A program made the translations under genes and the position numbers. The notes below the pieces were generated by a model. The model was not told the DNA's origin, searched no databases, and saw only the letters and a list, made by a program, of their open reading frames with translations. A DNA stretch of 64,000 nt from Ruminococcus sp. (GTDB taxonomy: Bacteria > Bacillota > Clostridia > Oscillospirales > Ruminococcaceae), in NCBI GenBank assembly GCA_021200415.1, contig JAJQGO010000013.1:310986-374985 (forward strand). The letters are read 5' to 3'. Position 1 is the stretch's first letter, and each line of letters opens with the position of its first letter. Below, piece after piece: positions 1 through 64,000 of the stretch.

Positions 1-1224
1 TTCGTCTATGCGGAATTTTCAACAATGCTCCCAAGTGCAGGCTCATGTCTTGTGTTCAACACAGTCGGACTGAATAAGCACGCAGGTTTCTGGTCGGCAT
101 GGCTCATTATGTGCGCCTGGATTGCCGTCCCTGCTGCCGGAGTTCTCGGTATCATCGACTGGATAAACTATCAGTTCGGTCTTAACTTCACCGGCTGGAC
201 TGCCGTCGGAATCGGAGCTGTAATCTTAGTTCTCTGGTTTATTCTCAGCATCTACAAAAATGTCGTTGCAGGAAAGGTTCAGACGTTCATGCTTTTTGCG
301 GGAATCACCGGAATCATCATCTGCTCGCTCATGTTCTTCTTCAGCGGCAAGTGGAGCCTTGATAACTTCAGCAACTTCTTCGCAAGCAGCAACAACAAGG
401 CGTATGGAGGCAGCTTCGGTACAGCTGTCGCATGGATAGTAGGCTGCTCATTCATGATTACGCCATACTTCGGATTTGAAACTGTACCTGCAATGGTTGA
501 GGAGGGCGACTTCCCCATCAAGAGTCAGAAAAAGGCAATTCTCGGTTCTGTACTCACCTGCGGCGCAATCTACGCACTCTTCTATTTTGCAATGGCAGGA
601 GCTATGCCGTGGGAACAGCTGACAAACAACGGCGACTGTCACCCCTTCATTTCATTTGAGGCTCTCGAATACTGCTTCGGCAGCAAGATTGCTCCCTTTG
701 TACTCATCATGGGCATTGTAGGCGTAGTATTCCCTATCGGAACATCCGTACTGGGCTTCTGGTATTCAGGCGTACGAATGATTTACGCTATGGGCAGACA
801 GAACTTCCTCCCGAAGGCATTCGCAAAGACAAATAAGTACAGTCAGCCTGTACTCCCGAGCGTACTTATACTCGTAGTTTCCATTGCTTTCCTCGCAATG
901 CAGGAAATCCGTTCATTCTTTGACCTTATGGCTTTTGCCTGCGCGCTCTGCTACGTAATCACAACAATCTCATCCCTCGTTATGGACAAAAAGCACCCCG
1001 AATGGGAACGTCCCTACAAATGCGCAAAGGCTCTCAAGATTCTGTCACTCGTATTCATGGCTGTTATCGCTGTATTCTGCACAATCGGCATCGGCAAAAC
1101 AACATGGATAGGCTTCATCGGCTACATGGGAGTAGGTCTTTTGCTCTGGCTCTTCATGATTATCTTCAAATGGCGTAAGGAAAAGGTCTGGATGAAAACT
1201 CCTGAGGGCGACAAGGAATTTTAA
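1..1224 (+). CDS. APC-family amino acid permease, 5'-truncated by the window edge
   Basis: The reading frame is open from base 1, so the N-terminus lies outside the window; the first in-frame ATG at 25 is internal. The visible 407 residues contain about ten hydrophobic segments. The opening residues FVYAEFSTMLPSAGS match the conserved helix-2 region of amino acid/polyamine permeases, where YAEL-S-x-x-P-x-(A/S)-G is typical. The family exchanges or symports amino acids or amines across the cytoplasmic membrane. The substrate cannot be read from the sequence. A PII gene follows 47 bp downstream, which suggests PII control of uptake (inference). Confidence 0.85.
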   Translation, partial: FVYAEFSTMLPSAGSCLVFNTVGLNKHAGFWSAWLIMCAWIAVPAAGVLGIIDWINYQFGLNFTGWTAVGIGAVILVLWFILSIYKNVVAGKVQTFMLFAGITGIIICSLMFFFSGKWSLDNFSNFFASSNNKAYGGSFGTAVAWIVGCSFMITPYFGFETVPAMVEEGDFPIKSQKKAILGSVLTCGAIYALFYFAMAGAMPWEQLTNNGDCHPFISFEALEYCFGSKIAPFVLIMGIVGVVFPIGTSVLGFWYSGVRMIYAMGRQNFLPKAFAKTNKYSQPVLPSVLILVVSIAFLAMQEIRSFFDLMAFACALCYVITTISSLVMDKKHPEWERPYKCAKALKILSLVFMAVIAVFCTIGIGKTTWIGFIGYMGVGLLLWLFMIIFKWRKEKVWMKTPEGDKEF

Positions 1225-1271
1225 TCATTCATCAGAAGCATTTTAATTTTCAGACGGAAAGGACGTTTATC

Positions 1272-1613
1272 GTGAAAGAAATTGAATTCATCATTAAACC
1301 CGAGAAAATGGAAAATCTCAAGCGTATTCTCAGCAATTGCGGCGCACATGGAGTTACCGTAACCTATCTCAGCGGATACGGTCATCAGGGCGGTGTGCGT
1401 CAGGTATACACAAGAAGCGAGGTTGCGGGAGGAACTCTTTTGCCGAAGCTCTCGTTCAGAACTGTTGTGCCCGACGGCAAGGTTGACAAAATCATAAACA
1501 AGGTTGTGGAGGAGCTGAATACAGGCAGCTTTGGCGACGGAAAGATATTCATCCGCAATATTGAGGACGTTGTACAAATCCGCACAGGAACACGCGGAAT
1601 TGAGGCTTTGTAA
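1272..1613 (+). CDS. PII-family nitrogen regulatory protein
   Basis: 113 residues, the normal PII trimer-subunit length. It shows the PII signatures: N-terminal KEIEFIIKPEKMENLK, the B-loop GDGKIF at about residues 83-88, and the C-terminal IRTG. PII proteins sense 2-oxoglutarate and ATP/ADP and bind targets through the T-loop. The T-loop here (GGVRQVYTRSEV) lacks the uridylylated Tyr51 equivalent, replaced by Val, so covalent control of the enterobacterial type is unlikely. The start is a GTG at 1272 with a GAAAGGA Shine-Dalgarno at 1256-1262; no better ATG exists. The upstream permease makes a permease-PII pair; the HAD gene starts 2 bp downstream. Confidence 0.88.
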   Translation: MKEIEFIIKPEKMENLKRILSNCGAHGVTVTYLSGYGHQGGVRQVYTRSEVAGGTLLPKLSFRTVVPDGKVDKIINKVVEELNTGSFGDGKIFIRNIEDVVQIRTGTRGIEAL

Positions 1614-1615
1614 TT

Positions 1616-2281
1616 ATGATTCTCGGAGATGCTGATATACACGGCGTAATCTTCGATATGGACGGAACGCTTCTGGACTCTATGCCCGAATGGAGGCGGA
1701 CTGCCGAACGCTTTCTCGCCGGTTATGGGATTATCCCGAATAAGGACGACTATGACCGGTTCATGAAAGCTCCCGTAAAGGAGGTCGGAGAATACCTTAT
1801 TGAGCGATACGGCTTGAGCGGTACGGCACAGCAGCTTGCGGATGAAATAAATTCTGTTATAGCGGAGGCTTACGAGTACCATATACAGCCAAAGGCTCAT
1901 GTTACGGAGCTGCTGAGATATCTGAAATCACAGGGAGTCAGAATGGCTGCCGCAACAGCTTCGGACACCTACTTAGCGGAGCTTGCTTTCGCAAGAACAG
2001 GTATTCTTCCGTATCTGGAGGGAATCGTTTCATGTGCCGAAATAGGCGCAGGAAAAAATCAGCCGGATGTCTACTACGCGGCAATGGAGATTCTGCGCAC
2101 AACAGAAAAAACCACCGCAGTCGCAGAGGATGCACTTTATGCAGTACGCACAGCCAAAAATGCCGGATTCTTTGTTATCGGAGTCAAGGACGATTCTATG
2201 ATTGACGATGAATCGGAAATACGCAGGGCTGCAAGCTTATACATCGAGGACGCGGCGGAAATTTATTTGAAAGGAAACTGA
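1616..2281 (+). CDS. HAD-superfamily phosphatase (beta-phosphoglucomutase/Gph-like)
   Basis: 221 residues. Motif I is VIFDMDGTLLDS near the N-terminus, with the nucleophile Asp and general-acid Asp two residues apart. A helical cap follows at roughly residues 20-85. Motif II is the Thr/Ser of AAATASD, and the GAGKNQPDVYY segment supplies the motif III Lys; a motif IV acidic patch follows in AVAEDA. Such enzymes dephosphorylate small sugar phosphates or phosphoglycolate. The substrate cannot be assigned. It starts 2 bp after the PII stop and ends 4 bp before ucpA, so it is co-transcribed with them. Confidence 0.82.
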   Translation: MILGDADIHGVIFDMDGTLLDSMPEWRRTAERFLAGYGIIPNKDDYDRFMKAPVKEVGEYLIERYGLSGTAQQLADEINSVIAEAYEYHIQPKAHVTELLRYLKSQGVRMAAATASDTYLAELAFARTGILPYLEGIVSCAEIGAGKNQPDVYYAAMEILRTTEKTTAVAEDALYAVRTAKNAGFFVIGVKDDSMIDDESEIRRAASLYIEDAAEIYLKGN

Positions 2282-2285
2282 CAGC

Positions 2286-3077
2286 ATGAAAAAGCTTGAA
2301 GGCAAGGTTGCAATTATTACAGGTGCTTCAAAAGGTATAGGTGAAGGGATAACGCGTGTTTTTGCCAAATATGGGGCAAAGCTCGTGCTTGCGGCAAGAG
2401 GCGGAAGGGTTATGGATTTCGCTCAGCAGCTCCGCAATGAGGGGTATGACGCAATTGGAGTCATGACTGACGTAAGCGACAAGGCAAGCGTTAAAAATCT
2501 GGTCAAGGCTGCCGTTGAAAAATACGGAACAATTGATATTCTTGTGAACAACGCGGGAGTTTGCGTTCTCGGGGACTTCATGACGTCAAGCGACGAGGAT
2601 CGTGATTATCACATCAACATAAATATCAAGGGCGTATGGAATGTCACAAAGGCTGTCGCTCCCTACATGATTGAAAAGAAGGAGGGTAAGATAGTTGTAA
2701 TGAGCTCCGTCACGGGAGGTATGGTTGCAGACCCGGGCGAAGCTGCCTACGCAACAACGAAGGCTGCCCTTGTTGGCTTCACGAAAGCAATGGCAAGAGA
2801 GCTGGCGGACTACAATATAAACGTGAACGCAATTTGTCCCGGCTACGTGCGAACACCGTTGGTGGAGGGAATGGCAAAGCAATCCTGCCCTGAAAATCCC
2901 GAAAGCGTAATTGACGGAATTGCAGCTGCGGTTCCGCTGAAAAGACTTGCTCAGCCTGAAGAGGTAGGCGAGCTTGCGGCATTTCTCAGCTGCTATGAAT
3001 CGAGCTACATAACGGGCACGCAGATTGTAATTGACGGCGGAAGCACGCTGCCCGAAACCTCCACTATGGGAATTTGA
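2286..3077 (+). CDS. ucpA: Short-chain dehydrogenase/reductase, UcpA-like
   Basis: 263 residues, a classical SDR. The NAD(P)-binding motif TGASKGIG is at residues 13-20, NNAG at about 88-91, the catalytic Ser in VVMSSVTG, and YxxxK as YATTK near residue 156. The C-terminal GGSTLPE and the KGVWNVTKAV and MVADPGE blocks closely match my recollection of E. coli UcpA, whose substrate is poorly defined; the family has been linked to aldehyde (furfural) tolerance. The start has an AAAGGAAAC Shine-Dalgarno and sits 4 bp after the HAD stop, at the end of the operon. The gene symbol rests on remembered similarity only. Confidence 0.85.
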   Translation: MKKLEGKVAIITGASKGIGEGITRVFAKYGAKLVLAARGGRVMDFAQQLRNEGYDAIGVMTDVSDKASVKNLVKAAVEKYGTIDILVNNAGVCVLGDFMTSSDEDRDYHININIKGVWNVTKAVAPYMIEKKEGKIVVMSSVTGGMVADPGEAAYATTKAALVGFTKAMARELADYNINVNAICPGYVRTPLVEGMAKQSCPENPESVIDGIAAAVPLKRLAQPEEVGELAAFLSCYESSYITGTQIVIDGGSTLPETSTMGI

Positions 3078-3110
3078 TTTTGAATTCTTCACCCCTTCAT
3101 AAACATAAGA

Positions 3111-3148
3111 GCCGCACCGTGCAATTTTTTGTACGGTGCAGCTTTATT
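3111..3148 (+). terminator. Weak terminator-like hairpin after ucpA
   Basis: GCACCGT (3114-3120) pairs with ACGGTGC (3133-3139), with further AGC/GCT pairing outside one mismatch. The following T content is low (TTTATT), so termination efficiency is uncertain. Confidence 0.4.
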
Positions 3149-3163
3149 CTGACGAAATTTTTC

Positions 3164-3192
3164 TTGACAAATTGCGATAGGTATGATATAAT
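3164..3192 (+). promoter_or_regulatory. Sigma-A promoter of the orphan gene
   Basis: Perfect TTGACA at 3164-3169 and perfect TATAAT at 3187-3192, separated by 17 bp. It lies downstream of ucpA and gives the following AT-rich gene its own transcript. Confidence 0.85.
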
Positions 3193-3283
3193 ATTTTTTG
3201 CTATTGCGAGGCAATGTGCGGCATATATCCCGACTGCGATTACGGCTTCTGTGATGATGAGGGGTGGGGAAAGAAGAATCAAG

Positions 3284-3757
3284 ATGACCATAAAGGAAGT
3301 AAACGACTACTTAAAGAAAAATGCAAATAAAGATGAATACGAAGCAGACAAACTTGTCAACGACGGCTACGGGCAGACCAAAGGTGGTTATCGCGATAAT
3401 GCCCAAAAATTCAACATAAAAGATATTACTCAGAAATGGCATTTTACAGAATCTTATTATAAAAGTATAAAGGATACAAATAAAAAGCCTACTTTCTTTT
3501 ACCTGAGATGCCCTGAACTGCTTATTTGGATTGCAGAAGTGGCAGGATTAAACAATGATCTTATTCAAAAAGCTATAGATCATGTTAAAAAATTCGAAAA
3601 AGGCAATAATTTAGTAGGCACCGAAAAAAGCGGAAATTATTTCTGCTCAGGTTTACAAGATTTAAAAAATATTCTTCACATTTATGAGCTTAATAAAATT
3701 ATTGGGGAATCGGTTAATTGGGATGAAGTTATTGAAAAATCAGCTGCCATAAAATGA
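3284..3757 (+). CDS. Orphan hypothetical protein, AT-rich
   Basis: 157 residues from the ATG at 3284; the frame is open further upstream, but a consensus promoter at 3164-3192 lies inside that extension, so a late start is preferred (ATGs at 3254 and 3257 are alternatives). I recognise no family. The product is charged and soluble, rich in Lys, Asn and Asp, with no signal or membrane segment. An aromatic-rich centre (KPTFFYLRCPELLIWIAEVAG) is the only dense hydrophobic patch. The coding sequence is visibly more AT-rich than its neighbours and sits immediately upstream of a tRNA gene, a usual acquisition site. It may be recently acquired (inference). Confidence 0.6.
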   Translation: MTIKEVNDYLKKNANKDEYEADKLVNDGYGQTKGGYRDNAQKFNIKDITQKWHFTESYYKSIKDTNKKPTFFYLRCPELLIWIAEVAGLNNDLIQKAIDHVKKFEKGNNLVGTEKSGNYFCSGLQDLKNILHIYELNKIIGESVNWDEVIEKSAAIK

Positions 3758-3803
3758 CTACAGCAAAATCCTACGGCAATATTCTTATACTAAAATTTAA
3801 TCC

Positions 3804-3888
3804 GCGCCTGTGGTGAAATTGGCAGACACGCAAGATTTAGGTTCTTGTGCCGAGAGGTGTGCAGGTTCGATTCCTGTCAGGCGCACCA
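3804..3888 (+). tRNA. tRNA-Leu (anticodon UAG)
   Basis: 85 nt including encoded CCA. Acceptor arms GCGCCTG (3804-3810) and CAGGCGC pair perfectly. The anticodon stem CAAGA/TCTTG encloses loop TTTAGGT, giving anticodon TAG. A long variable arm (class II tRNA) and the T-loop GTTCGATTC are present, as expected for leucine. Confidence 0.97.
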
Positions 3889-3895
3889 TACAAAA

Positions 3896-3927
3896 ACCGT
3901 CTTATTTTTTAAGACGGTCTTTTTTTA
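3896..3927 (+). terminator. Intrinsic terminator of tRNA-Leu
   Basis: Stem ACCGTCTTA (3896-3904) with TAAGACGGT (3910-3918), followed by a T-tract at 3920-3927. Confidence 0.9.
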
Positions 3928-3931
3928 TCAC

Positions 3932-3959
3932 AAAAAAAGAGGACGCATAAGCGTCCTCT
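3932..3959 (-). terminator. Intrinsic terminator of the cellulase gene
   Basis: On the minus strand AGAGGACGC and GCGTCCTCT form a 9-bp stem with a 4-nt loop (3938-3959), followed by a T-run (A-run at 3932-3938 on the plus strand). Confidence 0.9.
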
Positions 3960-3975
3960 AAAGTTATTTTTAGGA

Positions 3976-6453
3976 TTACGAATATGACTCAGGAAGTTCA
4001 TCAATTACCTGTGAAAGCAATCTCTGAATTGCAAGAGCATCGTTGTTGCTCATTCCGTCGCCATTTGTGTTAACGTCAGCGTTGAGAAGTCCCTGTGCAG
4101 TAATAGGATACTTCGAAGGATTGTTTACATATGACATTACAAGTGTAGCATCTGCAATATCAACGTCTCCGTCAACATCTGCGTCGCCCCAGAGTGTTAC
4201 TGTAAGCTCTTCATCCTCAGAATCAAGCGGATCTACGTCCGGATAGAGGAGTGCCATCAAGCCGTAAGCGATAGTTGCATCGCCTTCATGCCAGAATCTG
4301 TGGTAGTTGAGATCGTAGCTTTCTGTCGAACCTGTTTCCTCATAAATTGCCTTGAGTTCCTGATACATAGGATCATCGTTGTAGCTCTCACGGATTGAGG
4401 AGAATGTTGCGCCGTTCTCAAGTACGCTTCCGTCAGGCATAGTTCCTCTGTAGTTTGTAGGAATATAAACTGACTCTGTGAAGATTCTTGAAAGGCTTCC
4501 GTTATGCTCTGTGAAGGAAATACCGATATCGTCACGTCCCTCATCATACTGAGCTGTGAGGAGCTTGTTAGCTGTGTAAAGAGCCTTTTCAGCAGTTGTT
4601 GTGCCGTTAGCATCTGTAGCTGACTCTGCACCAACGCTGTTAGCTGCTGCGTAGTAGATAAGTGTATTACAGAGTGAAGATACACATCCTACGTCTGACT
4701 GACCGTAGCCGGCAATCTCACAGTGATAATTATCATTAGCAGTAGAATCATATGTTCCTGTCCATGTTGCAGGCTGGTTGTTCATATCGAACTCTGTATC
4801 GTCTTCAAGCTCGCCCCAGTTAAGTGTTGAAGGAATAGCATATGACATATAGTTGCCGTCCGAATCATAGACACCAAACTGAGTATTTTCAATGAACCAG
4901 TCAACCCATCTGTCGAGGATTGCAGCGAGAGCGTCCTCAAGTGAAAGACCGCCGCAAGTAATGCCAAGGCTGTCGCCATTTGTCTTAACGTAGTAGTAAA
5001 GCTCTGCAAGACGCTGTACAGCCCATACCTGGTTACCAATCCAGTGGTTTGAACCCGGGTCAGCATATACAGGGTGAGCAACATAAGCCATATCATAGAA
5101 TGTTGATGCACCAGTAGGATATGTCTCATATCTGCCGTTCCAAGAGTTTGTACAACCACCGCCGATAGGACCTTCAGCAGACTGGAGCCAGAGGTACATT
5201 TCAACCTGTCTCTGGAGAGATACCTTATAGTCCTCTGTAGCGCCGCTGGACTTCATGCCGCTGTTGAGACCTGAATCTGTAAGGAGTGCGTATGCAGCGA
5301 GCGGGTTCTGATAGAATTCGTGTACGTGTGAGCAACCGATCTGCCAAGCCCAGTCGTAGCTGTTGAGAGCGCCGCCCCATGATGTATACCATGCCATAAG
5401 GTAGTGCTGACCCTTGATGCTGCTTGCAACATTTGACGAATCATAATAAATGTTCTGGCAGCCGATTTCCTTGTAGTACTTATCGAACATATCGTTACGC
5501 AGCTGGTCGCCCATTTTACCTGCAAGTGTAGTAACTGTGCTGTCGCCAGCGCCATAAAGGTTAGCGAAGTAAACAGCCTGAATTGCACGGTCTTCAGCGT
5601 CAGGAGCGTTTGTGAATGCGTACTGAGCGGATACGTTGCCTACGCCGTTGAAAATACCCTTGATACCGTCGCTCGAGTTACCATACTTGAGCTCTTCAAG
5701 ACAAGGATGAGGAACTGTTTCGAAGCAGGACTCCTCACGTCCTCTCTGGAAAGTATTGATGAATGTGAAGCTGCCTGTACCTGTTCCCGGATCTGCGCCG
5801 CCGAAGCCATACCAGTCGTCAACGTCAGCGAGCCAGTGCATGAGGTAGTAGCCGTTATCGGACGAATAAGCTGCTTTAAATGTGTCATAAAGCGGGTTTA
5901 CAGCGTCGCCGCCCTGATTGTAAGTAGGATACTCTTCAGGAGTATCAAGCTCAGGAGCTGTATCAGCCTTAAGTCTTGACTGATTCCAGATGCTCTTGTA
6001 ATTAACTGTTGATGTTGTGCCTGAAGCCTCTGACCAGCCCGGGATCATAGCCTCAAGAGTTGTCCATGCCTTAGAAAGGTCGCTTGTAGCGGAAAGGTCG
6101 TTTGTATCCTGTGCGCCGAGGACGTCTCTCATTGCAGCCATCCATACAAGGTATGAAGCTGCTTCTGAAGTTGTCTCATGACCGTAGTCAGGAGCTTCAA
6201 CGATAAGAGTTTCAACTGCGTGGTAAGGAATACCGAATGAATCTCCGCCGTTTGTGTTTGAGCTGAGATAGCCGTTCTCCTGTCCGTTTGTTACAACGTC
6301 ATCATAAAGAGATTCGAACCATTCAGCATAGGTTCTGCCGGTTTGTGTGCTGGCTTCCGTTGCAGCCGATGCAGCTGACGGGAGAACTGATGCTGCTGAA
6401 ACCGCAGCAGCGAGAATGCCGGCTGTCAATGCCTTGTTCTTCTTACTTATCAT
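3976..6453 (-). CDS. Family 48 glycoside hydrolase with C-terminal dockerin (cellulosomal processive cellulase)
   Basis: 825 residues. A Sec signal peptide occupies about residues 1-31 (KK start, hydrophobic Ala-rich core, ASAA cleavage region). The GH48 catalytic module runs from about 40 to 735; HAVETLIVEAPDYGHETTSEA-type sequence at 78-98 holds Glu86 and Glu97, which align with the Glu44/Glu55 pair of Clostridium Cel48F (11 residues apart; Glu55 is the acid catalyst). From 753 to the end are two dockerin repeats with Ca-binding GDADVDGDVD and ADVNTNGDG. Family enzymes release cellobiose processively from cellulose chains and are usually the most abundant cellulosomal enzyme. Monocistronic, with its own promoter, long folded leader and terminator. 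Shine-Dalgarno GAGAGGGG precedes the ATG. Confidence 0.96.
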   Translation of the reverse strand: MISKKNKALTAGILAAAVSAASVLPSAASAATEASTQTGRTYAEWFESLYDDVVTNGQENGYLSSNTNGGDSFGIPYHAVETLIVEAPDYGHETTSEAASYLVWMAAMRDVLGAQDTNDLSATSDLSKAWTTLEAMIPGWSEASGTTSTVNYKSIWNQSRLKADTAPELDTPEEYPTYNQGGDAVNPLYDTFKAAYSSDNGYYLMHWLADVDDWYGFGGADPGTGTGSFTFINTFQRGREESCFETVPHPCLEELKYGNSSDGIKGIFNGVGNVSAQYAFTNAPDAEDRAIQAVYFANLYGAGDSTVTTLAGKMGDQLRNDMFDKYYKEIGCQNIYYDSSNVASSIKGQHYLMAWYTSWGGALNSYDWAWQIGCSHVHEFYQNPLAAYALLTDSGLNSGMKSSGATEDYKVSLQRQVEMYLWLQSAEGPIGGGCTNSWNGRYETYPTGASTFYDMAYVAHPVYADPGSNHWIGNQVWAVQRLAELYYYVKTNGDSLGITCGGLSLEDALAAILDRWVDWFIENTQFGVYDSDGNYMSYAIPSTLNWGELEDDTEFDMNNQPATWTGTYDSTANDNYHCEIAGYGQSDVGCVSSLCNTLIYYAAANSVGAESATDANGTTTAEKALYTANKLLTAQYDEGRDDIGISFTEHNGSLSRIFTESVYIPTNYRGTMPDGSVLENGATFSSIRESYNDDPMYQELKAIYEETGSTESYDLNYHRFWHEGDATIAYGLMALLYPDVDPLDSEDEELTVTLWGDADVDGDVDIADATLVMSYVNNPSKYPITAQGLLNADVNTNGDGMSNNDALAIQRLLSQVIDELPESYS

Positions 6454-6477
6454 AAGATTTTACCCCTCTCGTAAAAT
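6451..6477 (-). promoter_or_regulatory. Cellulase Shine-Dalgarno displayed in a hairpin loop
   Basis: ATTTTAC (6457-6463) and GTAAAAT (6471-6477) form a 7-bp stem. The 7-nt loop is GAGAGGG on the minus strand, i.e. the ribosome-binding site itself, three bases before the ATG side of the stem. Confidence 0.55.
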
Positions 6478-6480
6478 TTT

Positions 6481-6600
6481 GGATAGAATGGAAAATGAAT
6501 AAAATTAAGAATAGTGCCGTCTGACGGATCAGACGAAGGTGTGTACGGGAACGTCACGTACGGTCTGACAGTTCACGCAGATGTCACACAACTCTCAAAC
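6481..6600 (-). promoter_or_regulatory. Folded 5' UTR of the cellulase mRNA with competing pairing segments
   Basis: In mRNA order the leader carries TCAGAC (6568-6563), CGTCTGA (6535-6529) and TCAGACG (6524-6518). The middle segment can pair with either neighbour: with the last it forms a 7-bp hairpin with loop TCCG. Between the first two, GTACG and CGTAC form another small stem. The function is unknown; mRNA stabilisation or conditional refolding are the options. Confidence 0.45.
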
Positions 6601-6613
6601 TACTTTCAAATAA

Positions 6614-6642
6614 AGTATATTCCACTTTTTAGTGAATGTCAA
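6614..6642 (-). promoter_or_regulatory. Promoter of the GH48 cellulase gene
   Basis: Minus strand TTGACA (plus 6637-6642) and TATACT (plus 6614-6619) with a 17-bp spacer. The spacer contains an imperfect inverted repeat, TTCACT-AAAA-AGTGGAA, which could be an operator. Predicted leader about 150 nt. Confidence 0.7.
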
Positions 6643-7037
6643 CAGTTTAGGTGATTTTCTCACAAAAAAAGGTGTCATTTTGGTACAATGCACACAATTT
6701 GATCACTTTTTTTGTGCATTTTATCCTGATTCTTCTTTAACTTCCAATTTTCAGGATTGAAATATTGTGAATATTAGCAATGTTTTAATTTTTGCATCCA
6801 TGATTCACCCTATTCACAATAAACTTTCACAAATTTCACACAGTTGTGTTCTATTATTTTCTTGGAATTTACCATAGCGGTATCATGCCGCCTTCTGAGC
6901 GTTAATTGTATTGTAATTATTTGTACATGAAATGTTCACATTTTTTTGAGATAATAAAGTGTGTGTATTTTCATAGCACTACATTAGTATATAATTGCCT
7001 AACGGTTTTTATAATTATTATTTGAAAGGAGAAACTC
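6643..7037. other. AT-rich divergent intergenic region
   Basis: No coding frame is supported here. The stretch separates the divergent cellulase and ABC operons. A TATAAT at 6990-6995 is a plausible -10 for the ABC operon but has no good -35 at 17 bp. The ABC operon Shine-Dalgarno AAAGGAG is at about 7024-7030. Confidence 0.5.
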
Positions 7038-8147
7038 ATGATTACTGTTGAAAATCTGACTAAGTTTTACGGCAAAAACAGAGCTGTAAACAACATTAGC
7101 TTTAATATCAATGATAATGAGATTCTGGGTTTTCTCGGCCCTAACGGCGCGGGAAAATCCACAACCATGAACATGATTGCCGGATATCTGCCAATGACCT
7201 CCGGTTCAGTCAGCATCTATGGCATCGATATTTCCAAAGAGCCTACAAAGGCGAAGCGCAATATCGGCTACCTTCCCGAAATTCCGCCGGTCTATCCCGA
7301 TATGAAGGTTCACGAATACCTTTCCTTCTGCGCAGGACTTAAAAGGATTCCTCACTCGCAGAGGAAGGACGAAATCAAGCGCGTAATGGATCTTCTGAAC
7401 ATTTCCGAAATGGGCGGCAGACTTATCAAGAACCTTTCAAAGGGCTACAAGCAGCGTGTAGGCTTTGCGCAGGCTCTTATCGGAAATCCGAAATTTCTTA
7501 TTCTGGACGAGCCGACTGTCGGTCTTGACCCGAATCAGGTTGCGGAGGTACGTCAGATAATCAAGGATCTGAAAAAGGAACACTCCGTAATTTTCAGCTC
7601 CCATATCCTGAGCGAGGTAAGCGCAGTCTGTGACCGTGTTATCATTATAAATAAGGGCGATATTAAGGCTATCGACACTATCAGCAGCCTTGAAAGCTCC
7701 TTCAAGGATAATCTGACTCTGAATGCTAAGGTTTCCGGAAACCGCGACAGAATCATTTCAATTATCCGCTCCGTGGAGGGCGTCAAGTCCATTTCCGATG
7801 TCAACAGCCTCGGCGGCGACTCCTACGAAATTAAAATTGCTATGGAGGGCGACTCCGACGTTATCAGAAATGCTGTAATGGCGGCTCTCATCAACAGCGG
7901 CATTCAGATTCTTGAAATCTACACCGAAAAGCCGAATCTTGAGGAGGTCTTCATTCAGCTCATCAATCAGCCAACGAAGCGTTCCACTATGGAGGATCTG
8001 CTTGAGGAATTCGGCAGGGATGAGGATTCCACGGAGGCTTCTGATTCCGATACGGAAGATACAGATACGGAAAATTCGGATACAGACGCTTCACCTGACA
8101 CATCTGATTCGGACACGTCTGATACATCTGATAAGGAGGAGTCATAA
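7038..8147 (+). CDS. ABC transporter ATP-binding protein, GldA-like
   Basis: 369 residues. Walker A GPNGAGKST at about 38-46, Q-loop region, signature LSKGYKQRVG (variant of LSGGQ) near 138-147, Walker B FLILDEPTVGLDPNQ, and the switch His in SSHILSE. The N-terminal 310 residues are a complete ATPase. The tail from about 327 is a low-complexity stretch made almost only of Asp, Glu, Ser and Thr, followed by KEES. It energises the membrane proteins encoded just downstream; its stop overlaps the next start by one base. The family exports or assembles envelope components; the cargo is unknown. Confidence 0.9.
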   Translation: MITVENLTKFYGKNRAVNNISFNINDNEILGFLGPNGAGKSTTMNMIAGYLPMTSGSVSIYGIDISKEPTKAKRNIGYLPEIPPVYPDMKVHEYLSFCAGLKRIPHSQRKDEIKRVMDLLNISEMGGRLIKNLSKGYKQRVGFAQALIGNPKFLILDEPTVGLDPNQVAEVRQIIKDLKKEHSVIFSSHILSEVSAVCDRVIIINKGDIKAIDTISSLESSFKDNLTLNAKVSGNRDRIISIIRSVEGVKSISDVNSLGGDSYEIKIAMEGDSDVIRNAVMAALINSGIQILEIYTEKPNLEEVFIQLINQPTKRSTMEDLLEEFGRDEDSTEASDSDTEDTDTENSDTDASPDTSDSDTSDTSDKEES

Positions 8148-8878
8148 TGTTTTCCATTTACAAAAAAGAATTGCAGTCGTTTTTCCTGACGCCCTTCGCT
8201 TACATACTCACAGCTCTCTTCATGCTGCTGTTCACCTATATGCTCAATACCAGTATTGCCAATATGGATTCGAGTCTGCTTCAATTCTCCTTCAATGAGG
8301 TTTTCTACAACGTAATACTCCTCTTCCTGTTCCTCATTCCGATTATGACAATGCGTACCTATTCCGACGAGCGTAAATTCGGCACTGAGGTTCTGCTTAT
8401 GACGACTCCGGTAAATGTTTTCCAGATTGTTATAGCAAAGTTCCTTGCAAATATTACCGTTTTCCTGTTCATGCTCCTCTGCTCGACGCTCTTCCCTATC
8501 GTTACAGCTTTGAACGGTGAGGTTGTAATATCCCAGCTTTTCTGCGCATACGTCGGCTTCTTCTGCTGGGGCGCAATGTGCATAACAATAGGAATGCTTA
8601 TTTCCTCATTCACCGAAAATTCAATTATTGCCGCTATTCTCGGCGAGGTTGCTATGCTTGCCGTTCTGTTTGTGGACGATTTCTCCAACACGGAATTTAT
8701 CGCTCAGTATCCTACACTTCAGACGGTTATTTACTCGTTTGCGGCTCAATATAAGTTCGTCTACTTCTCACAGGGCGTTATCAGGCTTTCCGATTTGATT
8801 TTCTTTATATCGGCGATTGTTCTGTTCCTTGCATGGACTGTTATCTCTATTGAGAAAAGACGCTGGAACAGGGGGTAA
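8147..8878 (+). CDS. ABC-2 type permease, GldF-like
   Basis: 243 residues with six hydrophobic segments, typical of short ABC-2 permeases. The N-terminal IYKKELQSFFLTPFAYI and the RTYSDERKFGTE loop are characteristic of GldF/NosY-type permeases. It overlaps the ATPase gene by one base (TAATG), which indicates translational coupling, and precedes the GldG-like gene by 6 bp. Together with the ATPase it should form the membrane transporter. Confidence 0.88.
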   Translation: MFSIYKKELQSFFLTPFAYILTALFMLLFTYMLNTSIANMDSSLLQFSFNEVFYNVILLFLFLIPIMTMRTYSDERKFGTEVLLMTTPVNVFQIVIAKFLANITVFLFMLLCSTLFPIVTALNGEVVISQLFCAYVGFFCWGAMCITIGMLISSFTENSIIAAILGEVAMLAVLFVDDFSNTEFIAQYPTLQTVIYSFAAQYKFVYFSQGVIRLSDLIFFISAIVLFLAWTVISIEKRRWNRG

Positions 8879-8884
8879 TTTCTA

Positions 8885-10426
8885 ATGAAGAAACGTAAAT
8901 TTAATTTTTCGGGCGTTGTCGCAATTGTTCTCGCAATACTTGTTTTAGTGGTTCTTGTACCTATAAATGTTATTTTCAATTACTACGACAAATATTACGA
9001 TATGACGCCAAGCAGTATGTATACCCTCAGCGATACAACGGTTAATCTCGTCAACGAAAACAGCGACAAGGATGTAATAATCTATACCACCTTCCATGTT
9101 AAGGAGCTTCGCGATTACTCGTCCTACCTGCCCCTTTATCATACGCTGACACAGCTTGAGGAATATGATAATATCGAGATTATCGAGGTTATTCCCGATG
9201 AAGACCCGACTATTATCAATGAGCTTGACCCGAACGATAACCTCAGCATCACAACAGGTGATATTATCGTATCATGTGACGATCTTATCAAGAAGGTTGA
9301 CGCGTCCGCTATTTTCCCGTATGATGACAACGACATAAGCACCTACGCAGGTGAAGAGCTTCTCGCAGGAGCTATACAAATCGTTACGAGCGGTTCGCTG
9401 CCGAAGATTTATTTCCTCACGGGTCACGGTGAAAAGTCCATTGACGATGAGTATTCCGAATATGCCGAATACCTCAAAACCACAAACAACTATGAGGCTG
9501 TTGAGCTTAACCTTTCTGAGGTTGACGCTGTTCCGGAGGATACGGCAATTATCTTTATTGCAGGTCCGCAGACCGACCTTACCGACGACGAAACAGAAAA
9601 GCTCAGAGAATATGCGGCTGACGGCGGCGCAATGGCATTCTTCCTCGCTCCCGTTGAGGACGAAATAATTTTCGACAACATCGAGGATCTCCTCGAGGAT
9701 TATGAAATCGAAATGTATTACAATGTTCTTGAGGAAACAAATCCGAACAATCTGATCTGTGAGCTGACCTCCTTAGACATCTACAACGGCGAGGATCAGT
9801 CCGATTCCGCAAACAGTCAGAATCCGAGAGTTTTCCAGATCGAATATACTGCCGCAGACAGCGACAGCTTCACTGAGGATCTCACCTCCGGTGTTCTCGA
9901 AATGGTCAGCGAAGGCGATGTAGGCGGTATTTCAAATACAAGATCCTTCGGCTCGACAGGCGACGACTCAATGTATATAGAGAAATCACCTATTATTCAG
10001 ACTCTCCTCAACACCGATTCAACGGGACTTTCCTCCGGCTACTCGGCAGTAAGCGTTGCCTGCGGCGGAGATGAAAGAACTGCCGAATATGCTGAATCAC
10101 TCAGCGGTCAGATTCTCTATCCCGCTTATTATTCCTACAACAAGCAGACAGGCTCGAAAATTCTCGCATTCGGTACAACCGATATACTTGACGCAAGCAG
10201 TATGCCGCAGTCAACATGGCTTACACAAATGCTGTCCCTTTCGTCACTTATCTGGCTCTTCGACAGCAACTATGATATGAATATTGGAAATAAGGGCATC
10301 AGTCTTGATTATATGAGCTTTGCAAGCGCTGAGGAAGCTACCTCAACACTCAGAATCTTCACCATCGTCCCCATCTGCGTTGCTGCTGTGGGATTGCTCG
10401 TATGGCTTAAAAGGAGACATTCCTAA
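8885..10426 (+). CDS. GldG-family ABC-associated membrane protein
   Basis: 513 residues: one N-terminal membrane helix (about 10-30), a large extracytoplasmic domain, and one C-terminal helix (about 488-507) followed by KRRHS. The middle holds the GldG pattern: Ser/Thr-rich start (SMYTLSDTTVNLV), a PKIYFLTGHGEKS block near 173-185, and FIAGPQTDLTDDE near 224. The family accompanies GldA/GldF; in Bacteroidetes it is needed for gliding, while in Clostridia the role is unknown. Its stop overlaps the next start (TAATG). Confidence 0.85.
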   Translation: MKKRKFNFSGVVAIVLAILVLVVLVPINVIFNYYDKYYDMTPSSMYTLSDTTVNLVNENSDKDVIIYTTFHVKELRDYSSYLPLYHTLTQLEEYDNIEIIEVIPDEDPTIINELDPNDNLSITTGDIIVSCDDLIKKVDASAIFPYDDNDISTYAGEELLAGAIQIVTSGSLPKIYFLTGHGEKSIDDEYSEYAEYLKTTNNYEAVELNLSEVDAVPEDTAIIFIAGPQTDLTDDETEKLREYAADGGAMAFFLAPVEDEIIFDNIEDLLEDYEIEMYYNVLEETNPNNLICELTSLDIYNGEDQSDSANSQNPRVFQIEYTAADSDSFTEDLTSGVLEMVSEGDVGGISNTRSFGSTGDDSMYIEKSPIIQTLLNTDSTGLSSGYSAVSVACGGDERTAEYAESLSGQILYPAYYSYNKQTGSKILAFGTTDILDASSMPQSTWLTQMLSLSSLIWLFDSNYDMNIGNKGISLDYMSFASAEEATSTLRIFTIVPICVAAVGLLVWLKRRHS

Positions 10427-11805
10427 TGAAAAAAATAGCTGTTACTATTGGTGTTCTTGCTGTTCTTGCTGTCGGCTCGGTTTCCGCAGCTCTCATAGTT
10501 CGCAATAACGAGAACAAAAAGAGCGCGGAGGAAGCCGCTTTGCAGGCTGACTACATTCTTTTCAGCTTCGATTCCGACAACATTACCGAAGCCTCAATTG
10601 ACTGTGAGGATGGCTACTATACGGCTGAGCTTATCGATTCCGTATGGACGCTGTCAAATTCCGATGAATTCACCCTGAATCATACATATATACAGGGAAT
10701 CTGCACCTATATGTCTACCCTGACTGCCGAAAAGGATTACGGAGAGGCTACCGATGAAAGCAAGGAAACCTACGGACTCGACGACCCGACCATCATAACT
10801 CTTTCCGACGGAAAAAATGATTACACAATCTATGTGGGAGATCTCGATCCTACAGAAACATATTATTATGTAATGACGGAGGATAAAGAGAAAATCTATG
10901 CCATCGACGCAAGCTCGGCAAGCTCTCTCAAGGCTACGCGTCTGATGATGAAGGATACCTACCTGATACCCTATACCGACAGTGAGGTTTATCACATTCA
11001 GCTTCTCAAGGACAATGAAATCGTTTACGACCTCGACTACGATGAGGAAAACAGCGTCTGGACAATCCCCGATGAGTATTCATATTTTACAATCGACCAG
11101 ACTGCCATAACCTCAATGATTAACGTCATGACAAGATGCGAGGCACAGGAATTCTTTGACGAGAATCTTGAGGATTACTCCAAATACGGCTTCGATGAGC
11201 CTACCGCTGAGCTTATTGTAACAGGCTCTGACGGCTCGGAGGTAAAGCTTCTCTTCAGCTACTACGGAAACAACACAAAAACCTACACCTATGTGCTTTA
11301 TGAATCCTCCGGTCAGGTTGCGGCATTCTACACGGGCGATATTGACTTTATTGAGGATACCACAGCGGATTACCTCGTTCAGGAGGTCTGCAACATAAGC
11401 ATTTACGACATCACAGGCTTCGACTTCACATATGACGGCAAAACCGATGAATTTTCCGTTGATATGGAAAACAGCAGCGCTTCAATGAACGGCACGTCAA
11501 TTTCAGATCTTGGTTCAGATGCTTCGTCGGATTTCACAAGCTTTTATAACGCAATTTCTTATATGAAATTCATGACTATTGACTTTACTGCCGATACAAG
11601 CGATGCTGAGCTTCTCATGAGCGTCACACTTCACCTTTCGGAGGGCGGAGATACTGTCTTTGAGCTTTACAAGGCTGACGACGACAGCTGCTATATGTTC
11701 ATTGACGGCTGCTATACCGGAGCAATCGGAGATATGACAGATCTGACAGGTAAAAATTCAGTTCTGGATTATTACGAAGAGCTTGTTGATGACATGGAAG
11801 GCTGA
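10426..11805 (+). CDS. DUF4340-domain exported protein
   Basis: 459 residues with one N-terminal membrane anchor (about 3-25) and a long acidic extracytoplasmic region. Repeats of the type ETYGLDDPTIITLSDG and KYGFDEPTAELIVTGSDGS are hallmarks of DUF4340, which builds repeated beta-sandwich units. It is the last gene of the four-gene ATPase-permease-GldG-DUF4340 operon and is followed by a strong terminator. It probably acts outside the membrane with the GldG-like subunit. No enzymatic motif is visible. Confidence 0.85.
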   Translation: MKKIAVTIGVLAVLAVGSVSAALIVRNNENKKSAEEAALQADYILFSFDSDNITEASIDCEDGYYTAELIDSVWTLSNSDEFTLNHTYIQGICTYMSTLTAEKDYGEATDESKETYGLDDPTIITLSDGKNDYTIYVGDLDPTETYYYVMTEDKEKIYAIDASSASSLKATRLMMKDTYLIPYTDSEVYHIQLLKDNEIVYDLDYDEENSVWTIPDEYSYFTIDQTAITSMINVMTRCEAQEFFDENLEDYSKYGFDEPTAELIVTGSDGSEVKLLFSYYGNNTKTYTYVLYESSGQVAAFYTGDIDFIEDTTADYLVQEVCNISIYDITGFDFTYDGKTDEFSVDMENSSASMNGTSISDLGSDASSDFTSFYNAISYMKFMTIDFTADTSDAELLMSVTLHLSEGGDTVFELYKADDDSCYMFIDGCYTGAIGDMTDLTGKNSVLDYYEELVDDMEG

Positions 11806-11832
11806 TAATCATCTAATCAAAATCAAAAATAT

Positions 11833-11863
11833 AGCGGCATTTTTCAAAAATGCCGCTGTTTTT
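11833..11863 (+). terminator. Intrinsic terminator of the Gld-type ABC operon
   Basis: AGCGGCATTTTT and AAAAATGCCGCT form a 12-bp stem with a minimal loop, followed by GTTTTTG. Confidence 0.9.
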
Positions 11864-11898
11864 GTGCCGTTCGACATAAATTCACACCCTCGGGGGTA

Positions 11899-11927
11899 TT
11901 GATTTAATTGAAGCTTTGTGGTAAAAT
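11899..11927 (+). promoter_or_regulatory. Probable promoter of the alpha/beta hydrolase gene
   Basis: TTGATT (11899-11904), 17 bp, TAAAAT (11922-11927). ACCC-TCGG-GGGT lies directly upstream at 11886-11897. The roughly 180-nt leader contains repeat copy A. Confidence 0.55.
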
Positions 11928-12001
11928 ATAAAATGATGTTTCAGGGCAACGCATGAGAAGATGTAGGGTGTTCTTCGTCCGCTGAGCCGAAACACAATAT
12001 A

Positions 12002-12063
12002 GGCAACACCGCACAAAGCACGCCTGACGGCTTTGCCGCGCAGTGCTGTCTGAAATTTCCGCC
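12002..12063 (+). repeat. Dispersed repeat, copy A (one end only)
   Basis: Begins GGCAACACCGCACAAAGC and continues ACGCCTGACGGCTTTGCCGC before an AATTTCCGC block shared with copy E. It matches the type-1 end of the repeat family; no opposite end is found before the downstream gene. Confidence 0.8.
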
Positions 12064-12107
12064 GCATACGTTTTCCCCTGCTTTTAAGCGGCAGAACGGA
12101 GTTTGTT

Positions 12108-13046
12108 ATGCTTAATGCTGATATTAAAGAATTTGAATTTTCTTCAGACTTTGACGGTCTGATAGTAAAGGGTATAATTGCCGTCCCCGGCGGCTCGGTA
12201 AACGGTGTCGTTCAGATTGTACATGGTATGTGCGAATACAAGGAACGCTATCTGCCGTTTATGGACTACCTTGCTGAAGAGGGCTTTATAACCGTTATCC
12301 ACGACAACCGAGGTCACGGGCAGAGTATATGCTCGGATGAGGATCTCGGCTTCATGTACAAGAACGGAGGTCAGGGCTTCGTTCAGGATATTTTTCAGGT
12401 AACGAAAATAGCTAAGGAAACCTTTTCAGGCGTCCCCTATTTTATGCTTGGTCACAGCATGGGTTCTCTGGGCGCACGTACATATTTAAAGGAACACGAC
12501 ACGGAGCTGAACGGTCTTATCGTCAGCGGCTCTCCATGCTTCAACAGATTTTCCGGCTTCGCAAGAAGCATACAGAAGGAGCTGTCAAAAAAGCTCGGCA
12601 GCCGCTACAGAAGCGAGAAAATCAGCAGCATCATGGAGGATATGTTCAACAGGCAGTTTGCCAAGGAAAATATCGCTCACGCCTGGATTTGCAGCGATCC
12701 GGAGGTTGTCGCTAAATATAACAGCGACCCTCTTTGCAGCTTCACATACACCCTCAACGGCTACGAAGGTCTGCTGTATCTTCTCAGGGAAACCTACAGC
12801 AAAAAGGGCTGGAAGGTTGAAAATCCGCACCTGCCCATACGCTTCATTTCCGGAAAGGACGACCCCTGTATGCTTTCCGAAAAGAAATTCTTCAAGGCAA
12901 TTTCCCTCCTCGAAAGGCTCGGATATGAAAGCATCTCCCACCGTCTCTTTGACGGTATGCGCCACGAAATCCTCAACGAAAAAAACAACACCATTGTCTA
13001 CAAGGACGTTGCAAAGACGCTTTTCTCATGGATTGACCGCATATAG
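12108..13046 (+). CDS. Alpha/beta hydrolase (lysophospholipase/monoacylglycerol lipase-like)
   Basis: 312 residues. The oxyanion HGMCEYKERY motif at about 39-48, the nucleophile elbow GHSMGS near residue 117, an acid in SGKDDPC near 245, and the catalytic His in GMRHEILNE near 283 complete a serine-hydrolase triad. The pattern is that of Hydrolase_4 enzymes (PldB/monoglyceride lipase type), which cleave acyl esters. No signal peptide, so cytoplasmic. It is monocistronic, with a leader containing repeat copy A and an ACGGAG Shine-Dalgarno. Substrate not readable. Confidence 0.85.
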   Translation: MLNADIKEFEFSSDFDGLIVKGIIAVPGGSVNGVVQIVHGMCEYKERYLPFMDYLAEEGFITVIHDNRGHGQSICSDEDLGFMYKNGGQGFVQDIFQVTKIAKETFSGVPYFMLGHSMGSLGARTYLKEHDTELNGLIVSGSPCFNRFSGFARSIQKELSKKLGSRYRSEKISSIMEDMFNRQFAKENIAHAWICSDPEVVAKYNSDPLCSFTYTLNGYEGLLYLLRETYSKKGWKVENPHLPIRFISGKDDPCMLSEKKFFKAISLLERLGYESISHRLFDGMRHEILNEKNNTIVYKDVAKTLFSWIDRI

Positions 13047-13069
13047 AGCGTGTTCATATAAAACAAAAG

Positions 13070-13096
13070 GCTGCTGAAATAATTCAGCAGCTTTTC
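13070..13096. terminator. Bidirectional terminator between hydrolase and ANTAR genes
   Basis: GCTGCTGAA (13070-13078) pairs with TTCAGCAGC (13083-13091). T-runs follow on the plus strand (CTTTTC), and the A-run upstream serves the minus strand. Confidence 0.85.
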
Positions 13097-13098
13097 TT

Positions 13099-13668
13099 TT
13101 ACCTTTCATATGTTGCCAAAATTCTCAGGGCAACCTCTTTTCGTGTCTGGCGCGTATCCATCGCCTGCTTCTCAATGTATCTGTGAGCCTGCGGTTCAGT
13201 AAATTTCAGATACTGCATCAGCGTGCATTTCGCACGATTGATAAGCCTCATTTCATCTATCTTCGTGAGCAGCTTCACATTTTCCTTTTTAAGCCCCAGC
13301 ATTCTGGCACGTGTTGCCTGAACAAGCTTCAGCGATTGATGAAAAACCACCTTATTAAGAGGCTTCGGTACAACGCACACGCCAAAATCTCCGACCTTTT
13401 CGGAAACATCATCAGCTATATCGTTCTTGCATATCAGTATGATCCCTGCCGTTGACGATTCCGCTATCATAATTGACAGCTCATGCCCGAACTCATCTGA
13501 CAGAGGCGTATTTATAACAACAAGCTCAAATTCATTTGTATCTATGAGGCGGCGTGCCTCACTGCCGCTGGCTATGGTCATGGTTTTCCCATAGCCAAAG
13601 GATTTGAGCAGCTGTTCTATAGCGTTCATTCCCTTTTCCGAACCGGATACAATTAATGCTCTGTCCAT
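13099..13668 (-). CDS. ANTAR-domain RNA-binding antiterminator with degenerate receiver
   Basis: 189 residues. Residues 1-120 have a CheY-like fold pattern, but the acidic pocket is replaced (VSGSE instead of VDDE) and the phospho-acceptor position is Asn53 (VVINTPL). Residues 125-185 form a coiled coil and the three-helix ANTAR domain (MQYLKFTEPQAHRYIEKQAM, TRKEVALRIL). ANTAR proteins bind tandem hairpins with A1/G4 hexaloops in mRNA leaders and block nearby terminators. The gene follows glnA by 18 bp on the same strand, inside a nitrogen-assimilation island with matching hairpins in two leaders. With no acceptor Asp, it is probably switched by a ligand or partner rather than by phosphorylation (inference). 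Confidence 0.9.
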   Translation of the reverse strand: MDRALIVSGSEKGMNAIEQLLKSFGYGKTMTIASGSEARRLIDTNEFELVVINTPLSDEFGHELSIMIAESSTAGIILICKNDIADDVSEKVGDFGVCVVPKPLNKVVFHQSLKLVQATRARMLGLKKENVKLLTKIDEMRLINRAKCTLMQYLKFTEPQAHRYIEKQAMDTRQTRKEVALRILATYER

Positions 13669-13686
13669 TTACGCTTACTCACCTGC

Positions 13687-14988
13687 TTAAATAGATTTAA
13701 AATAGTATTTTTCCTCAAATTCGTCCTTATCCTTAGCTATTGCATATTCCTGTATCTGTTTGTCAAGCTTGTCAAAAATATTCATTCTGATTTCATCCGA
13801 AAGAGTTGCCTTTACAAATCCGCTTTGCTTTGCGATTTCCACAGCCTCCTCCAGTGTTGTCGGGAGAAGCTCAAAGCCTATGGAATCATGTCCCGATTTC
13901 ATTGTGCTGTCCAGAATACCGCAGTCTCCGTTTTTGATGCCCTCAATACCTGCCGCAAGTATGAGCTTAAACGTCACATATGGATTGCAGCAAGCGTCAG
14001 CGGAGCGTATTTCAATTCGCGGAGTAGTTCCCACTGTTTTGGGAATTCTGATAAGCTGCCTTCTGTTTTCAAATGACCAGTCGACGTATTTCGGCGCAAA
14101 ACCGCTTCCAAAGCGCTTATAGGAATTTGTAGTCGGATTAAGAAACGCCGTAATTTCCCTGATTCTGCGCAAAACTCCGGCAATAAAGCATTTGCCCTCA
14201 ATGGACATATTATTCAGATCTGAACCGAAAATATTCTTTCCGCCCTTTTTGAGGCTGATGGATATGCTCAATGCGCTGCCATGCTCATTTGAAAGAGGTC
14301 TGGGCATAAATGACGCAAAAAGTCCGTTCTGAGCTGCAATTGATTTAACCACAGTTTTATAATGAACCATATTATCGGCAGCTGTTACAGGCTCATTTTC
14401 CCTGAATTCGATTTCATTCTGTCCGGGGCCGTGCTTATGGCAGGAGCTTTTCGGATTAAGCCCCATTTCCTCAAGAGAGAGGCAGATTTCACGTCTTGTA
14501 TTTTCACATTTGTCAAGAGGAGCAACATCCATATAGCTTCCGTTATCGTGAGGGATTTTTGTTGCCTCGCCGTTTTCATCGAGGTCAAACAGGTAGAACT
14601 CACATTTTGTTCCCATTTCGCATGAATATCCGTCAAGTCTTAAAGAGTTGATATAATTTGTCAGTGAGCTTCTCATATCGCCGATATAATCGCTGCCGTC
14701 CATGTTCTTCATGCTGCAGAAGAAACGCACAACTCTTCCCGATTTCGGACGCCAAGGCAGAACCGAAAGGGTTGAAATATCGGGAACAAGCAGCAAATCC
14801 GTATATTCATCTGTTATACATGAAGCGTCAAAGGGGATCCCGTACTCAAAGGCGCGGGGCAGCTCGTTTGGCATTATTGCTATATTTTTTAAATTGCCAA
14901 ACATATCACAAAATGTCAGACGTATGAATTTTACGTCGTTTTCCTCTACAAAATCAAGAATTTCTTTTGGAGAAAAGCACATCATCAT
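13687..14988 (-). CDS. glnA: Glutamine synthetase, type I
   Basis: 433 residues, the length of GSI-alpha enzymes. N-terminal beta-grasp domain (FIRLTFCDMFGNLKNI), then the catalytic domain: metal-ligand MGTKCEFYLFD, CHKHGPGQNEIEF (GPGQ-E motif), and the substrate-Arg segment RRQLIRIP with RIEIRSAD. It condenses glutamate and ammonia using ATP. The adenylylation loop of GSI-beta is not apparent. Three consecutive ATGs open the frame; the first (14988) lies 7 bp from GGAGG. Downstream is the ANTAR gene; upstream, after a promoter, lie the glutamate synthase genes. Confidence 0.95.
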   Translation of the reverse strand: MMMCFSPKEILDFVEENDVKFIRLTFCDMFGNLKNIAIMPNELPRAFEYGIPFDASCITDEYTDLLLVPDISTLSVLPWRPKSGRVVRFFCSMKNMDGSDYIGDMRSSLTNYINSLRLDGYSCEMGTKCEFYLFDLDENGEATKIPHDNGSYMDVAPLDKCENTRREICLSLEEMGLNPKSSCHKHGPGQNEIEFRENEPVTAADNMVHYKTVVKSIAAQNGLFASFMPRPLSNEHGSALSISISLKKGGKNIFGSDLNNMSIEGKCFIAGVLRRIREITAFLNPTTNSYKRFGSGFAPKYVDWSFENRRQLIRIPKTVGTTPRIEIRSADACCNPYVTFKLILAAGIEGIKNGDCGILDSTMKSGHDSIGFELLPTTLEEAVEIAKQSGFVKATLSDEIRMNIFDKLDKQIQEYAIAKDKDEFEEKYYFKSI

Positions 14989-15008
14989 AATATACCTCCA
15001 CTATATTA

Positions 15009-15022
15009 TCCGGAGAGCCGGA
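15009..15022 (-). promoter_or_regulatory. Small hairpin in the glnA leader
   Basis: TCCGG-AGAG-CCGGA (plus strand) lies 8 bp upstream of the glnA Shine-Dalgarno. A second hairpin at the 5' end (plus 15041-15061) pairs GGGA with TCCC. Neither has an A1/G4 hexaloop. Confidence 0.4.
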
Positions 15023-15067
15023 AAATTCACATACGATTAAAAGGGACAGAAAGCCTCTATCCCTTTT

Positions 15068-15096
15068 ATTATACTATAATCCGGGCAAAAAGTAAA
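15068..15096 (-). promoter_or_regulatory. glnA promoter
   Basis: Minus strand TTTACT (plus 15091-15096), 17 bp, perfect TATAAT (plus 15068-15073). It separates glnA and the ANTAR gene transcriptionally from the glutamate synthase operon upstream. Confidence 0.65.
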
Positions 15097-15106
15097 TACC
15101 CGAAAA

Positions 15107-15832
15107 TCAATTATTTTTGTACAGTCTTTTGTACGGGTTCTTCGTATTCGGCAGAAGCTTCAGGAATTTATCCTTGAGTATCTTCTTGCTGTCGCCGCCG
15201 AAGCTGCCGCAGTATTCCTCAACAAGAGCCGCAATTTCCTCCATATCCTCATCAGTGGGGTCGCTTACCGCAACCTGCGCGGGGAGTCTGTCGGGGACTT
15301 TATCTGTGCGGAGATAAATCTTGCCGCCGTGCATTCCTGTACCGCAGAAATTTCCCACAATGGGCGTTTCGTCATCCTTGCCGATACCGAGAACGAGAAT
15401 AACTCCGCCTGCCTGATATTCGCCGAGGAAGCTTCCTGCGCATCCGCCGATTACGAGCTTCGGAATTTTATCCTCATACGCCTTCATATGGATTCCCGCA
15501 CGATAGCCTGCATCGCCCTTAACGAGGATTTTTCCGCCTCTCATGGCGTATCCCGTAGCGTCGCCCGAGGAGCCGTGAATTATAATTTCGCCCTCATTCA
15601 TCGTGTCGCCGGTTGCGTCCTGCGCATTTCCGAATACCTCGATTCCCGCACCGTCAAGATAAGCTCCGAGAGCGTTTCCGGGAGTTCCGTTAATGGTTAT
15701 CTTTTTTCCGGAAAGACCTGAGCCTATATATCTCTGACCAATGCAGTTATCAATTATAATTACGTTGTCGTGAGCATTTCTGACCTGACTGTTAAGCTCC
15801 TGAAAATGCATAAGATTAGCAGTAATTTTCAT
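15107..15832 (-). CDS. Glutamate synthase GXGXG (beta-helix) subunit
   Basis: 241 residues, dominated by the right-handed beta-helix repeats of the C-terminal glutamate synthase domain (GXGXG family): IGSGLSGKKITING, DATGDTMNEGEIIIHG, DATGYAMRGGKILVKG, AGSFLGEYQAGG. In standard GltB this domain is fused to the rest; here it is a separate polypeptide. It is structural and not catalytic. It is the last gene of the split glutamate synthase operon, overlapping the FAD oxidoreductase gene by one base. Confidence 0.9.
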   Translation of the reverse strand: MKITANLMHFQELNSQVRNAHDNVIIIDNCIGQRYIGSGLSGKKITINGTPGNALGAYLDGAGIEVFGNAQDATGDTMNEGEIIIHGSSGDATGYAMRGGKILVKGDAGYRAGIHMKAYEDKIPKLVIGGCAGSFLGEYQAGGVILVLGIGKDDETPIVGNFCGTGMHGGKIYLRTDKVPDRLPAQVAVSDPTDEDMEEIAALVEEYCGSFGGDSKKILKDKFLKLLPNTKNPYKRLYKNN

Positions 15833-17064
15833 TATTTTCTACCTCCCAGCTGCTTTGCTCTTTCATTGGCAGAAAATGCCATAAGCTGCGGCTTTCTGCT
15901 GATAAGTTCAAAATCGAGTGAATCAAGCGGAGTCTTTTCACGAATGAGCTTTGTATAAATACCTGCACGAAGCACATCGCCTATCATAATAAAGCCTTTC
16001 AGCTGATTATCCTTAACAACGAGCTTCTTATAGTTCGTTCCGTCGCAGGTGACGATTTCCTCGCCGTCATATGAGCCTGCCGTTATGATGTGGTAGCCGA
16101 AGAAGCCGATAGCGTTCATGGGCATTGCCGTTTCAAAGGGAGCATCAACACGCGTCATATGATAGCCTGCCGCCAGACCCTGCATATACGCATTGGGCAG
16201 AAGCGCAAGTATACGGTCGGTATCGGTTGTAATATCGTGGCTTTTTGCGCAGTCGCCTGCGGAATAAACATCAGTTATGGTCGTTCTGGAATATTTATCC
16301 GTAACGATTCCCCTGTCAACGCTTCCGCCTGCCTCTGCAACAAGCTCTGTATTCGGACGAACACCCACAGCTACAACAAGCACGTCAAATTCAAGCTCCT
16401 CGCCGTTCGTGAGAACAGCCTTGTTTCCGTCAAAGGAGGATGCGCTGACACCCAGCTTAAATTCGATTCCCTTGTTTTCAAGGTAGCTCTGAACCATTTC
16501 CGAACCCGTTTCGTCCAGAATTGACGGAAGAATGCGGTTTGCAAGATCGATAACCGTCAGATGACCTATCTTGTCGAAAATTCCCTCGGCACATTTGAGT
16601 CCGATAAGACCTGCGCCGATAATGAGAACACGGCTTTCGGGGGTAATTGCAGCTCCGAGAGCCTTCGCATCGTCAAGTGTCATGAAGCTGAATCTGTTCT
16701 CAACTGTTTCAAGCCCCTCCATAGGCGGAACAAACGGCTTTGAGCCTGTTGCCACAAGAAGCTTGTCATAATCGAGGGACGATCCGTCGTCAAGGTCTAC
16801 AGTTTTCTTATCGGGGTTGATTTTTACCGCAGTTCTGCCAAGAAGCGGAGTTACGTTATTGTCCTCATAGAAGCTGTCCGGACGATATTTCATACGCTGC
16901 TCATCAGTTTTGCCGTAGAGGAGATAAGAAATAAGCGGACGTGAGTATGTATGATATTTTTCATTGGAAACAACAGTAATGCTTCCGTTTTTGTCGGTTT
17001 TTCTGATTCCCTCGATACAGCCGACAGCAGCTGCCGAGTTTCCGATAATTACATATTTCATCAT
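15832..17064 (-). CDS. NAD(P)/FAD-dependent oxidoreductase of the glutamate synthase operon
   Basis: 410 residues from the ATG at 17064 (AAGGTGG Shine-Dalgarno just upstream; 17061 is also possible). The FAD-binding motif VIIGNSAAAVGCIEGI is at the N-terminus, the NAD(P)-binding VLIIGAGLIGLKCAEGI near 146-162, and the second FAD motif TDVYSAGDCA near 267. It belongs to the rubredoxin/nitrite reductase-type disulfide-less family. Placed between the ferredoxin and GXGXG genes, it probably delivers electrons to the FMN subunit through the ferredoxin (inference). Confidence 0.88.
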   Translation of the reverse strand: MMKYVIIGNSAAAVGCIEGIRKTDKNGSITVVSNEKYHTYSRPLISYLLYGKTDEQRMKYRPDSFYEDNNVTPLLGRTAVKINPDKKTVDLDDGSSLDYDKLLVATGSKPFVPPMEGLETVENRFSFMTLDDAKALGAAITPESRVLIIGAGLIGLKCAEGIFDKIGHLTVIDLANRILPSILDETGSEMVQSYLENKGIEFKLGVSASSFDGNKAVLTNGEELEFDVLVVAVGVRPNTELVAEAGGSVDRGIVTDKYSRTTITDVYSAGDCAKSHDITTDTDRILALLPNAYMQGLAAGYHMTRVDAPFETAMPMNAIGFFGYHIITAGSYDGEEIVTCDGTNYKKLVVKDNQLKGFIMIGDVLRAGIYTKLIREKTPLDSLDFELISRKPQLMAFSANERAKQLGGRK

Positions 17065-17071
17065 ATCCACC

Positions 17072-17518
17072 TTACCTTTCTTCATAGACAATCGCCTGAT
17101 TCGGACACGCCTTTACGCAGGCAGGCTCGCCGCAGGAATTTTTCGTGCAAAGCTCGCACTTCTGAACAACTCCGGTGTTGGAGGGCATAATTGCCCCGTA
17201 TGGACATGAGAGAATACAGGTGTAGCAGCCTACGCACTTATCCTGATTGATGTTGATAACTCCGTCAACGATGGTGAGTGCGCCTGTGATACAGCCCTTG
17301 ACGCAAAGGGGATCCTCACAATGACGGCAGCTGACGGCAAAATTTATTTTATCGCCCTCTTCAACCTGAATCTTAGGATTGATTTTCAATCCCCTGAGAG
17401 CCTTTGCCATATCGTTTTCATAGCATTTATCTTCTTTGTTGGTGTTAGCGAACGCACAGTGGAATTCACAGAGGTGACATCCAAGACACCATTCTTCGTT
17501 AACATATATACGTTTCAT
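17072..17518 (-). CDS. Polyferredoxin-type 4Fe-4S electron-transfer protein
   Basis: 148 residues with four Cys clusters of the HycB/DmsB type: CLGCHLCEFHC, CRHCEDPLCVKGC, CVGCYTCILSC, CELCTKNSCGEPACVKAC. This suggests up to four [4Fe-4S] centres. No signal peptide, so cytoplasmic. It lies between the FMN subunit (20 bp upstream) and the FAD oxidoreductase (8 bp downstream), and so is the likely electron wire of the split glutamate synthase. Confidence 0.9.
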   Translation of the reverse strand: MKRIYVNEEWCLGCHLCEFHCAFANTNKEDKCYENDMAKALRGLKINPKIQVEEGDKINFAVSCRHCEDPLCVKGCITGALTIVDGVININQDKCVGCYTCILSCPYGAIMPSNTGVVQKCELCTKNSCGEPACVKACPNQAIVYEER

Positions 17519-17538
17519 AATAATCTATCCTCCCTGAA

Positions 17539-19044
17539 TTACTCGCCTGCGTGCTTGATTCCGAGAATTTCAAGCTCTTTTTCCGTAAGTCCGACACCTC
17601 TGAGCATAAGGCGGTTTCCTTTAAGGCTCTCGATGGAGTTGATACCCATACCGCCCATAATTTCCTTGATTTCGTGATTCCATGCGTTAACAAGATTAAC
17701 AAGCCTCTTGTAGCCTACGTTTGGATTAAGACGCTTTACAAGGTCAGGGCGCTGAGTTGCGATTCCCCAGTTGCACTTTGCCATGTGGCAGCTGCGGCAC
17801 TGGTGACATCCGAGAGCGATTACGGCTGCGGATGCAATATATACAGCGTCAGCGCCAAGTGCGATTGCCTTTACAACATCGGCTGCATTTCGGATTGAGC
17901 CGCCGCATACAATAGAAACATTACCTCTGATTCCCTCGTCGCGAAGTCTTTGGTCAACAGCCGCAAGAGCAAGCTCAATAGGAATACCCACGTTATCACG
18001 GATTCTCGTGGGAGCAGCTCCCGTACCTCCTCTGAAGCCGTCGATTGCGATAATATCAGCTCCGCTTCTTGCGATACCGGAGGCAATTGCTGCAACATTA
18101 TGAACAGCGGCAATTTTAACTATAACCGGTTTCTTGTAATTTGTTGCCTCCTTGAGTGAATAGATGAGCTGCCTTAAATCCTCGATTGAGTAAATATCAT
18201 GATGAGGTGCAGGTGAAATAGCGTCTGAGCCTTCGGGAGTCATACGAGTCATGGAAACATCGCCCACATTCTTTGCTCCGGGGAGATGTCCGCCGATACC
18301 CGGCTTAGCACCCTGTCCCATCTTGATTTCAATTGCGGCACCTGCCTCAAGATAATCCTTATGAACGCCGAAACGTCCGGAAGCAACCTGAACAATTGTA
18401 TTCGGACCATACTGATAGAAATCCTTGTGAAGTCCGCCCTCACCCGTGTTATAGAGAGTTCCAAGCTCCGTAGCGGCTCTTGCAAGACTTTCGTGAGCGT
18501 TCTTGCTGATTGATCCGAAGGACATAGCCGAGAACATAATCGGAACCTCCAGCTTAACCTGCGCGGAAAGATTATTTTTAATCTCGCCGTTCTCGTCACG
18601 CTCAATTCTGCCGGGCTTTGCTCCGAGGAAAACCTTTGTTTCCATAGGTTCACGGAGAGGATCTATAGGAGGATTCGTTACCTGTGAAGCGTTAATGAGA
18701 ATTTTGTCCCAGTAAATCGGCAGCGGATTTGGATTACCCATTGAAGAAAGCAGAACGCCGCCCGATTCCGCCTGACGGTAAATCTCCTTGATAGCCTGAG
18801 ATGTCCAGTTGGCATTTTCCCTGAAGGTATGATCTGTCTTGACGATTTTGATTGCTCTTGTGGGGCAGAGTGAAACGCATCTGTGGCAGGTAACGCACTT
18901 TGTGCTGTCGCACATCATCATGTCAAGATCCTCATCGTAGTAATGAGCTTCATTCGCGCACTGTCTTTCACAGACACGACATTTAACACATTTATCGGGA
19001 TTCCTTACGATTTCATAATCCGGAAAGTCATAATTTATAGCCAT
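17539..19044 (-). CDS. gltB: Glutamate synthase FMN/[3Fe-4S] subunit with N-terminal ferredoxin domain
   Basis: 501 residues. Two [4Fe-4S] motifs at about 19-63 (CVKCRVCERQC, CVTCHRCVSLC) precede the FMN-binding (beta/alpha)8 synthase domain. Signatures: GEGGLHKDFYQYG, KMGQGAKPGIGGHLPG, FRGGTGAAPTRIRD, SIVCGGSIRNAADVVKA. CHQCRSCHMAKC near residue 415 supplies the 3Fe-4S ligands. It converts 2-oxoglutarate plus channelled ammonia to glutamate. The size and ferredoxin module match the archaeal-type stand-alone synthase domain. Its ATG overlaps the amidotransferase stop. Confidence 0.92.
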   Translation of the reverse strand: MAINYDFPDYEIVRNPDKCVKCRVCERQCANEAHYYDEDLDMMMCDSTKCVTCHRCVSLCPTRAIKIVKTDHTFRENANWTSQAIKEIYRQAESGGVLLSSMGNPNPLPIYWDKILINASQVTNPPIDPLREPMETKVFLGAKPGRIERDENGEIKNNLSAQVKLEVPIMFSAMSFGSISKNAHESLARAATELGTLYNTGEGGLHKDFYQYGPNTIVQVASGRFGVHKDYLEAGAAIEIKMGQGAKPGIGGHLPGAKNVGDVSMTRMTPEGSDAISPAPHHDIYSIEDLRQLIYSLKEATNYKKPVIVKIAAVHNVAAIASGIARSGADIIAIDGFRGGTGAAPTRIRDNVGIPIELALAAVDQRLRDEGIRGNVSIVCGGSIRNAADVVKAIALGADAVYIASAAVIALGCHQCRSCHMAKCNWGIATQRPDLVKRLNPNVGYKRLVNLVNAWNHEIKEIMGGMGINSIESLKGNRLMLRGVGLTEKELEILGIKHAGE

Positions 19045-20135
19045 TATTCAATTCCCTCCTCTAAAGTTACAATGAATGCTTCGCCGCCCTTAGGTGACCA
19101 GATTTTATCAAGCTCGGGCTGGATAACACGAATTGCGCATTCCTCGCTGGCAGCATATACCGTATCGCCCTTTTCGGCAATAACCATTGAACGCAGCTTT
19201 AATCTGTCGTTGAGAGCCATCATTCCGCCCTTGAATCCGAGAAGAATGGAGAACGGGCCGGTAACGAGAAGGCTTGAGAAAGCGTTTCTGAGGTATGTGA
19301 GCTTTTCACGCTTTGCAGGCTCAAGCTGGTCGATTGTATCCCAGAACGGAGCTGCGATAACATCGGCAACCTCCTCAAGAGTCAGCTTCTGTTTTCTGTT
19401 GAGAAAATCTATAATATATGTAATTACTTCAGTATCTGTGAGCAGCGTACATTTGTATCCATACATTTCAATGAAGCGTCTGTTTGCGTCATAGGAGGAT
19501 ATTTCGCCGTTGTGGACTATTGAGTAATCAAGAAGCGCAAAGGGATGAGCGCCGCCCCACCAGCCGGGAGTATTTGTGGGGTATCTTCCGTGAGCTGTCC
19601 AGCAGTAGCCGTCATACTCGTCAAGACGGTAAAATTCTCCGACATCCTCCGGAAAGCCGACTGCCTTGAAAACGCCCATGTTCTTGCCGCTTGAGAATAC
19701 ATAAGCCCCCTCAATGGTTGTGTTTATGCGTATAACACACTGAGCTGTATACTCGTCCTCGCCAAGCTGACATTCTCTGAGGCGGTTCGGCAGCGGATTA
19801 AGAAAATATCTCATGATAAGAGGTTCATTTGTAATGGAAGGAACCTTTTTTGTTGGAATTTTAGAAAGATTTATAACGTCGAAATGATTATCGAGAAATT
19901 TCTCGCATCTGATTTTTGAATCGGTGCTGTCAAAGAAAACATGAAATGCGTAAGCGTCTTTATACTGCGGATAAATACCATATCCCGCAAAGCCGCCTCC
20001 GAGTCCGTTGGATCTGTCGTGCATTGTTGCGATTGAATCAATAATCGTCTGTCCGTTGATTGGTTTTCCTTTCTTATTAAAGATACCCGATATAGCACAG
20101 CCGGACGGGATTCTGATTTCTCCTTCTTTAAGCAT
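19044..20135 (-). CDS. Glutamate synthase glutamine amidotransferase (class II) subunit
   Basis: 363 residues, an Ntn-type glutaminase. Cys13 in GCAISGIF is the expected N-terminal nucleophile after removal of a 12-residue propeptide. GRYPTNTPGWWGGAHPFALLDYSIVHNGEISSYDAN-type blocks near 180-215 (stay HNGE) bind glutamine and form the oxyanion hole. It releases ammonia from glutamine for the FMN subunit encoded next. First gene of the five-gene operon, with Shine-Dalgarno AAGGAGG and a leader containing a candidate ANTAR-controlled terminator. Confidence 0.92.
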   Translation of the reverse strand: MLKEGEIRIPSGCAISGIFNKKGKPINGQTIIDSIATMHDRSNGLGGGFAGYGIYPQYKDAYAFHVFFDSTDSKIRCEKFLDNHFDVINLSKIPTKKVPSITNEPLIMRYFLNPLPNRLRECQLGEDEYTAQCVIRINTTIEGAYVFSSGKNMGVFKAVGFPEDVGEFYRLDEYDGYCWTAHGRYPTNTPGWWGGAHPFALLDYSIVHNGEISSYDANRRFIEMYGYKCTLLTDTEVITYIIDFLNRKQKLTLEEVADVIAAPFWDTIDQLEPAKREKLTYLRNAFSSLLVTGPFSILLGFKGGMMALNDRLKLRSMVIAEKGDTVYAASEECAIRVIQPELDKIWSPKGGEAFIVTLEEGIE

Positions 20136-20170
20136 AAGAAAGCCTCCTTAGATAAAAGTTAGTATTGACA

Positions 20171-20234
20171 AAGAAAAAAGACGCTCGTTAAGCGCATAAC
20201 ATACATCATCGTAAGAATTATGCGTGTAACGAAC
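20171..20234 (-). terminator. Leader terminator (attenuator) of the glutamate synthase operon
   Basis: In mRNA order GTTCGTTACACGCATAA (plus 20234-20218) pairs with TTATGCGCTTAACGAGC (plus 20199-20183) with two or three mismatches or wobbles. GTCTTTTTTC follows. It lies between promoter and start codon, so it can stop transcription early. Confidence 0.65.
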
Positions 20235-20244
20235 ATCCTTGTTC
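20231..20244 (-). promoter_or_regulatory. Candidate ANTAR-binding hairpin, glutamate synthase leader
   Basis: GAAC-AAGGAT-GTTC: a 4-bp stem closing a hexaloop with A at position 1 and G at position 4, the signature of ANTAR RNA targets. Its 3' arm GTTC is also the start of the terminator stem, so the two structures exclude each other. A partner P1 hairpin is not evident upstream. Confidence 0.55.
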
Positions 20245-20260
20245 TTTCTGTGACGATATT

Positions 20261-20289
20261 ATCATACTACATTTTTTTTAGTTTGTCAA
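20261..20289 (-). promoter_or_regulatory. Glutamate synthase operon promoter
   Basis: Minus strand TTGACA (plus 20284-20289), 17 bp, TATGAT (plus 20261-20266). The predicted leader is about 120 nt. Confidence 0.8.
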
Positions 20290-20427
20290 TAGGGTTCGAT
20301 TAAAAAAATTCAGTTTTTTCAGATTTTTTTCGTTTTTTTCAAAGTCCGGCACTTTTTCAACATTGGCAGGTGAATTTCTGCACAAAAAATAAGATGAAAT
20401 ATTATCAATCTATATGCACTTTTACTG

Positions 20428-20456
20428 TTGACAAATTTTGCCCGCAGGTATATACT
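20428..20456 (+). promoter_or_regulatory. Amt-PII promoter
   Basis: TTGACA (20428-20433), 17 bp, TATACT (20451-20456). The predicted leader is about 135 nt. Confidence 0.85.
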
Positions 20457-20467
20457 AAATACATAGA

Positions 20468-20481
20468 CAGCAAAGACGCTG
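20468..20481 (+). promoter_or_regulatory. Candidate ANTAR-binding hairpin, Amt-PII leader
   Basis: CAGC-AAAGAC-GCTG: a 4-bp stem with a hexaloop having A1 and G4. Its 3' arm overlaps the left arm of the following terminator (ACGCTGG starts at 20476). A P1 hairpin is not evident; the predicted start site is only a few bases upstream. Confidence 0.55.
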
Positions 20482-20516
20482 GAAAAAGTTATAAAAGCTT
20501 TTTTCAGCGTTTTTTT
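20476..20516 (+). terminator. Leader terminator (attenuator) of Amt-PII
   Basis: ACGCTGGAAAAAG (20476-20488) pairs with CTTTTTTCAGCGT (20498-20510), a 13-bp stem with one wobble, followed by a 7-T run. It sits about 85 bp before the ATG and after the promoter, so transcription must pass it to express the transporter. Confidence 0.85.
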
Positions 20517-20599
20517 GTTTTATTTTGTTCCGGATACGGTACCGTTCGGAGCAGCATCACATATTTTACTCAGACAAAATGTTTATGGAGGTTGATCTT

Positions 20600-22375
20600 A
20601 TGAGTGATGAAATCATGGAAACTATAAGCGGCACTACTTTCGGTGTCTGGTTTCTGATTGGCGCTGCACTCGTATTCTTTATGCAGTGTGGATTTGCAAT
20701 GGTTGAAACAGGTTTTACCAGAGCAAAGAATGCCGGAAATATTATTATGAAAAACCTGATGGACTTCTGTATCGGTACAGTCGTTTTCATCTTAATCGGT
20801 TTCGGACTTCTCCTTGGTGAGGATTTAGCAGGATTTATTGGTAAGCCCGGATTTGACATCATTACCAATTATGAATCCTTTGATTGGTCAAACTTTATTT
20901 TTAACCTTGTATTCTGTGCAACTACTTCTACAATTGTTTCAGGTGCAATGGCTGAAAGAACAAAGTTCCTTTCATACTGCGTTTACTCCGCAGTTATCTC
21001 AGCTCTCATTTACCCGATTGAAGCACACTGGATCTGGGGCGGCGGCTGGCTTGCAGAATGGGGATTCCACGATTTCGCAGGCTCATGCGCTATCCATATG
21101 GTCGGCGGTATCTCAGCTCTTATCGGAGCTAAGATTCTTGGACCACGTATCGGCAAATTCGACAAAGACAGCAGCGGCAAGGTAACAAAGGTTCGCGCTA
21201 TTCCCGGTCACTCCCTTACACTTGGCGCTCTCGGCTGCTTTATCCTCTGGTTCGGCTGGTACGGATTCAACGGCGCAGCTGCAACTTCAGTTGATCAGCT
21301 TGGCTCTATTTTCGTAACAACTACAATTGCCCCCGCAATTGCAACAGTTACCTGTATGATATTCACATGGATCAAATACGGCAAGCCTGACGTTTCAATG
21401 TGTCTTAACGCTTCACTTGCAGGACTTGTAGGAATCACGGCAGGATGTGACGCTCTTAACGCTGTCGGCGCAATCATTGTCGGTATCGTTTCGGGACTTC
21501 TCGTTCCCTTTGGCGTATGGCTTCTTGACTACGTTCTTCACATCGACGACCCTGTCGGTGCGGTTGCAGTTCACATGATGAACGGTATCTGGGGCACAAT
21601 TGCTGTAGGTCTTTTCGCAGATCCTTCTGTTCCCGGATATTCTCTCGCAGATAAAAACGGAGACGAACTGGCAGGTCTTTTCTACGGCGGCGGCTTCGGA
21701 CTCCTCGGCAGACAGCTTACAGGATTCGTTGCAGTTGCTGCATGGACAGCCGTAACAATTACAATCACATTCCTTGCAATCAAGCACACTATCGGTCTGC
21801 GTGCATCCGCTGAAGAGGAAATCATCGGTTTGGACGCAACAGAACACAATCTCCCCTCCTCTTATGCAGACTTCATGCCTTCAATCGAATCTATCAAGAC
21901 AATCGACAAGGAGGCTGCTGCTGCCGGAATTCAGGCTCCCGCATCACCTATCCCATCGGCAGTTGCTGCTGCACCTGCTAAGCCTGCACCTTCTACAGCA
22001 GAGGCATCATCTGCTAAGATTACAAAGGTCAGCATCATCTGTAAGCAGAACAAGCTTGAAACTCTCCAGAAGGCTCTCATGGAGGTTGGCGTAAAGGGTA
22101 TCACTGTTACACAGGTACTCGGCTACGGTACTCAGAAGGGTCACGAAACATATTATCGTGGCGTTAAGGAGGATTCACCGACACTTCTGCCGAAGTTCAA
22201 GGTTGAAGCTGTTGTATCCAAGGTTCCTGTTGAGGACGTAGTAAACGCAGCTAAGAATGCTCTCTACACAGGCAATATCGGCGACGGAAAGATGTTCGTA
22301 TACGATGTTGAGAACGCTATTAAGGTTCGTACAGGTGAAGAAGGCTTCGATGCTCTTCAGGGCGAGGACTATTGA
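20600..22375 (+). CDS. amt: Ammonium transporter fused to a C-terminal PII domain
   Basis: 591 residues from the ATG at 20600, chosen because TATGGAGG precedes it; the longer frame has no ribosome site and runs into the leader. Residues 1-420 form an Amt/Mep channel with about 11 helices (FFMQCGFAMVETGFTRAKN, EAHWIWGGGWLAEWGF, DPVGAVAVHMMNGIWGT; conserved pore His residues present). An Ala/Pro linker spans about 440-470. Residues 474-591 are a full PII domain with GDGKMFVYDVENAI and KVRTGEE. The T-loop reads YYRGVKED, with Glu where the modifiable Tyr51 would be. PII normally plugs Amt through its T-loop, so the fusion makes this regulation intramolecular (inference). Confidence 0.95.
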   Translation: MSDEIMETISGTTFGVWFLIGAALVFFMQCGFAMVETGFTRAKNAGNIIMKNLMDFCIGTVVFILIGFGLLLGEDLAGFIGKPGFDIITNYESFDWSNFIFNLVFCATTSTIVSGAMAERTKFLSYCVYSAVISALIYPIEAHWIWGGGWLAEWGFHDFAGSCAIHMVGGISALIGAKILGPRIGKFDKDSSGKVTKVRAIPGHSLTLGALGCFILWFGWYGFNGAAATSVDQLGSIFVTTTIAPAIATVTCMIFTWIKYGKPDVSMCLNASLAGLVGITAGCDALNAVGAIIVGIVSGLLVPFGVWLLDYVLHIDDPVGAVAVHMMNGIWGTIAVGLFADPSVPGYSLADKNGDELAGLFYGGGFGLLGRQLTGFVAVAAWTAVTITITFLAIKHTIGLRASAEEEIIGLDATEHNLPSSYADFMPSIESIKTIDKEAAAAGIQAPASPIPSAVAAAPAKPAPSTAEASSAKITKVSIICKQNKLETLQKALMEVGVKGITVTQVLGYGTQKGHETYYRGVKEDSPTLLPKFKVEAVVSKVPVEDVVNAAKNALYTGNIGDGKMFVYDVENAIKVRTGEEGFDALQGEDY

Positions 22376-22425
22376 TTTACTTAATGTAGGTTCCATTTTT
22401 GCTTCCAATATAATATTACAAAAAA

Positions 22426-22460
22426 GAGCCCGTGCATTTCAATTGCATGGGTTCTTTTTT
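22426..22460 (+). terminator. Intrinsic terminator of Amt-PII
   Basis: GAGCCCGTGCA (22426-22436) pairs with TGCATGGGTTC (22444-22454) with one wobble, then a T6 run. Confidence 0.9.
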
Positions 22461-22475
22461 ATGGCGTCACCGCAT

Positions 22476-22503
22476 AAAAAACTCCCGAACAAAATCGGGA
22501 GTT
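22476..22503 (-). terminator. Intrinsic terminator of the aro operon
   Basis: Plus AACTCCCGA (22480-22488) and TCGGGAGTT (22495-22503). On the minus strand the stem is followed by a T-run. Repeat copy B lies between it and the last gene. Confidence 0.85.
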
Positions 22504-22518
22504 CTCTATGTATTTTTT

Positions 22519-22560
22519 TAGGCAAAGCCGTCAGGCGTGCTTTGCGCGGTATTGCCTTTA
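22519..22560 (-). repeat. Dispersed repeat, copy B (one end only)
   Basis: On the minus strand: TAAAGGCAATACCGCGCAAAG, then CACGCCTGACGGCTTTGCC. It is the type-1 end only. Its outer bases contain the stop codon of the DUF4364 gene. Confidence 0.8.
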
Positions 22561-23151
22561 ATTATCAGTCAGATCATACGGCACTTCCTCATTTGAAAGC
22601 GCAAGCTCAATCACCTTGCCATAGAAGCCGGAGGGATTCAGCATAATCTTTTCGCCGAGGAGCTTCGCCTGAGTCAGATCAGGGGCAAAAAGCTTCAAGT
22701 CCATCAGGTCGCACTTGAAATCAAGACACCTGACGTGGGTATAGTAGCCGTTTTCCACAGGAATATACTCAATTTTGATTTCCTGCTCGTGCTTCAGACG
22801 TGCAAAATACCTGAGTGCCGCAAGGACAAGCTTATCTCTGTAGGATTTCGGAGCATACGTTTTCAGCTGCTTTGCGCAGAAACGTCCCTTTTCCTGCAAA
22901 GCATAGCAATCGGCATTATCCTTATTTTTTACGATTGAAATGCAGTCGTTTTTCAAAAGATAATCAATTGAATCCTGATAATAGAAATAATTTATCAGCC
23001 CCGTGCTTACGGCAATTTCATAAAGCTGCTCAATCTCAACAGGCTTGTCGATTCTATAAAGCAAATAGCATATCAAAATGTTCAGGGTAGGCACATCCTT
23101 TATTTCCGTATCAGCCGCTTCTGACATTTTAAAAATATTTTCATTCTGCAT
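22558..23151 (-). CDS. DUF4364 family protein (predicted winged-helix)
   Basis: 197 residues. The N-terminal half (TLNILICYLLYRIDKPVEIEQLYEIAV, then YYQDSIDYLLKNDCISI and YALQEKGRFCAKQL) has the helix-turn-helix and wing rhythm of DUF4364 proteins, common single-copy genes in Clostridia. The C-terminal half is beta-rich (IKIEYIPVENGYYTHVRCLD). Function unknown; probably DNA-binding. It is the last gene of the aro operon, 10 bp after aroC. Its stop codon coincides with the end of repeat copy B. Confidence 0.8.
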   Translation of the reverse strand: MQNENIFKMSEAADTEIKDVPTLNILICYLLYRIDKPVEIEQLYEIAVSTGLINYFYYQDSIDYLLKNDCISIVKNKDNADCYALQEKGRFCAKQLKTYAPKSYRDKLVLAALRYFARLKHEQEIKIEYIPVENGYYTHVRCLDFKCDLMDLKLFAPDLTQAKLLGEKIMLNPSGFYGKVIELALSNEEVPYDLTDN

Positions 23152-23161
23152 TTATCTCACC

Positions 23162-24256
23162 TTAGCAAAAGTTAGGATAGTCAAGCATATGCGCAAGCAG
23201 AGCAATATTAACTGCCGCCTCAACGCATGGAACAGCTCTCGGAACGATACACGGATCGTGACGTCCCTTAATGCTCAGAACCTCGTTTTTCACATCGTGA
23301 TAATCAACCGTATTCTGCTCCTGCGCAATCGAAGGAGTAGGCTTAATTGCAACATTCAGGGTAATCGGCATTCCCGATGAAATTCCGCCGAGTATGCCGC
23401 CGTGATTATTTGTTTTCGTCACAACATGGCCCTTCTCGTCAACGTAGAACTCATCATTATTCGTGCTTCCGACCATTTTCGCAACCTCAAAGCCTGCGCC
23501 GAATTCCAGTCCCTTGACTGCGGGAATACCAAAAATCAGCTGCGCAATTGAGTTTTCCAGCCCCTCAAAAATCGGTGAGCCGATTCCGGCGGGAACATTA
23601 ACTGCCACACACTCTATAATGCCTCCCAGCGATTCGCACTCCATTCTCGCATTCTGAATATCCTCCTTCATCAGCTCGCCCTTTTTGTCGCTGATAACCG
23701 GAAATTCCTTATAGCGGACGTCAAGAATATCCTGACGCGTAACATTTACATGGTCGAAGGACGCATCCTTGATTTCATGAATGGACGCAATGTGCGCGCC
23801 CGTATAGATTCCCCTGCGTTCGAGAATCTGTCCGCAGACAGCTCCCGCAAAGCAAAGAGGAGCAGTAAGACGTCCCGAAAAGTGACCGCCGCCTCTCACG
23901 TCGTTGAAGCCCTTATACCTCACAGCTCCCGTATAATCCGCGTGACCCGGCCTTGCAAGTCTGGAGATATTGGAATAATCTCCCGAATGGGTATCGGTAT
24001 TCTGAATGAACGCGCAGAGGGGAGTTCCCGTAGTTCTGTCATTGAACACACCCGAAAGAATCTGCGGCATATCCTTTTCGCTTCTTGAAGTTGTTGTTCC
24101 GTCTTTTTTAGGCGCTCTTCTTGCCATAAATCTTCCGAGTTCCTCAACGTCAATATATTCTCCCGGCGGAAGATTGTCGATAATAACGCCGATAGCGGGC
24201 CCGTGGGACTCGCCGAAAATTGAAATTGAAATGCGATTATTCCAAAGTGATGACAT
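23162..24256 (-). CDS. aroC: Chorismate synthase
   Basis: 364 residues from the ATG at 24256 preceded by GGAGG; the longer frame would overlap aroA further and lacks a ribosome site. Signatures: GESHGPAIGVIIDNLPPG, RPGHADYTGAVRYKGFNDVRGGGHFSGR, GAGFEVAKMVGS, NNHGGILGGISSGMP and RHDPCIVPRAVPCVEAA. It converts EPSP to chorismate using reduced FMN. The start overlaps the aroA end by 20 bp, consistent with translational coupling. Confidence 0.97.
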   Translation of the reverse strand: MSSLWNNRISISIFGESHGPAIGVIIDNLPPGEYIDVEELGRFMARRAPKKDGTTTSRSEKDMPQILSGVFNDRTTGTPLCAFIQNTDTHSGDYSNISRLARPGHADYTGAVRYKGFNDVRGGGHFSGRLTAPLCFAGAVCGQILERRGIYTGAHIASIHEIKDASFDHVNVTRQDILDVRYKEFPVISDKKGELMKEDIQNARMECESLGGIIECVAVNVPAGIGSPIFEGLENSIAQLIFGIPAVKGLEFGAGFEVAKMVGSTNNDEFYVDEKGHVVTKTNNHGGILGGISSGMPITLNVAIKPTPSIAQEQNTVDYHDVKNEVLSIKGRHDPCIVPRAVPCVEAAVNIALLAHMLDYPNFC

Positions 24257-25472
24257 TAGCTTTACCTCCAAGATTGTTATAATCCCTGAAAAAATCCGGA
24301 TAAGACTTCTCAACAGCCTCTGCACCCCTGATTATAATATCGCCGTCCGCTTTTACAGCGGCAATTGCAGCCGACATAACGATTCTGTGGTCGCCGAAGC
24401 TGCTCACAAATCCGCCATGCAGCGTTTTTACAGGTTTTATCAGCAGTCCGTCGTCAGTGACAGTAACCCTTCCGCCAAGCCTGTTCAGCGTAACGGAAAT
24501 AGCCTCAAGCCTGTTGCTTTCCTTGATTTTCAAACGCTTTGCGTTAAAAATTTTGGAAGGTCCCTTTCCGAAGCAGCCAAGAACAGTCAGAATTGGCACG
24601 AGATCCGGAATATCAGAGCAATCGGCTTCAAAATTTTTCAGTCCATTCTCATTATAGCACATCTCGGAAATAATATCAAGAATTTTCTTGTCGCCCTGAA
24701 CACTGTTTTTGTTAAGATTTTGCAAATTTATGCTGCATCCGAGGGCATTTGCGGTATAGAAAAACGCTGCCTGAGAATAATCGCCCTCAACGGTTACATC
24801 GCAGGGCTTGTATCTCTGCGAGCCTTTTATTATGTAATTATTATTGAATTCCATTATCTCAATGCCGAATTTTTTCAGGCAGTCAATGGTAATATCCACA
24901 TACGGCTTTGATTCAAGCTTTGATGTAATCCTGATAATGGAATCGCTTTTAAGAAGCGGAAGCGCAAAAAGGAGTCCCGTAATGAACTGTGATGAAACGT
25001 CCCCCTCTACCTCATAGATTCCGGATTCAAGCTTGCCTGACATATCAAAGGGCATGGTGCAGTAGTAATCGAAGGTGATACCCTTCTGACCAAGCTCCCT
25101 TAAATAGATGTGTATGGGGCGTTCGGGGAGTCTGCCTCTTCCGAGAAAGCGGGAGGTAGTCCCGAGGGCGGCTGCAATGGGAATTACAAAACGGAGAGTA
25201 GATCCGCTTTCGTTGCAGTTGATTACTGCCCTTTCCGGAGCCTTACTTATTCCGCGCACTTTAACATTGCCGTTTCCATCGACGGTGCATTCAGCTCCGA
25301 GAGCATTCATGGCGGATATTGTCGCTTCTATATCCTTAGACATATTTATTCCGCTGATGACAGATTCGCCTTCAGCAAGGGCGGCGCAGATGAGGGCGCG
25401 GTGAGCGTAGCTTTTCGATGAGGGTATATAAACATCTCCGCTGAGCTTTGAGGGCTGAATTTTTACGTCCAT
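24237..25472 (-). CDS. aroA: EPSP synthase (3-phosphoshikimate 1-carboxyvinyltransferase)
   Basis: 411 residues. N-terminal PSKSYAHRALICAALAEG, the NESGSTLRFVIP phosphate/PEP-binding block (a Ser-for-Gly/Ala variant of the usual N-x-G-T pattern), RLPERPIHIYLRELG and C-terminal SNRLEAISVTLNRLG and SFGDHRIVMSAAIAA. It transfers the enolpyruvyl group of PEP to shikimate 3-phosphate. Slightly shorter than the 427-residue E. coli type. Its start abuts the aroB stop. Confidence 0.95.
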   Translation of the reverse strand: MDVKIQPSKLSGDVYIPSSKSYAHRALICAALAEGESVISGINMSKDIEATISAMNALGAECTVDGNGNVKVRGISKAPERAVINCNESGSTLRFVIPIAAALGTTSRFLGRGRLPERPIHIYLRELGQKGITFDYYCTMPFDMSGKLESGIYEVEGDVSSQFITGLLFALPLLKSDSIIRITSKLESKPYVDITIDCLKKFGIEIMEFNNNYIIKGSQRYKPCDVTVEGDYSQAAFFYTANALGCSINLQNLNKNSVQGDKKILDIISEMCYNENGLKNFEADCSDIPDLVPILTVLGCFGKGPSKIFNAKRLKIKESNRLEAISVTLNRLGGRVTVTDDGLLIKPVKTLHGGFVSSFGDHRIVMSAAIAAVKADGDIIIRGAEAVEKSYPDFFRDYNNLGGKANVITLE

Positions 25473-26515
25473 TACGATTCCTCCATCATTTTATTGAATT
25501 CCGCAACGGAGGCTTTTCTTATTTCAGCCTCCCCGATTTTTTCGCAGACAATGAAATTTATATTATTTGATTCACGCTTTTTGTCCTTTGAGCAGAAGGG
25601 AAGAAGCTCCGCCATTGAAGCCTCCGAATCAATCGGGAGTCCATATGCTCTGACACATTTTTCAAGCCTTTCGGACAGATTTTCCGCGAATCGTCTTGTA
25701 ATGATGCACATTCCTGCCGCAACGCCTTTTCCGTGAGTATAATTCACATAATTGTGATAACCCTCGATTGCATGGCCTATCGTATGTCCAAAATTCAGAA
25801 TCATGCGTTCGCCGCGGTCGAATTCATCGTTTTCAACAACGGCTCTTTTTATATCGATGCAGGTGTATACAATTTCGTCCATAACCTCATGTACGTTTCC
25901 GAGGTCATGCTCCGCTATCAGCCTGAACAGCTTTTCATCACGAATCATTCCGTATTTTATGGCTTCAGCCATACCGTCGGCAAGAATATCGGGAGAGAGG
26001 GTTTTCAGCGTGTCGCTGTCGCAAATCACGAGGGCGGGCTGCTTGAACGCTCCCGCAAGATTCTTGCCGCATTTAAGGTCGATTGCCGTTTTTCCGCCGA
26101 CAGATGAATCAATCTGGGCAAGGAGGGTTGTAGGAATCTGCACAAACTCCACGCCGCGCAGGAAGGTTGCAGCCGCAAATCCGGTAATATCACCCACAAC
26201 GCCGCCGCCAAGGGCAATTATAATATCGTTTCTCGTAATGCTGCTTTCGCACAGGAAATCATAAATATCACTGAGTACGGCAAGGCTCTTTGAAGCCTCA
26301 CCGTTCGGGAACGAAAACATTGTACACCCGAAGCCGTTTTCCGTGAGAGATTTTTTTACGGTATCTCCGTAAAGCTTTTCAACAACATCATCGGTAATTA
26401 TGGCAGCTCTGCGTGATTTGGCAATATCCGCAATATATTTGCCGCAGCTTTTTATACTGCCGCGCTCAATAAGAACGTCATAGGGCTTGCTTGTATTAAC
26501 TCTGATTGTTTTCAT
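25472..26515 (-). CDS. aroB: 3-Dehydroquinate synthase
   Basis: 347 residues from the ATG at 26515 (MKTIRVNTSKPYDV). NAD-binding FPNGEASKSL, GGGVVGDITGFAAATFLRGV, TTLLAQIDSSVGGKTAID, the metal-binding NFGHTIGHAIEG and HGKGVAAGM. It cyclises DAHP to 3-dehydroquinate. The start codon overlaps the aroF stop region, indicating tight coupling. Confidence 0.96.
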   Translation of the reverse strand: MKTIRVNTSKPYDVLIERGSIKSCGKYIADIAKSRRAAIITDDVVEKLYGDTVKKSLTENGFGCTMFSFPNGEASKSLAVLSDIYDFLCESSITRNDIIIALGGGVVGDITGFAAATFLRGVEFVQIPTTLLAQIDSSVGGKTAIDLKCGKNLAGAFKQPALVICDSDTLKTLSPDILADGMAEAIKYGMIRDEKLFRLIAEHDLGNVHEVMDEIVYTCIDIKRAVVENDEFDRGERMILNFGHTIGHAIEGYHNYVNYTHGKGVAAGMCIITRRFAENLSERLEKCVRAYGLPIDSEASMAELLPFCSKDKKRESNNINFIVCEKIGEAEIRKASVAEFNKMMEES

Positions 26516-26516
26516 A

Positions 26517-27530
26517 TCAGCCAAGTTCCTTTCCGCAGAATTCAATCATAGGCTTGATCTTCTTCATAACCTCCTCGAACTTCTCGGGCTTGAGCTGCTG
26601 TGCGCCGTCGGAAAGAGCCTTTGAGGGATTGCAGTGAACCTCGATTTCAAGGGCGTCCGCACCTGCCGCAATTGCCGCAAGGGACATAGGCTCAACAAGT
26701 GAAGCAATTCCCGTCGCATGGCTCGGATCTACGACAACAGGAAGATGAGTACGCTGCTTGAGAAGCGGAACTGCGGATATATCGAGTGTATTTCTTGTGT
26801 AGGTTTCAAATGTTCTGATGCCTCTCTCGCAGAGAATTACATTGCTGTTGCCGCCTGCCATAATGTATTCGGCGGACATAAGAAGCTCCTCCATTGTGTT
26901 CGCAAGACCCCTCTTCAGGAGAATCGGCTTATCGGAGCGTCCCAGCTGCTTGAGAAGCTCGAAGTTCTGCATATTTCTTGCTCCCACCTGAATTACGTCA
27001 ATATCGGCGAAAAGGTCAAGATGCTCAGCTGACATGATTTCCGTTACAATGGGAAGTCCCGTTGCCTTACGTGCGGCAAGAAGAAGTCTGATGCCCTCCT
27101 CGTGAAGTCCCTGGAAGGAGTAGGGGGAGGTTCTCGGCTTGAACGCGCCGCCTCTGAGCATTGTAGCTCCCGCCTTCTTTACGGCTTCAGCAGTTGAAAT
27201 TATCTGCTCCTCGCTTTCAACGGAGCATGGGCCTGCGATAATCTGCACATGATTTCCGCCGATAATTCTGCCGCTTACATCAATAACCGTATCCTCCGGA
27301 TGGAACTGTCTGTTGCACGCCTTGTAAGGCTCCTGAACTCTCTGAACACGCTCTACAACAGGCTGAGCGTTAATGAGGTCAATGTCCAGCTTTGAGGTAT
27401 CGCCCACAAGACCGAGAATGTTGTGATTGACGCCGTTGATTCCGGATACCTTGACTCCCCTGTCCGTGAGCATTCCGATAAGCGAATCGTAATCGTTTTT
27501 GTTTGCGTTTTCCTTGAGAATGATAATCAT
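26517..27530 (-). CDS. aroF: DAHP synthase (3-deoxy-7-phosphoheptulonate synthase), AroF type with regulatory domain
   Basis: 337 residues from the ATG at 27530 behind AGGAGG. Residues 1-70 form the ferredoxin-like regulatory domain typical of this subfamily (IIILKENANKNDY, LGLVGDTSKLD). The catalytic barrel follows with IAGPCSVESEEQI, RGGAFKPRTSPYSFQG, VQVGARNMQNFELLK-type sequence, ILLKRGLANT and VVDPSHATG. It condenses PEP and erythrose 4-phosphate, the committed step. First structural gene of the aro operon. Its expression is probably set by the aromatic leader peptide upstream; the N-terminal domain probably adds feedback inhibition (family knowledge). Confidence 0.96.
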   Translation of the reverse strand: MIIILKENANKNDYDSLIGMLTDRGVKVSGINGVNHNILGLVGDTSKLDIDLINAQPVVERVQRVQEPYKACNRQFHPEDTVIDVSGRIIGGNHVQIIAGPCSVESEEQIISTAEAVKKAGATMLRGGAFKPRTSPYSFQGLHEEGIRLLLAARKATGLPIVTEIMSAEHLDLFADIDVIQVGARNMQNFELLKQLGRSDKPILLKRGLANTMEELLMSAEYIMAGGNSNVILCERGIRTFETYTRNTLDISAVPLLKQRTHLPVVVDPSHATGIASLVEPMSLAAIAAGADALEIEVHCNPSKALSDGAQQLKPEKFEEVMKKIKPMIEFCGKELG

Positions 27531-27550
27531 AATAAAAACCTCCTGATAAT

Positions 27551-27588
27551 ATAAAAGCCGCTGCTTCAATTCACAAAAGCAACGGTTT
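27551..27588 (-). terminator. Attenuator terminator of the aro operon leader (segments 3:4)
   Basis: In mRNA order CCGTTGCTT (plus 27585-27577) pairs with AAGCAGCGG (plus 27566-27558) with one wobble, followed by CTTTTAT. It lies between the leader peptide stop and the aroF Shine-Dalgarno. The T-tract is short. Confidence 0.7.
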
Positions 27589-27610
27589 GAGATACGTATT
27601 TAACTATTCC

Positions 27611-27703
27611 CTGCTTTGCGAATTTCACTTTTTTGCATGAAAAATAAACTCATAGCCATAAAAGAAGCATGAGTTCTGCCAAAAGTAAAAGTTGTCAAAG
27701 CAA
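27611..27703 (-). promoter_or_regulatory. Attenuator pairing segments 1 and 2
   Basis: Segment 1, TTGCTTTG (plus 27703-27696), lies within leader codons 4-6. Segment 2, CGCAAAGCAG (plus 27620-27611), follows the leader stop. CAAAGCA pairs with segment 1. AAAGCA also pairs with TGCTTT of the terminator's 5' arm, giving an antiterminator. Stalling at codons 9-12 would cover segment 1 and free segment 2. Confidence 0.6.
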
Positions 27704-27714
27704 TTGATATTCAT
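27625..27714 (-). CDS. Aromatic-rich leader peptide controlling the aro operon
   Basis: 29 codons, ATG at 27714 to TGA at 27625. AGGAGA (plus 27725-27730) lies 10 nt upstream. Eleven of 29 residues are aromatic: seven Phe, three Tyr and one Trp, including FYFW at residues 9-12 and FFY at 17-19. The ORF sits between a consensus promoter and the DAHP synthase gene and is followed by mutually exclusive stem segments. By analogy with trpL/pheL leaders, ribosomes stalling on scarce charged tRNA-Phe, -Tyr or -Trp would favour the antiterminator. The composition and placement make chance unlikely, but expression is not proven. Confidence 0.8.
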   Translation of the reverse strand: MNINCFDNFYFWQNSCFFYGYEFIFHAKK

Positions 27715-27776
27715 CGCAGTATGTTCTCCTGAAATTATTTGAGCGACACCATGCAGCTATGCGAAGTATCAAGGAG

Positions 27777-27805
27777 ATTATATCATATAATATTGAGCTT
27801 GTCAA
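27777..27805 (-). promoter_or_regulatory. aro operon promoter
   Basis: Minus strand TTGACA (plus 27800-27805), 17 bp, TATAAT (plus 27777-27782): a full consensus. The leader to aroF is about 240 nt. Confidence 0.9.
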
Positions 27806-27813
27806 GGGGAAAA

Positions 27814-27836
27814 ATAAAAAAAGCGGCAAAAGCCGC
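27814..27836 (-). terminator. Terminator downstream of the probable 6S RNA
   Basis: GCGGC-TTTT-GCCGC on the minus strand followed by a T7 run. It ends the upstream RNA unit just before the aro promoter. Confidence 0.85.
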
Positions 27837-27854
27837 AAAAAAACATATAAAAGA

Positions 27855-28048
27855 TAAAATAAACCGCCTTGCCGTCATATAGCGTATAAAACCCGCACGA
27901 AGCAGGTGGGTAAACGCCCGGATGCTTCACGCTCCCTTCGTCCGAAAATCGGGAGGTCTGCAATCCACCGCCGGAGCTGAATTCCCTTATAAGATGTGTT
28001 GGATTATAAAAACTATAATTACCCGAACAAGGCAGAATATTTTTATCT
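27855..28048 (-). ncRNA. ssrS: Structured non-coding RNA, probably 6S RNA
   Basis: About 190 nt with its own consensus promoter and terminator and no coding frame. The ends close on each other: CTGCCTTGTTCGG near the 5' end pairs with ACGGCAAGGCGG near the 3' end, and TATAG with CTATA inside that. Further GC-rich pairings (GGTGG/CCACC, CTCCC/GGGAG, GAAGCA/TGCTTC) fill the centre, giving a rod. Size, terminal closing stem and the TGTTCG near the 5' end fit 6S RNA, which binds sigma-A RNA polymerase. I assign 6S from architecture, not from an alignment; another structured RNA is possible. Confidence 0.5.
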
Positions 28049-28054
28049 ATGAAT

Positions 28055-28083
28055 ATTATATCACTGTCATCTCAAAAAATCAA
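28055..28083 (-). promoter_or_regulatory. Promoter of the probable 6S RNA
   Basis: Minus strand TTGATT (plus 28078-28083), 17 bp, TATAAT (plus 28055-28060). Confidence 0.75.
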
Positions 28084-28149
28084 TAGTAATTTTATGTATT
28101 TTTATCATTTTTTGAAAAAAAGTTGGTATCACGGACTAACAATGACTGA

Positions 28150-28473
28150 CTACGGCAGCAAAATTCCGTCCTCGTCAAAGTCCGTTTCATCTAAATAGGA
28201 TTTGATTCTCTCCATAAAAAAGGAGTATACCTTTTCAAATTCCTCATCATCGTCAATGGAGGCGAAAATTTCCTCGCCGTTATCCTCTACAGCCTTGAGA
28301 ACCACAAGCTCACAATCCTCATTGAGAAAATTGTCGTCCTCCGCAGCGGGGATTAAAAGAAAATACTGTTCACCGTCAATCTCAGCAGCGTCAACGAGTT
28401 CAAAATCCTTTTTGTTTCCGTCCTCATCAATAAGCTCCACAAGCTCCGGTGTATATTCGTTCATTTCAGACAT
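28150..28473 (-). CDS. DUF1292 family protein (YrzB-like)
   Basis: 107 residues, strongly acidic. VELIDEDGNKKDFELVDAAEIDGEQYFLLIPA is the DUF1292 pattern (parts quoted: EIDGEQYFLLIP). In Firmicutes these short proteins are usually near genes for RNA or cell-wall processes; no biochemical function is established. Monocistronic, with a consensus promoter 45 bp upstream. Confidence 0.85.
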   Translation of the reverse strand: MSEMNEYTPELVELIDEDGNKKDFELVDAAEIDGEQYFLLIPAAEDDNFLNEDCELVVLKAVEDNGEEIFASIDDDEEFEKVYSFFMERIKSYLDETDFDEDGILLP

Positions 28474-28515
28474 AGCTAAACTCCAATCCGGCTTCCGCCT
28501 TGTTAATATAAATCA

Positions 28516-28544
28516 ATTATACAGTACCGCCACGTAAAAATCAA
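28516..28544 (-). promoter_or_regulatory. Promoter of the DUF1292 gene
   Basis: Minus strand TTGATT (plus 28539-28544), 17 bp, TATAAT (plus 28516-28521). Confidence 0.75.
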
Positions 28545-28575
28545 GTGGAAAATATAAGACAGCAATATATTTATA

Positions 28576-29427
28576 TTAGTTCGGCTGACCTATTCTGCGT
28601 TTAAGATTTTCCTCCTTCAGCAGACGTCCCTCCCTGATAAGCTCCTTCATTGCGTCGGCATCTGAATTTTCAAGAGCCTCGCTGTATCTGGTAAGATTTT
28701 TTATAAGTGTGTCAAGCTCGAATTTCAGATTCTCCTTATTCTGCATAAACAAATCCGTCCACATTGATTCATTCATTGTGGCAATACGCGTCATATCCTG
28801 AAAGCTGCCTCCGCTGAATCCGCACTCAACAAGAAGCTCCGGACTTTTTACATACGCGCTTGAAACAACGTGCGCAAGCTGCGAGGTGTAGGCTATCATC
28901 TTATCGTGATTTTCGGGGCTTGTCACAACAATTTTCCCTGCCCCCATATCCTCCGCAAGGGCCTTCAGAAGCTCAGTATTTTCGCTGCTGCTGTCCTCAA
29001 ATGGAGTCACGATAAAATTAGCTCCCCTGAAAAGCTCGGCGGAGCTGTTCACATAGCCCCCGAACTCCATGCCTGCCATTGGGTGTATGCCAATGTATTC
29101 CAGTCCGTTTTCTTCGGCAATTCCCTTCATTCGGGCGGAAAAGCTGCCCTTGATTCCGCACACCTCCGTAACAAGAGTTCCTTTTCTTATGAAATGAGCG
29201 TTAGTACGGAAATAATTTTCCGTCACCTCCGGATAAAGGCATATAATAATAAGCTCTGCGTCACTATAATTGCCGTCGAAAGCGCAGTCAATGCTGCCCT
29301 CGGCGAGAGCGGCTTTTTCAACTTCCTTATTCAAGTCAGAACCGATAACAGTGTGACCGGTATTTTTTTTCAGTGTCTTGCAGATAGATCCGCCAATCAG
29401 ACCAAGTCCGACAACGAGTATTTTCAT
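28576..29427 (-). CDS. tyrA: Prephenate dehydrogenase
   Basis: 283 residues from the ATG at 29427; GGAG lies 9 nt upstream, whereas the first in-frame ATG at 29436 touches that site. Rossmann motif VGLGLIGGSICKTLK at the N-terminus, IGIHPMAGMEFGGYVNS near 118-134 with the catalytic His, and SQLAHVVSSAYV plus GFSGGSFQDMTRIA in the helical C-terminal domain. It oxidises prephenate to 4-hydroxyphenylpyruvate for tyrosine synthesis. No ACT domain is fused. Not part of the aro operon, which is controlled separately 800 bp away. Confidence 0.93.
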   Translation of the reverse strand: MKILVVGLGLIGGSICKTLKKNTGHTVIGSDLNKEVEKAALAEGSIDCAFDGNYSDAELIIICLYPEVTENYFRTNAHFIRKGTLVTEVCGIKGSFSARMKGIAEENGLEYIGIHPMAGMEFGGYVNSSAELFRGANFIVTPFEDSSSENTELLKALAEDMGAGKIVVTSPENHDKMIAYTSQLAHVVSSAYVKSPELLVECGFSGGSFQDMTRIATMNESMWTDLFMQNKENLKFELDTLIKNLTRYSEALENSDADAMKELIREGRLLKEENLKRRIGQPN

Positions 29428-29557
29428 GAAATTCATCTCCGATAAAATATTTTGTCATCTTCTTAAATATAGCACTTTAAAGCACAAAATTCAATAGGGG
29501 TGCATATATTTTTATCTTTTATCTATGATTGCAAACGTCTTTTATTATGAATCCTTA

Positions 29558-29586
29558 TTGACATTTCGGGATTTATAATGTATACT
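29558..29586 (+). promoter_or_regulatory. Promoter of the beta-lactamase-like hydrolase gene
   Basis: TTGACA (29558-29563), 17 bp, TATACT (29581-29586). Confidence 0.8.
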
Positions 29587-29618
29587 ATAAAAAAATATCT
29601 TTATCTGAGGTTCGTGCT

Positions 29619-30791
29619 ATGAAAAATAATATGTGTTCCGAAATTGACAAAATAATCAAAGGCTCCATAGATTCCGGTCAGTCAGTCGGTTCAGGCTGCG
29701 CCGTTTTTCGGAACGGCGAAGAGCTGTATTCCGAAGCATTTGGATTTGCCGACAGAGAAAAAAATATTCCCATGTCGCAGAATACGATTTTCCGGCTTTT
29801 CTCCCTGTCGAAGCCTGTGACCTCTGCTGCCGCCATGATTCTGATTGACAGAGGACTTCTTTCCCCCGATGATCCCGTTTCAAAATTTTTTCCCGAATAC
29901 GAAAGCCTTTCCTACGTGGAAAACGAACAGGTTCTCCCCTGCCCCCGTCAGCTCAGAATCTCACATCTTCTCAACATGACCTCGGGTATTCCCTATGCCG
30001 ATAACTGGGGAATTTCCGTCAGAGGGGCAGCCGCTCTCTTTGATGAAATAATCAGCGGTCAGAATTCGGGGCATGAGCTGACAACAGCTGAAATCTGCCG
30101 CAAAGCCGCAAAAATCCCACTTATGTTCCTACCCGGCGATGGCTGGTATTACGGAATCTCCGCTGATATTACGGGAGGAATTATCGAAGCCGTTTCGGGC
30201 ATGAGATACAGCGAATTTCTGCGGAAAAATATCTTCGAGCCTCTTGAAATGAACGATACAGGATTTTACGTTCCCGCAGAAAAAGCCGGCAGATTCGCCG
30301 CGCTCTATAAGTGGCAGGAAAACGCTCTTGTCCGTGACGACGGCAATTATCTCGGTCTGACCGACTACAGCAAGGCTCCGGAATTTGAATCGGGCGGTGC
30401 AGGTCTTGTTTCGACAATTGCGGATTACTCAAAATTCGCGCGTCTGCTTGCGAATAAAGGGGAATTCGGCGGAGTAAGACTTTTCAGCGAAAAAACATTT
30501 GAATTCATGACGACTCCGCAACTCGGCAGGCAGCAGCTGAAGGGGCTGTGGGACAGACTTCAGGGCTACAATTACGGCAATTTCATGAGGATTCTGGAAA
30601 ATCCCGAAAAATCACAGCTTAAAACCGTCAAGGGCGAATTCGGCTGGGATGGCTGGACGGGAACCTTCTTCTGCGCCGACCCGACAAATAATATCGCCAT
30701 TCTCTATTTCACACAGATAAGCGGCGCGGGAACTACACGTCAGGCGGAGCTTGTCTGCGAAGAGGTTTACAGGAGCATCAAAAACATTTAA
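29619..30791 (+). CDS. Serine hydrolase, beta-lactamase/class C-like family
   Basis: 390 residues. The SxxK nucleophile is SLSK in FRLFSLSKPVTSAA near residue 66, and the YxN-type site is YGISADITGGIIEAVSG with Tyr near 172. A C-terminal WDGWTGTFFCADP segment replaces the KTG triad with a W-x-G pattern, as in esterase-type members (EstB). No signal peptide, so a cytoplasmic esterase/peptidase is more likely than antibiotic resistance. Its start has only a weak GAGG ribosome site. Confidence 0.85.
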   Translation: MKNNMCSEIDKIIKGSIDSGQSVGSGCAVFRNGEELYSEAFGFADREKNIPMSQNTIFRLFSLSKPVTSAAAMILIDRGLLSPDDPVSKFFPEYESLSYVENEQVLPCPRQLRISHLLNMTSGIPYADNWGISVRGAAALFDEIISGQNSGHELTTAEICRKAAKIPLMFLPGDGWYYGISADITGGIIEAVSGMRYSEFLRKNIFEPLEMNDTGFYVPAEKAGRFAALYKWQENALVRDDGNYLGLTDYSKAPEFESGGAGLVSTIADYSKFARLLANKGEFGGVRLFSEKTFEFMTTPQLGRQQLKGLWDRLQGYNYGNFMRILENPEKSQLKTVKGEFGWDGWTGTFFCADPTNNIAILYFTQISGAGTTRQAELVCEEVYRSIKNI

Positions 30792-30889
30792 GGTGACTGC
30801 GGCATATAATATATTGAGGGCAGCCTCGCAAAAGACGTATTCAGCGGATTATGCGGACGCTCTCCAAATATATCGAAAGGAATATTTTT

Positions 30890-31627
30890 ATGCCAAAGGT
30901 ATTTTTAAGTCCCTCAACTCAGGAGTGGAATCAGTACGCAACTGAGGGCAACGAGGAGCTATATATGAATCGCCTTGCCGACAGAATGGAGCCGTATATG
31001 CGTTCAAGCGGAATCCAATATGTCCGCAACGACCCCGACAGAAATGTTACAGGAGCTATCGCCGATTCAAATTCCGCTTACTATGACGTTCATCTTGCGC
31101 TTCACTCAAACGCAGCCCCCGAACAGCTTTCGGGAAAGCTCCGCGGCATTGATATTTATTTTGCTCCGAACAGTCAGAGCAGCGAACGGCTTGCCAATAT
31201 AATCGCAAACAATCTCAAAAGCATCTATCCCCTCCCCGATAAGGTCAGCGCAGTTCCCACAACCTCCCTCGGCGAGGTAACTCAGACAAGAGCGACTGCC
31301 GTTCTCTGCGAGCTGGGCTATCATGACAATTATGCCGATGAGGCATGGCTGAAAAACAATCTCAATGAAATTGCGCAGAATCTTGTTCAGTCCCTTTGCG
31401 ATTACTTCGGAATACCGTTTATTTATCCTTCTGCAATACGCTGGGGCACGGTCACGACTGACGGTTCGGGACTGAATCTGAGAAGCTACCCGTCCACGAC
31501 AGGCGGAATTATCGGTTCGCTGCCAAGCGGAGCAGTTGTAATGATAAGCGGCGAAACAAACGGCTGGTATGTCGTCAGCTACAACGGCCTTACAGGCTAC
31601 GCAAGCAGCCGGTTTATTACGATATGA
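30890..31627 (+). CDS. N-acetylmuramoyl-L-alanine amidase with SH3b domain
   Basis: 245 residues from the ATG at 30890 behind AAAGGA. Residues 1-175 form an Amidase_3-type domain of the clostridial LSPSTQEWN subfamily: Glu in GNEELYMN, His in HLALHSNAAP and Glu in AVLCELGYHDN. The first His of the classical GHGG motif is absent, as usual in that subfamily. Residues 185-245 are a bacterial SH3 domain (GSGLNLRSYPSTTGG, NGWYVVSYNGLTGYASSRFI). It would cleave the glycan-peptide bond of peptidoglycan. No signal peptide, so export or lysis-linked release is unclear. Confidence 0.85.
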   Translation: MPKVFLSPSTQEWNQYATEGNEELYMNRLADRMEPYMRSSGIQYVRNDPDRNVTGAIADSNSAYYDVHLALHSNAAPEQLSGKLRGIDIYFAPNSQSSERLANIIANNLKSIYPLPDKVSAVPTTSLGEVTQTRATAVLCELGYHDNYADEAWLKNNLNEIAQNLVQSLCDYFGIPFIYPSAIRWGTVTTDGSGLNLRSYPSTTGGIIGSLPSGAVVMISGETNGWYVVSYNGLTGYASSRFITI

Positions 31628-31650
31628 TTTTTGCGTAAAAAGCTATAACA

Positions 31651-31677
31651 AACTCCCGATTTTACTCGGGAGTTTTT
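31651..31677 (+). terminator. Intrinsic terminator of the amidase gene
   Basis: AACTCCCGA (31651-31659) pairs with TCGGGAGTT (31666-31674), then TTTTTG. It lies between convergent genes; the minus direction has a poorer T-run. Confidence 0.88.
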
Positions 31678-31696
31678 GCATCTGTATGCTGTAATT

Positions 31697-32779
31697 CTAA
31701 TCACCGAAGGAAACGCCGATGTCCTTGGCGGTAATAACGAGATGATTTTCGGTATCGACAAATTTAGTTTTGCCCGCAATATCCGAAAGCTTGTTGGATG
31801 TGATTTTGTTTCCGATTTTTGCAACAGTTCTTCCGTACTTTTCCTGTGCAATAAGCCATGCGGCATGAACGCCGAACTGAGTTGCGAGAACACGGTCATA
31901 TGCGCTCGGTGCGCCGCCTCTGAGCATATGTCCGGGGACGCATACACGCGATTCGATTCCCGTTGCAGACTGAATCTGTGCGGCAATTCTGTTCGTTGCG
32001 GTTGTAATTCCTGCCTCCGCACGCTTTGCGGCACGCTCCTTTTTCTTCATCTTCGCCTCAGCTACATCAAAGCAGCCCTCGGCAACAGCAATTATAGAGA
32101 ATGATTTGCCCGAAGCGTGTCTGTTCATAACAGCTTCGCAGACCTTATCAATATTGTACGGGATTTCCGGAATAAGGATAATATCAGCTCCTCCTGCAAT
32201 ACCTGCATTCAGGGTGAGCCAGCCTGCCTTATTTCCCATAATCTCGCAGAGAAGTATACGTGAATGACTTGCAGCCGTTGTGTGAAGGCGGTCAATTGCT
32301 TCGGTGGCAATATCAACTGCCGTGTGGAATCCAAATGTTACGTCAGTGCCGTAAATATCGTTATCAATCGTTTTGGGGAGTCCGATTACATTAAGTCCCT
32401 CATCGGAAAGAAGCTTCGACGTTTTATGCGTTCCGTTTCCGCCGAGAGTCAGAAGGCAGTCAAGCTTCTGTTTTTTGTATGTCTGCTTCATATTTTTAAC
32501 TTTGTCAACGTTGTCATCGCCGATGACCTGCATCATCTTGAACGGCTGACGCTTTGTGCCGAAAATTGTACCGCCCTGAGTAAGAATACCCGAAAAAGCA
32601 GAGGGTGACATATCCTTGCAGAGATTATTGATAAGTCCGTAGTAGCCGTTGGAAATTCCGACGATTTCGACATTATCCTCTCCGAATCTTTCGTAGCAGG
32701 CTTTAGCGACACCTCTTATTGTGGCGTTAAGACCCGGACAATCTCCGCCGCTTGTTAAAATGCCAATTCTTCTTTTCAT
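31697..32779 (-). CDS. pfkA: 6-Phosphofructokinase
   Basis: 360 residues from the ATG at 32779 behind GGAGG. GILTSGGDCPGLNATIRG at the N-terminus, LLTLGGNGTHKTS near 100-112, PKTIDNDIYGTDVTFGFHTA near 123-142, and EIMGNKAGWLT near 178. The phosphoryl-donor signature is mixed: Gly in GGNG favours ATP, as in ATP enzymes, whereas Lys in PKTIDND is typical of PPi enzymes. ATP use is therefore likely but not certain. It phosphorylates fructose 6-phosphate in glycolysis. The leader contains repeat copy C. Confidence 0.93.
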   Translation of the reverse strand: MKRRIGILTSGGDCPGLNATIRGVAKACYERFGEDNVEIVGISNGYYGLINNLCKDMSPSAFSGILTQGGTIFGTKRQPFKMMQVIGDDNVDKVKNMKQTYKKQKLDCLLTLGGNGTHKTSKLLSDEGLNVIGLPKTIDNDIYGTDVTFGFHTAVDIATEAIDRLHTTAASHSRILLCEIMGNKAGWLTLNAGIAGGADIILIPEIPYNIDKVCEAVMNRHASGKSFSIIAVAEGCFDVAEAKMKKKERAAKRAEAGITTATNRIAAQIQSATGIESRVCVPGHMLRGGAPSAYDRVLATQFGVHAAWLIAQEKYGRTVAKIGNKITSNKLSDIAGKTKFVDTENHLVITAKDIGVSFGD

Positions 32780-32801
32780 TTTCAGACCTCCGTTTATTTT
32801 A

Positions 32802-32873
32802 GGCAGCACCGCACAAGGATTGTCGTGCAGATGCGCGGCAAAGCCATCAGGCGTGCTTTGTGCGGCGCTGTCT
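32802..32873 (-). repeat. Dispersed repeat, copy C (both ends present)
   Basis: Left end GGCAGCACCGCACAAGGATT, then GTCGTGCAGATGCG (type 2). Right end, read inward from the minus strand: GACAGCGCCGCACAAAGCAC, then GCCTGATGGCTTTGCCG (type 1). About 72 bp, inside the pfkA 5' UTR. Confidence 0.85.
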
Positions 32874-32971
32874 TTATTAAGGTAGCTCTATAAATAACGG
32901 CAAAATTATGCGCAAAAGAGCATTCCGATTGTATTATGGCAGAATTGAGGGTTCTGCAAATACATGATTAT

Positions 32972-33000
32972 ATTATAGCAAAAATATCCTAAAAAGTCAA
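32972..33000 (-). promoter_or_regulatory. pfkA promoter
   Basis: Minus strand TTGACT (plus 32995-33000), 17 bp, TATAAT (plus 32972-32977). A GCAGAA/TTCTGC hairpin (32939-32957) begins close to the predicted start. The leader is about 185 nt and includes repeat copy C. Confidence 0.8.
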
Positions 33001-33093
33001 TCCAAAAATTGCGTTTTCAAGTGAATTTTACCTAAAATAACGAGAAATTACAATAAAATTTCACAAAACGTACACTTTGGACTGATATAATGC

Positions 33094-33099
33094 TATAAT
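33094..33099 (+). promoter_or_regulatory. Probable -10 of the two-component operon
   Basis: TATAAT at 33094-33099 (another at 33086-33091) without a good -35, followed 30-50 bp later by the AGGAGGT ribosome site. The lack of a -35 may mean an activator is needed (inference). Confidence 0.4.
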
Positions 33100-33154
33100 A
33101 TAGGTGGAGAAGTATCTCTCCGCAAATATTCAGCAGCGATATAGGAGGTAAATT

Positions 33155-33832
33155 ATGGCACATATTTTAGTTGTGGACGACGAAGCAAATATAAGAAGAG
33201 TTGTCCGAGAGTATATGGAATTTGAGGATTACGAGGTCACTGAGGCTGAAAACGGCATGGAGGCAGTTAATCTCTGCCGCGAAAACGATTACGATCTCAT
33301 TATTATGGATGTAATGATGCCGAGGCTTGACGGCTATTCAGCCTGCAAGGAAATACGCAAAACAAAAAGTATTCCCGTGATAATGCTGTCCGCAAGAGGC
33401 GAGGAATACGATAAGCTTTTCGGATTTGAAATCGGCGTTGACGATTACGTTGTCAAGCCCTTTTCGCCAAAGGAGCTTATGGCAAGAGTCAAGGCAGTCC
33501 TGAAAAGAAACGCAAACGGCGAAAACTTTCAGAATCAGGACAAGTACGTTTTTGAGGGACTTGAAATCGATGTTCCCGGACGAGAGGTTTATGTCAACGG
33601 TCAGAAGGCGTCAATGACTCCAAAGGAATACGACCTGCTGTTCTTCCTCGTCAAGAATAAAAATATCGCCCTCTCCCGTGACAGGATCCTTGAGGAGGTC
33701 TGGGGATATGATTTCTTCGGCGACGACAGAACTGTCGATACGCACATAAAAATGCTTCGCAACAGTCTTGGCGAATACCGCAAATTTATAGTAACGCTGA
33801 GAGGAATGGGATATAAGTTTGAAGCTGTTTAA
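33155..33832 (+). CDS. OmpR/PhoB-family response regulator
   Basis: 225 residues. Receiver domain with VVDDEANIRR, phospho-acceptor Asp52 in LIIMDVMMPRLDG, a Ser switch in VIMLSARGEE and Lys in YVVKPFSPKEL. Residues 125-225 are an OmpR winged helix (MTPKEYDLLFFLVKN, VWGYDFFGDDRTVDTHIKMLRNSLG, GMGYKFE). It binds DNA when phosphorylated, here by the kinase encoded next, with which it overlaps by 14 bp. Target genes are unknown. Confidence 0.95.
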   Translation: MAHILVVDDEANIRRVVREYMEFEDYEVTEAENGMEAVNLCRENDYDLIIMDVMMPRLDGYSACKEIRKTKSIPVIMLSARGEEYDKLFGFEIGVDDYVVKPFSPKELMARVKAVLKRNANGENFQNQDKYVFEGLEIDVPGREVYVNGQKASMTPKEYDLLFFLVKNKNIALSRDRILEEVWGYDFFGDDRTVDTHIKMLRNSLGEYRKFIVTLRGMGYKFEAV

Positions 33833-35282
33833 GAAAATTGGCAATAAAATCAGCAATATTCCGCTGCGGCTGAAAATATGGCTGTATTTCGTCCTTTTTA
33901 TTGCAATTGTATTCATTCTTTTGTGGTTTTTCCAGATTTTCTTCCTTGAGCATTTTTACGAAAAAATGAAAACAAATGAAGTAAACAAAACTGCCGAAAC
34001 AATTGCGGAAATTTATGATGAATGCGATACGGCTGAGTTCAGCGAATTCCTTGAAGAGGTCGCCGTTGACAATGATATGTGCATCGAGGTTTTCGACAAA
34101 TACGGACGATCTATTTATTCATGCGAGGTTCTCGGGGATTGTCTGATTCACGGCAGAGGCAACAGCACATTTGAATTTATTCAGCGTATCTCGGAAAGCA
34201 GCGACGGGGAAATTTACTATAAAATCAAAAATCCCAGAACAAATTATGATATGCTGCTTTACGGCAGCGTTATGGGAAGCTCCGATAATCCCGAGGGATA
34301 TGTTTTGCTGAACTCCACCCTTGTTCCCGTCGGCTCTACAGTTAAAATTATAAAAAAGCAGCTGATGATGATTACGTTCATTCTGATTTTGATTGCTTTT
34401 GTGATTTCAATTTACATATCAAACAGAATCGCAAAGCCGATTACAAAAATAACGAAGGACGCGAAAAATCTCGCAAAGGGCGATTTCAACACGAAATTTG
34501 AGGGAAAGGGCTACATGGAGGTCAAGCAGCTTGCTGATACCCTGAATTATGCCGAAACCGAGCTTTCAAAGGTTGATACAATGCAGCGTGATCTGATTGC
34601 GAATATTTCCCACGACCTGCGGACTCCCCTGACAATGCTCAAAGCCTATGCCGAGATGATACGCGACCTTTCCGGCGACAATCCCAAGAAAAGAGCCGAG
34701 CATCTGGAGATTATTATAAATGAAACGGACAGGCTTGCTCTTCTGGTAAATGATATTCTTGATTTGTCAAAGCTGGAAAGCGGCAAGCAGAAGCTTAGCT
34801 GCACTGAATTTGACATAAGAGACAAGCTTGAGGAGATAATTGACAGATTCAAGGGAATATCCGAGAAAATGGGATACCATATTCATTTCACTCCCGATGC
34901 CAACCGTATAGTGTGCTGCGATGTTGTCAAAATCGAACAGGTAATTTATAATCTGATAAACAATGCTATAAATTATACAGGTGCTGACAAGCAGGTCTAT
35001 GTGCGTCAGATTAACAAGGAAAACGGCGTTCTGATTGAAATTGAGGATACAGGCGACGGTATTGAGGCTGACAAAATCAAGCTGATTTTCGATAAATATT
35101 ATCGCTCCGAAAATCACAAACGTGAGGTTGTCGGAACGGGTCTTGGACTTTCAATCGTAAAGGCGGCGCTCAAGCTCCATAACTTTGATTACGGAGTAAG
35201 AAGCGTTCTCGGCAAGGGTTCGGTATTCTGGTTCAAAATCAATGACAACAATTTTCCGGATGCCACTGGGCAAAATAAATAA
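33819..35282 (+). CDS. Membrane sensor histidine kinase
   Basis: 487 residues. Two membrane helices (about 17-42 and 175-198) flank an extracytoplasmic sensor domain of about 130 residues with no recognised fold. HAMP follows at about 200-250, then HisKA with the phospho-accepting His in IANISHDLRTPLTML. HATPase has IEQVIYNLINNAINYT, EDTGDGIEADKIKLIFDKYYR and GTGLGLSIVKA. It starts with TTG within the regulator's coding sequence, so the pair is translationally coupled. The signal is unknown. Confidence 0.93.
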   Translation: MKLFKKIGNKISNIPLRLKIWLYFVLFIAIVFILLWFFQIFFLEHFYEKMKTNEVNKTAETIAEIYDECDTAEFSEFLEEVAVDNDMCIEVFDKYGRSIYSCEVLGDCLIHGRGNSTFEFIQRISESSDGEIYYKIKNPRTNYDMLLYGSVMGSSDNPEGYVLLNSTLVPVGSTVKIIKKQLMMITFILILIAFVISIYISNRIAKPITKITKDAKNLAKGDFNTKFEGKGYMEVKQLADTLNYAETELSKVDTMQRDLIANISHDLRTPLTMLKAYAEMIRDLSGDNPKKRAEHLEIIINETDRLALLVNDILDLSKLESGKQKLSCTEFDIRDKLEEIIDRFKGISEKMGYHIHFTPDANRIVCCDVVKIEQVIYNLINNAINYTGADKQVYVRQINKENGVLIEIEDTGDGIEADKIKLIFDKYYRSENHKREVVGTGLGLSIVKAALKLHNFDYGVRSVLGKGSVFWFKINDNNFPDATGQNK

Positions 35283-35500
35283 AAATGTGTGATTTGTGTT
35301 CACGAATTTATCAACGGATGTTTTCCCTTTTTTCACATAAATTACACATAAGCCCCCTATAATAGTAGATGTTGAGGGAGAAATCCCGAGACTGATTTTC
35401 ATGGTAAAGTAATGTTCACCCCAACATTACTTTATAAAATCCCCAATAATCCCTATATCATGGCAGATGAGCTCCCTAACCGGAGCTCATTTGTTTTTGT
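35283..35500 (+). other. Intergenic stretch with two strong hairpins
   Basis: No gene is supported. A TATAAT at 35358-35363 without a clear -35 could start a short RNA. AAAGTAATGTT (35406-35416) and AACATTACTTT (35423-35433) form a perfect 11-bp stem around CACCCC. ATGAGCTCC (35467-35475) and GGAGCTCAT (35482-35490), followed by TTGTTTTTG, form a good intrinsic terminator. It is either the tail of the two-component operon or a small RNA. Confidence 0.5.
35467..35500 (+). terminator. Intrinsic terminator upstream of the antiporter gene
   Basis: ATGAGCTCC/GGAGCTCAT 9-bp stem with a 6-nt loop and a T-rich tail TTGTTTTTG. Confidence 0.85.
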
Positions 35501-35553
35501 TTTTTCGACAATTTTATTATAAACTTTATTTTGTGAAATAAAGTCGGTTTTGC

Positions 35554-35582
35554 TTGACAAATGGAGATTGGCAATATATAAT
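35554..35582 (+). promoter_or_regulatory. Promoter of the cation:proton antiporter gene
   Basis: TTGACA (35554-35559), 17 bp, TATAAT (35577-35582). Repeat copy D starts about 15 bp downstream, so the element is transcribed in the leader. Confidence 0.88.
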
Positions 35583-35596
35583 AAGTATGTTTGTTT

Positions 35597-35692
35597 AAGG
35601 TAATATCGCACAAAGATTGTTGTGCATATGCGCAACAAGGCTGACCGCCTGTACATCAGGCAGGTCGGGCAGGCTTTGTGCGGTGTTACTTT
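35597..35692 (+). repeat. Dispersed repeat, copy D (both ends present)
   Basis: Left end AAGGTAATATCGCACAAAG, then ATTGTTGTGCATATGCG (type 2). Right end is GGCTTTGTGCGGTGTTACTT. An inner palindrome GACCGCCTG-TACAT-CAGGCAGGTC replaces the usual middle. 96 bp in the antiporter 5' UTR. Confidence 0.85.
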
Positions 35693-35740
35693 ATATCTGA
35701 CATAACGGCATTTGCCGCTAATATATGGAGGCGTATTTTT

Positions 35741-37021
35741 ATGGATTATGATTTTTTAATCTCACTGGCTCTTATTCTCCTGTCAACAAAGCTGTTTGGC
35801 CTTGTGACAAGACGTTTCAAGCTGCCGCAGGTAGTCGGAGCGCTCATCGCAGGCGTTGTTATCGGTCCGGCGTGTCTGGGACTTATCGAGAAAACTGAGT
35901 TCATCAGTTCAATTTCGGAGCTTGGCGTTATCGTGCTTATGTTCACCGTTGGTATGGAAACGGACATCAACGAGCTGAAAAAGTCCGGTAAGGCTTCGTT
36001 TATTATTGCCCTGTGCGGCGTTCTCGTGCCCCTTCTCGGAGGCTTCGCTGTTGCAAAGCTCTGGGGTATCGGCGAATCGGGCGAAGGCGCAAGCGCTATA
36101 CTTCAGCAGTTCTTTATAGGCGTTATACTTACAGCAACTTCGGTTTCAATTACTGTTGAAACACTTAAAGAGCTTGGAAAAATGAGTACGCGGGCAGGCA
36201 ACGCTATACTTGGAGCTGCGCTTATTGACGATATTCTCGGCATTATCGCACTTACTGTAATAACTTCCCTTGCAAGCGGAAACTCTGAGGGCGGAGAAAG
36301 CGATTCTATATGGATTGTGCTTCTCAAAATTCTCGGATTCTTTGTATTCGCAATTCTTGCCGCTGTCTGCTATCATATTATTTTCAACAAGTGGAGAAAA
36401 CGTGACAAAAAGGATTTAAGACGTCATACCATCACATCATTTGTGTTCTGCCTTATTCTTGCCTACGTTGCTGAGGAATTCTTCGGAGTTGCGGATATTA
36501 CAGGCGCATTCCTCGCAGGACTTGCTCTTTCGGGAAGCCCCAACGTCAAGTACACAACAACGAAATTCGACACGATCTCATATATGCTTTTGTCGCCTGT
36601 ATTTTTCGCAAGCGTTGGTCTTTCCCTTACGACAATTAAAATGGATTCAAGCCTTATATGGTTTACCGTTGCAATTGTCCTTGTAGCACTTATAACTAAG
36701 ATTGTCGGCTGCGGACTTGGTGCAAAGGTATGCAGCTATTCGGGAAAGGAATCCCTCCAGATTGGTGTCGGAATGATCTCCCGAGGCGAGGTTGCACTGA
36801 TTGTTGCGCAGAAGGGTGCAGACCTTGGACTCATTGATGAGAAATTCTTCGTACCGATTATTATAATGGTCGTATTCACAACTGTCGTTACTCCGATTCT
36901 CCTTAAAGTCGTATTTAAGGGTCAGGACGAAGCACCTGTGGAGGACAGCGATATTGTCAAGAAAATCAAAGGTCATCAGGAATTCGAGGAACAGGTTCAG
37001 GAGCTTTCAAGAAAGCGTTAA
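35741..37021 (+). CDS. Cation:proton antiporter, CPA2 family (KefB/NapA-like)
   Basis: 426 residues from the ATG at 35741 behind TATGGAGG; the longer frame would start inside the repeat. About 12 membrane segments. LPQVVGALIAGVVIGPACLG is the CPA2 signature near residue 30, and GAALIDDILGIIALTV near 160 carries the adjacent Asp pair that typifies electrogenic Na+/H+ exchange in this superfamily. No RCK/TrkA-N domain is attached. It probably exports Na+ or K+ against protons; a Na+-pumping decarboxylase lies about 4 kb away. Confidence 0.88.
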   Translation: MDYDFLISLALILLSTKLFGLVTRRFKLPQVVGALIAGVVIGPACLGLIEKTEFISSISELGVIVLMFTVGMETDINELKKSGKASFIIALCGVLVPLLGGFAVAKLWGIGESGEGASAILQQFFIGVILTATSVSITVETLKELGKMSTRAGNAILGAALIDDILGIIALTVITSLASGNSEGGESDSIWIVLLKILGFFVFAILAAVCYHIIFNKWRKRDKKDLRRHTITSFVFCLILAYVAEEFFGVADITGAFLAGLALSGSPNVKYTTTKFDTISYMLLSPVFFASVGLSLTTIKMDSSLIWFTVAIVLVALITKIVGCGLGAKVCSYSGKESLQIGVGMISRGEVALIVAQKGADLGLIDEKFFVPIIIMVVFTTVVTPILLKVVFKGQDEAPVEDSDIVKKIKGHQEFEEQVQELSRKR

Positions 37022-37095
37022 CCTCAGGAAACACCGCATATTTCCGCGATATTTCTTGCTTTTGCCTCATTACGCAAAATAATTTTCGTCAGCTA

Positions 37096-37124
37096 TTGAC
37101 AAAAGTCTGCATATAGTATATAAT
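37096..37124 (+). promoter_or_regulatory. metK promoter
   Basis: TTGACA (37096-37101), 17 bp, TATAAT (37119-37124): a full consensus upstream of the riboswitch. Confidence 0.9.
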
Positions 37125-37137
37125 TGAATCTGTAATA

Positions 37138-37241
37138 ACCTTATCAAGAGTGGCGGAGGGAACAGGTCCTACGAAGCCCGGCAACCTGACCGATAACGGC
37201 AAAGGTGCTATATCCTGCGGATTATCCGAAAGATGAGGATT
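37138..37241 (+). promoter_or_regulatory. SAM-I (S-box) riboswitch aptamer
   Basis: Contains the S-box consensus in order: CTTATCAAGAGTGGCGGAGG, GAAGCCCGGCAACCTG, GGTGCTATATCCTGC and GAAAGATGAGG. P1 is formed by CCTTATC and GATGAGG. SAM binding stabilises P1 and permits terminator formation, lowering metK transcription when SAM is plentiful. Confidence 0.97.
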
Positions 37242-37251
37242 TTTAGAAATC

Positions 37252-37282
37252 AAAGCATCTCGGAAAGAGGTGCTTTTTTTTA
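37252..37282 (+). terminator. Riboswitch expression-platform terminator
   Basis: AAAGCATCTC (37252-37261) pairs with GAGGTGCTTT (37267-37276) with one wobble, followed by a long T-run, 23 bp before metK. Confidence 0.93.
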
Positions 37283-37304
37283 TTTATTTTATGGAGGTCA
37301 AGCT

Positions 37305-38489
37305 ATGAACAAAGTTCTTTTTACTTCGGAATCTGTCACAGAGGGTCACCCCGATAAAATCTGCGACCAGATTTCCGACGCTGTACTCGATGCTATTCTC
37401 GAACAGGATAAATATGCCAGAGTTGCCTGCGAAACTGTTGCAACAACGGGAATGATAATGTGCATGGGGGAAATTTCCACAAAGGCAAAGGTGGATATTC
37501 CGAAAATCGCAAGAGAGGTTGTTATAGATATTGGCTATGACAGGGCAAAATACGGATTTGACGGTCACACCTGCGCAGTAATGACTTCAATTGACGAGCA
37601 GTCCCCTGATATTGCAATGGGTGTAAACGAGGCGTTTGAATATCGTGAGGAAAATGATGAATCCGACGGACTTTCCAACGGCGCGGGCGATCAGGGAATC
37701 ATGTTCGGCTATGCCTGCAATGAAACTCCGGAGCTTATGCCCCTCCCCATTTCCCTTGCGCATAAGCTTGCAATGAGGCTTACGGAGGTTCGCAAGGACG
37801 GCACGCTTCGCTATTTAAGACCTGACGGCAAGTCGCAGGTAACAATTGAATATGACGACGGAAAGCCCGTGAGAGTTGACGCGGTTGTTGTTTCGTCGCA
37901 GCATTCGGCTGATATTTCCCTTGAGCAGATCAGAAACGACATCATTGACTTCGTTATCAAACCGGTTGTTCCGGCGGAGCTTATTGATGAAAATACAAAA
38001 TATTTTATAAATCCTACGGGAAGATTTGTCGTTGGCGGTCCACAGGGCGACAGCGGACTTACAGGCAGAAAAATAATCGTTGATACATACGGCGGCTATT
38101 CACGTCACGGCGGCGGAGCTTTCAGCGGCAAGGATCCGACTAAGGTTGACCGTTCGGCAGCCTATGCGGCACGCTATATTGCTAAAAATGTTGTGGCAGC
38201 CGGACTTGCCGATAAATGCGAGGTTCAGCTTGCCTACGCAATCGGCGTAGCACAGCCCGTTTCGGTTCTGGTGGATACGTTCGGTACAGGAAAGGTCAGC
38301 GACAGCTCAATTTCAGATGCGGTAAGAAGAGTTTTCGACCTGCGTCCTGCCGCAATTATCGAAATGCTCGACCTGAGAAAGCCGCAGTACAGAAAGCTTG
38401 CCGCATATGGTCACATGGGACGCGAGGAGCTTGGCGTTGCATGGGAAAAAACCGATAAGGCTGATGCAATTAAAGCTGCATTGAACTAA
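37305..38489 (+). CDS. metK: S-adenosylmethionine synthetase
   Basis: 394 residues from the ATG at 37305 behind ATGGAGG. Signatures: [72 protein letters not shown] and [27 protein letters not shown] (shorter parts decide the call: GAGDQG and [10 protein letters not shown]). It makes SAM from methionine and ATP. Controlled by the SAM-I riboswitch directly upstream. Repeat copy E begins at its stop codon. Confidence 0.98.
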
Positions 38490-38664
38490 AGGCAACACCG
38501 CGCAAAGCACGCCTGTCAGCTTTGCCGCACATCTGCTCGCCAATTTCCGCTATCTTTCGCAAAAATTTTTTGACATACGACAGTATGCCTGCAAAATTTT
38601 TGTTGCATCTGACGAAAATTTGGACTTCGCATCTGTACAACAATCTTTGTGCGGTATTACCTTA
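38489..38664 (+). repeat. Dispersed repeat, copy E (longest, both ends present)
   Basis: Left end AAGGCAACACCGCGCAAAGC, then ACGCCTGTCAGCTTTGCCGC (type 1). Right end, inward on the minus strand: TAAGGTAATACCGCACAAAG, then ATTGTTGTACAGATGCG (type 2). About 176 bp; the middle holds AT-rich inverted segments around GCAAAAATTTT and AAAATTTTTG. No ORF inside. It fills the gap between metK and the next gene. Confidence 0.88.
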
Positions 38665-38690
38665 AAATAAATTTTACGGGAGGTTATTTT

Positions 38691-39119
38691 ATGAGCGAAC
38701 TTAAAAACTACGCTGAAATGTCATTCAGCAATCCGATTCTTCTTGATGTTTTTGGCAACCATATGGAAAATTCCGTTCTTGCGTCCTTTGTGTCGGCAAA
38801 CGGAACCATGACCCTGAAATTCAAGGCTGAGCCGTCGGTTGAGCCGCCAAAGAACTGCGAGGACGTACTCAGTCTGCTGTATTCGCTCCTCGAGAGCAAC
38901 AGCGAAACAGCTGTCGGAAAGGCATTTATAGCTAAGGAAAACGAAATCATGCGTGAAACGATTCTCAGGCTTTCTAAGGTTCTTGACGGATTCGGCAATG
39001 TCAGAATAACCCTTCATACAACCGAAGAATCACCCGAAAATCCCGATGCCGAGGTTCAGAAGCACACGGAATTCACCCTTAACAGAACGAAATCCGGCTC
39101 AACCGTAATCAAGCAATAA
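38691..39119 (+). CDS. Hypothetical protein
   Basis: 142 residues from the ATG at 38691 behind CGGGAGG. I do not recognise the family. No signal or membrane segment. A beta-rich N-terminal part (NPILLDVFGNHMENSVLASF, NGTMTLKFKAEPS) is followed by an amphipathic helical part (EDVLSLLYSLLESNS, KENEIMRETILRLSKVLDGFG) and a beta-rich, charged tail. It lies directly after repeat copy E, whose right end is 27 bp upstream, and before hpt. Confidence 0.75.
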   Translation: MSELKNYAEMSFSNPILLDVFGNHMENSVLASFVSANGTMTLKFKAEPSVEPPKNCEDVLSLLYSLLESNSETAVGKAFIAKENEIMRETILRLSKVLDGFGNVRITLHTTEESPENPDAEVQKHTEFTLNRTKSGSTVIKQ

Positions 39120-39171
39120 TTAACGGACGGTTTTTATGGTGGCAATTATTCGTGATGAGGAGCTGACTTAA

Positions 39172-39702
39172 TTGAAATACGAGGACGGAATCGGGAAAAT
39201 TATAATTTCCGAGGACGAAATAAAAAAGAAAATTGCCGAAACAGGTGAAAAAATCAGCCGTGAATACGCAGGAAAGCCCCTTCTGCTTGTCAGCATACTT
39301 AAAGGAGCCTTCGTCTTTCTCGCAGACCTCGTGCGGACTGTGGATATTCCATGTGAAATCGGATTTATGTGCGCGCAAAGCTACTACTCGGGGACGACCT
39401 CATCGGGAAGCGTTGAGATAACACTCGATTTGCAGCAGGATATAAGCAATTATCATGTTATAATTGTGGAGGATATTATAGATACAGGGCGAACTCTCCA
39501 TGACGTTGTGCAGCTTCTGAGGCTGCGCAGTCCGAAATCCCTGAAGGTTATAACGCTGCTTGATAAGCCCGAAAAGCGAGCCGTTGATTTCAATGCGGAT
39601 CTGTCGCTTTTTACGATTCCCGATTTATTTGTAATCGGATATGGTCTTGACTGCGGCGAGCTGTACCGCAATCTTCCCTATATTGCTGAATATAACGGCT
39701 GA
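39172..39702 (+). CDS. hpt: Hypoxanthine(-guanine) phosphoribosyltransferase
   Basis: 176 residues, the family length. LLVSILKGAFVFLADLVR near 43-60, the PRPP-binding VIIVEDIIDTGRTL near 97-110, and LLDKPEKRAVDFNADLSLFTIPDLFVIGYGLD (only VIGYGLD needed) near the C-terminus. It salvages hypoxanthine and guanine with PRPP. It starts with TTG at 39172 behind GAGGAG; no ATG fits. Confidence 0.94.
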   Translation: MKYEDGIGKIIISEDEIKKKIAETGEKISREYAGKPLLLVSILKGAFVFLADLVRTVDIPCEIGFMCAQSYYSGTTSSGSVEITLDLQQDISNYHVIIVEDIIDTGRTLHDVVQLLRLRSPKSLKVITLLDKPEKRAVDFNADLSLFTIPDLFVIGYGLDCGELYRNLPYIAEYNG

Positions 39703-39713
39703 CACGGACAAAA

Positions 39714-39747
39714 AAATGCCTCTTATGCTTTTGCATAGGAGGCATTT
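39714..39747. terminator. Bidirectional terminator between hpt and the decarboxylase operon
   Basis: AAATGCCTCTTATGC and GCATAGGAGGCATTT form a 15-bp stem with loop TTTT, flanked by an A-run on the left and a T/A-rich tail on the right. Confidence 0.9.
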
Positions 39748-39763
39748 ATTATATCAAAATTTA

Positions 39764-41005
39764 TTATCCAAATACGGCAAGGAGGAATCCAGCTGCAATT
39801 GCTGAACCGATAACTCCTGCAACATTCGGGCCCATAGCGTGCATGAGAAGGAAGTTTGTGGGATTTGCTTTCTGTCCCTCCTTCTGAGCAACTCTGGCAG
39901 CCATAGGTACGGCTGAAACTCCGGCAGAACCGATGAGAGGATTGATTTTTCCGCCTGAAAGCTTATACATGAGCTTGCCGACGAGAAGTCCGCCTACGGT
40001 TGAGAAGCCGAATGCGATAACTCCGAGAATGATGATTTCAAGAGTTTTGATATTGAGGAAGTTTGCTGCAACTGTAGTTGCGCCTACTGAGATTCCGAGG
40101 AAAACGGTTACGATATTCATAAGTCCGTTCTGGACGGTATCGGAAAGTCTTTCTGTAACTCCGCAGACCTTCCAGAGATTTCCCAGCATAAGACATCCTA
40201 CGAGAGGAGCTGTTGAGGGAAGAAGAAGAATTACGAAAAGCGCAACGATAATCGGGAAGATGATTTTCTCCGTCTTTGAAACCTCACGTGTCTGCTCCAT
40301 CTTGACTGAGCGCTCCTTTTCGGTTGTCAGAAGCCTCATAAGCGGAGGCTGAATTGCAGGAATCAGCGCCATGTAGGAGTATGCGGCAATCGCGATAGGG
40401 CCGAGAAGATCAGGTGCAAGCTTACCTGTGAGGAAGATTGCGGTAGGTCCGTCAGCTCCGCCGATGATACCGATTGAAGCAGCTTCGTTGCCTTCAAATC
40501 CAAGGCAGACAGCTCCGAAGAAGGCAAGGAATACGCCCATCTGTGCGGCAGCTCCGAGAAGGAGGCTCTTCGGATTGGAGAGAAGCGGGCCGAAATCGGT
40601 CATAGCTCCGACGCCAAGGAAGATAAGGGACGGATAAAGTCCGGTTTTAACGCCTATGTAGAGAATATCGAGCAAGCCGCCCTCTTTCATTATGTGCCCG
40701 TAGCTATGATAAAATTCGCTTGATTCGTCGAGGAACGCGCTCCATAGCTCCGGATGATACAAGGCGTTTTCGGAGCTTAATCCGTATTCGCCAATGGACG
40801 GGTCAAAGAAGTTTGAAACATTTACAAGAAGACAGCCGAATGCGATTCCCACAAGAAGCAGCGGCTCGAATTTTTTTACGATGCCGAGGTAGAGGAGGAC
40901 GCAGGAAATGACTATCATTATGAGATTTTTCCAGCCGCCGTCTGCGAAAAAGGAGGTAAATCCCGAATCGCCGACGAGAGTTTTAAGAGTTTCAAGTATA
41001 TCCAT
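39764..41005 (-). CDS. oadB: Na+-transporting decarboxylase beta subunit
   Basis: 413 residues from the ATG at 41005, 7 nt after AGGAGG (a TTG one codon earlier is a weaker choice). About ten membrane segments. IIGGADGPTAIFLT near 175 is the Asp-containing conserved motif of OadB/MmdB/GcdB, and GSAGVSAVPMAARVAQ plus LLMHAMGPNVAGVIGSAIAAG are family hallmarks. It decarboxylates carboxybiotin and pumps Na+ outward. Last gene of the operon. Confidence 0.95.
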   Translation of the reverse strand: MDILETLKTLVGDSGFTSFFADGGWKNLIMIVISCVLLYLGIVKKFEPLLLVGIAFGCLLVNVSNFFDPSIGEYGLSSENALYHPELWSAFLDESSEFYHSYGHIMKEGGLLDILYIGVKTGLYPSLIFLGVGAMTDFGPLLSNPKSLLLGAAAQMGVFLAFFGAVCLGFEGNEAASIGIIGGADGPTAIFLTGKLAPDLLGPIAIAAYSYMALIPAIQPPLMRLLTTEKERSVKMEQTREVSKTEKIIFPIIVALFVILLLPSTAPLVGCLMLGNLWKVCGVTERLSDTVQNGLMNIVTVFLGISVGATTVAANFLNIKTLEIIILGVIAFGFSTVGGLLVGKLMYKLSGGKINPLIGSAGVSAVPMAARVAQKEGQKANPTNFLLMHAMGPNVAGVIGSAIAAGFLLAVFG

Positions 41006-41016
41006 CAAAGTACCTC

Positions 41017-41415
41017 CTATGCAAGAACAACAAGAGGAGAGCCTGTTTCAACGACAGCTCCTTTGGAAGTAACTACCTGAACAACAGTGCCGTCCTTGGG
41101 GGCAGGCACCTCAGTCTCCATTTTCATAGCTTCGAGAACTACAAGCGTCTGACCGGCAGTAACCTTATCGCCCTCTTTAACATTAACGCTGAGAATATTT
41201 CCGGGCATAGGCGAGTTAACGGGTTCGCCCGATGCAAGGCTTACGGCAGGTGCGGCAGGTGCAGGTGCGGGAGCAGCAGCTGTAGGTGCAGCCGGAGCTG
41301 CGGGTGCTGCGGCAGGCGCAGGTGCGCAGGCTTCATATTCGTCAAGAAGAACAGCCTTGCCCTCTTCAACCTCCACCTCGTAGGTTTTTCCGTTTAAAGT
41401 AACTTTGTATTTCAT
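41017..41415 (-). CDS. Biotin carboxyl carrier subunit of the decarboxylase
   Basis: 132 residues from the ATG at 41415, 2 bp after the gamma-subunit stop. N-terminal MKYKVTLNGKTYEVEVEEG, then an Ala/Pro-rich flexible linker (about 30-60), then the biotinyl domain with the attachment motif VLEAMKMETEV; Lys in AMKM carries biotin. It shuttles CO2 from the carboxyltransferase to the beta subunit. A biotin synthase gene lies 3 kb away. Confidence 0.95.
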   Translation of the reverse strand: MKYKVTLNGKTYEVEVEEGKAVLLDEYEACAPAPAAAPAAPAAPTAAAPAPAPAAPAVSLASGEPVNSPMPGNILSVNVKEGDKVTAGQTLVVLEAMKMETEVPAPKDGTVVQVVTSKGAVVETGSPLVVLA

Positions 41416-41416
41416 T

Positions 41417-41779
41417 TTACTTGACCTCCTTAATTGAAATGAAATGCAGCTCATTCAGAGGCTTCTGCATTTTATCGGCAACAATTGCCATAATCATGGC
41501 TGCCTCCTTATCGGGAACGTCATAGAGCTTTACGTGTCCGGCTGAACCGGGGGCAAGAGCTGCGGCAGGAGCTTCCACGGCAGCTTCAGGCTTTGCAGCC
41601 TCCTCGGAAGCCTTTTTCTCCTTTGCCTTAGCGTCTTTGGACTTGAAAAACGCTCCCATAATATATAGAATTGCCATGAGGATAGCAAGTCCGGCAAAAA
41701 CTACGAGATAGCCGAAAATTGCTGTTTTTCCGGCATCAGCGATACTGAAATCAGATGCCAATGTAACAATTTCATTCAT
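41417..41779 (-). CDS. oadG: Decarboxylase gamma subunit (OadG-like)
   Basis: 120 residues. One N-terminal membrane helix (AIFGYLVVFAGLAILMAILY, about 20-42), a Lys/Glu/Ala-rich linker and a short C-terminal segment. This is the OadG layout, which holds the complex together and speeds carboxyl transfer. The C-terminal tail (residues about 78-120, KLYDVPDKEAAMIMAIVADK) is longer and less His-rich than in Klebsiella OadG. Confidence 0.85.
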   Translation of the reverse strand: MNEIVTLASDFSIADAGKTAIFGYLVVFAGLAILMAILYIMGAFFKSKDAKAKEKKASEEAAKPEAAVEAPAAALAPGSAGHVKLYDVPDKEAAMIMAIVADKMQKPLNELHFISIKEVK

Positions 41780-41791
41780 AGAGCAGCCTCC

Positions 41792-43192
41792 TTACATTTC
41801 CTCGATGGTATAAACTGCTTCATTTTCTTCCTGTTCCCTGCGCTTTTTCAGGAATTTGAGAGTCTGGTCGGGATAGCAGATATAGCTCATGAGATCCTCT
41901 TCAGAGCGTGCAAGGTCGCCGAGAGCCTTCTTAGCGTTTTCGAAGTCCTCGCCGGTGCGTTTTACGTCCTCCTCGCGGCAGTCAATCGGCTGTCCTCCCT
42001 CTCCGAGAACCTTTGTGATAAGCTCCTCGCTGACAGGCGCGGGAGCGATTCCGTATTCGCCCTTGATGTAATTTTTAACCTCCTTGGAAATACTCTTGTA
42101 GCGTTCGCCCATGAGGACGTTTGTTACAGCCTGATTTCCCACCATCTGCGAAAGAGGCGTTACAAGAGGCGGATAGCCGAGATCCTTGCGAACCTGCGGA
42201 ATTTCCTTCAAAGCGGAGTCAAATTTATCCATAGCTCCCATATCCGTGAGATTTGCAATCATATTTGAAAGCATACCGCCGGGAACCTTGTAAACAAGCG
42301 CCTGAGCGTCCGTAGCAAGGCTTTTCGGGTTAATCTGACCGTTGTCTACGTACTTCTGCTTAACAGGCTTAAAGAAGTCGTTTACCTGATTGATTATATC
42401 CTCATCAAGACCTGTTTCAATGCCGTACTGCTGGAGAGCGTAGTACATTGTTTCGGTGGAGGGCTGAGATGTTCCGCCCGAGAAGCACGATGTAGCGGTA
42501 TCAATAACGTCAATGCCGGATTCAACAGCCTTAGTCAGCGTCATATAAGCCATACCCGTTGTGCTGTGCGTGTGGAGGATAAGAGGCATATCGCCAACAG
42601 CGTCCTTGATTCCCTTGATAAGGTGTTCAGCCTCATAAGGAGTCATAGTGCCTGCCATATCCTTGAGGCAGATTGTCTGGAATCCCATTCGCTGAAGCTC
42701 ACGGCACATTTCGATATACTTATCAACAGTGTGAACAGGGCTTTGCGTATATGAGATACAGCCGGAAGCAACTGTGTTTTCGTTAGCGTATTTCATTGTT
42801 GCGTTCAGAGCGGTTTCGATATTTCTGAAATCGTTAAGAGCGTCGAAAATACGTATAACGTCAATGCCGTTTTTAATTGAAAGCTCGATGAACTTTTCAA
42901 CAACATCGTCGTGGTAATGCTTGTATCCGAGAAGATTCTGACCTCTCAGGAGCATTTGCAGCTTGTTGTTGGGCAGCATTTTTCTGAGCTTGCGCAGACG
43001 CTCCCACGGATCCTCGTTCAGGTAGCGCAGACATGAATCAAAGGTAGCTCCGCCCCAGCACTCAATAGAGTAGTATCCTGCCTTGTCCATTACAGGGAGA
43101 ATTTCCTCATAATCGGAGTATGGGAGACGCGTTGCCATGAGAGACTGATTCGCGTCACGCAGAACAGTTTCGGTAAATTGAACTTTTTTCAT
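41792..43192 (-). CDS. oadA: Decarboxylase alpha subunit (carboxyltransferase)
   Basis: 466 residues. TETVLRDANQSLMATR at the start, SIECWGGATFDSCLRYLNEDPWERL near 43-67 and HTHSTTGMAYMTLTKAVESG near 207 are signatures of the oxaloacetate decarboxylase/pyruvate carboxylase transferase domain with its metal site (Asp, HxH, Lys). The biotin domain is a separate gene here. The substrate is most likely oxaloacetate, yielding pyruvate and a Na+ gradient. Confidence 0.95.
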   Translation of the reverse strand: MKKVQFTETVLRDANQSLMATRLPYSDYEEILPVMDKAGYYSIECWGGATFDSCLRYLNEDPWERLRKLRKMLPNNKLQMLLRGQNLLGYKHYHDDVVEKFIELSIKNGIDVIRIFDALNDFRNIETALNATMKYANENTVASGCISYTQSPVHTVDKYIEMCRELQRMGFQTICLKDMAGTMTPYEAEHLIKGIKDAVGDMPLILHTHSTTGMAYMTLTKAVESGIDVIDTATSCFSGGTSQPSTETMYYALQQYGIETGLDEDIINQVNDFFKPVKQKYVDNGQINPKSLATDAQALVYKVPGGMLSNMIANLTDMGAMDKFDSALKEIPQVRKDLGYPPLVTPLSQMVGNQAVTNVLMGERYKSISKEVKNYIKGEYGIAPAPVSEELITKVLGEGGQPIDCREEDVKRTGEDFENAKKALGDLARSEEDLMSYICYPDQTLKFLKKRREQEENEAVYTIEEM

Positions 43193-43415
43193 TTATGGAC
43201 CTCCTTATAAATAAAACATAAATTGCTATAAGAAAACACCGCAGCTATACGCAGCGCTGCATTGTGAAGAAAATTTCAAAGAGAATTGCCTCATGTAATT
43301 ATAGCACATCATTATGAAATTTTCCACATTTTTTTGTGTTTCCTTGATTTTTAATTTTCAAGCCCTTTTAATGAGAAAAAATAAGGCTATATCATGCAAA
43401 AAGTATTGTATTGCC

Positions 43416-44405
43416 TTAAACAAGCCACGGATTTTCCTTTCCGGCTATATTCAAGGCTGCTCCCGCAATTGAATCGCGCACCATAGTTTCAACAGCCTGC
43501 TTTGTATAGAAAGCCATGTGGTGCGTTATGCAGACATTGGGGTAGCTGCTGAGCAGATACATATTTTTGTTCCGCAGAACATCCCCACGCCTGTCATAAT
43601 AAAAAAGTTCGGATTCGTCCTCTACAACATCAAGTCCCGCAGCACCGATTTTTCCGCTGTCCAAACCGCTTATGAGTGCAGAGCTGTCAATGAGTGCGCC
43701 TCTTGCGGTATTGATAAGGACAACTCCGTCCTTCATAAACGACAGAGCCTCCGAGCTTATCATGTACTTGGTTTCAGCGTTGGCGGGAGCGTGAAGAGTA
43801 ATTATATCCGAGCTTTCATAAAGCTTGTCAAGAGTCACATATTCGGCGTATGCGGCAGCTTTTTCGTTGGGGTGGGGAGAGCTTGCGAGAATCCTGCATC
43901 CAAAGCCTGAAAGCATTTCCGCAAGACGCGTGCCTATTCTTCCCGTACCGATAATTCCGACTGTCATGTCGGAAAGCTCACGGCCGATAAGACCTTTTAA
44001 TGTATAATCCTGACTTATAAATCTATTGTTAATGGATTTCATTTTTCTGATGCACATAAGCATGAGCATTATAGTATATTCGGCAACGCCGTCAGGGCCA
44101 TAGGGAGTGTTGGCAATTCTGATTCCCAGCTCTTTTGCGGCAGCCGCGTCAATATGGTCGTAGCCGATTGTGCGTGTAACGAGATATTCTGTTCCCTGAC
44201 TGCGAAAAATTTCCAGCAGCTCACGATTTACGGGAGTGGTAATAATATTTATGTATTTACAGCCCTCCGCAAGATATGCGTTTTCGGGAGTCGGCGTTTC
44301 CGAAGTGGAAATTATATCAATTCCGTATTGGGAGGAATATTTATCAAAAAACTCCCGTTCATCGAATTCACGGAGGTTATAAACCATCATTTTTTCATTT
44401 TTCAT
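43416..44405 (-). CDS. D-2-hydroxyacid dehydrogenase (D-lactate dehydrogenase type)
   Basis: 329 residues from the ATG at 44405. NAD-binding VGIIGTGRIGTRLAEML near 148, catalytic Arg in NTARGALID, Glu in DVVEDESELFYYDRRGD and His in CITHHMAFYT near 300. The DVVEDE and HHMAFYT blocks match D-lactate dehydrogenases and VanH more than phosphoglycerate or glyoxylate enzymes. It probably reduces pyruvate to D-lactate. The ribosome site (AAGAAGTG) is weak. Confidence 0.88.
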   Translation of the reverse strand: MKNEKMMVYNLREFDEREFFDKYSSQYGIDIISTSETPTPENAYLAEGCKYINIITTPVNRELLEIFRSQGTEYLVTRTIGYDHIDAAAAKELGIRIANTPYGPDGVAEYTIMLMLMCIRKMKSINNRFISQDYTLKGLIGRELSDMTVGIIGTGRIGTRLAEMLSGFGCRILASSPHPNEKAAAYAEYVTLDKLYESSDIITLHAPANAETKYMISSEALSFMKDGVVLINTARGALIDSSALISGLDSGKIGAAGLDVVEDESELFYYDRRGDVLRNKNMYLLSSYPNVCITHHMAFYTKQAVETMVRDSIAGAALNIAGKENPWLV

Positions 44406-44519
44406 ACTTATCACTTCTTTATTGCAGTTTTTCTCAAAAAACAAACACCTGTAATTTTACCATATTTCAACCGAAATGTCAAACGCTGATTTGCGATATT
44501 TCCTAAAAAATCGAAAAAA

Positions 44520-45476
44520 TCAAAGCTCAAATCCCATCCGGGAGAGCATGAGAACATCGCCACGGATACAGTTTCCGGAGGTTGTCAGCATATCGCCCGT
44601 AATAGCAGCGTTTGCCCCCGACAGGAATGCCTGTTTACCCGAATTTTCCATAATCGCTCTTCCTGCGGCAAGTCTTATATACGCATCAGGATTAACAAAT
44701 CTGAACATAGCGACAGTCCGCAGAATCTCATCAGAGGTTATCTGCCTTGTGTTTTCAAGAGGAGTTCCCTTTATAGGAGTAAGTGCGTTAATGGGAATGG
44801 ATTTTATATTAAGCTCCGCAAGGCTGAGAGCCATATCAAGTCTGTCCTCCCACGTTTCACCCATGCCTATAATACCGCCCGAGCAAACGTTTAATCCTGC
44901 CCTCTGAGCATCCTTAATGCATCTTATCTTATCGTCATATGTATGGGTAGTGCAGATATTCGGGAAATTTCTGCGTGACGTTTCAATATTTGCGTGATAA
45001 TTTGTTACTCCGGCAGCCTTCAATCTGCGGAGCTGCTCCGCCGTCAGAAGTCCATGTGAGCCGCAAAGCTCAATGCCGCATTCAGCGTGAAGCTTTTTAT
45101 ATGCAGAAACAGCCTTTTCAAAATCCTCCGCGCTGAGGGTTCTGCCTGCGGTAACAATCGAGTACCTGTGGACTCCCTGAGCCTGATTCCGCTTGCAGTC
45201 CTCCGCAATTTCGTTTTCATCAAGGAAGGGATATTCGTCAATCCCTGTACAGTGATGAGCCGATTGAGCGCAGAATTTGCAGTTTTCGGAGCAGCGTCCG
45301 CTTTTTCCGTTTATAATAGTACACAGATTGACGGAATTTCCGCATAAAGCGGATCTTATTTTGTCAGCTCCGCAGCAAAGTGTTTTCAGATCTTCAGTAA
45401 AGAAAAAATACGGCTTATCATCTCTTGTAAGACGTCTGCCATTTATTATTTCATCTGCCAATTTTAAAATATCCAT
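44520..45476 (-). CDS. bioB: Biotin synthase (radical SAM)
   Basis: 318 residues from the ATG at 45476 behind AGAGGTG. The radical-SAM cluster is CSENCKFCAQSAHH near 56-69 (CxxxCxxC). NYHANIETSRRNFPNICTTHTYDDKI-type sequence near 155-178 and GGIIGMGETWEDRLDMALSL near 190 are BioB hallmarks. It inserts sulfur into dethiobiotin. No other biotin genes are nearby, so it may work on imported dethiobiotin or with genes elsewhere. The biotin-dependent decarboxylase lies about 1.3 kb further on. Confidence 0.95.
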   Translation of the reverse strand: MDILKLADEIINGRRLTRDDKPYFFFTEDLKTLCCGADKIRSALCGNSVNLCTIINGKSGRCSENCKFCAQSAHHCTGIDEYPFLDENEIAEDCKRNQAQGVHRYSIVTAGRTLSAEDFEKAVSAYKKLHAECGIELCGSHGLLTAEQLRRLKAAGVTNYHANIETSRRNFPNICTTHTYDDKIRCIKDAQRAGLNVCSGGIIGMGETWEDRLDMALSLAELNIKSIPINALTPIKGTPLENTRQITSDEILRTVAMFRFVNPDAYIRLAAGRAIMENSGKQAFLSGANAAITGDMLTTSGNCIRGDVLMLSRMGFEL

Positions 45477-45511
45477 ATATTGCACCTCTTACAGCAGCAT
45501 CCAAAATCCGG

Positions 45512-45553
45512 ATACTACCATAGTATTATAGCACTGATAACAGGAAAAATCAA
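45512..45553 (-). promoter_or_regulatory. bioB promoter with overlapping palindrome
   Basis: Minus strand TTGATT (plus 45548-45553), 17 bp, TATAAT (plus 45525-45530). ATACTA-CCA-TAGTAT (45512-45526) is a perfect 6-3-6 palindrome overlapping the -10 edge and start site. It resembles neither the BirA nor the BioR box that I know. Confidence 0.65.
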
Positions 45554-45611
45554 CCTTATCGGGACAAAAAAATCTGCGCCGCACAAAAGCATACGCAGAT
45601 TTAATATGACT

Positions 45612-46046
45612 TTAAAGAAACTCTCTTACGTCGGACACAAGCTTCTCTTCGGAGCTTATGAGATTTTTCGCAAGGCTTTTTGATTTCTCATCGGCAGCCT
45701 TATATTGATTCAGATAACGTGAAAGGGATTTTATCCCCATATTGCAGCCGTCTGTGATAAGATCGGCTACAGTTGAATCGGAATCGTTTACGGCAAGCTT
45801 CATATTCGTCTTTATCCATGACATACTCTTTGCCATTGCTGCCGGTTCCTTTCCGGAATCATGAAATCTGTGAAGCTGTTCGTTTATATCGTCCTGCAAT
45901 TTCCCGTGAGCCTCTCTGCATCCCATAAGACGATTCTTCAGCACGTCGCTTTTTGTGTATTCAAGCAAATCGTCAATTGAAGTAATTCCCATTCGTATTC
46001 CTGCGTCGCATTCCCTCAGAAGTCTGACAGTATCCTGTTCTATCAT
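45612..46046 (-). CDS. Hypothetical all-helical protein (ferritin-like/DUF2383-like pattern)
   Basis: 144 residues, ATG at 46046 behind AAAGGAGG. Four long amphipathic helices are predicted from heptad-like spacing (VRLLRECDAGIRMGITSIDDLL, LMGCREAHGKLQDDINEQLHRF given only in part), Met- and Lys-rich with no signal peptide. The pattern resembles PA2169/DUF2383-type four-helix bundles, but conserved metal ligands are not obvious. Repeat copy F forms the start of its leader. Confidence 0.6.
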   Translation of the reverse strand: MIEQDTVRLLRECDAGIRMGITSIDDLLEYTKSDVLKNRLMGCREAHGKLQDDINEQLHRFHDSGKEPAAMAKSMSWIKTNMKLAVNDSDSTVADLITDGCNMGIKSLSRYLNQYKAADEKSKSLAKNLISSEEKLVSDVREFL

Positions 46047-46063
46047 AACAATCCTCCTTTATA

Positions 46064-46119
46064 AATTGGCGAGTAAATGTGCGGCAAAGCCGTCAGGCGT
46101 GCTTTGTGCGGTGTTGCCT
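46064..46119 (-). repeat. Dispersed repeat, copy F (one end only)
   Basis: On the minus strand: AGGCAACACCGCACAAAGCA, then CGCCTGACGGCTTTGCCGC and ACATTTACTCGCCAATTT. It matches copy E from its outer end through CGCCAATTT, then stops 3 bp before the AAAGGAGG ribosome site of the hypothetical gene. Confidence 0.85.
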
Positions 46120-46175
46120 ATAATATAATCTCACATTTTGGGGAAAATATTCGTGTTGCATGAATGTAACAGGTG

Positions 46176-46204
46176 TTGACAAATACCCTACGGGGGTATA
46201 TAAT
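46176..46204 (+). promoter_or_regulatory. csoR-copA promoter with CsoR operator in the spacer
   Basis: TTGACA (46176-46181), 17 bp, TATAAT (46199-46204). The spacer carries ATACCC-TACGG-GGGTAT (46183-46199), the G/C-tract inverted repeat bound by copper-sensing CsoR. Bound repressor would block polymerase directly. Confidence 0.9.
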
Positions 46205-46233
46205 ATATGCAAAGCATAAGCGAGGTGAGATTA

Positions 46234-46542
46234 GTGGAACAGGAAAATAAATGCCAATGCTCCAATAAAACAAAGATTCGCTCGGAGGAGGAGTATAAAA
46301 AGCTCATAAACCGTCTTAACCGCATTGAGGGTCAGATAAGAGGCATACGCGGAATGGTCGAAAAAAATGCCTACTGTACCGATATTCTCGTACAGGTCGC
46401 AGCGGCTAATGCCGCGCTGAACGCTTTTAACAAGGAGCTTCTGGCAAATCATATAAGAACCTGCGTCGCTGAGGACATCAGAAACGGCAAGGACGAGGTT
46501 ATTGATGATCTCGTCTGCACATTGCAGAAGCTTATGAAATAA
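46234..46542 (+). CDS. csoR: CsoR-family copper-sensing repressor
   Basis: 102 residues from the GTG at 46234, preferred because AGGTGA precedes it; an ATG at 46207 lies too near the promoter. The fold is all-helical: LINRLNRIEGQIRGIRGMVE is the family signature, and the copper ligands are Cys in NAYCTDIL and the His/Cys pair in NHIRTCV. An extra N-terminal CQC may bind metal. It represses its own operon until Cu(I) binds. copA follows 18 bp downstream. Confidence 0.92.
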   Translation: MEQENKCQCSNKTKIRSEEEYKKLINRLNRIEGQIRGIRGMVEKNAYCTDILVQVAAANAALNAFNKELLANHIRTCVAEDIRNGKDEVIDDLVCTLQKLMK

Positions 46543-46560
46543 ACGCTTGAGGAGGTAAAT

Positions 46561-49062
46561 ATGGAACAGTTTACGGTAACAGGCATGACCTGTGCGGCGT
46601 GCAGCACACGTGTTGAAAAGGCAGTATCCAAGGTTGCAGGAGTAACCTCATGCTCGGTAAGCCTGCTGACAAATTCTATGGGCGTTGAGGGAACGGCAAG
46701 CGATGAAATGATTATTGCGGCTGTTGAAGCCGCAGGCTACGGCGCTTTGAGAAAAGGCGCGGATAAAAAAACCTCCGCTGCCGATGGGGAGGACTCCCTT
46801 GCCGACCATGAAACGCCAAAGCTTAAACGGCGTCTTATATGGTCGCTTGTATTTCTCGTTGTACTCATGTATTTCTCGATGGGTCACACCATGTGGGGAT
46901 TTCCGCTGCCCTCCGTAATTGCGGATAACCACGTTGCAATGGGACTTATTCAGCTGCTGCTTACGGCCGCGGTAATGGTTATCAATCAGAAGTTTTTTAT
47001 AAGCGGATTCAAAGGTCTTATACACCGTGCCCCGAACATGGATACTCTCGTGGCACTTGGCTCGGGAGCTTCATTTGTATACAGCGTCTATGCGCTTTTC
47101 GCCATGACGGATGCCCAGCTTAAAGGAAATACAGACGCAGTTATGCATTATATGCACGAGCTGTATTTCGAATCCGCGGCAATGATTCTCACCCTGATAA
47201 CTGTGGGAAAAATGCTTGAGGCACGCTCAAAGGGCAAAACAACCGATGCCCTCAAGGGACTTATGAAATTAGCTCCGAAAAGAGCAGCCGTCATAAGAAA
47301 CGGCACGGAATCCATTGTTCCCATTGAAGATGTGAGAAAGGGCGATATATTTGTTGTGCGTCCGGGAGAAAATATTCCCGTGGACGGAATTGTACTTGAG
47401 GGAAGCAGTGCCGTCAATGAATCGGCGCTTACCGGCGAAAGCATTCCCGTGGATAAGGCAGAGGGCGATTACGTTTCGGCTGCTACGGTAAATCAGTCGG
47501 GATTTATAAAATGCGAGGCTTCGAGAGTCGGCGAGGATACAACGCTTTCGCAGATAATAAAAATGGTGAGCGACGCCTCCGCAACAAAGGCTCCGATTGC
47601 CAAGATAGCAGACAAGGTTTCGGGAGTTTTTGTTCCCATTGTCATTGCGATTGCGGCTGTTACAATACTTGTATGGATTCTTGCCGGACAAAGCTTCGGA
47701 TATGCCCTTGCGCGCGGAATTTCAGTGCTTGTAATAAGCTGCCCCTGCGCTCTCGGACTTGCAACTCCCGTAGCGATAATGGTCGGCAGCGGAATGGGAG
47801 CTAAAAATGGCATTCTCTTTAAAACGGCAGTTTCCCTTGAGGAGGCAGGAAAAACCGAGATTGCGGCTCTCGACAAGACAGGTACTATTACAAGCGGTAA
47901 GCCGAAGGTTACGGATATTGTCCCTGCGGAGGGAATTTCAGCTGACGAGCTTCTTGCGGAGGCATATGCCCTCGAAAACAAAAGCGAGCATCCTCTCGCA
48001 AAAGCCGTGATAAAAAGGGCTGAGGAAAGCGGCACACAGCTGAAGGAGGTCAGCAAATTCAAGGCTCTCCCCGGAAACGGATTATCCGCAGCTCTGGGCG
48101 GAGATGAGCTTACAGGCGGCAGCATGAAATTTATCTCGGAAAAATTCGGCGTACCCGAATATATGCGGAAAAAGGCGGATGAGCTTTCGGAGAAGGGCAA
48201 AACTCCTATGCTGTTTTGCAGAAACGGCAGCCTGAGAGGAATAATTGCCGTTGCGGATGTTATTAAGCCCGAAAGCGCGCAGGCTATCCGTGAGCTTCAA
48301 AGCATGGGCATAAGAGTTGTTATGCTGACGGGCGACAACGAACGCACCGCAAAGGCTATCGGGAAACAGGCAGGTGTTGATGAGGTAATTGCAGGAGTTC
48401 TGCCAGAGGGCAAGGAAAGCGTTATACGCAGGCTCAAAGAACAGGGCAAGGTTGCAATGGTTGGTGACGGCATTAACGATGCTCCTGCCCTTACCCGTGC
48501 CGATATAGGAATTGCCATCGGCGCAGGAACAGATGTTGCAATCGACGCGGCGGACGTTGTGCTTATGAAAAGCCGCCTGACTGATGTTCCGGCTGCAATA
48601 AGGCTTAGCCGCGCAACGTTGAAAAATATACGTGAGAATCTGTTTTGGGCGTTTATTTATAATATAATCGGTATTCCCCTTGCCGCAGGCGTATGGATAC
48701 CGCTGCTCGGTCTGAAGCTGAATCCTATGTTTGGAGCAGCCGCAATGAGCTTATCAAGCTTCTGCGTGGTTACGAATGCTCTGCGGCTCAATTTCTTTAA
48801 TGTTCATAATCCTGCAAAGGATAAGAAAATAAAAAAACATCACAAGGAGAAAAAAACTATGAAAAAAACATTGAAAATCGAAGGCATGATGTGCGGACAC
48901 TGCGAGGCAGCTGTTAAAAAGGCTCTGGAGGCAATTTCAGGAGTAAGCGAAGCCGAGGTCAGCCACGAGGCAGGAACTGCCGTTGTAACCTTAACTGAGG
49001 ACGTACCCTTTGAGGTGCTGAAAAAAGCCGTAGAGGACAAGGATTATACGGTCGTTGGCTGA
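46561..49062 (+). CDS. copA: Copper-exporting P1B-type ATPase with a C-terminal CopZ-like domain
   Basis: 833 residues. N-terminal heavy-metal domain with GMTCAACS (8-15). Membrane core with the copper-binding [12 protein letters not shown]-domain phosphorylation site DKTGT, ATP-binding HPLAKAV, TGDN and GDGINDAP. After the last helices a Lys-rich linker leads into a second heavy-metal domain (about 767-833, GMMCGHCE). It exports Cu(I). A C-terminal metal domain is unusual for bacterial CopA; it begins exactly at an internal ATG with its own ribosome site (see nested copZ). Confidence 0.95.
48859..49062 (+). CDS. copZ: Nested in-frame CopZ-like copper chaperone
   Basis: 67 residues, the normal CopZ length, in the same frame as copA and sharing its stop. 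AAGGAG at 48844-48849 lies 9 nt before the ATG. The protein starts [20 protein letters not shown], exactly where a free chaperone would. The Lys-rich copA linker just before it is what the ribosome site encodes. Either free CopZ is made by internal initiation as well as the fusion, or a lost stop codon recently joined two genes. Confidence 0.65.
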
Positions 49063-49073
49063 GAATAGCAAAA

Positions 49074-49094
49074 GGGACGCTGATGAAGCGTCCC
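49074..49094 (-). terminator. Terminator between copA and yqfD
   Basis: GGGACGCT (49074-49081) pairs with AGCGTCCC (49087-49094). On the minus strand TTTTGC follows; the plus direction has only a T-poor tail. Confidence 0.75.
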
Positions 49095-49097
49095 GAA

Positions 49098-50261
49098 TTA
49101 TTTTATAAAGATTTCCTTCTGCTGACCTATTTCGCCCTCCAGCGTGTAGGTAACGGTATATGTAAGCTCATTTCCGCTTTTTTCGGGAGTTATTTCACGG
49201 CTGAGTATTTCCTCGTCCGCCAGAAAATTTTTCTCATAAAGATAAATTTTATCCATGATTATTTCCTCAAGCTCCTCATCGGTGTATTCCTTTTCCACAA
49301 GCTCCGTTTCGGTGAGCTTTTTTCTGACTATGCTGACGGGAATGGATTTCCCGAAAACCTCCAGCTGATTTTCATACAGCTCCTCCCATGCGGAGCTGTA
49401 ATCGTTTCTCCCGATAAAAAGAGGTATCTTCAGATTGAACAGGTACAGATACTTTTCGCTTTCCGTATTTCCCGTGGGAACGTAGGCTGACGATTTGTAT
49501 TCCTCGCTGAAAACGACTGTTTCCTCGTAAATTCCGGTAATTACGCCCATTGCGTGATGCTTTGTGACATGGCCTGTGGAATCCTCAATAACTCCGCTTA
49601 TAAGCATATCTCCCGGCATTACGTAATCTCCGACAATTCTCATAAGCTGTCCGTCATATACCGATGTTGAGGTTATCTGCGCCGCCCTGTCGGCAACCAC
49701 ATTACAGGGCATTCTGTCATGAAGCATATCCGGCTTTTCCACAATTTCCGTTACCTCCACAACAAGGCGATTCCCCGTGCGCCGTATTGCCGCCCATGAT
49801 ATATCCTCAATCATTATGCGCAGCTCATTTTCACAATAGCTGAAATCGATACTGCTTATGAAGGTTCCCTGCTTTATATCAAGCTCCTCAAGAGCGGCAA
49901 TTATTACATCTTCGCTGACGTTGGTATTGCCCTGAACATCTATAGTAACCACAATGCTTGAGAAATACCATATTGCCGCAGCTGCCGCAGCCGCGCCAAT
50001 GCCTATGCCGATTCTTTTTCTGTATTTCCTCAGCTTTTTCGATAAGGTTTCATGTTCAAAATATTTAATCTCTACGCCGCATTCCTTTGCAAAATCCAGC
50101 ACCTTCGGCAGGTCATGGCGGTATATTTCACCATAAAAGACACCGCTGCGCACATATTGCTTAAAGCAATAGATATGTCCGCAGTGAATTTTATTTATGA
50201 ATTTATAAAGACCTCTGCCCTCCGCATTGATTTTAACGCTCCCCCTCAGCTGATTGTGCAT
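49098..50261 (-). CDS. yqfD: Sporulation protein YqfD family
   Basis: 387 residues. N-terminal cytosolic part (LYKFINKIHCGHIYCFKQYV), one membrane helix (about 90-108, IGIGIGAAAAAAAIWYFSSI), and a long extracytoplasmic part with the YqfD signatures NTNVSEDVIIAALEELDI, ISWAAIRRTGNRLVVEVTE and DYVMPGDMLISGVI. In Bacillus it acts in forespore engulfment/coat stages. Its start overlaps yqfC by 29 bp. Confidence 0.92.
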   Translation of the reverse strand: MHNQLRGSVKINAEGRGLYKFINKIHCGHIYCFKQYVRSGVFYGEIYRHDLPKVLDFAKECGVEIKYFEHETLSKKLRKYRKRIGIGIGAAAAAAAIWYFSSIVVTIDVQGNTNVSEDVIIAALEELDIKQGTFISSIDFSYCENELRIMIEDISWAAIRRTGNRLVVEVTEIVEKPDMLHDRMPCNVVADRAAQITSTSVYDGQLMRIVGDYVMPGDMLISGVIEDSTGHVTKHHAMGVITGIYEETVVFSEEYKSSAYVPTGNTESEKYLYLFNLKIPLFIGRNDYSSAWEELYENQLEVFGKSIPVSIVRKKLTETELVEKEYTDEELEEIIMDKIYLYEKNFLADEEILSREITPEKSGNELTYTVTYTLEGEIGQQKEIFIK

Positions 50262-50538
50262 TGCTTCTGCCGTTCCTTTCGATAAATTCTATCTGTGAAA
50301 TTTTCCCACGGATTATAAGTCCCTTTGTTTTGAAATCATATGCCTTCAATCCGTTTCCCCATATCTGAATACAAAGTCCGCCTGAAATCAGCCGCATAAA
50401 GACCTCGTTATATTCCTCGATTCGGCGGCAATTTTCAATGAGCAGCTCTCTGTTGCTTTCCAAGTGCATTCCGGGGTTCATATATAGAATATCTCTGCTT
50501 TTATCTGCAATTTTGTCAAACAAGCATATCACTCCCAT
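50233..50538 (-). CDS. yqfC: Sporulation protein YqfC (YabP family)
   Basis: 101 residues. FDKIADKSRDILYMNPGMHLES, then ISGGLCIQIWGNGLKAYDFKTKGLIIRG (key part: LCIQIWGNGL) and the ending KISQIEFIE are YabP/YqfC features. Paired with yqfD as in Bacillus and Clostridia. The ribosome site at the ATG 50538 is poor; the true start is uncertain by a few codons. In sporulating species the pair is under sigma-E. Confidence 0.88.
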   Translation of the reverse strand: MGVICLFDKIADKSRDILYMNPGMHLESNRELLIENCRRIEEYNEVFMRLISGGLCIQIWGNGLKAYDFKTKGLIIRGKISQIEFIERNGRSNAQSAEGER

Positions 50539-50611
50539 AGAATTTTGTTCTATTGAATAATATGCGGCACAACTAAAAAATATAAGTGAGAAGCTTCAGT
50601 GAACAAAAATT

Positions 50612-51049
50612 TTAAATGACGTAATCGCTGTCAAAGGAGGATTTTGAGTGATTTATAATGTCCTCAATGGTAATATTATCCACCGCTTCGCAGATTGCGG
50701 AATAAAGCCTCTCCCAGACAAACAGCGTCATACATTCCGAAGCACGGCTGCATTGATTTACCTCATCGTCAAGGCAGGAAACGGGAGCAAGACCTCCCTC
50801 CGTAAGCCGAAGTATCATGCCGACAGTATAATAGCTCGGGGGATTCGTCAGCTTATATCCTCCCTGTGCGCCGCGGACGCTTTTGACAAATCCCGCGCGG
50901 CTCAGCAGTATGACAATCTGCTCAAGATATTTTACGCTGATATTCTGGCGGTTTGCAATCTCTTTAAGAGGAATTGCCGAGCCGTTATTATTCATAGCCA
51001 TATCGCACATCATACGCAGCGCATAGCGTCCCTTTGTTGATATTTTCAT
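50612..51049 (-). CDS. Rrf2-family transcriptional regulator
   Basis: 145 residues from the ATG at 51049 behind AAAGGAT. Winged helix with MKISTKGRYALRMMCDMA, the recognition region NISVKYLEQIVILLSRAGFVKSVRGAQGGY and three Cys in CLDDEVNQCSRASEC near 93-107. The Cys spacing resembles IscR-type members that hold an Fe-S cluster, but CymR-type regulators are also possible. No isc/suf or cys genes lie next to it. It has its own consensus promoter. Confidence 0.9.
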   Translation of the reverse strand: MKISTKGRYALRMMCDMAMNNNGSAIPLKEIANRQNISVKYLEQIVILLSRAGFVKSVRGAQGGYKLTNPPSYYTVGMILRLTEGGLAPVSCLDDEVNQCSRASECMTLFVWERLYSAICEAVDNITIEDIINHSKSSFDSDYVI

Positions 51050-51095
51050 TATTCTGTATCCTTTCAAGCATAGTATTCATAGGTAATATATATGT

Positions 51096-51124
51096 ATTAT
51101 ACACTACAGCTCATAAATTGTCAA
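51096..51124 (-). promoter_or_regulatory. Promoter of the Rrf2 regulator gene
   Basis: Minus strand TTGACA (plus 51119-51124), 17 bp, TATAAT (plus 51096-51101). The downstream ATACATATATATT stretch could hold an autoregulatory site. Confidence 0.8.
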
Positions 51125-51182
51125 TAACGCAGGACAAGGCAGCAAAAAACAGCAATTATTTTTTTGATATTTGGAAAAGGTA

Positions 51183-51211
51183 TTGAAAAAATTGAGAAGA
51201 TGTGATAATAT
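51183..51211 (+). promoter_or_regulatory. Tetrapyrrole operon promoter
   Basis: TTGAAA (51183-51188), 17 bp, TAATAT (51206-51211). About 40 bp upstream of the hemA start. Confidence 0.6.
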
Positions 51212-51254
51212 AGTTTATGAAGTGTTGCCTTTAGTCAGGAGTGATGATTGAAAT

Positions 51255-52394
51255 TTGTTTTGTATAAGCATTAACCATAAAAGCGCGGATGTTGAAATAA
51301 GAAAAAAGCTTGCCTTCCCCATTGATACGCAAATTCGGCTTATGAAAGAAATTTGTCAGCTGAAAAGCGCAGAGCAATGCGTTGTGCTTTGCACCTGCAA
51401 TCGCACGGAAATCTATTTCAGCGGAGCTTCCGAAGGGCTTGCGGATATACAAAGGCTCATCTGCAAATATGGCAGCATCGGCAGTGAGGAGCTTACGCCA
51501 TGCATCATGCAGTTCAGCAGCGACAGCGCAGCCCGTCACCTTTTCAGAGTCGCCTGCGGTATCGATTCCATGGTAATCGGCGAGGATGAAATTCTCGGTC
51601 AGACTAAGGCTGCGTATATGAGGGCAAAGGAATGCGGAACGGCTGCATACGAAATGAACATGACTTTTCAATCGGCAATTGCCTGCGCAAAAAAAATCAA
51701 GACACATACGGAGCTTTCAAGAACGTCAGTTTCAATAGCAACTCTTGCCGCAAACGAAGCGGCGAAATTCGGCGATAAGGTAAATGTTCTGCTGATTGGT
51801 GCAACGGGAAAAACAGGTGCTGCTGTTCTGAAAAATCTTATGTCCCACAAAAACGTCAGAACCGTATTTACTCTGCGAAATCATGCCGTCCCCTGCGGAA
51901 TTGCCGAAAATTCGAGAGCAAGGGTTGTCATGTACAGCGAACGCTACAGCTATACTGATCGGGCGGACTGCGTTATAACAGCAACGTCAAGTCCACATTA
52001 CACCATCACGCTTCAGGGTCTGCGTGAGAGCATTAAAACTCCCAGGGACAGGCTTTTTATCGACCTTGCCGTGCCGCCAGACATTGACGGCGAAATTATG
52101 GAAATTGACGGAGTACGCCTTATCGGGATTGATTATTTTACTAATCTTGCCAAGGAAAATAACGCTATGAAGCTGAGCAGCGTTGAAGCGGCGAATGATA
52201 TAATCTCCGCTGAGCTTGAAACGCTGAAAAAGGAGCTTGCCTTTCATGATTTTCTTCCATATCTCGATAGGGTACGTGAGGCGGCTGCCGAAAAAACAAT
52301 TGACGATCTTCTTTACAAGCTGAAAGCCTCCCTCAGCGCAGAGGAGCTTTCGGCTGTTCTCGAGGTCTTGAAAAAATATGGAGAAAATAAGTGA
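51255..52394 (+). CDS. hemA: Glutamyl-tRNA reductase
   Basis: 379 residues. ISINHKSADVEIRKKLAF, the catalytic Cys in VLCTCNRTEIY near 45-55, GIDSMVIGEDEILGQTKAAY and the NADPH-binding VLLIGATGKTGAAVLKNL. It reduces glutamyl-tRNA to glutamate-1-semialdehyde. The start is a TTG at 51255, directly after an in-frame stop, with AGGAG 12 nt upstream. The ATG at 51244 is in another frame. First gene of the operon. Confidence 0.92.
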   Translation: MFCISINHKSADVEIRKKLAFPIDTQIRLMKEICQLKSAEQCVVLCTCNRTEIYFSGASEGLADIQRLICKYGSIGSEELTPCIMQFSSDSAARHLFRVACGIDSMVIGEDEILGQTKAAYMRAKECGTAAYEMNMTFQSAIACAKKIKTHTELSRTSVSIATLAANEAAKFGDKVNVLLIGATGKTGAAVLKNLMSHKNVRTVFTLRNHAVPCGIAENSRARVVMYSERYSYTDRADCVITATSSPHYTITLQGLRESIKTPRDRLFIDLAVPPDIDGEIMEIDGVRLIGIDYFTNLAKENNAMKLSSVEAANDIISAELETLKKELAFHDFLPYLDRVREAAAEKTIDDLLYKLKASLSAEELSAVLEVLKKYGENK

Positions 52395-52395
52395 C

Positions 52396-53022
52396 ATGGG
52401 CTATTTTCCTTTTTTTATTGACATAAAAAACAAACGCTGCGTCGTTGTCGGCGGCGGAGACGTCGCACTCCGAAAAATCGAAAAGCTGCTCCCCTTTGAG
52501 CCGCATATTACGGTGATTGCTCCGGAAATTTGCAGCGAAATCCAATGCCTTGACGGAATTGAAATCATATGCCGCCGCTTTCGTGACGATGACTTAGAGG
52601 GAGCATTTATGGCTGTCGGGGCAGCCTGCGATAACGAGCTGAACGCCCGAATATACGAGCTGTGCCGCAAAAAAAATATTCTTGTCAACACCGTTGACGA
52701 TATGGAAAAATGCGGTTTCCTCTTCCCTGCCCTTGTGAAGCGCGGCGATGTAACTGTCGGCATTTCAACATCGGGCAGAAGTCCGGTTTACGCAGGCTGT
52801 CTGCGTAAAAAAATTGATGAAATTCTTGACGGCAGACAGGCTGAGATTGTGGAAATTCTCGGCAGATACCGCCCTGTCATCAAGGATATGTTCAGCTCTG
52901 CGGAATCCCGAAAATCTGCCTTTAAAGAGCTTCTTGAGCTGTGCCTCAGCGGAAGTGAAGCTCCCGATGACAGGCAGATAAATAATATGTTGGAGGAGCT
53001 TTTGAAAAACAATGAAGCTTAA
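52396..53022 (+). CDS. Precorrin-2 dehydrogenase/sirohydrochlorin ferrochelatase (CysG N-terminal type)
   Basis: 208 residues from the ATG at 52396 (MGYFPFFIDIKNK), 12 nt after GGAG; an ATG at 52378 within hemA is possible. NAD-binding VVVGGGDVALRKIEKLLPF near 16-34, then the family SGRSPVYAGCLRKKID near 128. It oxidises precorrin-2 and may insert iron for siroheme. It lies 1 bp after the hemA stop and overlaps hemC. Confidence 0.9.
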   Translation: MGYFPFFIDIKNKRCVVVGGGDVALRKIEKLLPFEPHITVIAPEICSEIQCLDGIEIICRRFRDDDLEGAFMAVGAACDNELNARIYELCRKKNILVNTVDDMEKCGFLFPALVKRGDVTVGISTSGRSPVYAGCLRKKIDEILDGRQAEIVEILGRYRPVIKDMFSSAESRKSAFKELLELCLSGSEAPDDRQINNMLEELLKNNEA

Positions 53023-53872
53023 AATAGGTACTCGCGGCAGCAGACTTGCTCTTGCTCAAACCGATATGGCGGTAAGGGAAATCAAAAAGCATTTCCCCGA
53101 AATCTATACAGAAACAGTTAAAATCAGCACGAGGGGCGACAAAATCGCAAATGCTCCCCTGTCACGAATAGGCGGCAAGGGCGTGTTTGTGTCGGAAATC
53201 GAACGTGCCCTCCTTGACGGAGAAATTGATATTGCCGTCCACAGCGCAAAGGATTTGCCTGTTAAGCTTGCAGAGGGAACGTGCATCGGAGCTGTCCTGA
53301 TGCGGGGAAATCCCCACGATGCTCTTGTTATGCCAAAAGGAGCTGCAATAAATAAAGACGGCAGATTTGTTATAGGCACGGGAAGTCAGCGCAGGAGAAT
53401 CGCCCTTTCGGAGATTTATCCTTATGCTGTTTTTTCCGATATACGTGGGAATATCGACACACGTCTGAGTAAGCTTTTGGCCGGCGAATATGACGGAATC
53501 GTTCTTGCGGCGGCAGGTCTGGAACGACTCGGAATGGAAAAGAACGACAAGCTTGAGATACATGAAATTCCCATATGTGACGCAGCTCCTGCCCCCTGTC
53601 AGGGGATTATAGCAATTCAGGCGCGCAGTGGGGAATTTTCTGAAATACTCGGGAAAATCAATCACACGAATACCTTTGTCTGCCTCGAAACGGAGCGTGC
53701 GGTTCTGAGACTTCTCAATGCGGGCTGTGCCATGCCCGTGGGAGCGTATTCGCAGATTGAAGACGGAATAATCAGACTGACGGCGACAAAGGATTCGATT
53801 AAAAAAATTACTGATGAAGCTCCTGCCGCCGAAAATCTTGCGCTTGCTGAAAGGGTGGTAAATCGGCTTTGA
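53012..53872 (+). CDS. hemC: Porphobilinogen deaminase (hydroxymethylbilane synthase)
   Basis: 286 residues. IGTRGSRLALAQTDMA, VKISTRGDKI, FVSEIERALLDGEIDIAVHSAKDLP (key AVHSAKDLP), SQRRRIAL and the dipyrromethane-binding Cys in LNAGCAMPVGAY near residue 238. It joins four porphobilinogens. About 20 residues shorter at the C-terminus than E. coli HemC. The start overlaps the previous gene by 11 bp. Confidence 0.96.
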   Translation: MKLKIGTRGSRLALAQTDMAVREIKKHFPEIYTETVKISTRGDKIANAPLSRIGGKGVFVSEIERALLDGEIDIAVHSAKDLPVKLAEGTCIGAVLMRGNPHDALVMPKGAAINKDGRFVIGTGSQRRRIALSEIYPYAVFSDIRGNIDTRLSKLLAGEYDGIVLAAAGLERLGMEKNDKLEIHEIPICDAAPAPCQGIIAIQARSGEFSEILGKINHTNTFVCLETERAVLRLLNAGCAMPVGAYSQIEDGIIRLTATKDSIKKITDEAPAAENLALAERVVNRL

Positions 53873-55338
53873 TTGGAAGGGTATATCTTGTTGGCGCAGG
53901 CTGCGGAGATTTTGATTTGATAACGCTACGTGGTATGCGGATTCTGGAGGAGTGCGATACCGTTGTTTATGACAGCCTTATTGATGAACGGCTACTGGAT
54001 TTCGCACCTGCGGAGGCGGAAAAAATCTGTGTCGGAAAGCGAAGCGGACATCACAGCGAAACGCAGGAAAATATCAATGAAATACTTGCGGAAAGGGCTG
54101 CGGAGGGGAAAGCTGTTGTGCGGCTCAAGGGTGGCGATCCCTTTGTTTTCGGCAGAGGCGGAGAGGAGGCAATTGCCCTTCTGGAGCGTGGGATTCCCTA
54201 CAGCATAGTTCCCGGAATCACCTCGGCAATCGCAGCTCCCGAGCTTGCGGGGATACCTGCTACACATCGCCGCATAAGCCGCAGCTTTCACGTAATAACG
54301 GGGCATACCGCCGATGACGCACTGACCGAAAGCATAAAAAAATATGCTCAGCTTGACGGTACGCTCGTATTTCTTATGGGGCTGAAAAATCTCCGCAAAA
54401 TTGCGGAGGAGCTTATATCGGGAGGAATGTCGGGGGAAACTCCGACAGCTGTAATATCCTGCGGCTGCACGGCTGATCAGCGTGTCGTAAGGGACAGCCT
54501 TTCACGTATCGCCGACAAAGCCGGAGAGGAAAAAATCACAGCTCCGGCAGTAATAGTGGTCGGCGAAACGGTACGCCTTGATTTATCTCCGAATGCGGAG
54601 CTGCCCCTGAAAGGCACAACGGTTACGGCTACGGGAACAAAACGATTCACGGAAAAAATGGCAGGAAAATTAACCATGCTTGGCGCTGACGTGAAAATCC
54701 TGAACACCCTTAATGTGTCGGAATACAGGGAAAATCCCCCATTCGACACGGCTCTCCGCAGCATCGAAAAATACAGCATGATAGCTCTAACAAGCATGAA
54801 CGGTGCGGAAATTTTCCTGAAGCGAATGCGCAGACTTAAAATTGACGTCCGCAGGCTTTCGGGCACGAAATTTGCGGCAATCGGCAGCGGAACAGCGGAA
54901 ATTCTCGAAAAGCATGGAATTTACCCCGATATTGTTCCCGAAAAGCATACAACTCACGAGCTTGGCTGCGCTCTTGCGGAAACGGCTGCCGAAAATGACA
55001 GGATACTCATTCTGCGCGCGGAAAACGGCTCTCACGAGCTGACGGATATTCTTGACCGCAGCGGCTTGAATTACGATGATATAAAGACGTACAATGCGGC
55101 TCCCGATTGGGAGAATACACACAGCACAGCCGTTTCCACGGATTTTATAATATTCGCGAGTGCTTCGGGAGCTGACGCCTTTTTCGAATTGGGCTGCACG
55201 CTTTCGCCGCACACGAAAATCATCTGCATCGGCGAGGTTACGGCAAAAGCTCTTGCGAAGCGTGATATAAAAAATTTCAGGATTTCCAAAACACAGTCAG
55301 TACAGGGAATTATTGATGAAATTATACGGGAGGTATAA
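53869..55338 (+). CDS. Fused uroporphyrinogen-III C-methyltransferase and uroporphyrinogen-III synthase
   Basis: 489 residues. Residues 1-240 are the methyltransferase: [36 protein letters not shown] and [26 protein letters not shown] sequence (key VPGITSAIA). Residues 250-489 are the HemD fold: [52 protein letters not shown]. Both enzymes act on successive tetrapyrrole intermediates leading to precorrin-2. Such CobA-HemD fusions are common in Clostridia. It begins with TTG overlapping the hemC stop. Confidence 0.94.
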
Positions 55339-55340
55339 AT

Positions 55341-56309
55341 TTGAGAAGATTCAGACGTCTCAGGGCAAGCGATTCGCTTCGGAGGCTTGTTCGGGAAACC
55401 AAGATAAGCAAAAGCGATTTGATATATCCGATTTTTGTCGCAGAGGGAGAAAAAATTAAGAAAAGCGTTGACTCCATGCCGGAAATTTACCAGTATTCCG
55501 TGGATATGCTCGATGAGGAGCTTGAAAGGATTTACAACAGCGGAATATCAGGACTGCTGATTTTCGGGATTCCAAAGCACAAGGACGAGACTGCCTCTTC
55601 GGCTTATGACGACAACGGAGTTACGCAGCAGGCAATTCGCAGAATAAAAAAATTATACCCACAGTTGATTGTGATTGCCGATGTCTGCCTTTGCGAATAC
55701 ACCTCTCACGGTCACTGCGGAGTTGTGCGTGACGGGAAAATACTGAATGACGAAACACTTCCGCTTCTTTCGAAAATGGCGGTAAGCCTTGCCGAATCGG
55801 GAGCGGATATAATAGCTCCCTCCGACATGATGGACGGCAGAGTTTCCGCCCTGCGTGAGGCTCTTGACGCAAACGGATTCCCCGATATTCCTATACTTTC
55901 CTACAGCGCGAAATTCGCTTCAGGGTACTACTCCCCTTTCCGTGACGCTGCGGAATCAGCTCCATGCTTCGGCGACAGACGTACATATCAGATGGACTGT
56001 GCCAACGGAAGAGAGGCTTTGCGTGAAATTGCCGATGATATAGAGGAGGGCGCTGATATGGTTATGGTGAAGCCTGCCCTTGCCTATCTGGACGTGCTGA
56101 GTGCCGCACGCAATCAATTCGGACTGCCCATTGCCGCATACAACGTAAGCGGAGAATACTCTATGGTCAAGGCTGCCGCGCAGCTCGGCTGGATTGACGA
56201 AAAGAGAATAGTCGTGGAAAATCTGACTGCAATAAAGCGTGCGGGAGCTGATATAATCATCACGTATCATGCCCTTGACGCGGCAAAATGGCTGGAGGAG
56301 GAAGAATGA
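55341..56309 (+). CDS. hemB: Porphobilinogen synthase (delta-aminolevulinate dehydratase)
   Basis: 322 residues. [18 protein letters not shown] at the start, metal-site [12 protein letters not shown] near 115-126, the Schiff-base lysines in [18 protein letters not shown] and [10 protein letters not shown], and YNVSGEYSM. It condenses two aminolevulinates. Cys-rich metal site implies zinc. TTG start 3 bp after the previous stop behind GGGAGG. Confidence 0.96.
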
Positions 56310-57577
56310 TTACAAAAAATTCGGAGAAGCTTTACAGACGTGCTTCCGGCTTCATGCCGGGCGGCGTAAACAGTCCTGTCCGTGCGTTCAGGAGCGTCGG
56401 AGGAACTCCCCTGTTTATTGAAAGGGCGAAGGGCAGCCGCATTTACGATGCCGACGGAAATGAATTCATCGATTACGTCTGCTCATGGGGCCCGAATATT
56501 CTCGGCCACGCTCATCCGTCAATTACGGAGGCAGTCAAAAAAACCTGTGATACGGGGCTTACCTTTGGCGCTTGCCACAAGGGGGAAATCCGCCTTGCCG
56601 AGCTGATTCGCAGGCATTTTCCGTCAATGGAAATGCTGAGGCTTGTAAATTCCGGTACGGAGGCTGTTATGAGTGCCGTCCGTGCCGCAAGAGGCTTCAC
56701 ACATCGTGATAAAATCGTAAAATTCGAGGGCTGCTATCACGGTCACTCGGACGGACTTCTCGTCAGGGGCGGTTCGGGACTTCTCACAGGCTCTGTTCCC
56801 GACAGCTCAGGCGTGCCGAGAGGATATACGGATACAACGCTTCTCGCAAGGTACAACGACAGACGTTCCGTTGAGTCGCTTTTCGCCTGCGACGGAAGAA
56901 ATATTGCCTGCGTCATAGTTGAGCCTTGCGCGGCAAATATGGGGGTAGTTCCTCCGTCAGAGGGATTTCTGCAATTTCTGCGGAGCATCACAAAAAGATA
57001 CGGAGCTGTCCTGATTTTTGACGAGGTAATAACAGGCTTCAGATTGGGTATCGGCGGAGCGCAGGCGTACTACGGAGTAACGCCTGATATGACGACTCTC
57101 GGGAAAATAGTCGGCGGAGGAATGCCTCTTGCCGTATACGGCGGACGGCGTGAAATCATGGAATGCGTTGCTCCGCTCGGTTCTGTGTATCAGGCAGGAA
57201 CTCTTTCGGGAAATCCCGTTGCCGTTTCGGCAGGAATCGCCGCAATTGAGGAGCTTGAAAAAGCACCTGAAATCTACGATGAGCTTGAGAGAAAATCCGC
57301 CATGATCGAAGCCGCAATGAAGGAGGCGGGACTCAGGGTTAATCGCTGCGGATCGCTCCTGACGGCATTTTTCACAAATGAGGACGTAACGGACTACAAT
57401 TCCGCAAAATCCGCCGACACTGCCGCATATGCGGAGTATTTCGTGTATCTGCTGGAGCATGGCATATATACTGCGCCGTCACAGTTTGAGGCAATGTTTG
57501 TTTCCGCGGCTCACAGTGATTCGGACATAGAAGCTACCTGCGAAATAATATCAAAATTTCAAGGAAAAGGGAGATGA
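56306..57577 (+). CDS. hemL: Glutamate-1-semialdehyde 2,1-aminomutase
   Basis: 423 residues from the ATG at 56306, which overlaps the hemB stop (ATGA) and follows [79 protein letters not shown] and the PLP Lys in [12 protein letters not shown]. It turns glutamate-1-semialdehyde into aminolevulinate, closing the C5 pathway encoded by this operon. Confidence 0.96.
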
Positions 57578-57583
57578 TAACGG

Positions 57584-58366
57584 GTGTCATATTTCAGTGA
57601 AGCGCTAAACGACCTGATGAATCAGAATAATCTGAGAGCAACTGATATTTGCAGCGAGCTTCATATTAACAAATCATATTTCAGCAAGATGAAAAACGGA
57701 ACTGTTCTGCCTGCGCAATTCGGCATGATTGAAGGCCTTGCCGTTGCAATGCGTCTTGGCTGCGCAGACAGGGAGCGTCTTTATACAACGTACAAGGCAT
57801 CGAAATTCGGATCATTTTATCCGCTGATTGAAAAATCCGTTGAGCATCTTTTCGAGCTTGACAGCCTTCCCGAATATGAGGCGGATCAATTGGAAAACGC
57901 AAGAAAAAGCTTCGCCAACGGCAGCCTTATCAGCGGAGAAATAGGCGTTATTCAGGCTATAATGCACTTTTTCGCAGGTGAGCATAGTGAAATCGATATA
58001 ATTTTAGAGCCTTCGGATAAGGGCGTCAGCGAGGCTGTTGAAAAGGGAGCTGCTCTGAAAAGAGGCAGTGTGAAAATAAACTGGCTTCTGCGCCTGAGCA
58101 GCAGCAAGACGGACGGTATTTCCTCCGAAAATATAGACGCTCTTTCCCATGTTGTCGGGATTCTGTTCAGCTGCAACGTGAATATGCACTATCAGTACAT
58201 AAATATGAATGAGCATTATCTGTACTCCGCGTTCCCTTTTATGCTTGTCTCGGATAATGAGGTTTTGCTCATTTCCCAAGACTGCTCGGAAGCCCTGTAC
58301 TTCAGCGAACCGAAAACGGTCAATATATCTGGAGAAATTCAGGTTCATGTTCGGAAGATCCGATAA
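57584..58366 (+). pseudogene. HTH-type regulator, N-terminal part of a probably frameshifted gene
   Basis: 260 residues in this frame, from the GTG at 57584 behind GGGAG. Residues 1-60 form an XRE-like helix-turn-helix (LRATDICSELHINKSYFSKMKNG). The rest is an unrecognised alpha/beta region. The frame stops at 58364-58366, while a +1-related frame with matching style runs on to 59012, overlapping by 20 bp. A single indel near 58335-58350 would give one protein of about 475 residues. Alternatives are two overlapping genes or a sequencing error. It is the last member of the tetrapyrrole operon. Confidence 0.6.
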
Positions 58367-59012
58367 TTTCTGTGAGGTCTACAGCGACGCTCTGGACTTC
58401 CTTGACGGCTGCGGCGAATTTTTCGGAAATGATGCTGCGTCGGTCAAAGAGGAAAACGAGCTGTATATACTCCGCAAACACCCTTGCGTTATTTTTGGAA
58501 TTGATGAGGATTCCCTGAAAAAATCAGTTATCAATTCTGATAAGAAGTCGCAGATTATATCAAAATACGCAAAATTTTTATACAGCAACGCCAAAAACAC
58601 ACGAACTGAACATATTATTTTTTCCGAAGAGGGACTGCGTGAGTTTTTTGAGCTTGACGAATTTTATGAATTCAACAAGCAGCTTACATATCCCCTGTCA
58701 AAGGAAACGAGGAAAATGTGCTATGCGAGAATCCTTGAATATGCCAAGGAGCATAGCTTCATTGAGCATTGTATGCTCAGAAGCACGCTTCTTGACAGAG
58801 GCGATGCCTGCATGGCAAATATCTGGACTGACGGCAGAATGCTGTTTATGTTCAATTTCGAAAACGGCTATCGGATAATGCTGATAAAGGAAAAAAGCAT
58901 TGCCAATTCACTTATCGAGTATATCAGATTCTTCAGGGAATGCGGCATTCTTTGCAGCCGTAAGGAAACGATTGAAGTCATGCAGGAGGCTTACGATAAA
59001 TACTGCAAATAA
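58347..59012 (+). pseudogene. C-terminal part of the frameshifted HTH gene (or a separate overlapping gene)
   Basis: 221 residues counted from the ATG at 58347; GGAG lies 12 nt upstream, so independent translation is possible. No known domain: it begins mid-helix (NFCEVYSDALDFLDGCGEFF), continues with beta strands (NELYILRKHPCVIFGI) and ends in helices (SLIEYIRFFREC). It has no N-terminal module of its own, which supports its being the tail of the preceding frame. Confidence 0.55.
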
Positions 59013-59013
59013 A

Positions 59014-59039
59014 AAGAGGCGGATTTAATTCCGCCTCTT
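59014..59039. terminator. Bidirectional terminator
   Basis: AAGAGGCGGA (59014-59023) pairs with TCCGCCTCTT (59030-59039), with A-rich sequence on the left and T-rich on the right. It ends the tetrapyrrole operon and the convergent peptidase operon. Confidence 0.9.
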
Positions 59040-59044
59040 ATATT

Positions 59045-60004
59045 TTATTTTACTGCCGTAACCACGAAGCCGTCAATATTATTTCCGGAAATAGTGTAGT
59101 TGCCCGAAACAGGAACTCTGACAGATGTTGAATCCCCCATATAAGCCGTGTAGTAGATTTCATACTGAACTCCGTCAAGCTCATATGCAAGCGTCTCAGT
59201 GTCGATTGTGTAGGACTTGAGCCAGTCGTTGTACTCCTCCAGACAGAGATTATTCTGCTCCATAATCGAAGCATGAACTCTGCCCACATATCTCAGATGC
59301 CATACGCAGCCCGACTGACCAGTCACGCTTTCCTTATCATCGGGATACCTGACAATAAAGCCGTAGCTTGCGCAGTTTTCTATTATCCACGATTCCTCGT
59401 CAAGTCCGTCATACTCAAGAATCCGGTTTGCTCCCTGAACGGCAAGGTCTACGGTAAAGCCGCCTGCCGATTCCTCAAAGGATGCGGAATAAAGCGAATC
59501 TTCACTGCTGTTCTGCTGGGTTGTGCTGTAGATGACAAAATCAGACAATCCCGTTGCTGAGTTATAATCAGCCATCATGAGGTTGAGAGCGTCAGCGGCG
59601 TCCTCATCGAGCATAAGGCTTTCGGCATACAGAGAGTAGCATTCGTTTTTCACATCGAGAAGGCTCACGAGGGAGCTTGAATCGTCAGAAGCCGCAAGGG
59701 GGTACTGCTGATTCGCAACAGTAAGCAATCCGGAGGAAAGCTGAGATGCGGGAACGGCAAATTCAGAATAGCCGAGATATGATATATCCTGTGAGCTTTG
59801 CTGGGTAGTTCCCTCAGCGATAACAGTTCCGTCGTTTGTTGTCTGGGCGGCGGACAGAGGGTCCTTGAAATCACCCGATATTACAATGGTTGTATCAGGT
59901 GTTACAAAGAAGTCGCGTCTGATGCTGTCGGCAGCGACAATGACTCCCACAGTAAGCAGCATAGTCCACACAAGCCTGCTCTTTTTTAGATGTTTATTTG
60001 GCAT
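59045..60004 (-). CDS. VanY/DacB-like (M15B) D,D-carboxypeptidase homologue lacking catalytic residues
   Basis: 319 residues with one N-terminal membrane anchor (about 11-27). The region 120-262 matches M15B peptidases: NLMMADYNSATGLSDF, GGFTVDLAVQGANRI, YGFIVRYPDDKESVTG and VWHLRYVGRVHASIMEQNNLCLEEY (key WHLRYVG, His236). In active members the zinc motif SEHxxGxAxD carries a His; here the position is Ser179, with Asp186 kept. The catalytic Glu three residues before the last His is Cys233. So zinc binding and catalysis are probably lost. A C-terminal beta-rich region of about 55 residues is added. It follows the S11 peptidase gene on the same strand. Confidence 0.8.
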   Translation of the reverse strand: MPNKHLKKSRLVWTMLLTVGVIVAADSIRRDFFVTPDTTIVISGDFKDPLSAAQTTNDGTVIAEGTTQQSSQDISYLGYSEFAVPASQLSSGLLTVANQQYPLAASDDSSSLVSLLDVKNECYSLYAESLMLDEDAADALNLMMADYNSATGLSDFVIYSTTQQNSSEDSLYSASFEESAGGFTVDLAVQGANRILEYDGLDEESWIIENCASYGFIVRYPDDKESVTGQSGCVWHLRYVGRVHASIMEQNNLCLEEYNDWLKSYTIDTETLAYELDGVQYEIYYTAYMGDSTSVRVPVSGNYTISGNNIDGFVVTAVK

Positions 60005-60061
60005 TTTGCAATCCTCCGTATTCTATTCTTCTACACATAAATCATTTTATCTTTAATAAAT

Positions 60062-61138
60062 CTAACCCACCGCCGGCGGATCATAAGCCTCACCGCCCAC
60101 GCAGAAAATGCTGTACGCGCTGAGAGTATTGTAAATAATTTTCCATTTTGATGTTCCGCCGGCAAACACAAGTATATATGTTTTGCCGTTTGCCTCCGCA
60201 AAGGTTGCAAGGCACTGACCCGCTTCATCGGTATATCCGGTTTTGCCGCCCTCAATGACGACACCCGGCATTTCAGTTCCCTCCATTCGGCTGAATACAG
60301 TGCTTGTGAGGAGAAGTCCCTCGGGATTGTATTCGGTCGGGGGAATTTCATACTGATATGTTGAAAGTATCTCCCTGCACACATCGTTTTGCAAAGCGTA
60401 ATTCAAAATAACCGCAATATCCTCCGCCGTGCTGTAATGCTGAGCGTCATGAAGCCCCACGCAATTTGTAAAATGAGTATTTTTGAGTCCCATTTCCTCA
60501 GCCTTTTGGTTCATCATCTCGACGAAAGCCTCCTCCGAGCCTGCAACATAAGTTGCCGCGGCAATAGAAGCGTCCGCACCTGACGGAAGTATCACGCCGT
60601 AGAGAACCTGTTCCAGCGTAGGCGTTTCACCTGCGACAAAGCCGGCTCTTGAAGCCTCCTGTTCAATCATCGGGTCAACCATCTCGGAGGTAATTGTAAC
60701 TGTATCCGAAAGATCCTCGATATTTTCCACGGCAACAATCAGCGTCATAATTTTTGTCAGGGACGCAGGATACATTTTCGTATTGTAGTTGCGGTAGGCG
60801 ACAACCTCATTTGTTTCCGTATCAATAAGAATACCGTACTGGGCGTCAAAATCAACCGGAAACGTATCGGAATCATCGGTAATATCGGGATAGACAACGG
60901 CAGGTACAGCTTCCTCCTCCGAAGCCTCCTCGGAAGCTTCCTCATCATCGGTAAATTCGGAGGAATCTGATGCTTCCGAAGAGGCGCTGACGTTTGTGAC
61001 CTCATTTGCCGGAGTACTTCTGTCCGAACAGGACGAAACCATAAAAATGAAACCGACAACAATCAAAATTAAAAGGAGAAGGGCCATACCTATTCTGAAA
61101 TAGCGTATTTTTTTCTTTTTCTTTCTGCCTTTCTTCAT
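60062..61138 (-). CDS. D-alanyl-D-alanine carboxypeptidase, S11 family
   Basis: 358 residues from the ATG at 61138 behind GAGGTG. Basic start, membrane helix (about 15-34), a possible lipobox ending at Cys37 (VSSC), then an acidic Ser/Glu linker to residue 80. Catalytic motifs: SLTK (Ser126, Lys129), SGAD in LPSGADAS (in place of SxN, a common clostridial variant) and KTG in GGKTGYT. It removes the terminal D-Ala from peptidoglycan peptides outside the membrane. The short S11 form lacks the usual C-terminal beta domain. Confidence 0.92.
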   Translation of the reverse strand: MKKGRKKKKKIRYFRIGMALLLLILIVVGFIFMVSSCSDRSTPANEVTNVSASSEASDSSEFTDDEEASEEASEEEAVPAVVYPDITDDSDTFPVDFDAQYGILIDTETNEVVAYRNYNTKMYPASLTKIMTLIVAVENIEDLSDTVTITSEMVDPMIEQEASRAGFVAGETPTLEQVLYGVILPSGADASIAAATYVAGSEEAFVEMMNQKAEEMGLKNTHFTNCVGLHDAQHYSTAEDIAVILNYALQNDVCREILSTYQYEIPPTEYNPEGLLLTSTVFSRMEGTEMPGVVIEGGKTGYTDEAGQCLATFAEANGKTYILVFAGGTSKWKIIYNTLSAYSIFCVGGEAYDPPAVG

Positions 61139-61168
61139 TCTACACCTCTGTATAAATCTGTAACTTTT

Positions 61169-61197
61169 ATTATAATACAAAATCTGACAGGTGTCAA
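61169..61197 (-). promoter_or_regulatory. Promoter of the S11/M15-like peptidase operon
   Basis: Minus strand TTGACA (plus 61192-61197), 17 bp, TATAAT (plus 61169-61174). Confidence 0.85.
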
Positions 61198-61300
61198 CGG
61201 CTGTGGAGAAATCTACGATTTGCACAATTTACGGTGTCGAAACTTGTTATTCATTGCGGAAAAATAATTCAAATGATTTCTGCATAAAATAAGAAAAACA

Positions 61301-61325
61301 AAAGCAGTGCGAAAAGAACTGCTTT
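61301..61325 (+). promoter_or_regulatory. Hairpin before the S11-like pseudoenzyme gene
   Basis: AAAGCAGT (61301-61308) pairs with ACTGCTTT (61318-61325), 13 bp before the GGAG ribosome site. It could modulate translation or be a leftover terminator. Confidence 0.4.
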
Positions 61326-61345
61326 GAGATGGAACGGAGATAAAT

Positions 61346-62488
61346 ATGCTGAAAAAATTTTTTAAAAAGAGTCTGATTTTAATATTGTCAGCGATAATTG
61401 CATCGGCGGTGAGGACAGCTCCTGCTGCGGCTGAGGGAGAAGCGGCTGCGTATATTCTCATTGAAGCAAGCACGGGAACTGTTCTGGAGGAGTACAACTC
61501 CGACATGAGGGTGAATGCGGGATACCTCACGAAGCTTATGGCTCTGCTCCTCATAGGCGAGGACATCGAAACAGGAAAATATTCGGCGGAAACGGAGCTG
61601 ACGGCATCTCAGTCCGTTTTCGGGACGGAGGGGGCTGTCATATGGCTTGAAGCGGGAGATAAGCTGACTGTTGACGAGCTTCTGAAGGGCGTTATAATCG
61701 GTAACGCAAACGATGCTCTGACAGTTCTTGCGGAGCATTCGGAAGGCTCTCTTGAGGCGTTTACGGCACGCATGAACAGCAGGGCGTTTGACCTCGGACT
61801 GCGAAATACGGCTTTTTATTCGCCTCATGGCTACTACAATGAAAATGAATACACAACAGCTCATGATATTGCGGTTATATGCTCACAGCTTGCGAAATTT
61901 GATTTCCTGACACCCTATTTCAAAACATGGCGCGATTTCATTAAGGAGGGGCAGACGGAGCTTGTAAATGAAAACACACTGTCAAGAACATATGAACGCC
62001 ACATAGGCTTCAAGGCGTCCCATTCGGAGCAGTCGGGCTACTGTGTTGCCGAGGGAGGACGTTCGGAGGACGGAACTGCCTATATAGCCGTTGTTCTGGG
62101 GGCAGCCGATGAGGAATCCTCCCTTTCCGCCGCAAAGCAGCTTGTCAAAAAGGGCTTCAGCGACTATAAGGTTACAACTCCGGGATTCCTCGATGAGCTG
62201 CTTCATCCCGTTAAGGTGCTGAACGGAGTTGACTCGGCAGTGGAGGTAAAGCTGAAATCCCAGAGCGCGGTTGTTATTCCAAAGGGAGTCAATGAGCTTT
62301 CCAATGTCATAGTTATGCCCGAATATCTGGAGGCTCCGCTGAAAAAGGGACAAAAGGTCGGCACAGCCGCTTTCTACAACGGAGATACCCTTGTCTACGA
62401 AACCGATATTATTCTTCAGGACGATGTTGAAAGGCTCTCTTATGCCTATATTTTAAAGAAAATGTTGTTAAACCTCATAGAAAATTAG
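61346..62488 (+). CDS. S11 (DacF-like) carboxypeptidase homologue with degenerate active site
   Basis: 380 residues. Signal peptide about 1-29 (KKFFKK, hydrophobic core, APAAAEG). The fold follows S11 enzymes including the C-terminal beta domain (from about 285), but each motif departs: SxxK is YLTK (Tyr60 for Ser, Lys63 kept), the SxN region is GNAND, and KTG is KAS in GFKASHSEQSGY. Without the nucleophilic Ser it cannot form the acyl-enzyme, so a binding or regulatory role is likely. It is transcribed divergently from the intact S11 gene. Confidence 0.85.
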   Translation: MLKKFFKKSLILILSAIIASAVRTAPAAAEGEAAAYILIEASTGTVLEEYNSDMRVNAGYLTKLMALLLIGEDIETGKYSAETELTASQSVFGTEGAVIWLEAGDKLTVDELLKGVIIGNANDALTVLAEHSEGSLEAFTARMNSRAFDLGLRNTAFYSPHGYYNENEYTTAHDIAVICSQLAKFDFLTPYFKTWRDFIKEGQTELVNENTLSRTYERHIGFKASHSEQSGYCVAEGGRSEDGTAYIAVVLGAADEESSLSAAKQLVKKGFSDYKVTTPGFLDELLHPVKVLNGVDSAVEVKLKSQSAVVIPKGVNELSNVIVMPEYLEAPLKKGQKVGTAAFYNGDTLVYETDIILQDDVERLSYAYILKKMLLNLIEN

Positions 62489-62507
62489 GTTCATAATTGT
62501 CTATAAT

Positions 62508-62557
62508 GTACAATTGTTGGAATTGTACTTGAAAAAATTTTCAAAATATAGTATTAT
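62508..62557 (+). promoter_or_regulatory. pgi promoter region with palindrome
   Basis: GTACAATT-GTTGG-AATTGTAC (62508-62528), an 8-5-8 perfect palindrome, abuts TTGAAA (62529-62534). TATTAT (62552-62557) follows after 17 bp; TATAAT at 62555-62560 gives a 20-bp spacer. The palindrome is a candidate operator for control of glycolysis. Confidence 0.5.
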
Positions 62558-62622
62558 AATAGTGGTAAATTATATTGTATGAAAATTTTGGCTCTCATAC
62601 AAAATGATGGAGGTATATTATA

Positions 62623-63957
62623 ATGTCTTTGAAACTTAATACAAAATACCTGGAAGGCTTCGTAAACGACGACGAAATGAAGGGCATCAAGGCACAGGTT
62701 GAAACAGCTGCCGAAACTCTTCACAGCAAAACCGGTCTTGGAAACGATTTCCTCGGCTGGGTTGAGCTTCCCACAAATTATGATAAGGACGAGTTTGCCC
62801 GTATCAAGGCTGCCGCTGAGAAAATCAAGTCAAATTCCGATATTCTCATCGTTATCGGCATCGGCGGTTCTTATCTCGGCGCAAGAGCCGCAATCGAGCT
62901 TCTCAAATCGCCCCTTTACAACAACATGAAGAAGGATACTCCCGACATTTATTATGTCGGCAACAGCATCAATCCTACCTACCTCAATGAGGTTATTTCA
63001 CTCTGTGAGGGCAAGGATTTTTCTGTCAATGTTATTTCAAAGTCCGGCACAACAACCGAGCCTGCCCTTGCTTTCAGAATCTTCAAGAAAATGGTTGAGG
63101 ATAAGTACGGCAAGGAGGGCGCAAAGGACAGAATCTTCGCCACAACCGACAAGGCAAGAGGAACTCTCAAGAATCTCTCCGATGCTGAGGGCTATGAAAC
63201 CTTCGTTATCCCCGACGACGTCGGAGGAAGATTCTCCGTTCTCACAGCTGTCGGACTTCTCCCGATTGCCGTTGCCGGCTGCGATATTGACGCTCTCATG
63301 AGAGGCGCTGCCAAGGCACAGGCTGACTATATGGCTGATTTCGACAACAACGACTGCTATAAATATGCCGCACTCAGAAATATTCTCTACAGAAAGGGCA
63401 AGTCAGTTGAAATGCTCGTTTCCTACGACCCAAGCTTCGTTATGATGTCCGAATGGTACAAGCAGCTCTTCGGCGAAAGCGAGGGCAAGGACAACAAGGG
63501 CATCTTCCCTGCATCCGCTGTTTTCTCAACCGATCTCCACTCTATGGGTCAGTTCATTCAGGACGGCTCACGAGTAATGTTCGAAACAGTTGTTGACATC
63601 AAGAATCCCAAGAAGGATTTCTTCCTCGAAAGCGATGAGGCTAACCTTGACGGACTTAACTTCCTGACAAATCAGAATATGTCCGTTGTAAACAGAAAAG
63701 CCTTCGAAGGCACGGTTCTCGCTCACACAGAGGGCGGAGTTCCCAATATTATCCTCGAAATGGACGATACCACCGAAGAAAGCGTCGGCTACATAATCTA
63801 TTTCTTTGAGAAGGCCTGCGCAATTTCAGGATACGTTCTCGGCGTAAATCCCTTCAATCAGCCCGGCGTTGAAAGCTACAAGGCTAATATGTTCGCTCTT
63901 CTTGGCAAGCCCGGCTATGAGGGACAGAAGGCTGCTCTCGAAGCTAAGCTCGGCTAA
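62623..63957 (+). CDS. pgi: Glucose-6-phosphate isomerase
   Basis: 444 residues, the short form of Firmicutes and Thermotoga-type enzymes. [19 protein letters not shown] near 79-97, [19 protein letters not shown] near 136-154, [19 protein letters not shown], the catalytic Glu region in [11 protein letters not shown] and [13 protein letters not shown] near the C-terminus. It interconverts glucose and fructose 6-phosphates. Monocistronic. Confidence 0.97.
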
Positions 63958-64000
63958 TCTGACTTTAAACATCACCGCACAGAACCGCATAGCTGCCATA

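Follow-up and report, generated by a model that had tools for sequence, protein, structure and literature searches.

A putative leader-peptide attenuator rich in Phe and Tyr codons ahead of the aro operon in Ruminococcus sp. and related Clostridia

The leader-peptide attenuators pheL, trpL and pheST of Escherichia coli carry codons for the end product and form mutually exclusive 1:2, 2:3 and 3:4 pairs, and T-box leaders read tRNA charging and control terminators. Matched by description, the known systems closest to the locus presented here are aroR of Corynebacterium glutamicum and the candidate motif uORFC-13-1 of Acholeplasma. In C. glutamicum, aroF is described as being under leader-peptide attenuation (Neshat et al. 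2014, via PMC11802643 and PMC4046766), and aroR, in the account given in PMC11802643, responds to phenylalanine limitation, tyrosine availability having no effect. The uORFC-13-1 motif combines an uORF containing one Phe codon or more with a terminator before aroF; attenuation was proposed for it in PMC8632094, where its 24 representatives come only from Acholeplasma and environmental sequences. Firmicute leader-peptide attenuators have also been described or proposed for his genes (PMC2965389, PMC9413887), for ilv of Staphylococcus aureus (PMC5794164) and for ilv of Listeria (PMC5864092). Together with the aroF leaders of Acholeplasma and of the actinobacterium C. glutamicum, these reports, as far as their descriptions go, make dated the view of an earlier note on this DNA that peptide attenuators are typical of Proteobacteria.

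The leader investigated here lies in the window, i.e. the whole 64,000-nt stretch of Ruminococcus sp. DNA that was analysed. Like aroR, which has a Phe-Tyr-Phe run and is described as acting by ribosome-mediated attenuation, it precedes the gene of DAHP synthase; unlike the actinobacterial leader with its single F-Y-F, it has 11 aromatic codons, the comparison being one of descriptions. By description, too, it shares with uORFC-13-1 an uORF containing Phe codons and a terminator before aroF. Codons for the end product are common to it and the E. coli attenuators (described partly in PMC11802643), but it is directed at the common pathway, and the greater part of its ORF forms the 1:2 rod. The his and ilv attenuators of Firmicutes, as described, belong to the same mechanism class and serve other amino acids and operons. 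For Clostridia, no account of an aroF leader turned up in the open-access papers searched, subscription journals lying mostly outside the search.

Behind the leader, the genes follow in the order aroF-aroB-aroA-aroC (names by NCBIfam; Table 1), with an ATG at 27530 as the start codon of aroF. The consensus promoter which the earlier note had read upstream of the operon is present on the minus strand, as are the short ORF with its ribosome site and the terminator stem ahead of the DAHP synthase gene. A 6S RNA gene and then a terminator-like site lie 5' of this promoter, and therefore the leader probably begins its own transcript. In the nearest relative (L002), 6S RNA is likewise located just upstream of the leader (988-1171). 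The aromatic codons of the window leader (7 Phe, 3 Tyr and 1 Trp) all fall within codons 6-25, and the ORF can be aligned with an ORF in L002, L011, L015, L013 and L014. The element called segment 1 was correctly recognized in the earlier note, but it occupies codons 4-7 (ATG counted as 1) and not codons 4-6; segment 2 begins four bases past the leader stop codon. The folding of the 251-nt leader is more stable than that of all 200 of 200 dinucleotide shuffles (z=-3.7). Elsewhere, the window contains a SAM riboswitch (37138-37239, plus strand; RF00162, 82.5 bits) and an ORF (20525-22375, plus strand) that resembles an ammonium transporter with a C-terminal P-II-like domain, its translation having been judged by eye.

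Table 1. Coordinates of the leader, the elements next to it and the aro genes in the window.
Feature	Coordinates	Strand	Remarks
6S RNA gene	27857-28041	-	RF00013, 62.9 bits; adjoins leader promoter upstream
Terminator-like site	27836-27823		3' of upstream 6S RNA gene, just ahead of leader promoter
Sigma-70-type promoter	27777-27805	-	TTGACA + 17-nt spacer + TATAAT; 12/12 consensus
Promoter -35 and -10 elements	27805-27800; 27782-27777	-	TTGACA; TATAAT, with TG preceding -10
5' hairpin	27745-27770	-	close to expected leader transcript start; predicted fold
Shine-Dalgarno sequence AGGAG of leader ORF	27726-27730	-	11 nt ahead of ATG, long spacing
Leader peptide ORF MNINCFDNFYFWQNSCFFYGYEFIFHAKK	27625-27714	-	29 codons, 11 aromatic
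Segment 1 (TTGCTTTG), rod base	27696-27703	-	pairs with 27618-27611 in MFE fold
Apical hairpin of rod	27646-27675	-	inside aromatic codons; pairs kept in alignment A3
Segment 2 (CGCAAAGCAG), antiterminator strand	27611-27620	-	alternative partners: segment 1 or segment 3
Intrinsic terminator	27585-27558	-	10 pairs, T-rich tail next
Segment 3, terminator 5' arm	27576-27585	-	
Segment 4, terminator 3' arm	27558-27567	-	
T-rich terminator tail	27548-27557	-	
aroF, 3-deoxy-7-phosphoheptulonate (DAHP) synthase	26517-27530	-	NCBIfam NF006421 2.7e-148, TIGR01361 4.8e-121
aroB, 3-dehydroquinate synthase	25472-26545	-	TIGR01357 1.9e-102; limits of listed ORF
aroA, EPSP synthase	24237-25472	-	TIGR01356 6e-109
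aroC, chorismate synthase	23162-24325	-	TIGR00033 3e-106; listed ORF, start probably near 24256

Very probably, the leader acts on the aro operon as a ribosome-mediated transcription attenuator that responds to the charging state of tRNA-Phe and tRNA-Tyr. In the absence of a ribosome, the leader ORF would fold into a long rod closed at its base by the pairing of segments 1 and 2, and the terminator would form. When phenylalanine and tyrosine are plentiful, the ribosome would reach the stop codon and mask segment 2, and the terminator would form as well. A shortage of either amino acid would stall the ribosome within the aromatic block, which would open the rod and free segment 2; the freed segment could then pair with the emerging 5' arm of the terminator, resulting in read-through into aroF-aroB-aroA-aroC. 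The stalling, the read-through and the amino acids sensed are what we infer from the observed parts, their conservation and the comparative support for the pairings. The trp/phe-style leader-peptide attenuator which the earlier note had placed before the aro operon is well supported by conservation, anatomy and covariation.

The occurrence of the leader was determined among the closest aroF relatives, which are no random sample. At E ≤ 1e-3, 10 of 100 genomes of the genus encode a relative of the DAHP synthase; at E ≤ 1e-120, an enzyme of the window type was present in only 8 of 125. Class II DAHP synthase was considered as the alternative enzyme of the genus and rejected, being absent from all 60 genomes (0/60). 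In the family, relatives were found in 260 of 396 genomes at E ≤ 1e-90, and named GTDB genomes were searched as well, the best 80 loci being kept. Loci L001-L120 gave 117 upstream regions, some of them short (e.g. L040, L061), after two distant homologues (L009, L010) and L113, whose upstream sequence is 83 nt long, had been dropped; loci L121-L200 gave 79, L198 not being placeable. The comparison of the regions upstream of aroF, proposed as a check in the earlier note, revealed that the aromatic-rich uORF with a Shine-Dalgarno sequence recurs at z ≥ 3 in 102 of the 196 regions (67/117 and 35/79). Such an uORF appeared in 0.7% of 7,020 shuffled regions of the larger set and in 37 of 4,740 (0.8%) of the smaller one; its presence upstream of aroF is not due to chance. 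The named carriers include Clostridium magnum (L089), C. ganghwense (L107), C. mediterraneense (L083), Oscillibacter valericigenes (L064) and Angelakisella massiliensis (L071). No candidate aromatic uORF was found at 36 of the 117 and 25 of the 79 aroF loci. A T-box was discarded as the explanation of leaderless aroF genes, since just one of the 40 leaderless or weak loci scanned has one (L094). The first genes of tandem aroF pairs were likewise discarded as leader carriers (just 1 of 5). Tandem aroF genes occur in four related genomes (L223-L226 with L023, L021, L028 and L024), and in these no aromatic uORF was found before either copy.

The anatomy of the leader was described for a set of 123 sequences, made up of those at z ≥ 3 and weaker ones added by hand for a shared motif; L043, L047, ORFs with non-ATG starts and far-upstream ORFs were excluded. 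Removal of near-identical sequences left 114 non-redundant leaders, and a terminator is located between the uORF stop codon and aroF in 112 of them, 89 at z ≥ 3 and 23 added by hand. In a looser test, a terminator was detected in 74 of 75 leaders vs 51 of 225 shuffled regions. In the 112 leaders, 29.6% of the frame-0 codons are aromatic, compared with 12.2% and 15.8% in the other frames, a difference that arises partly by selection. The leaders were chosen for their frame-0 aromatic content, which makes the frame comparison partly circular; therefore, the unbiased tests against chance are the shuffles of whole regions. The aromatic share reaches 49-57% in the third to sixth tenths of the ORF and amounts to 6% and 5% in the final two tenths (112 leaders). 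This aromatic block in the middle of the ORF is the layout expected of ribosome stalling well ahead of the stop codon.

The pairing between the two halves of the uORF was examined by a swap test with non-overlapping stretches, namely the uORF before the median aromatic codon and its remainder together with up to 35 nt past the stop codon; an earlier 1:2 result of z=-19 had been set aside because the stretches overlapped. Across the 112 leaders, the native duplex is much more stable than the swapped ones (-24.7 vs -17.3 kcal/mol, z=-21.8), which indicates that much of the uORF forms a long rod. Such a rod is also present in the MFE fold of the window leader. The 1:2 pair of the earlier note therefore exists, not as a mere 8-bp element but as the base of a long rod made by most of the uORF. 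In the window, with transcription just past the 5' arm and no ribosome, the forced 1:2 fold is predicted at -48.2 and the forced 2:3 fold at -42.4 kcal/mol. The 1:2 pairing is thus favoured by 5.8 kcal/mol before the terminator is complete, so that the rod is predicted to hold segment 2. The covarying stems for which the earlier note had suggested looking were found in the apical stem and the terminator, the alignments being A2 (15 relatives) and A3 (6 sequences including the window). In A2, 5 of the 9 pairs of the apical stem are changed on both sides and 8 of the 11 terminator pairs covary; of the 27 pairs in the entire structure, 13 have double changes vs 7.2 in shuffles. The outer rod helix of A2 (columns 37-43 with 92-98) is conserved and not covarying, with 0 pairs changed on both sides. 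In A3, all 54 of 54 cells of the apical stem pair and 2 of its 9 pairs are double-changed; the whole structure has 10 double-change cells vs 4.6 in shuffles, but its count of double-changed pairs, 5, was reached by 69 of 500 shuffles. These shuffle counts are not probabilities, because the alignments also served to predict the structures and consist of related sequences. Moreover, pairs were counted for the rod and the terminator only, since MAFFT misregistered the antiterminator strands of A2, and the antiterminator was tested by swapping.

In the swap test of the antiterminator, the strand past the aromatic block pairs better with its own terminator 5' arm than with swapped arms (-10.1 vs -9.1, z=-4.8, 112 leaders). 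Early uORF and terminator arm, a pairing with no role in the model, also slightly exceed the swapped combinations (z=-2.7). Among 13 close relatives, the signal appears immediately past the aromatic block (offset -10, z=-3.7; offset 0, z=-3.1); none was detected upstream of the block, and the control before the ATG gave z=+0.4. Offsets +50 and +60 are also significant, and +40 weakly so, probably owing to stretches that approach or enter the terminator. The leader's own arm ranked top in only 3 of these 13. Examples of the pairing are AAAAGACTGCG with CGTAGTCTTTT in L020, TTAGCTGC with GTAGCTAA in L035 and GGGAAAGC-GGCGA with TCG-CGGCTTTCTC in L041. The per-leader shuffle test is weak, with p ≤ 0.05 in 12 of 74 leaders, and the short 2:3 pairing of the window itself does not stand out from shuffles (-8.6 vs a mean of -7.3 kcal/mol, p=0.19; 9 vs 8.5 bp for the arm when stalled). 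The support for the antiterminator comes from the relatives. The exclusive 1:2, 2:3 and 3:4 pairs claimed in the earlier note are supported across the relatives by swap tests and covariation, the 2:3 pair of the window not reaching significance on its own.

The position of the ribosome was also modelled. In the window, with the ribosomal A site anywhere from codon 4 to codon 27, 9 bp are predicted between the arm and the RNA 3' of the ribosome, and 0 bp with the ribosome at the stop codon. The apparent 9-bp pairing of the arm in the ribosome-free model probably involves the start-codon region and not segment 2. In three modelled relatives, the antiterminator is predicted to lose stability toward the stop codon, yet 5-12 arm pairs stay there. 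For the 112 leaders, the upstream pairs of the arm number 12.2 bp when the ribosome is stalled at the median aromatic codon, vs 8.7 in shuffles and 4.7 at the stop codon; pairing is greater in the stalled state in 97 leaders and the reverse holds in 8, whereas clear-cut switching (at least 6 pairs stalled, at most 3 at the stop codon) is seen in only 43 of the 112. The full terminator of the window is always predicted to be more stable than the antiterminator, and therefore the model relies on the order and kinetics of folding. Classical attenuators likewise depend on folding order.

Which amino acids the leader senses can be approached through its codons. The earlier note proposed that one peptide senses phenylalanine, tyrosine and tryptophan equally, chorismate synthesis being adjusted to the three together, a reading that appears unlikely. 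The single Trp codon of the window (codon 12) does fall where a stall would free segment 2, but the nearest relative, L002, has Tyr in its place. Among the 112 leaders, Phe codons occur in 111 and Tyr codons in 109, and a Trp codon is present in 39 and missing from the other 73; the 89 leaders at z ≥ 3 give the same picture (Phe 89, Tyr 88, Trp 35). Tryptophan, moreover, seems to have a sensor of another kind, as a probable T-box lies upstream of trpE in the same genome (L208 1043-1312, plus strand, contig C51; 68.5 bits, E=5.4e-14, below the Rfam gathering score of 93), and among 18 related trpE loci that were scanned, 7 pass the T-box gathering score. A tryptophan leader before trpE was rejected: under a similar rule, no aromatic uORF was found in any of 22 upstream regions, comprising 21 trpE loci and the single pheA locus, whose gene starts were picked automatically and are in a few cases doubtful (e.g. 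L204, L209). The claim for all three amino acids is therefore not supported, and we infer that the aroF leader senses phenylalanine and tyrosine, with tryptophan being sensed separately.

Other explanations dispense with the reading of tRNA charging by a translating ribosome. The leader could be a T-box, or else an RNA of another kind that binds a tRNA or a metabolite, with translation playing no part. T-boxes are common at genes of such kind, and the leaderless aroF locus L094 has one; this RNA (RF00230), which needs no translation, is nevertheless not found at the aroF leader, although it is probably used at trpE of the same genome. The window leader has no match in Rfam 15 at gathering score, whether to T-boxes or to other families, a permissive scan gave only unrelated families (E=0.48 or worse), and no match overlaps the leader in 20 leader-bearing relatives. 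Since such an RNA would also leave the open frame, the Shine-Dalgarno sequence and the aromatic codons unexplained, it is extremely improbable. An equally slight chance is given to a conserved small protein that has its own function, in which case the terminator would be an unrelated 5' element. The recurrence of an ORF with a Shine-Dalgarno sequence upstream of aroF would suit it, but leaders of 16-56 codons with very divergent sequences are unlike a conserved small protein, and the depletion of aromatic codons near the stop codon, along with the base pairing between ORF and terminator, fits a cis-acting switch. Somewhat less remote, and still very improbable, is a TnaC-type nascent-chain sensor, in which the peptide itself would arrest the ribosome when a free aromatic compound is present. 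It draws on non-aromatic residues that recur in distant leaders, as in G-F-Y-F-S-A-G-x-F-C-C; within the aromatic block, however, Phe and Tyr interchange among relatives. A search with this pattern matched 23 leaders, of which four without Ser have GGC or GCC. The Ser codon of the motif is AGC in 19 of 19 cases, compared with 169 of the 355 Ser codons in the 112 leaders (motif included, kinship uncorrected), and this invariance points to conservation of the RNA, in which GCU...AGC closes a stem as in A3, rather than of the peptide.

Summarizing, the comparative signs speak for a real conserved attenuator at the aro operon, which apparently adds a large group to a classic type of switch and most likely turns the aromatic pathway on when phenylalanine or tyrosine is scarce. 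A wider reading has close to, though not quite, an even chance of being right: an old attenuator class extending across Clostridia, in which the halves of the ORF are complementary and the coding sequence itself is the rod opened by the stalled ribosome, with phenylalanine and tyrosine sensed by the leader and tryptophan by T-boxes. Should the attenuator reading hold, classical leader-peptide attenuation would be a frequent control of the first step of aromatic biosynthesis in Clostridia, and a single genome would divide the labour between a translated leader for phenylalanine and tyrosine and a T-box for tryptophan. About a hundred leaders are available as material on the joint evolution of coding sequence and RNA stem.
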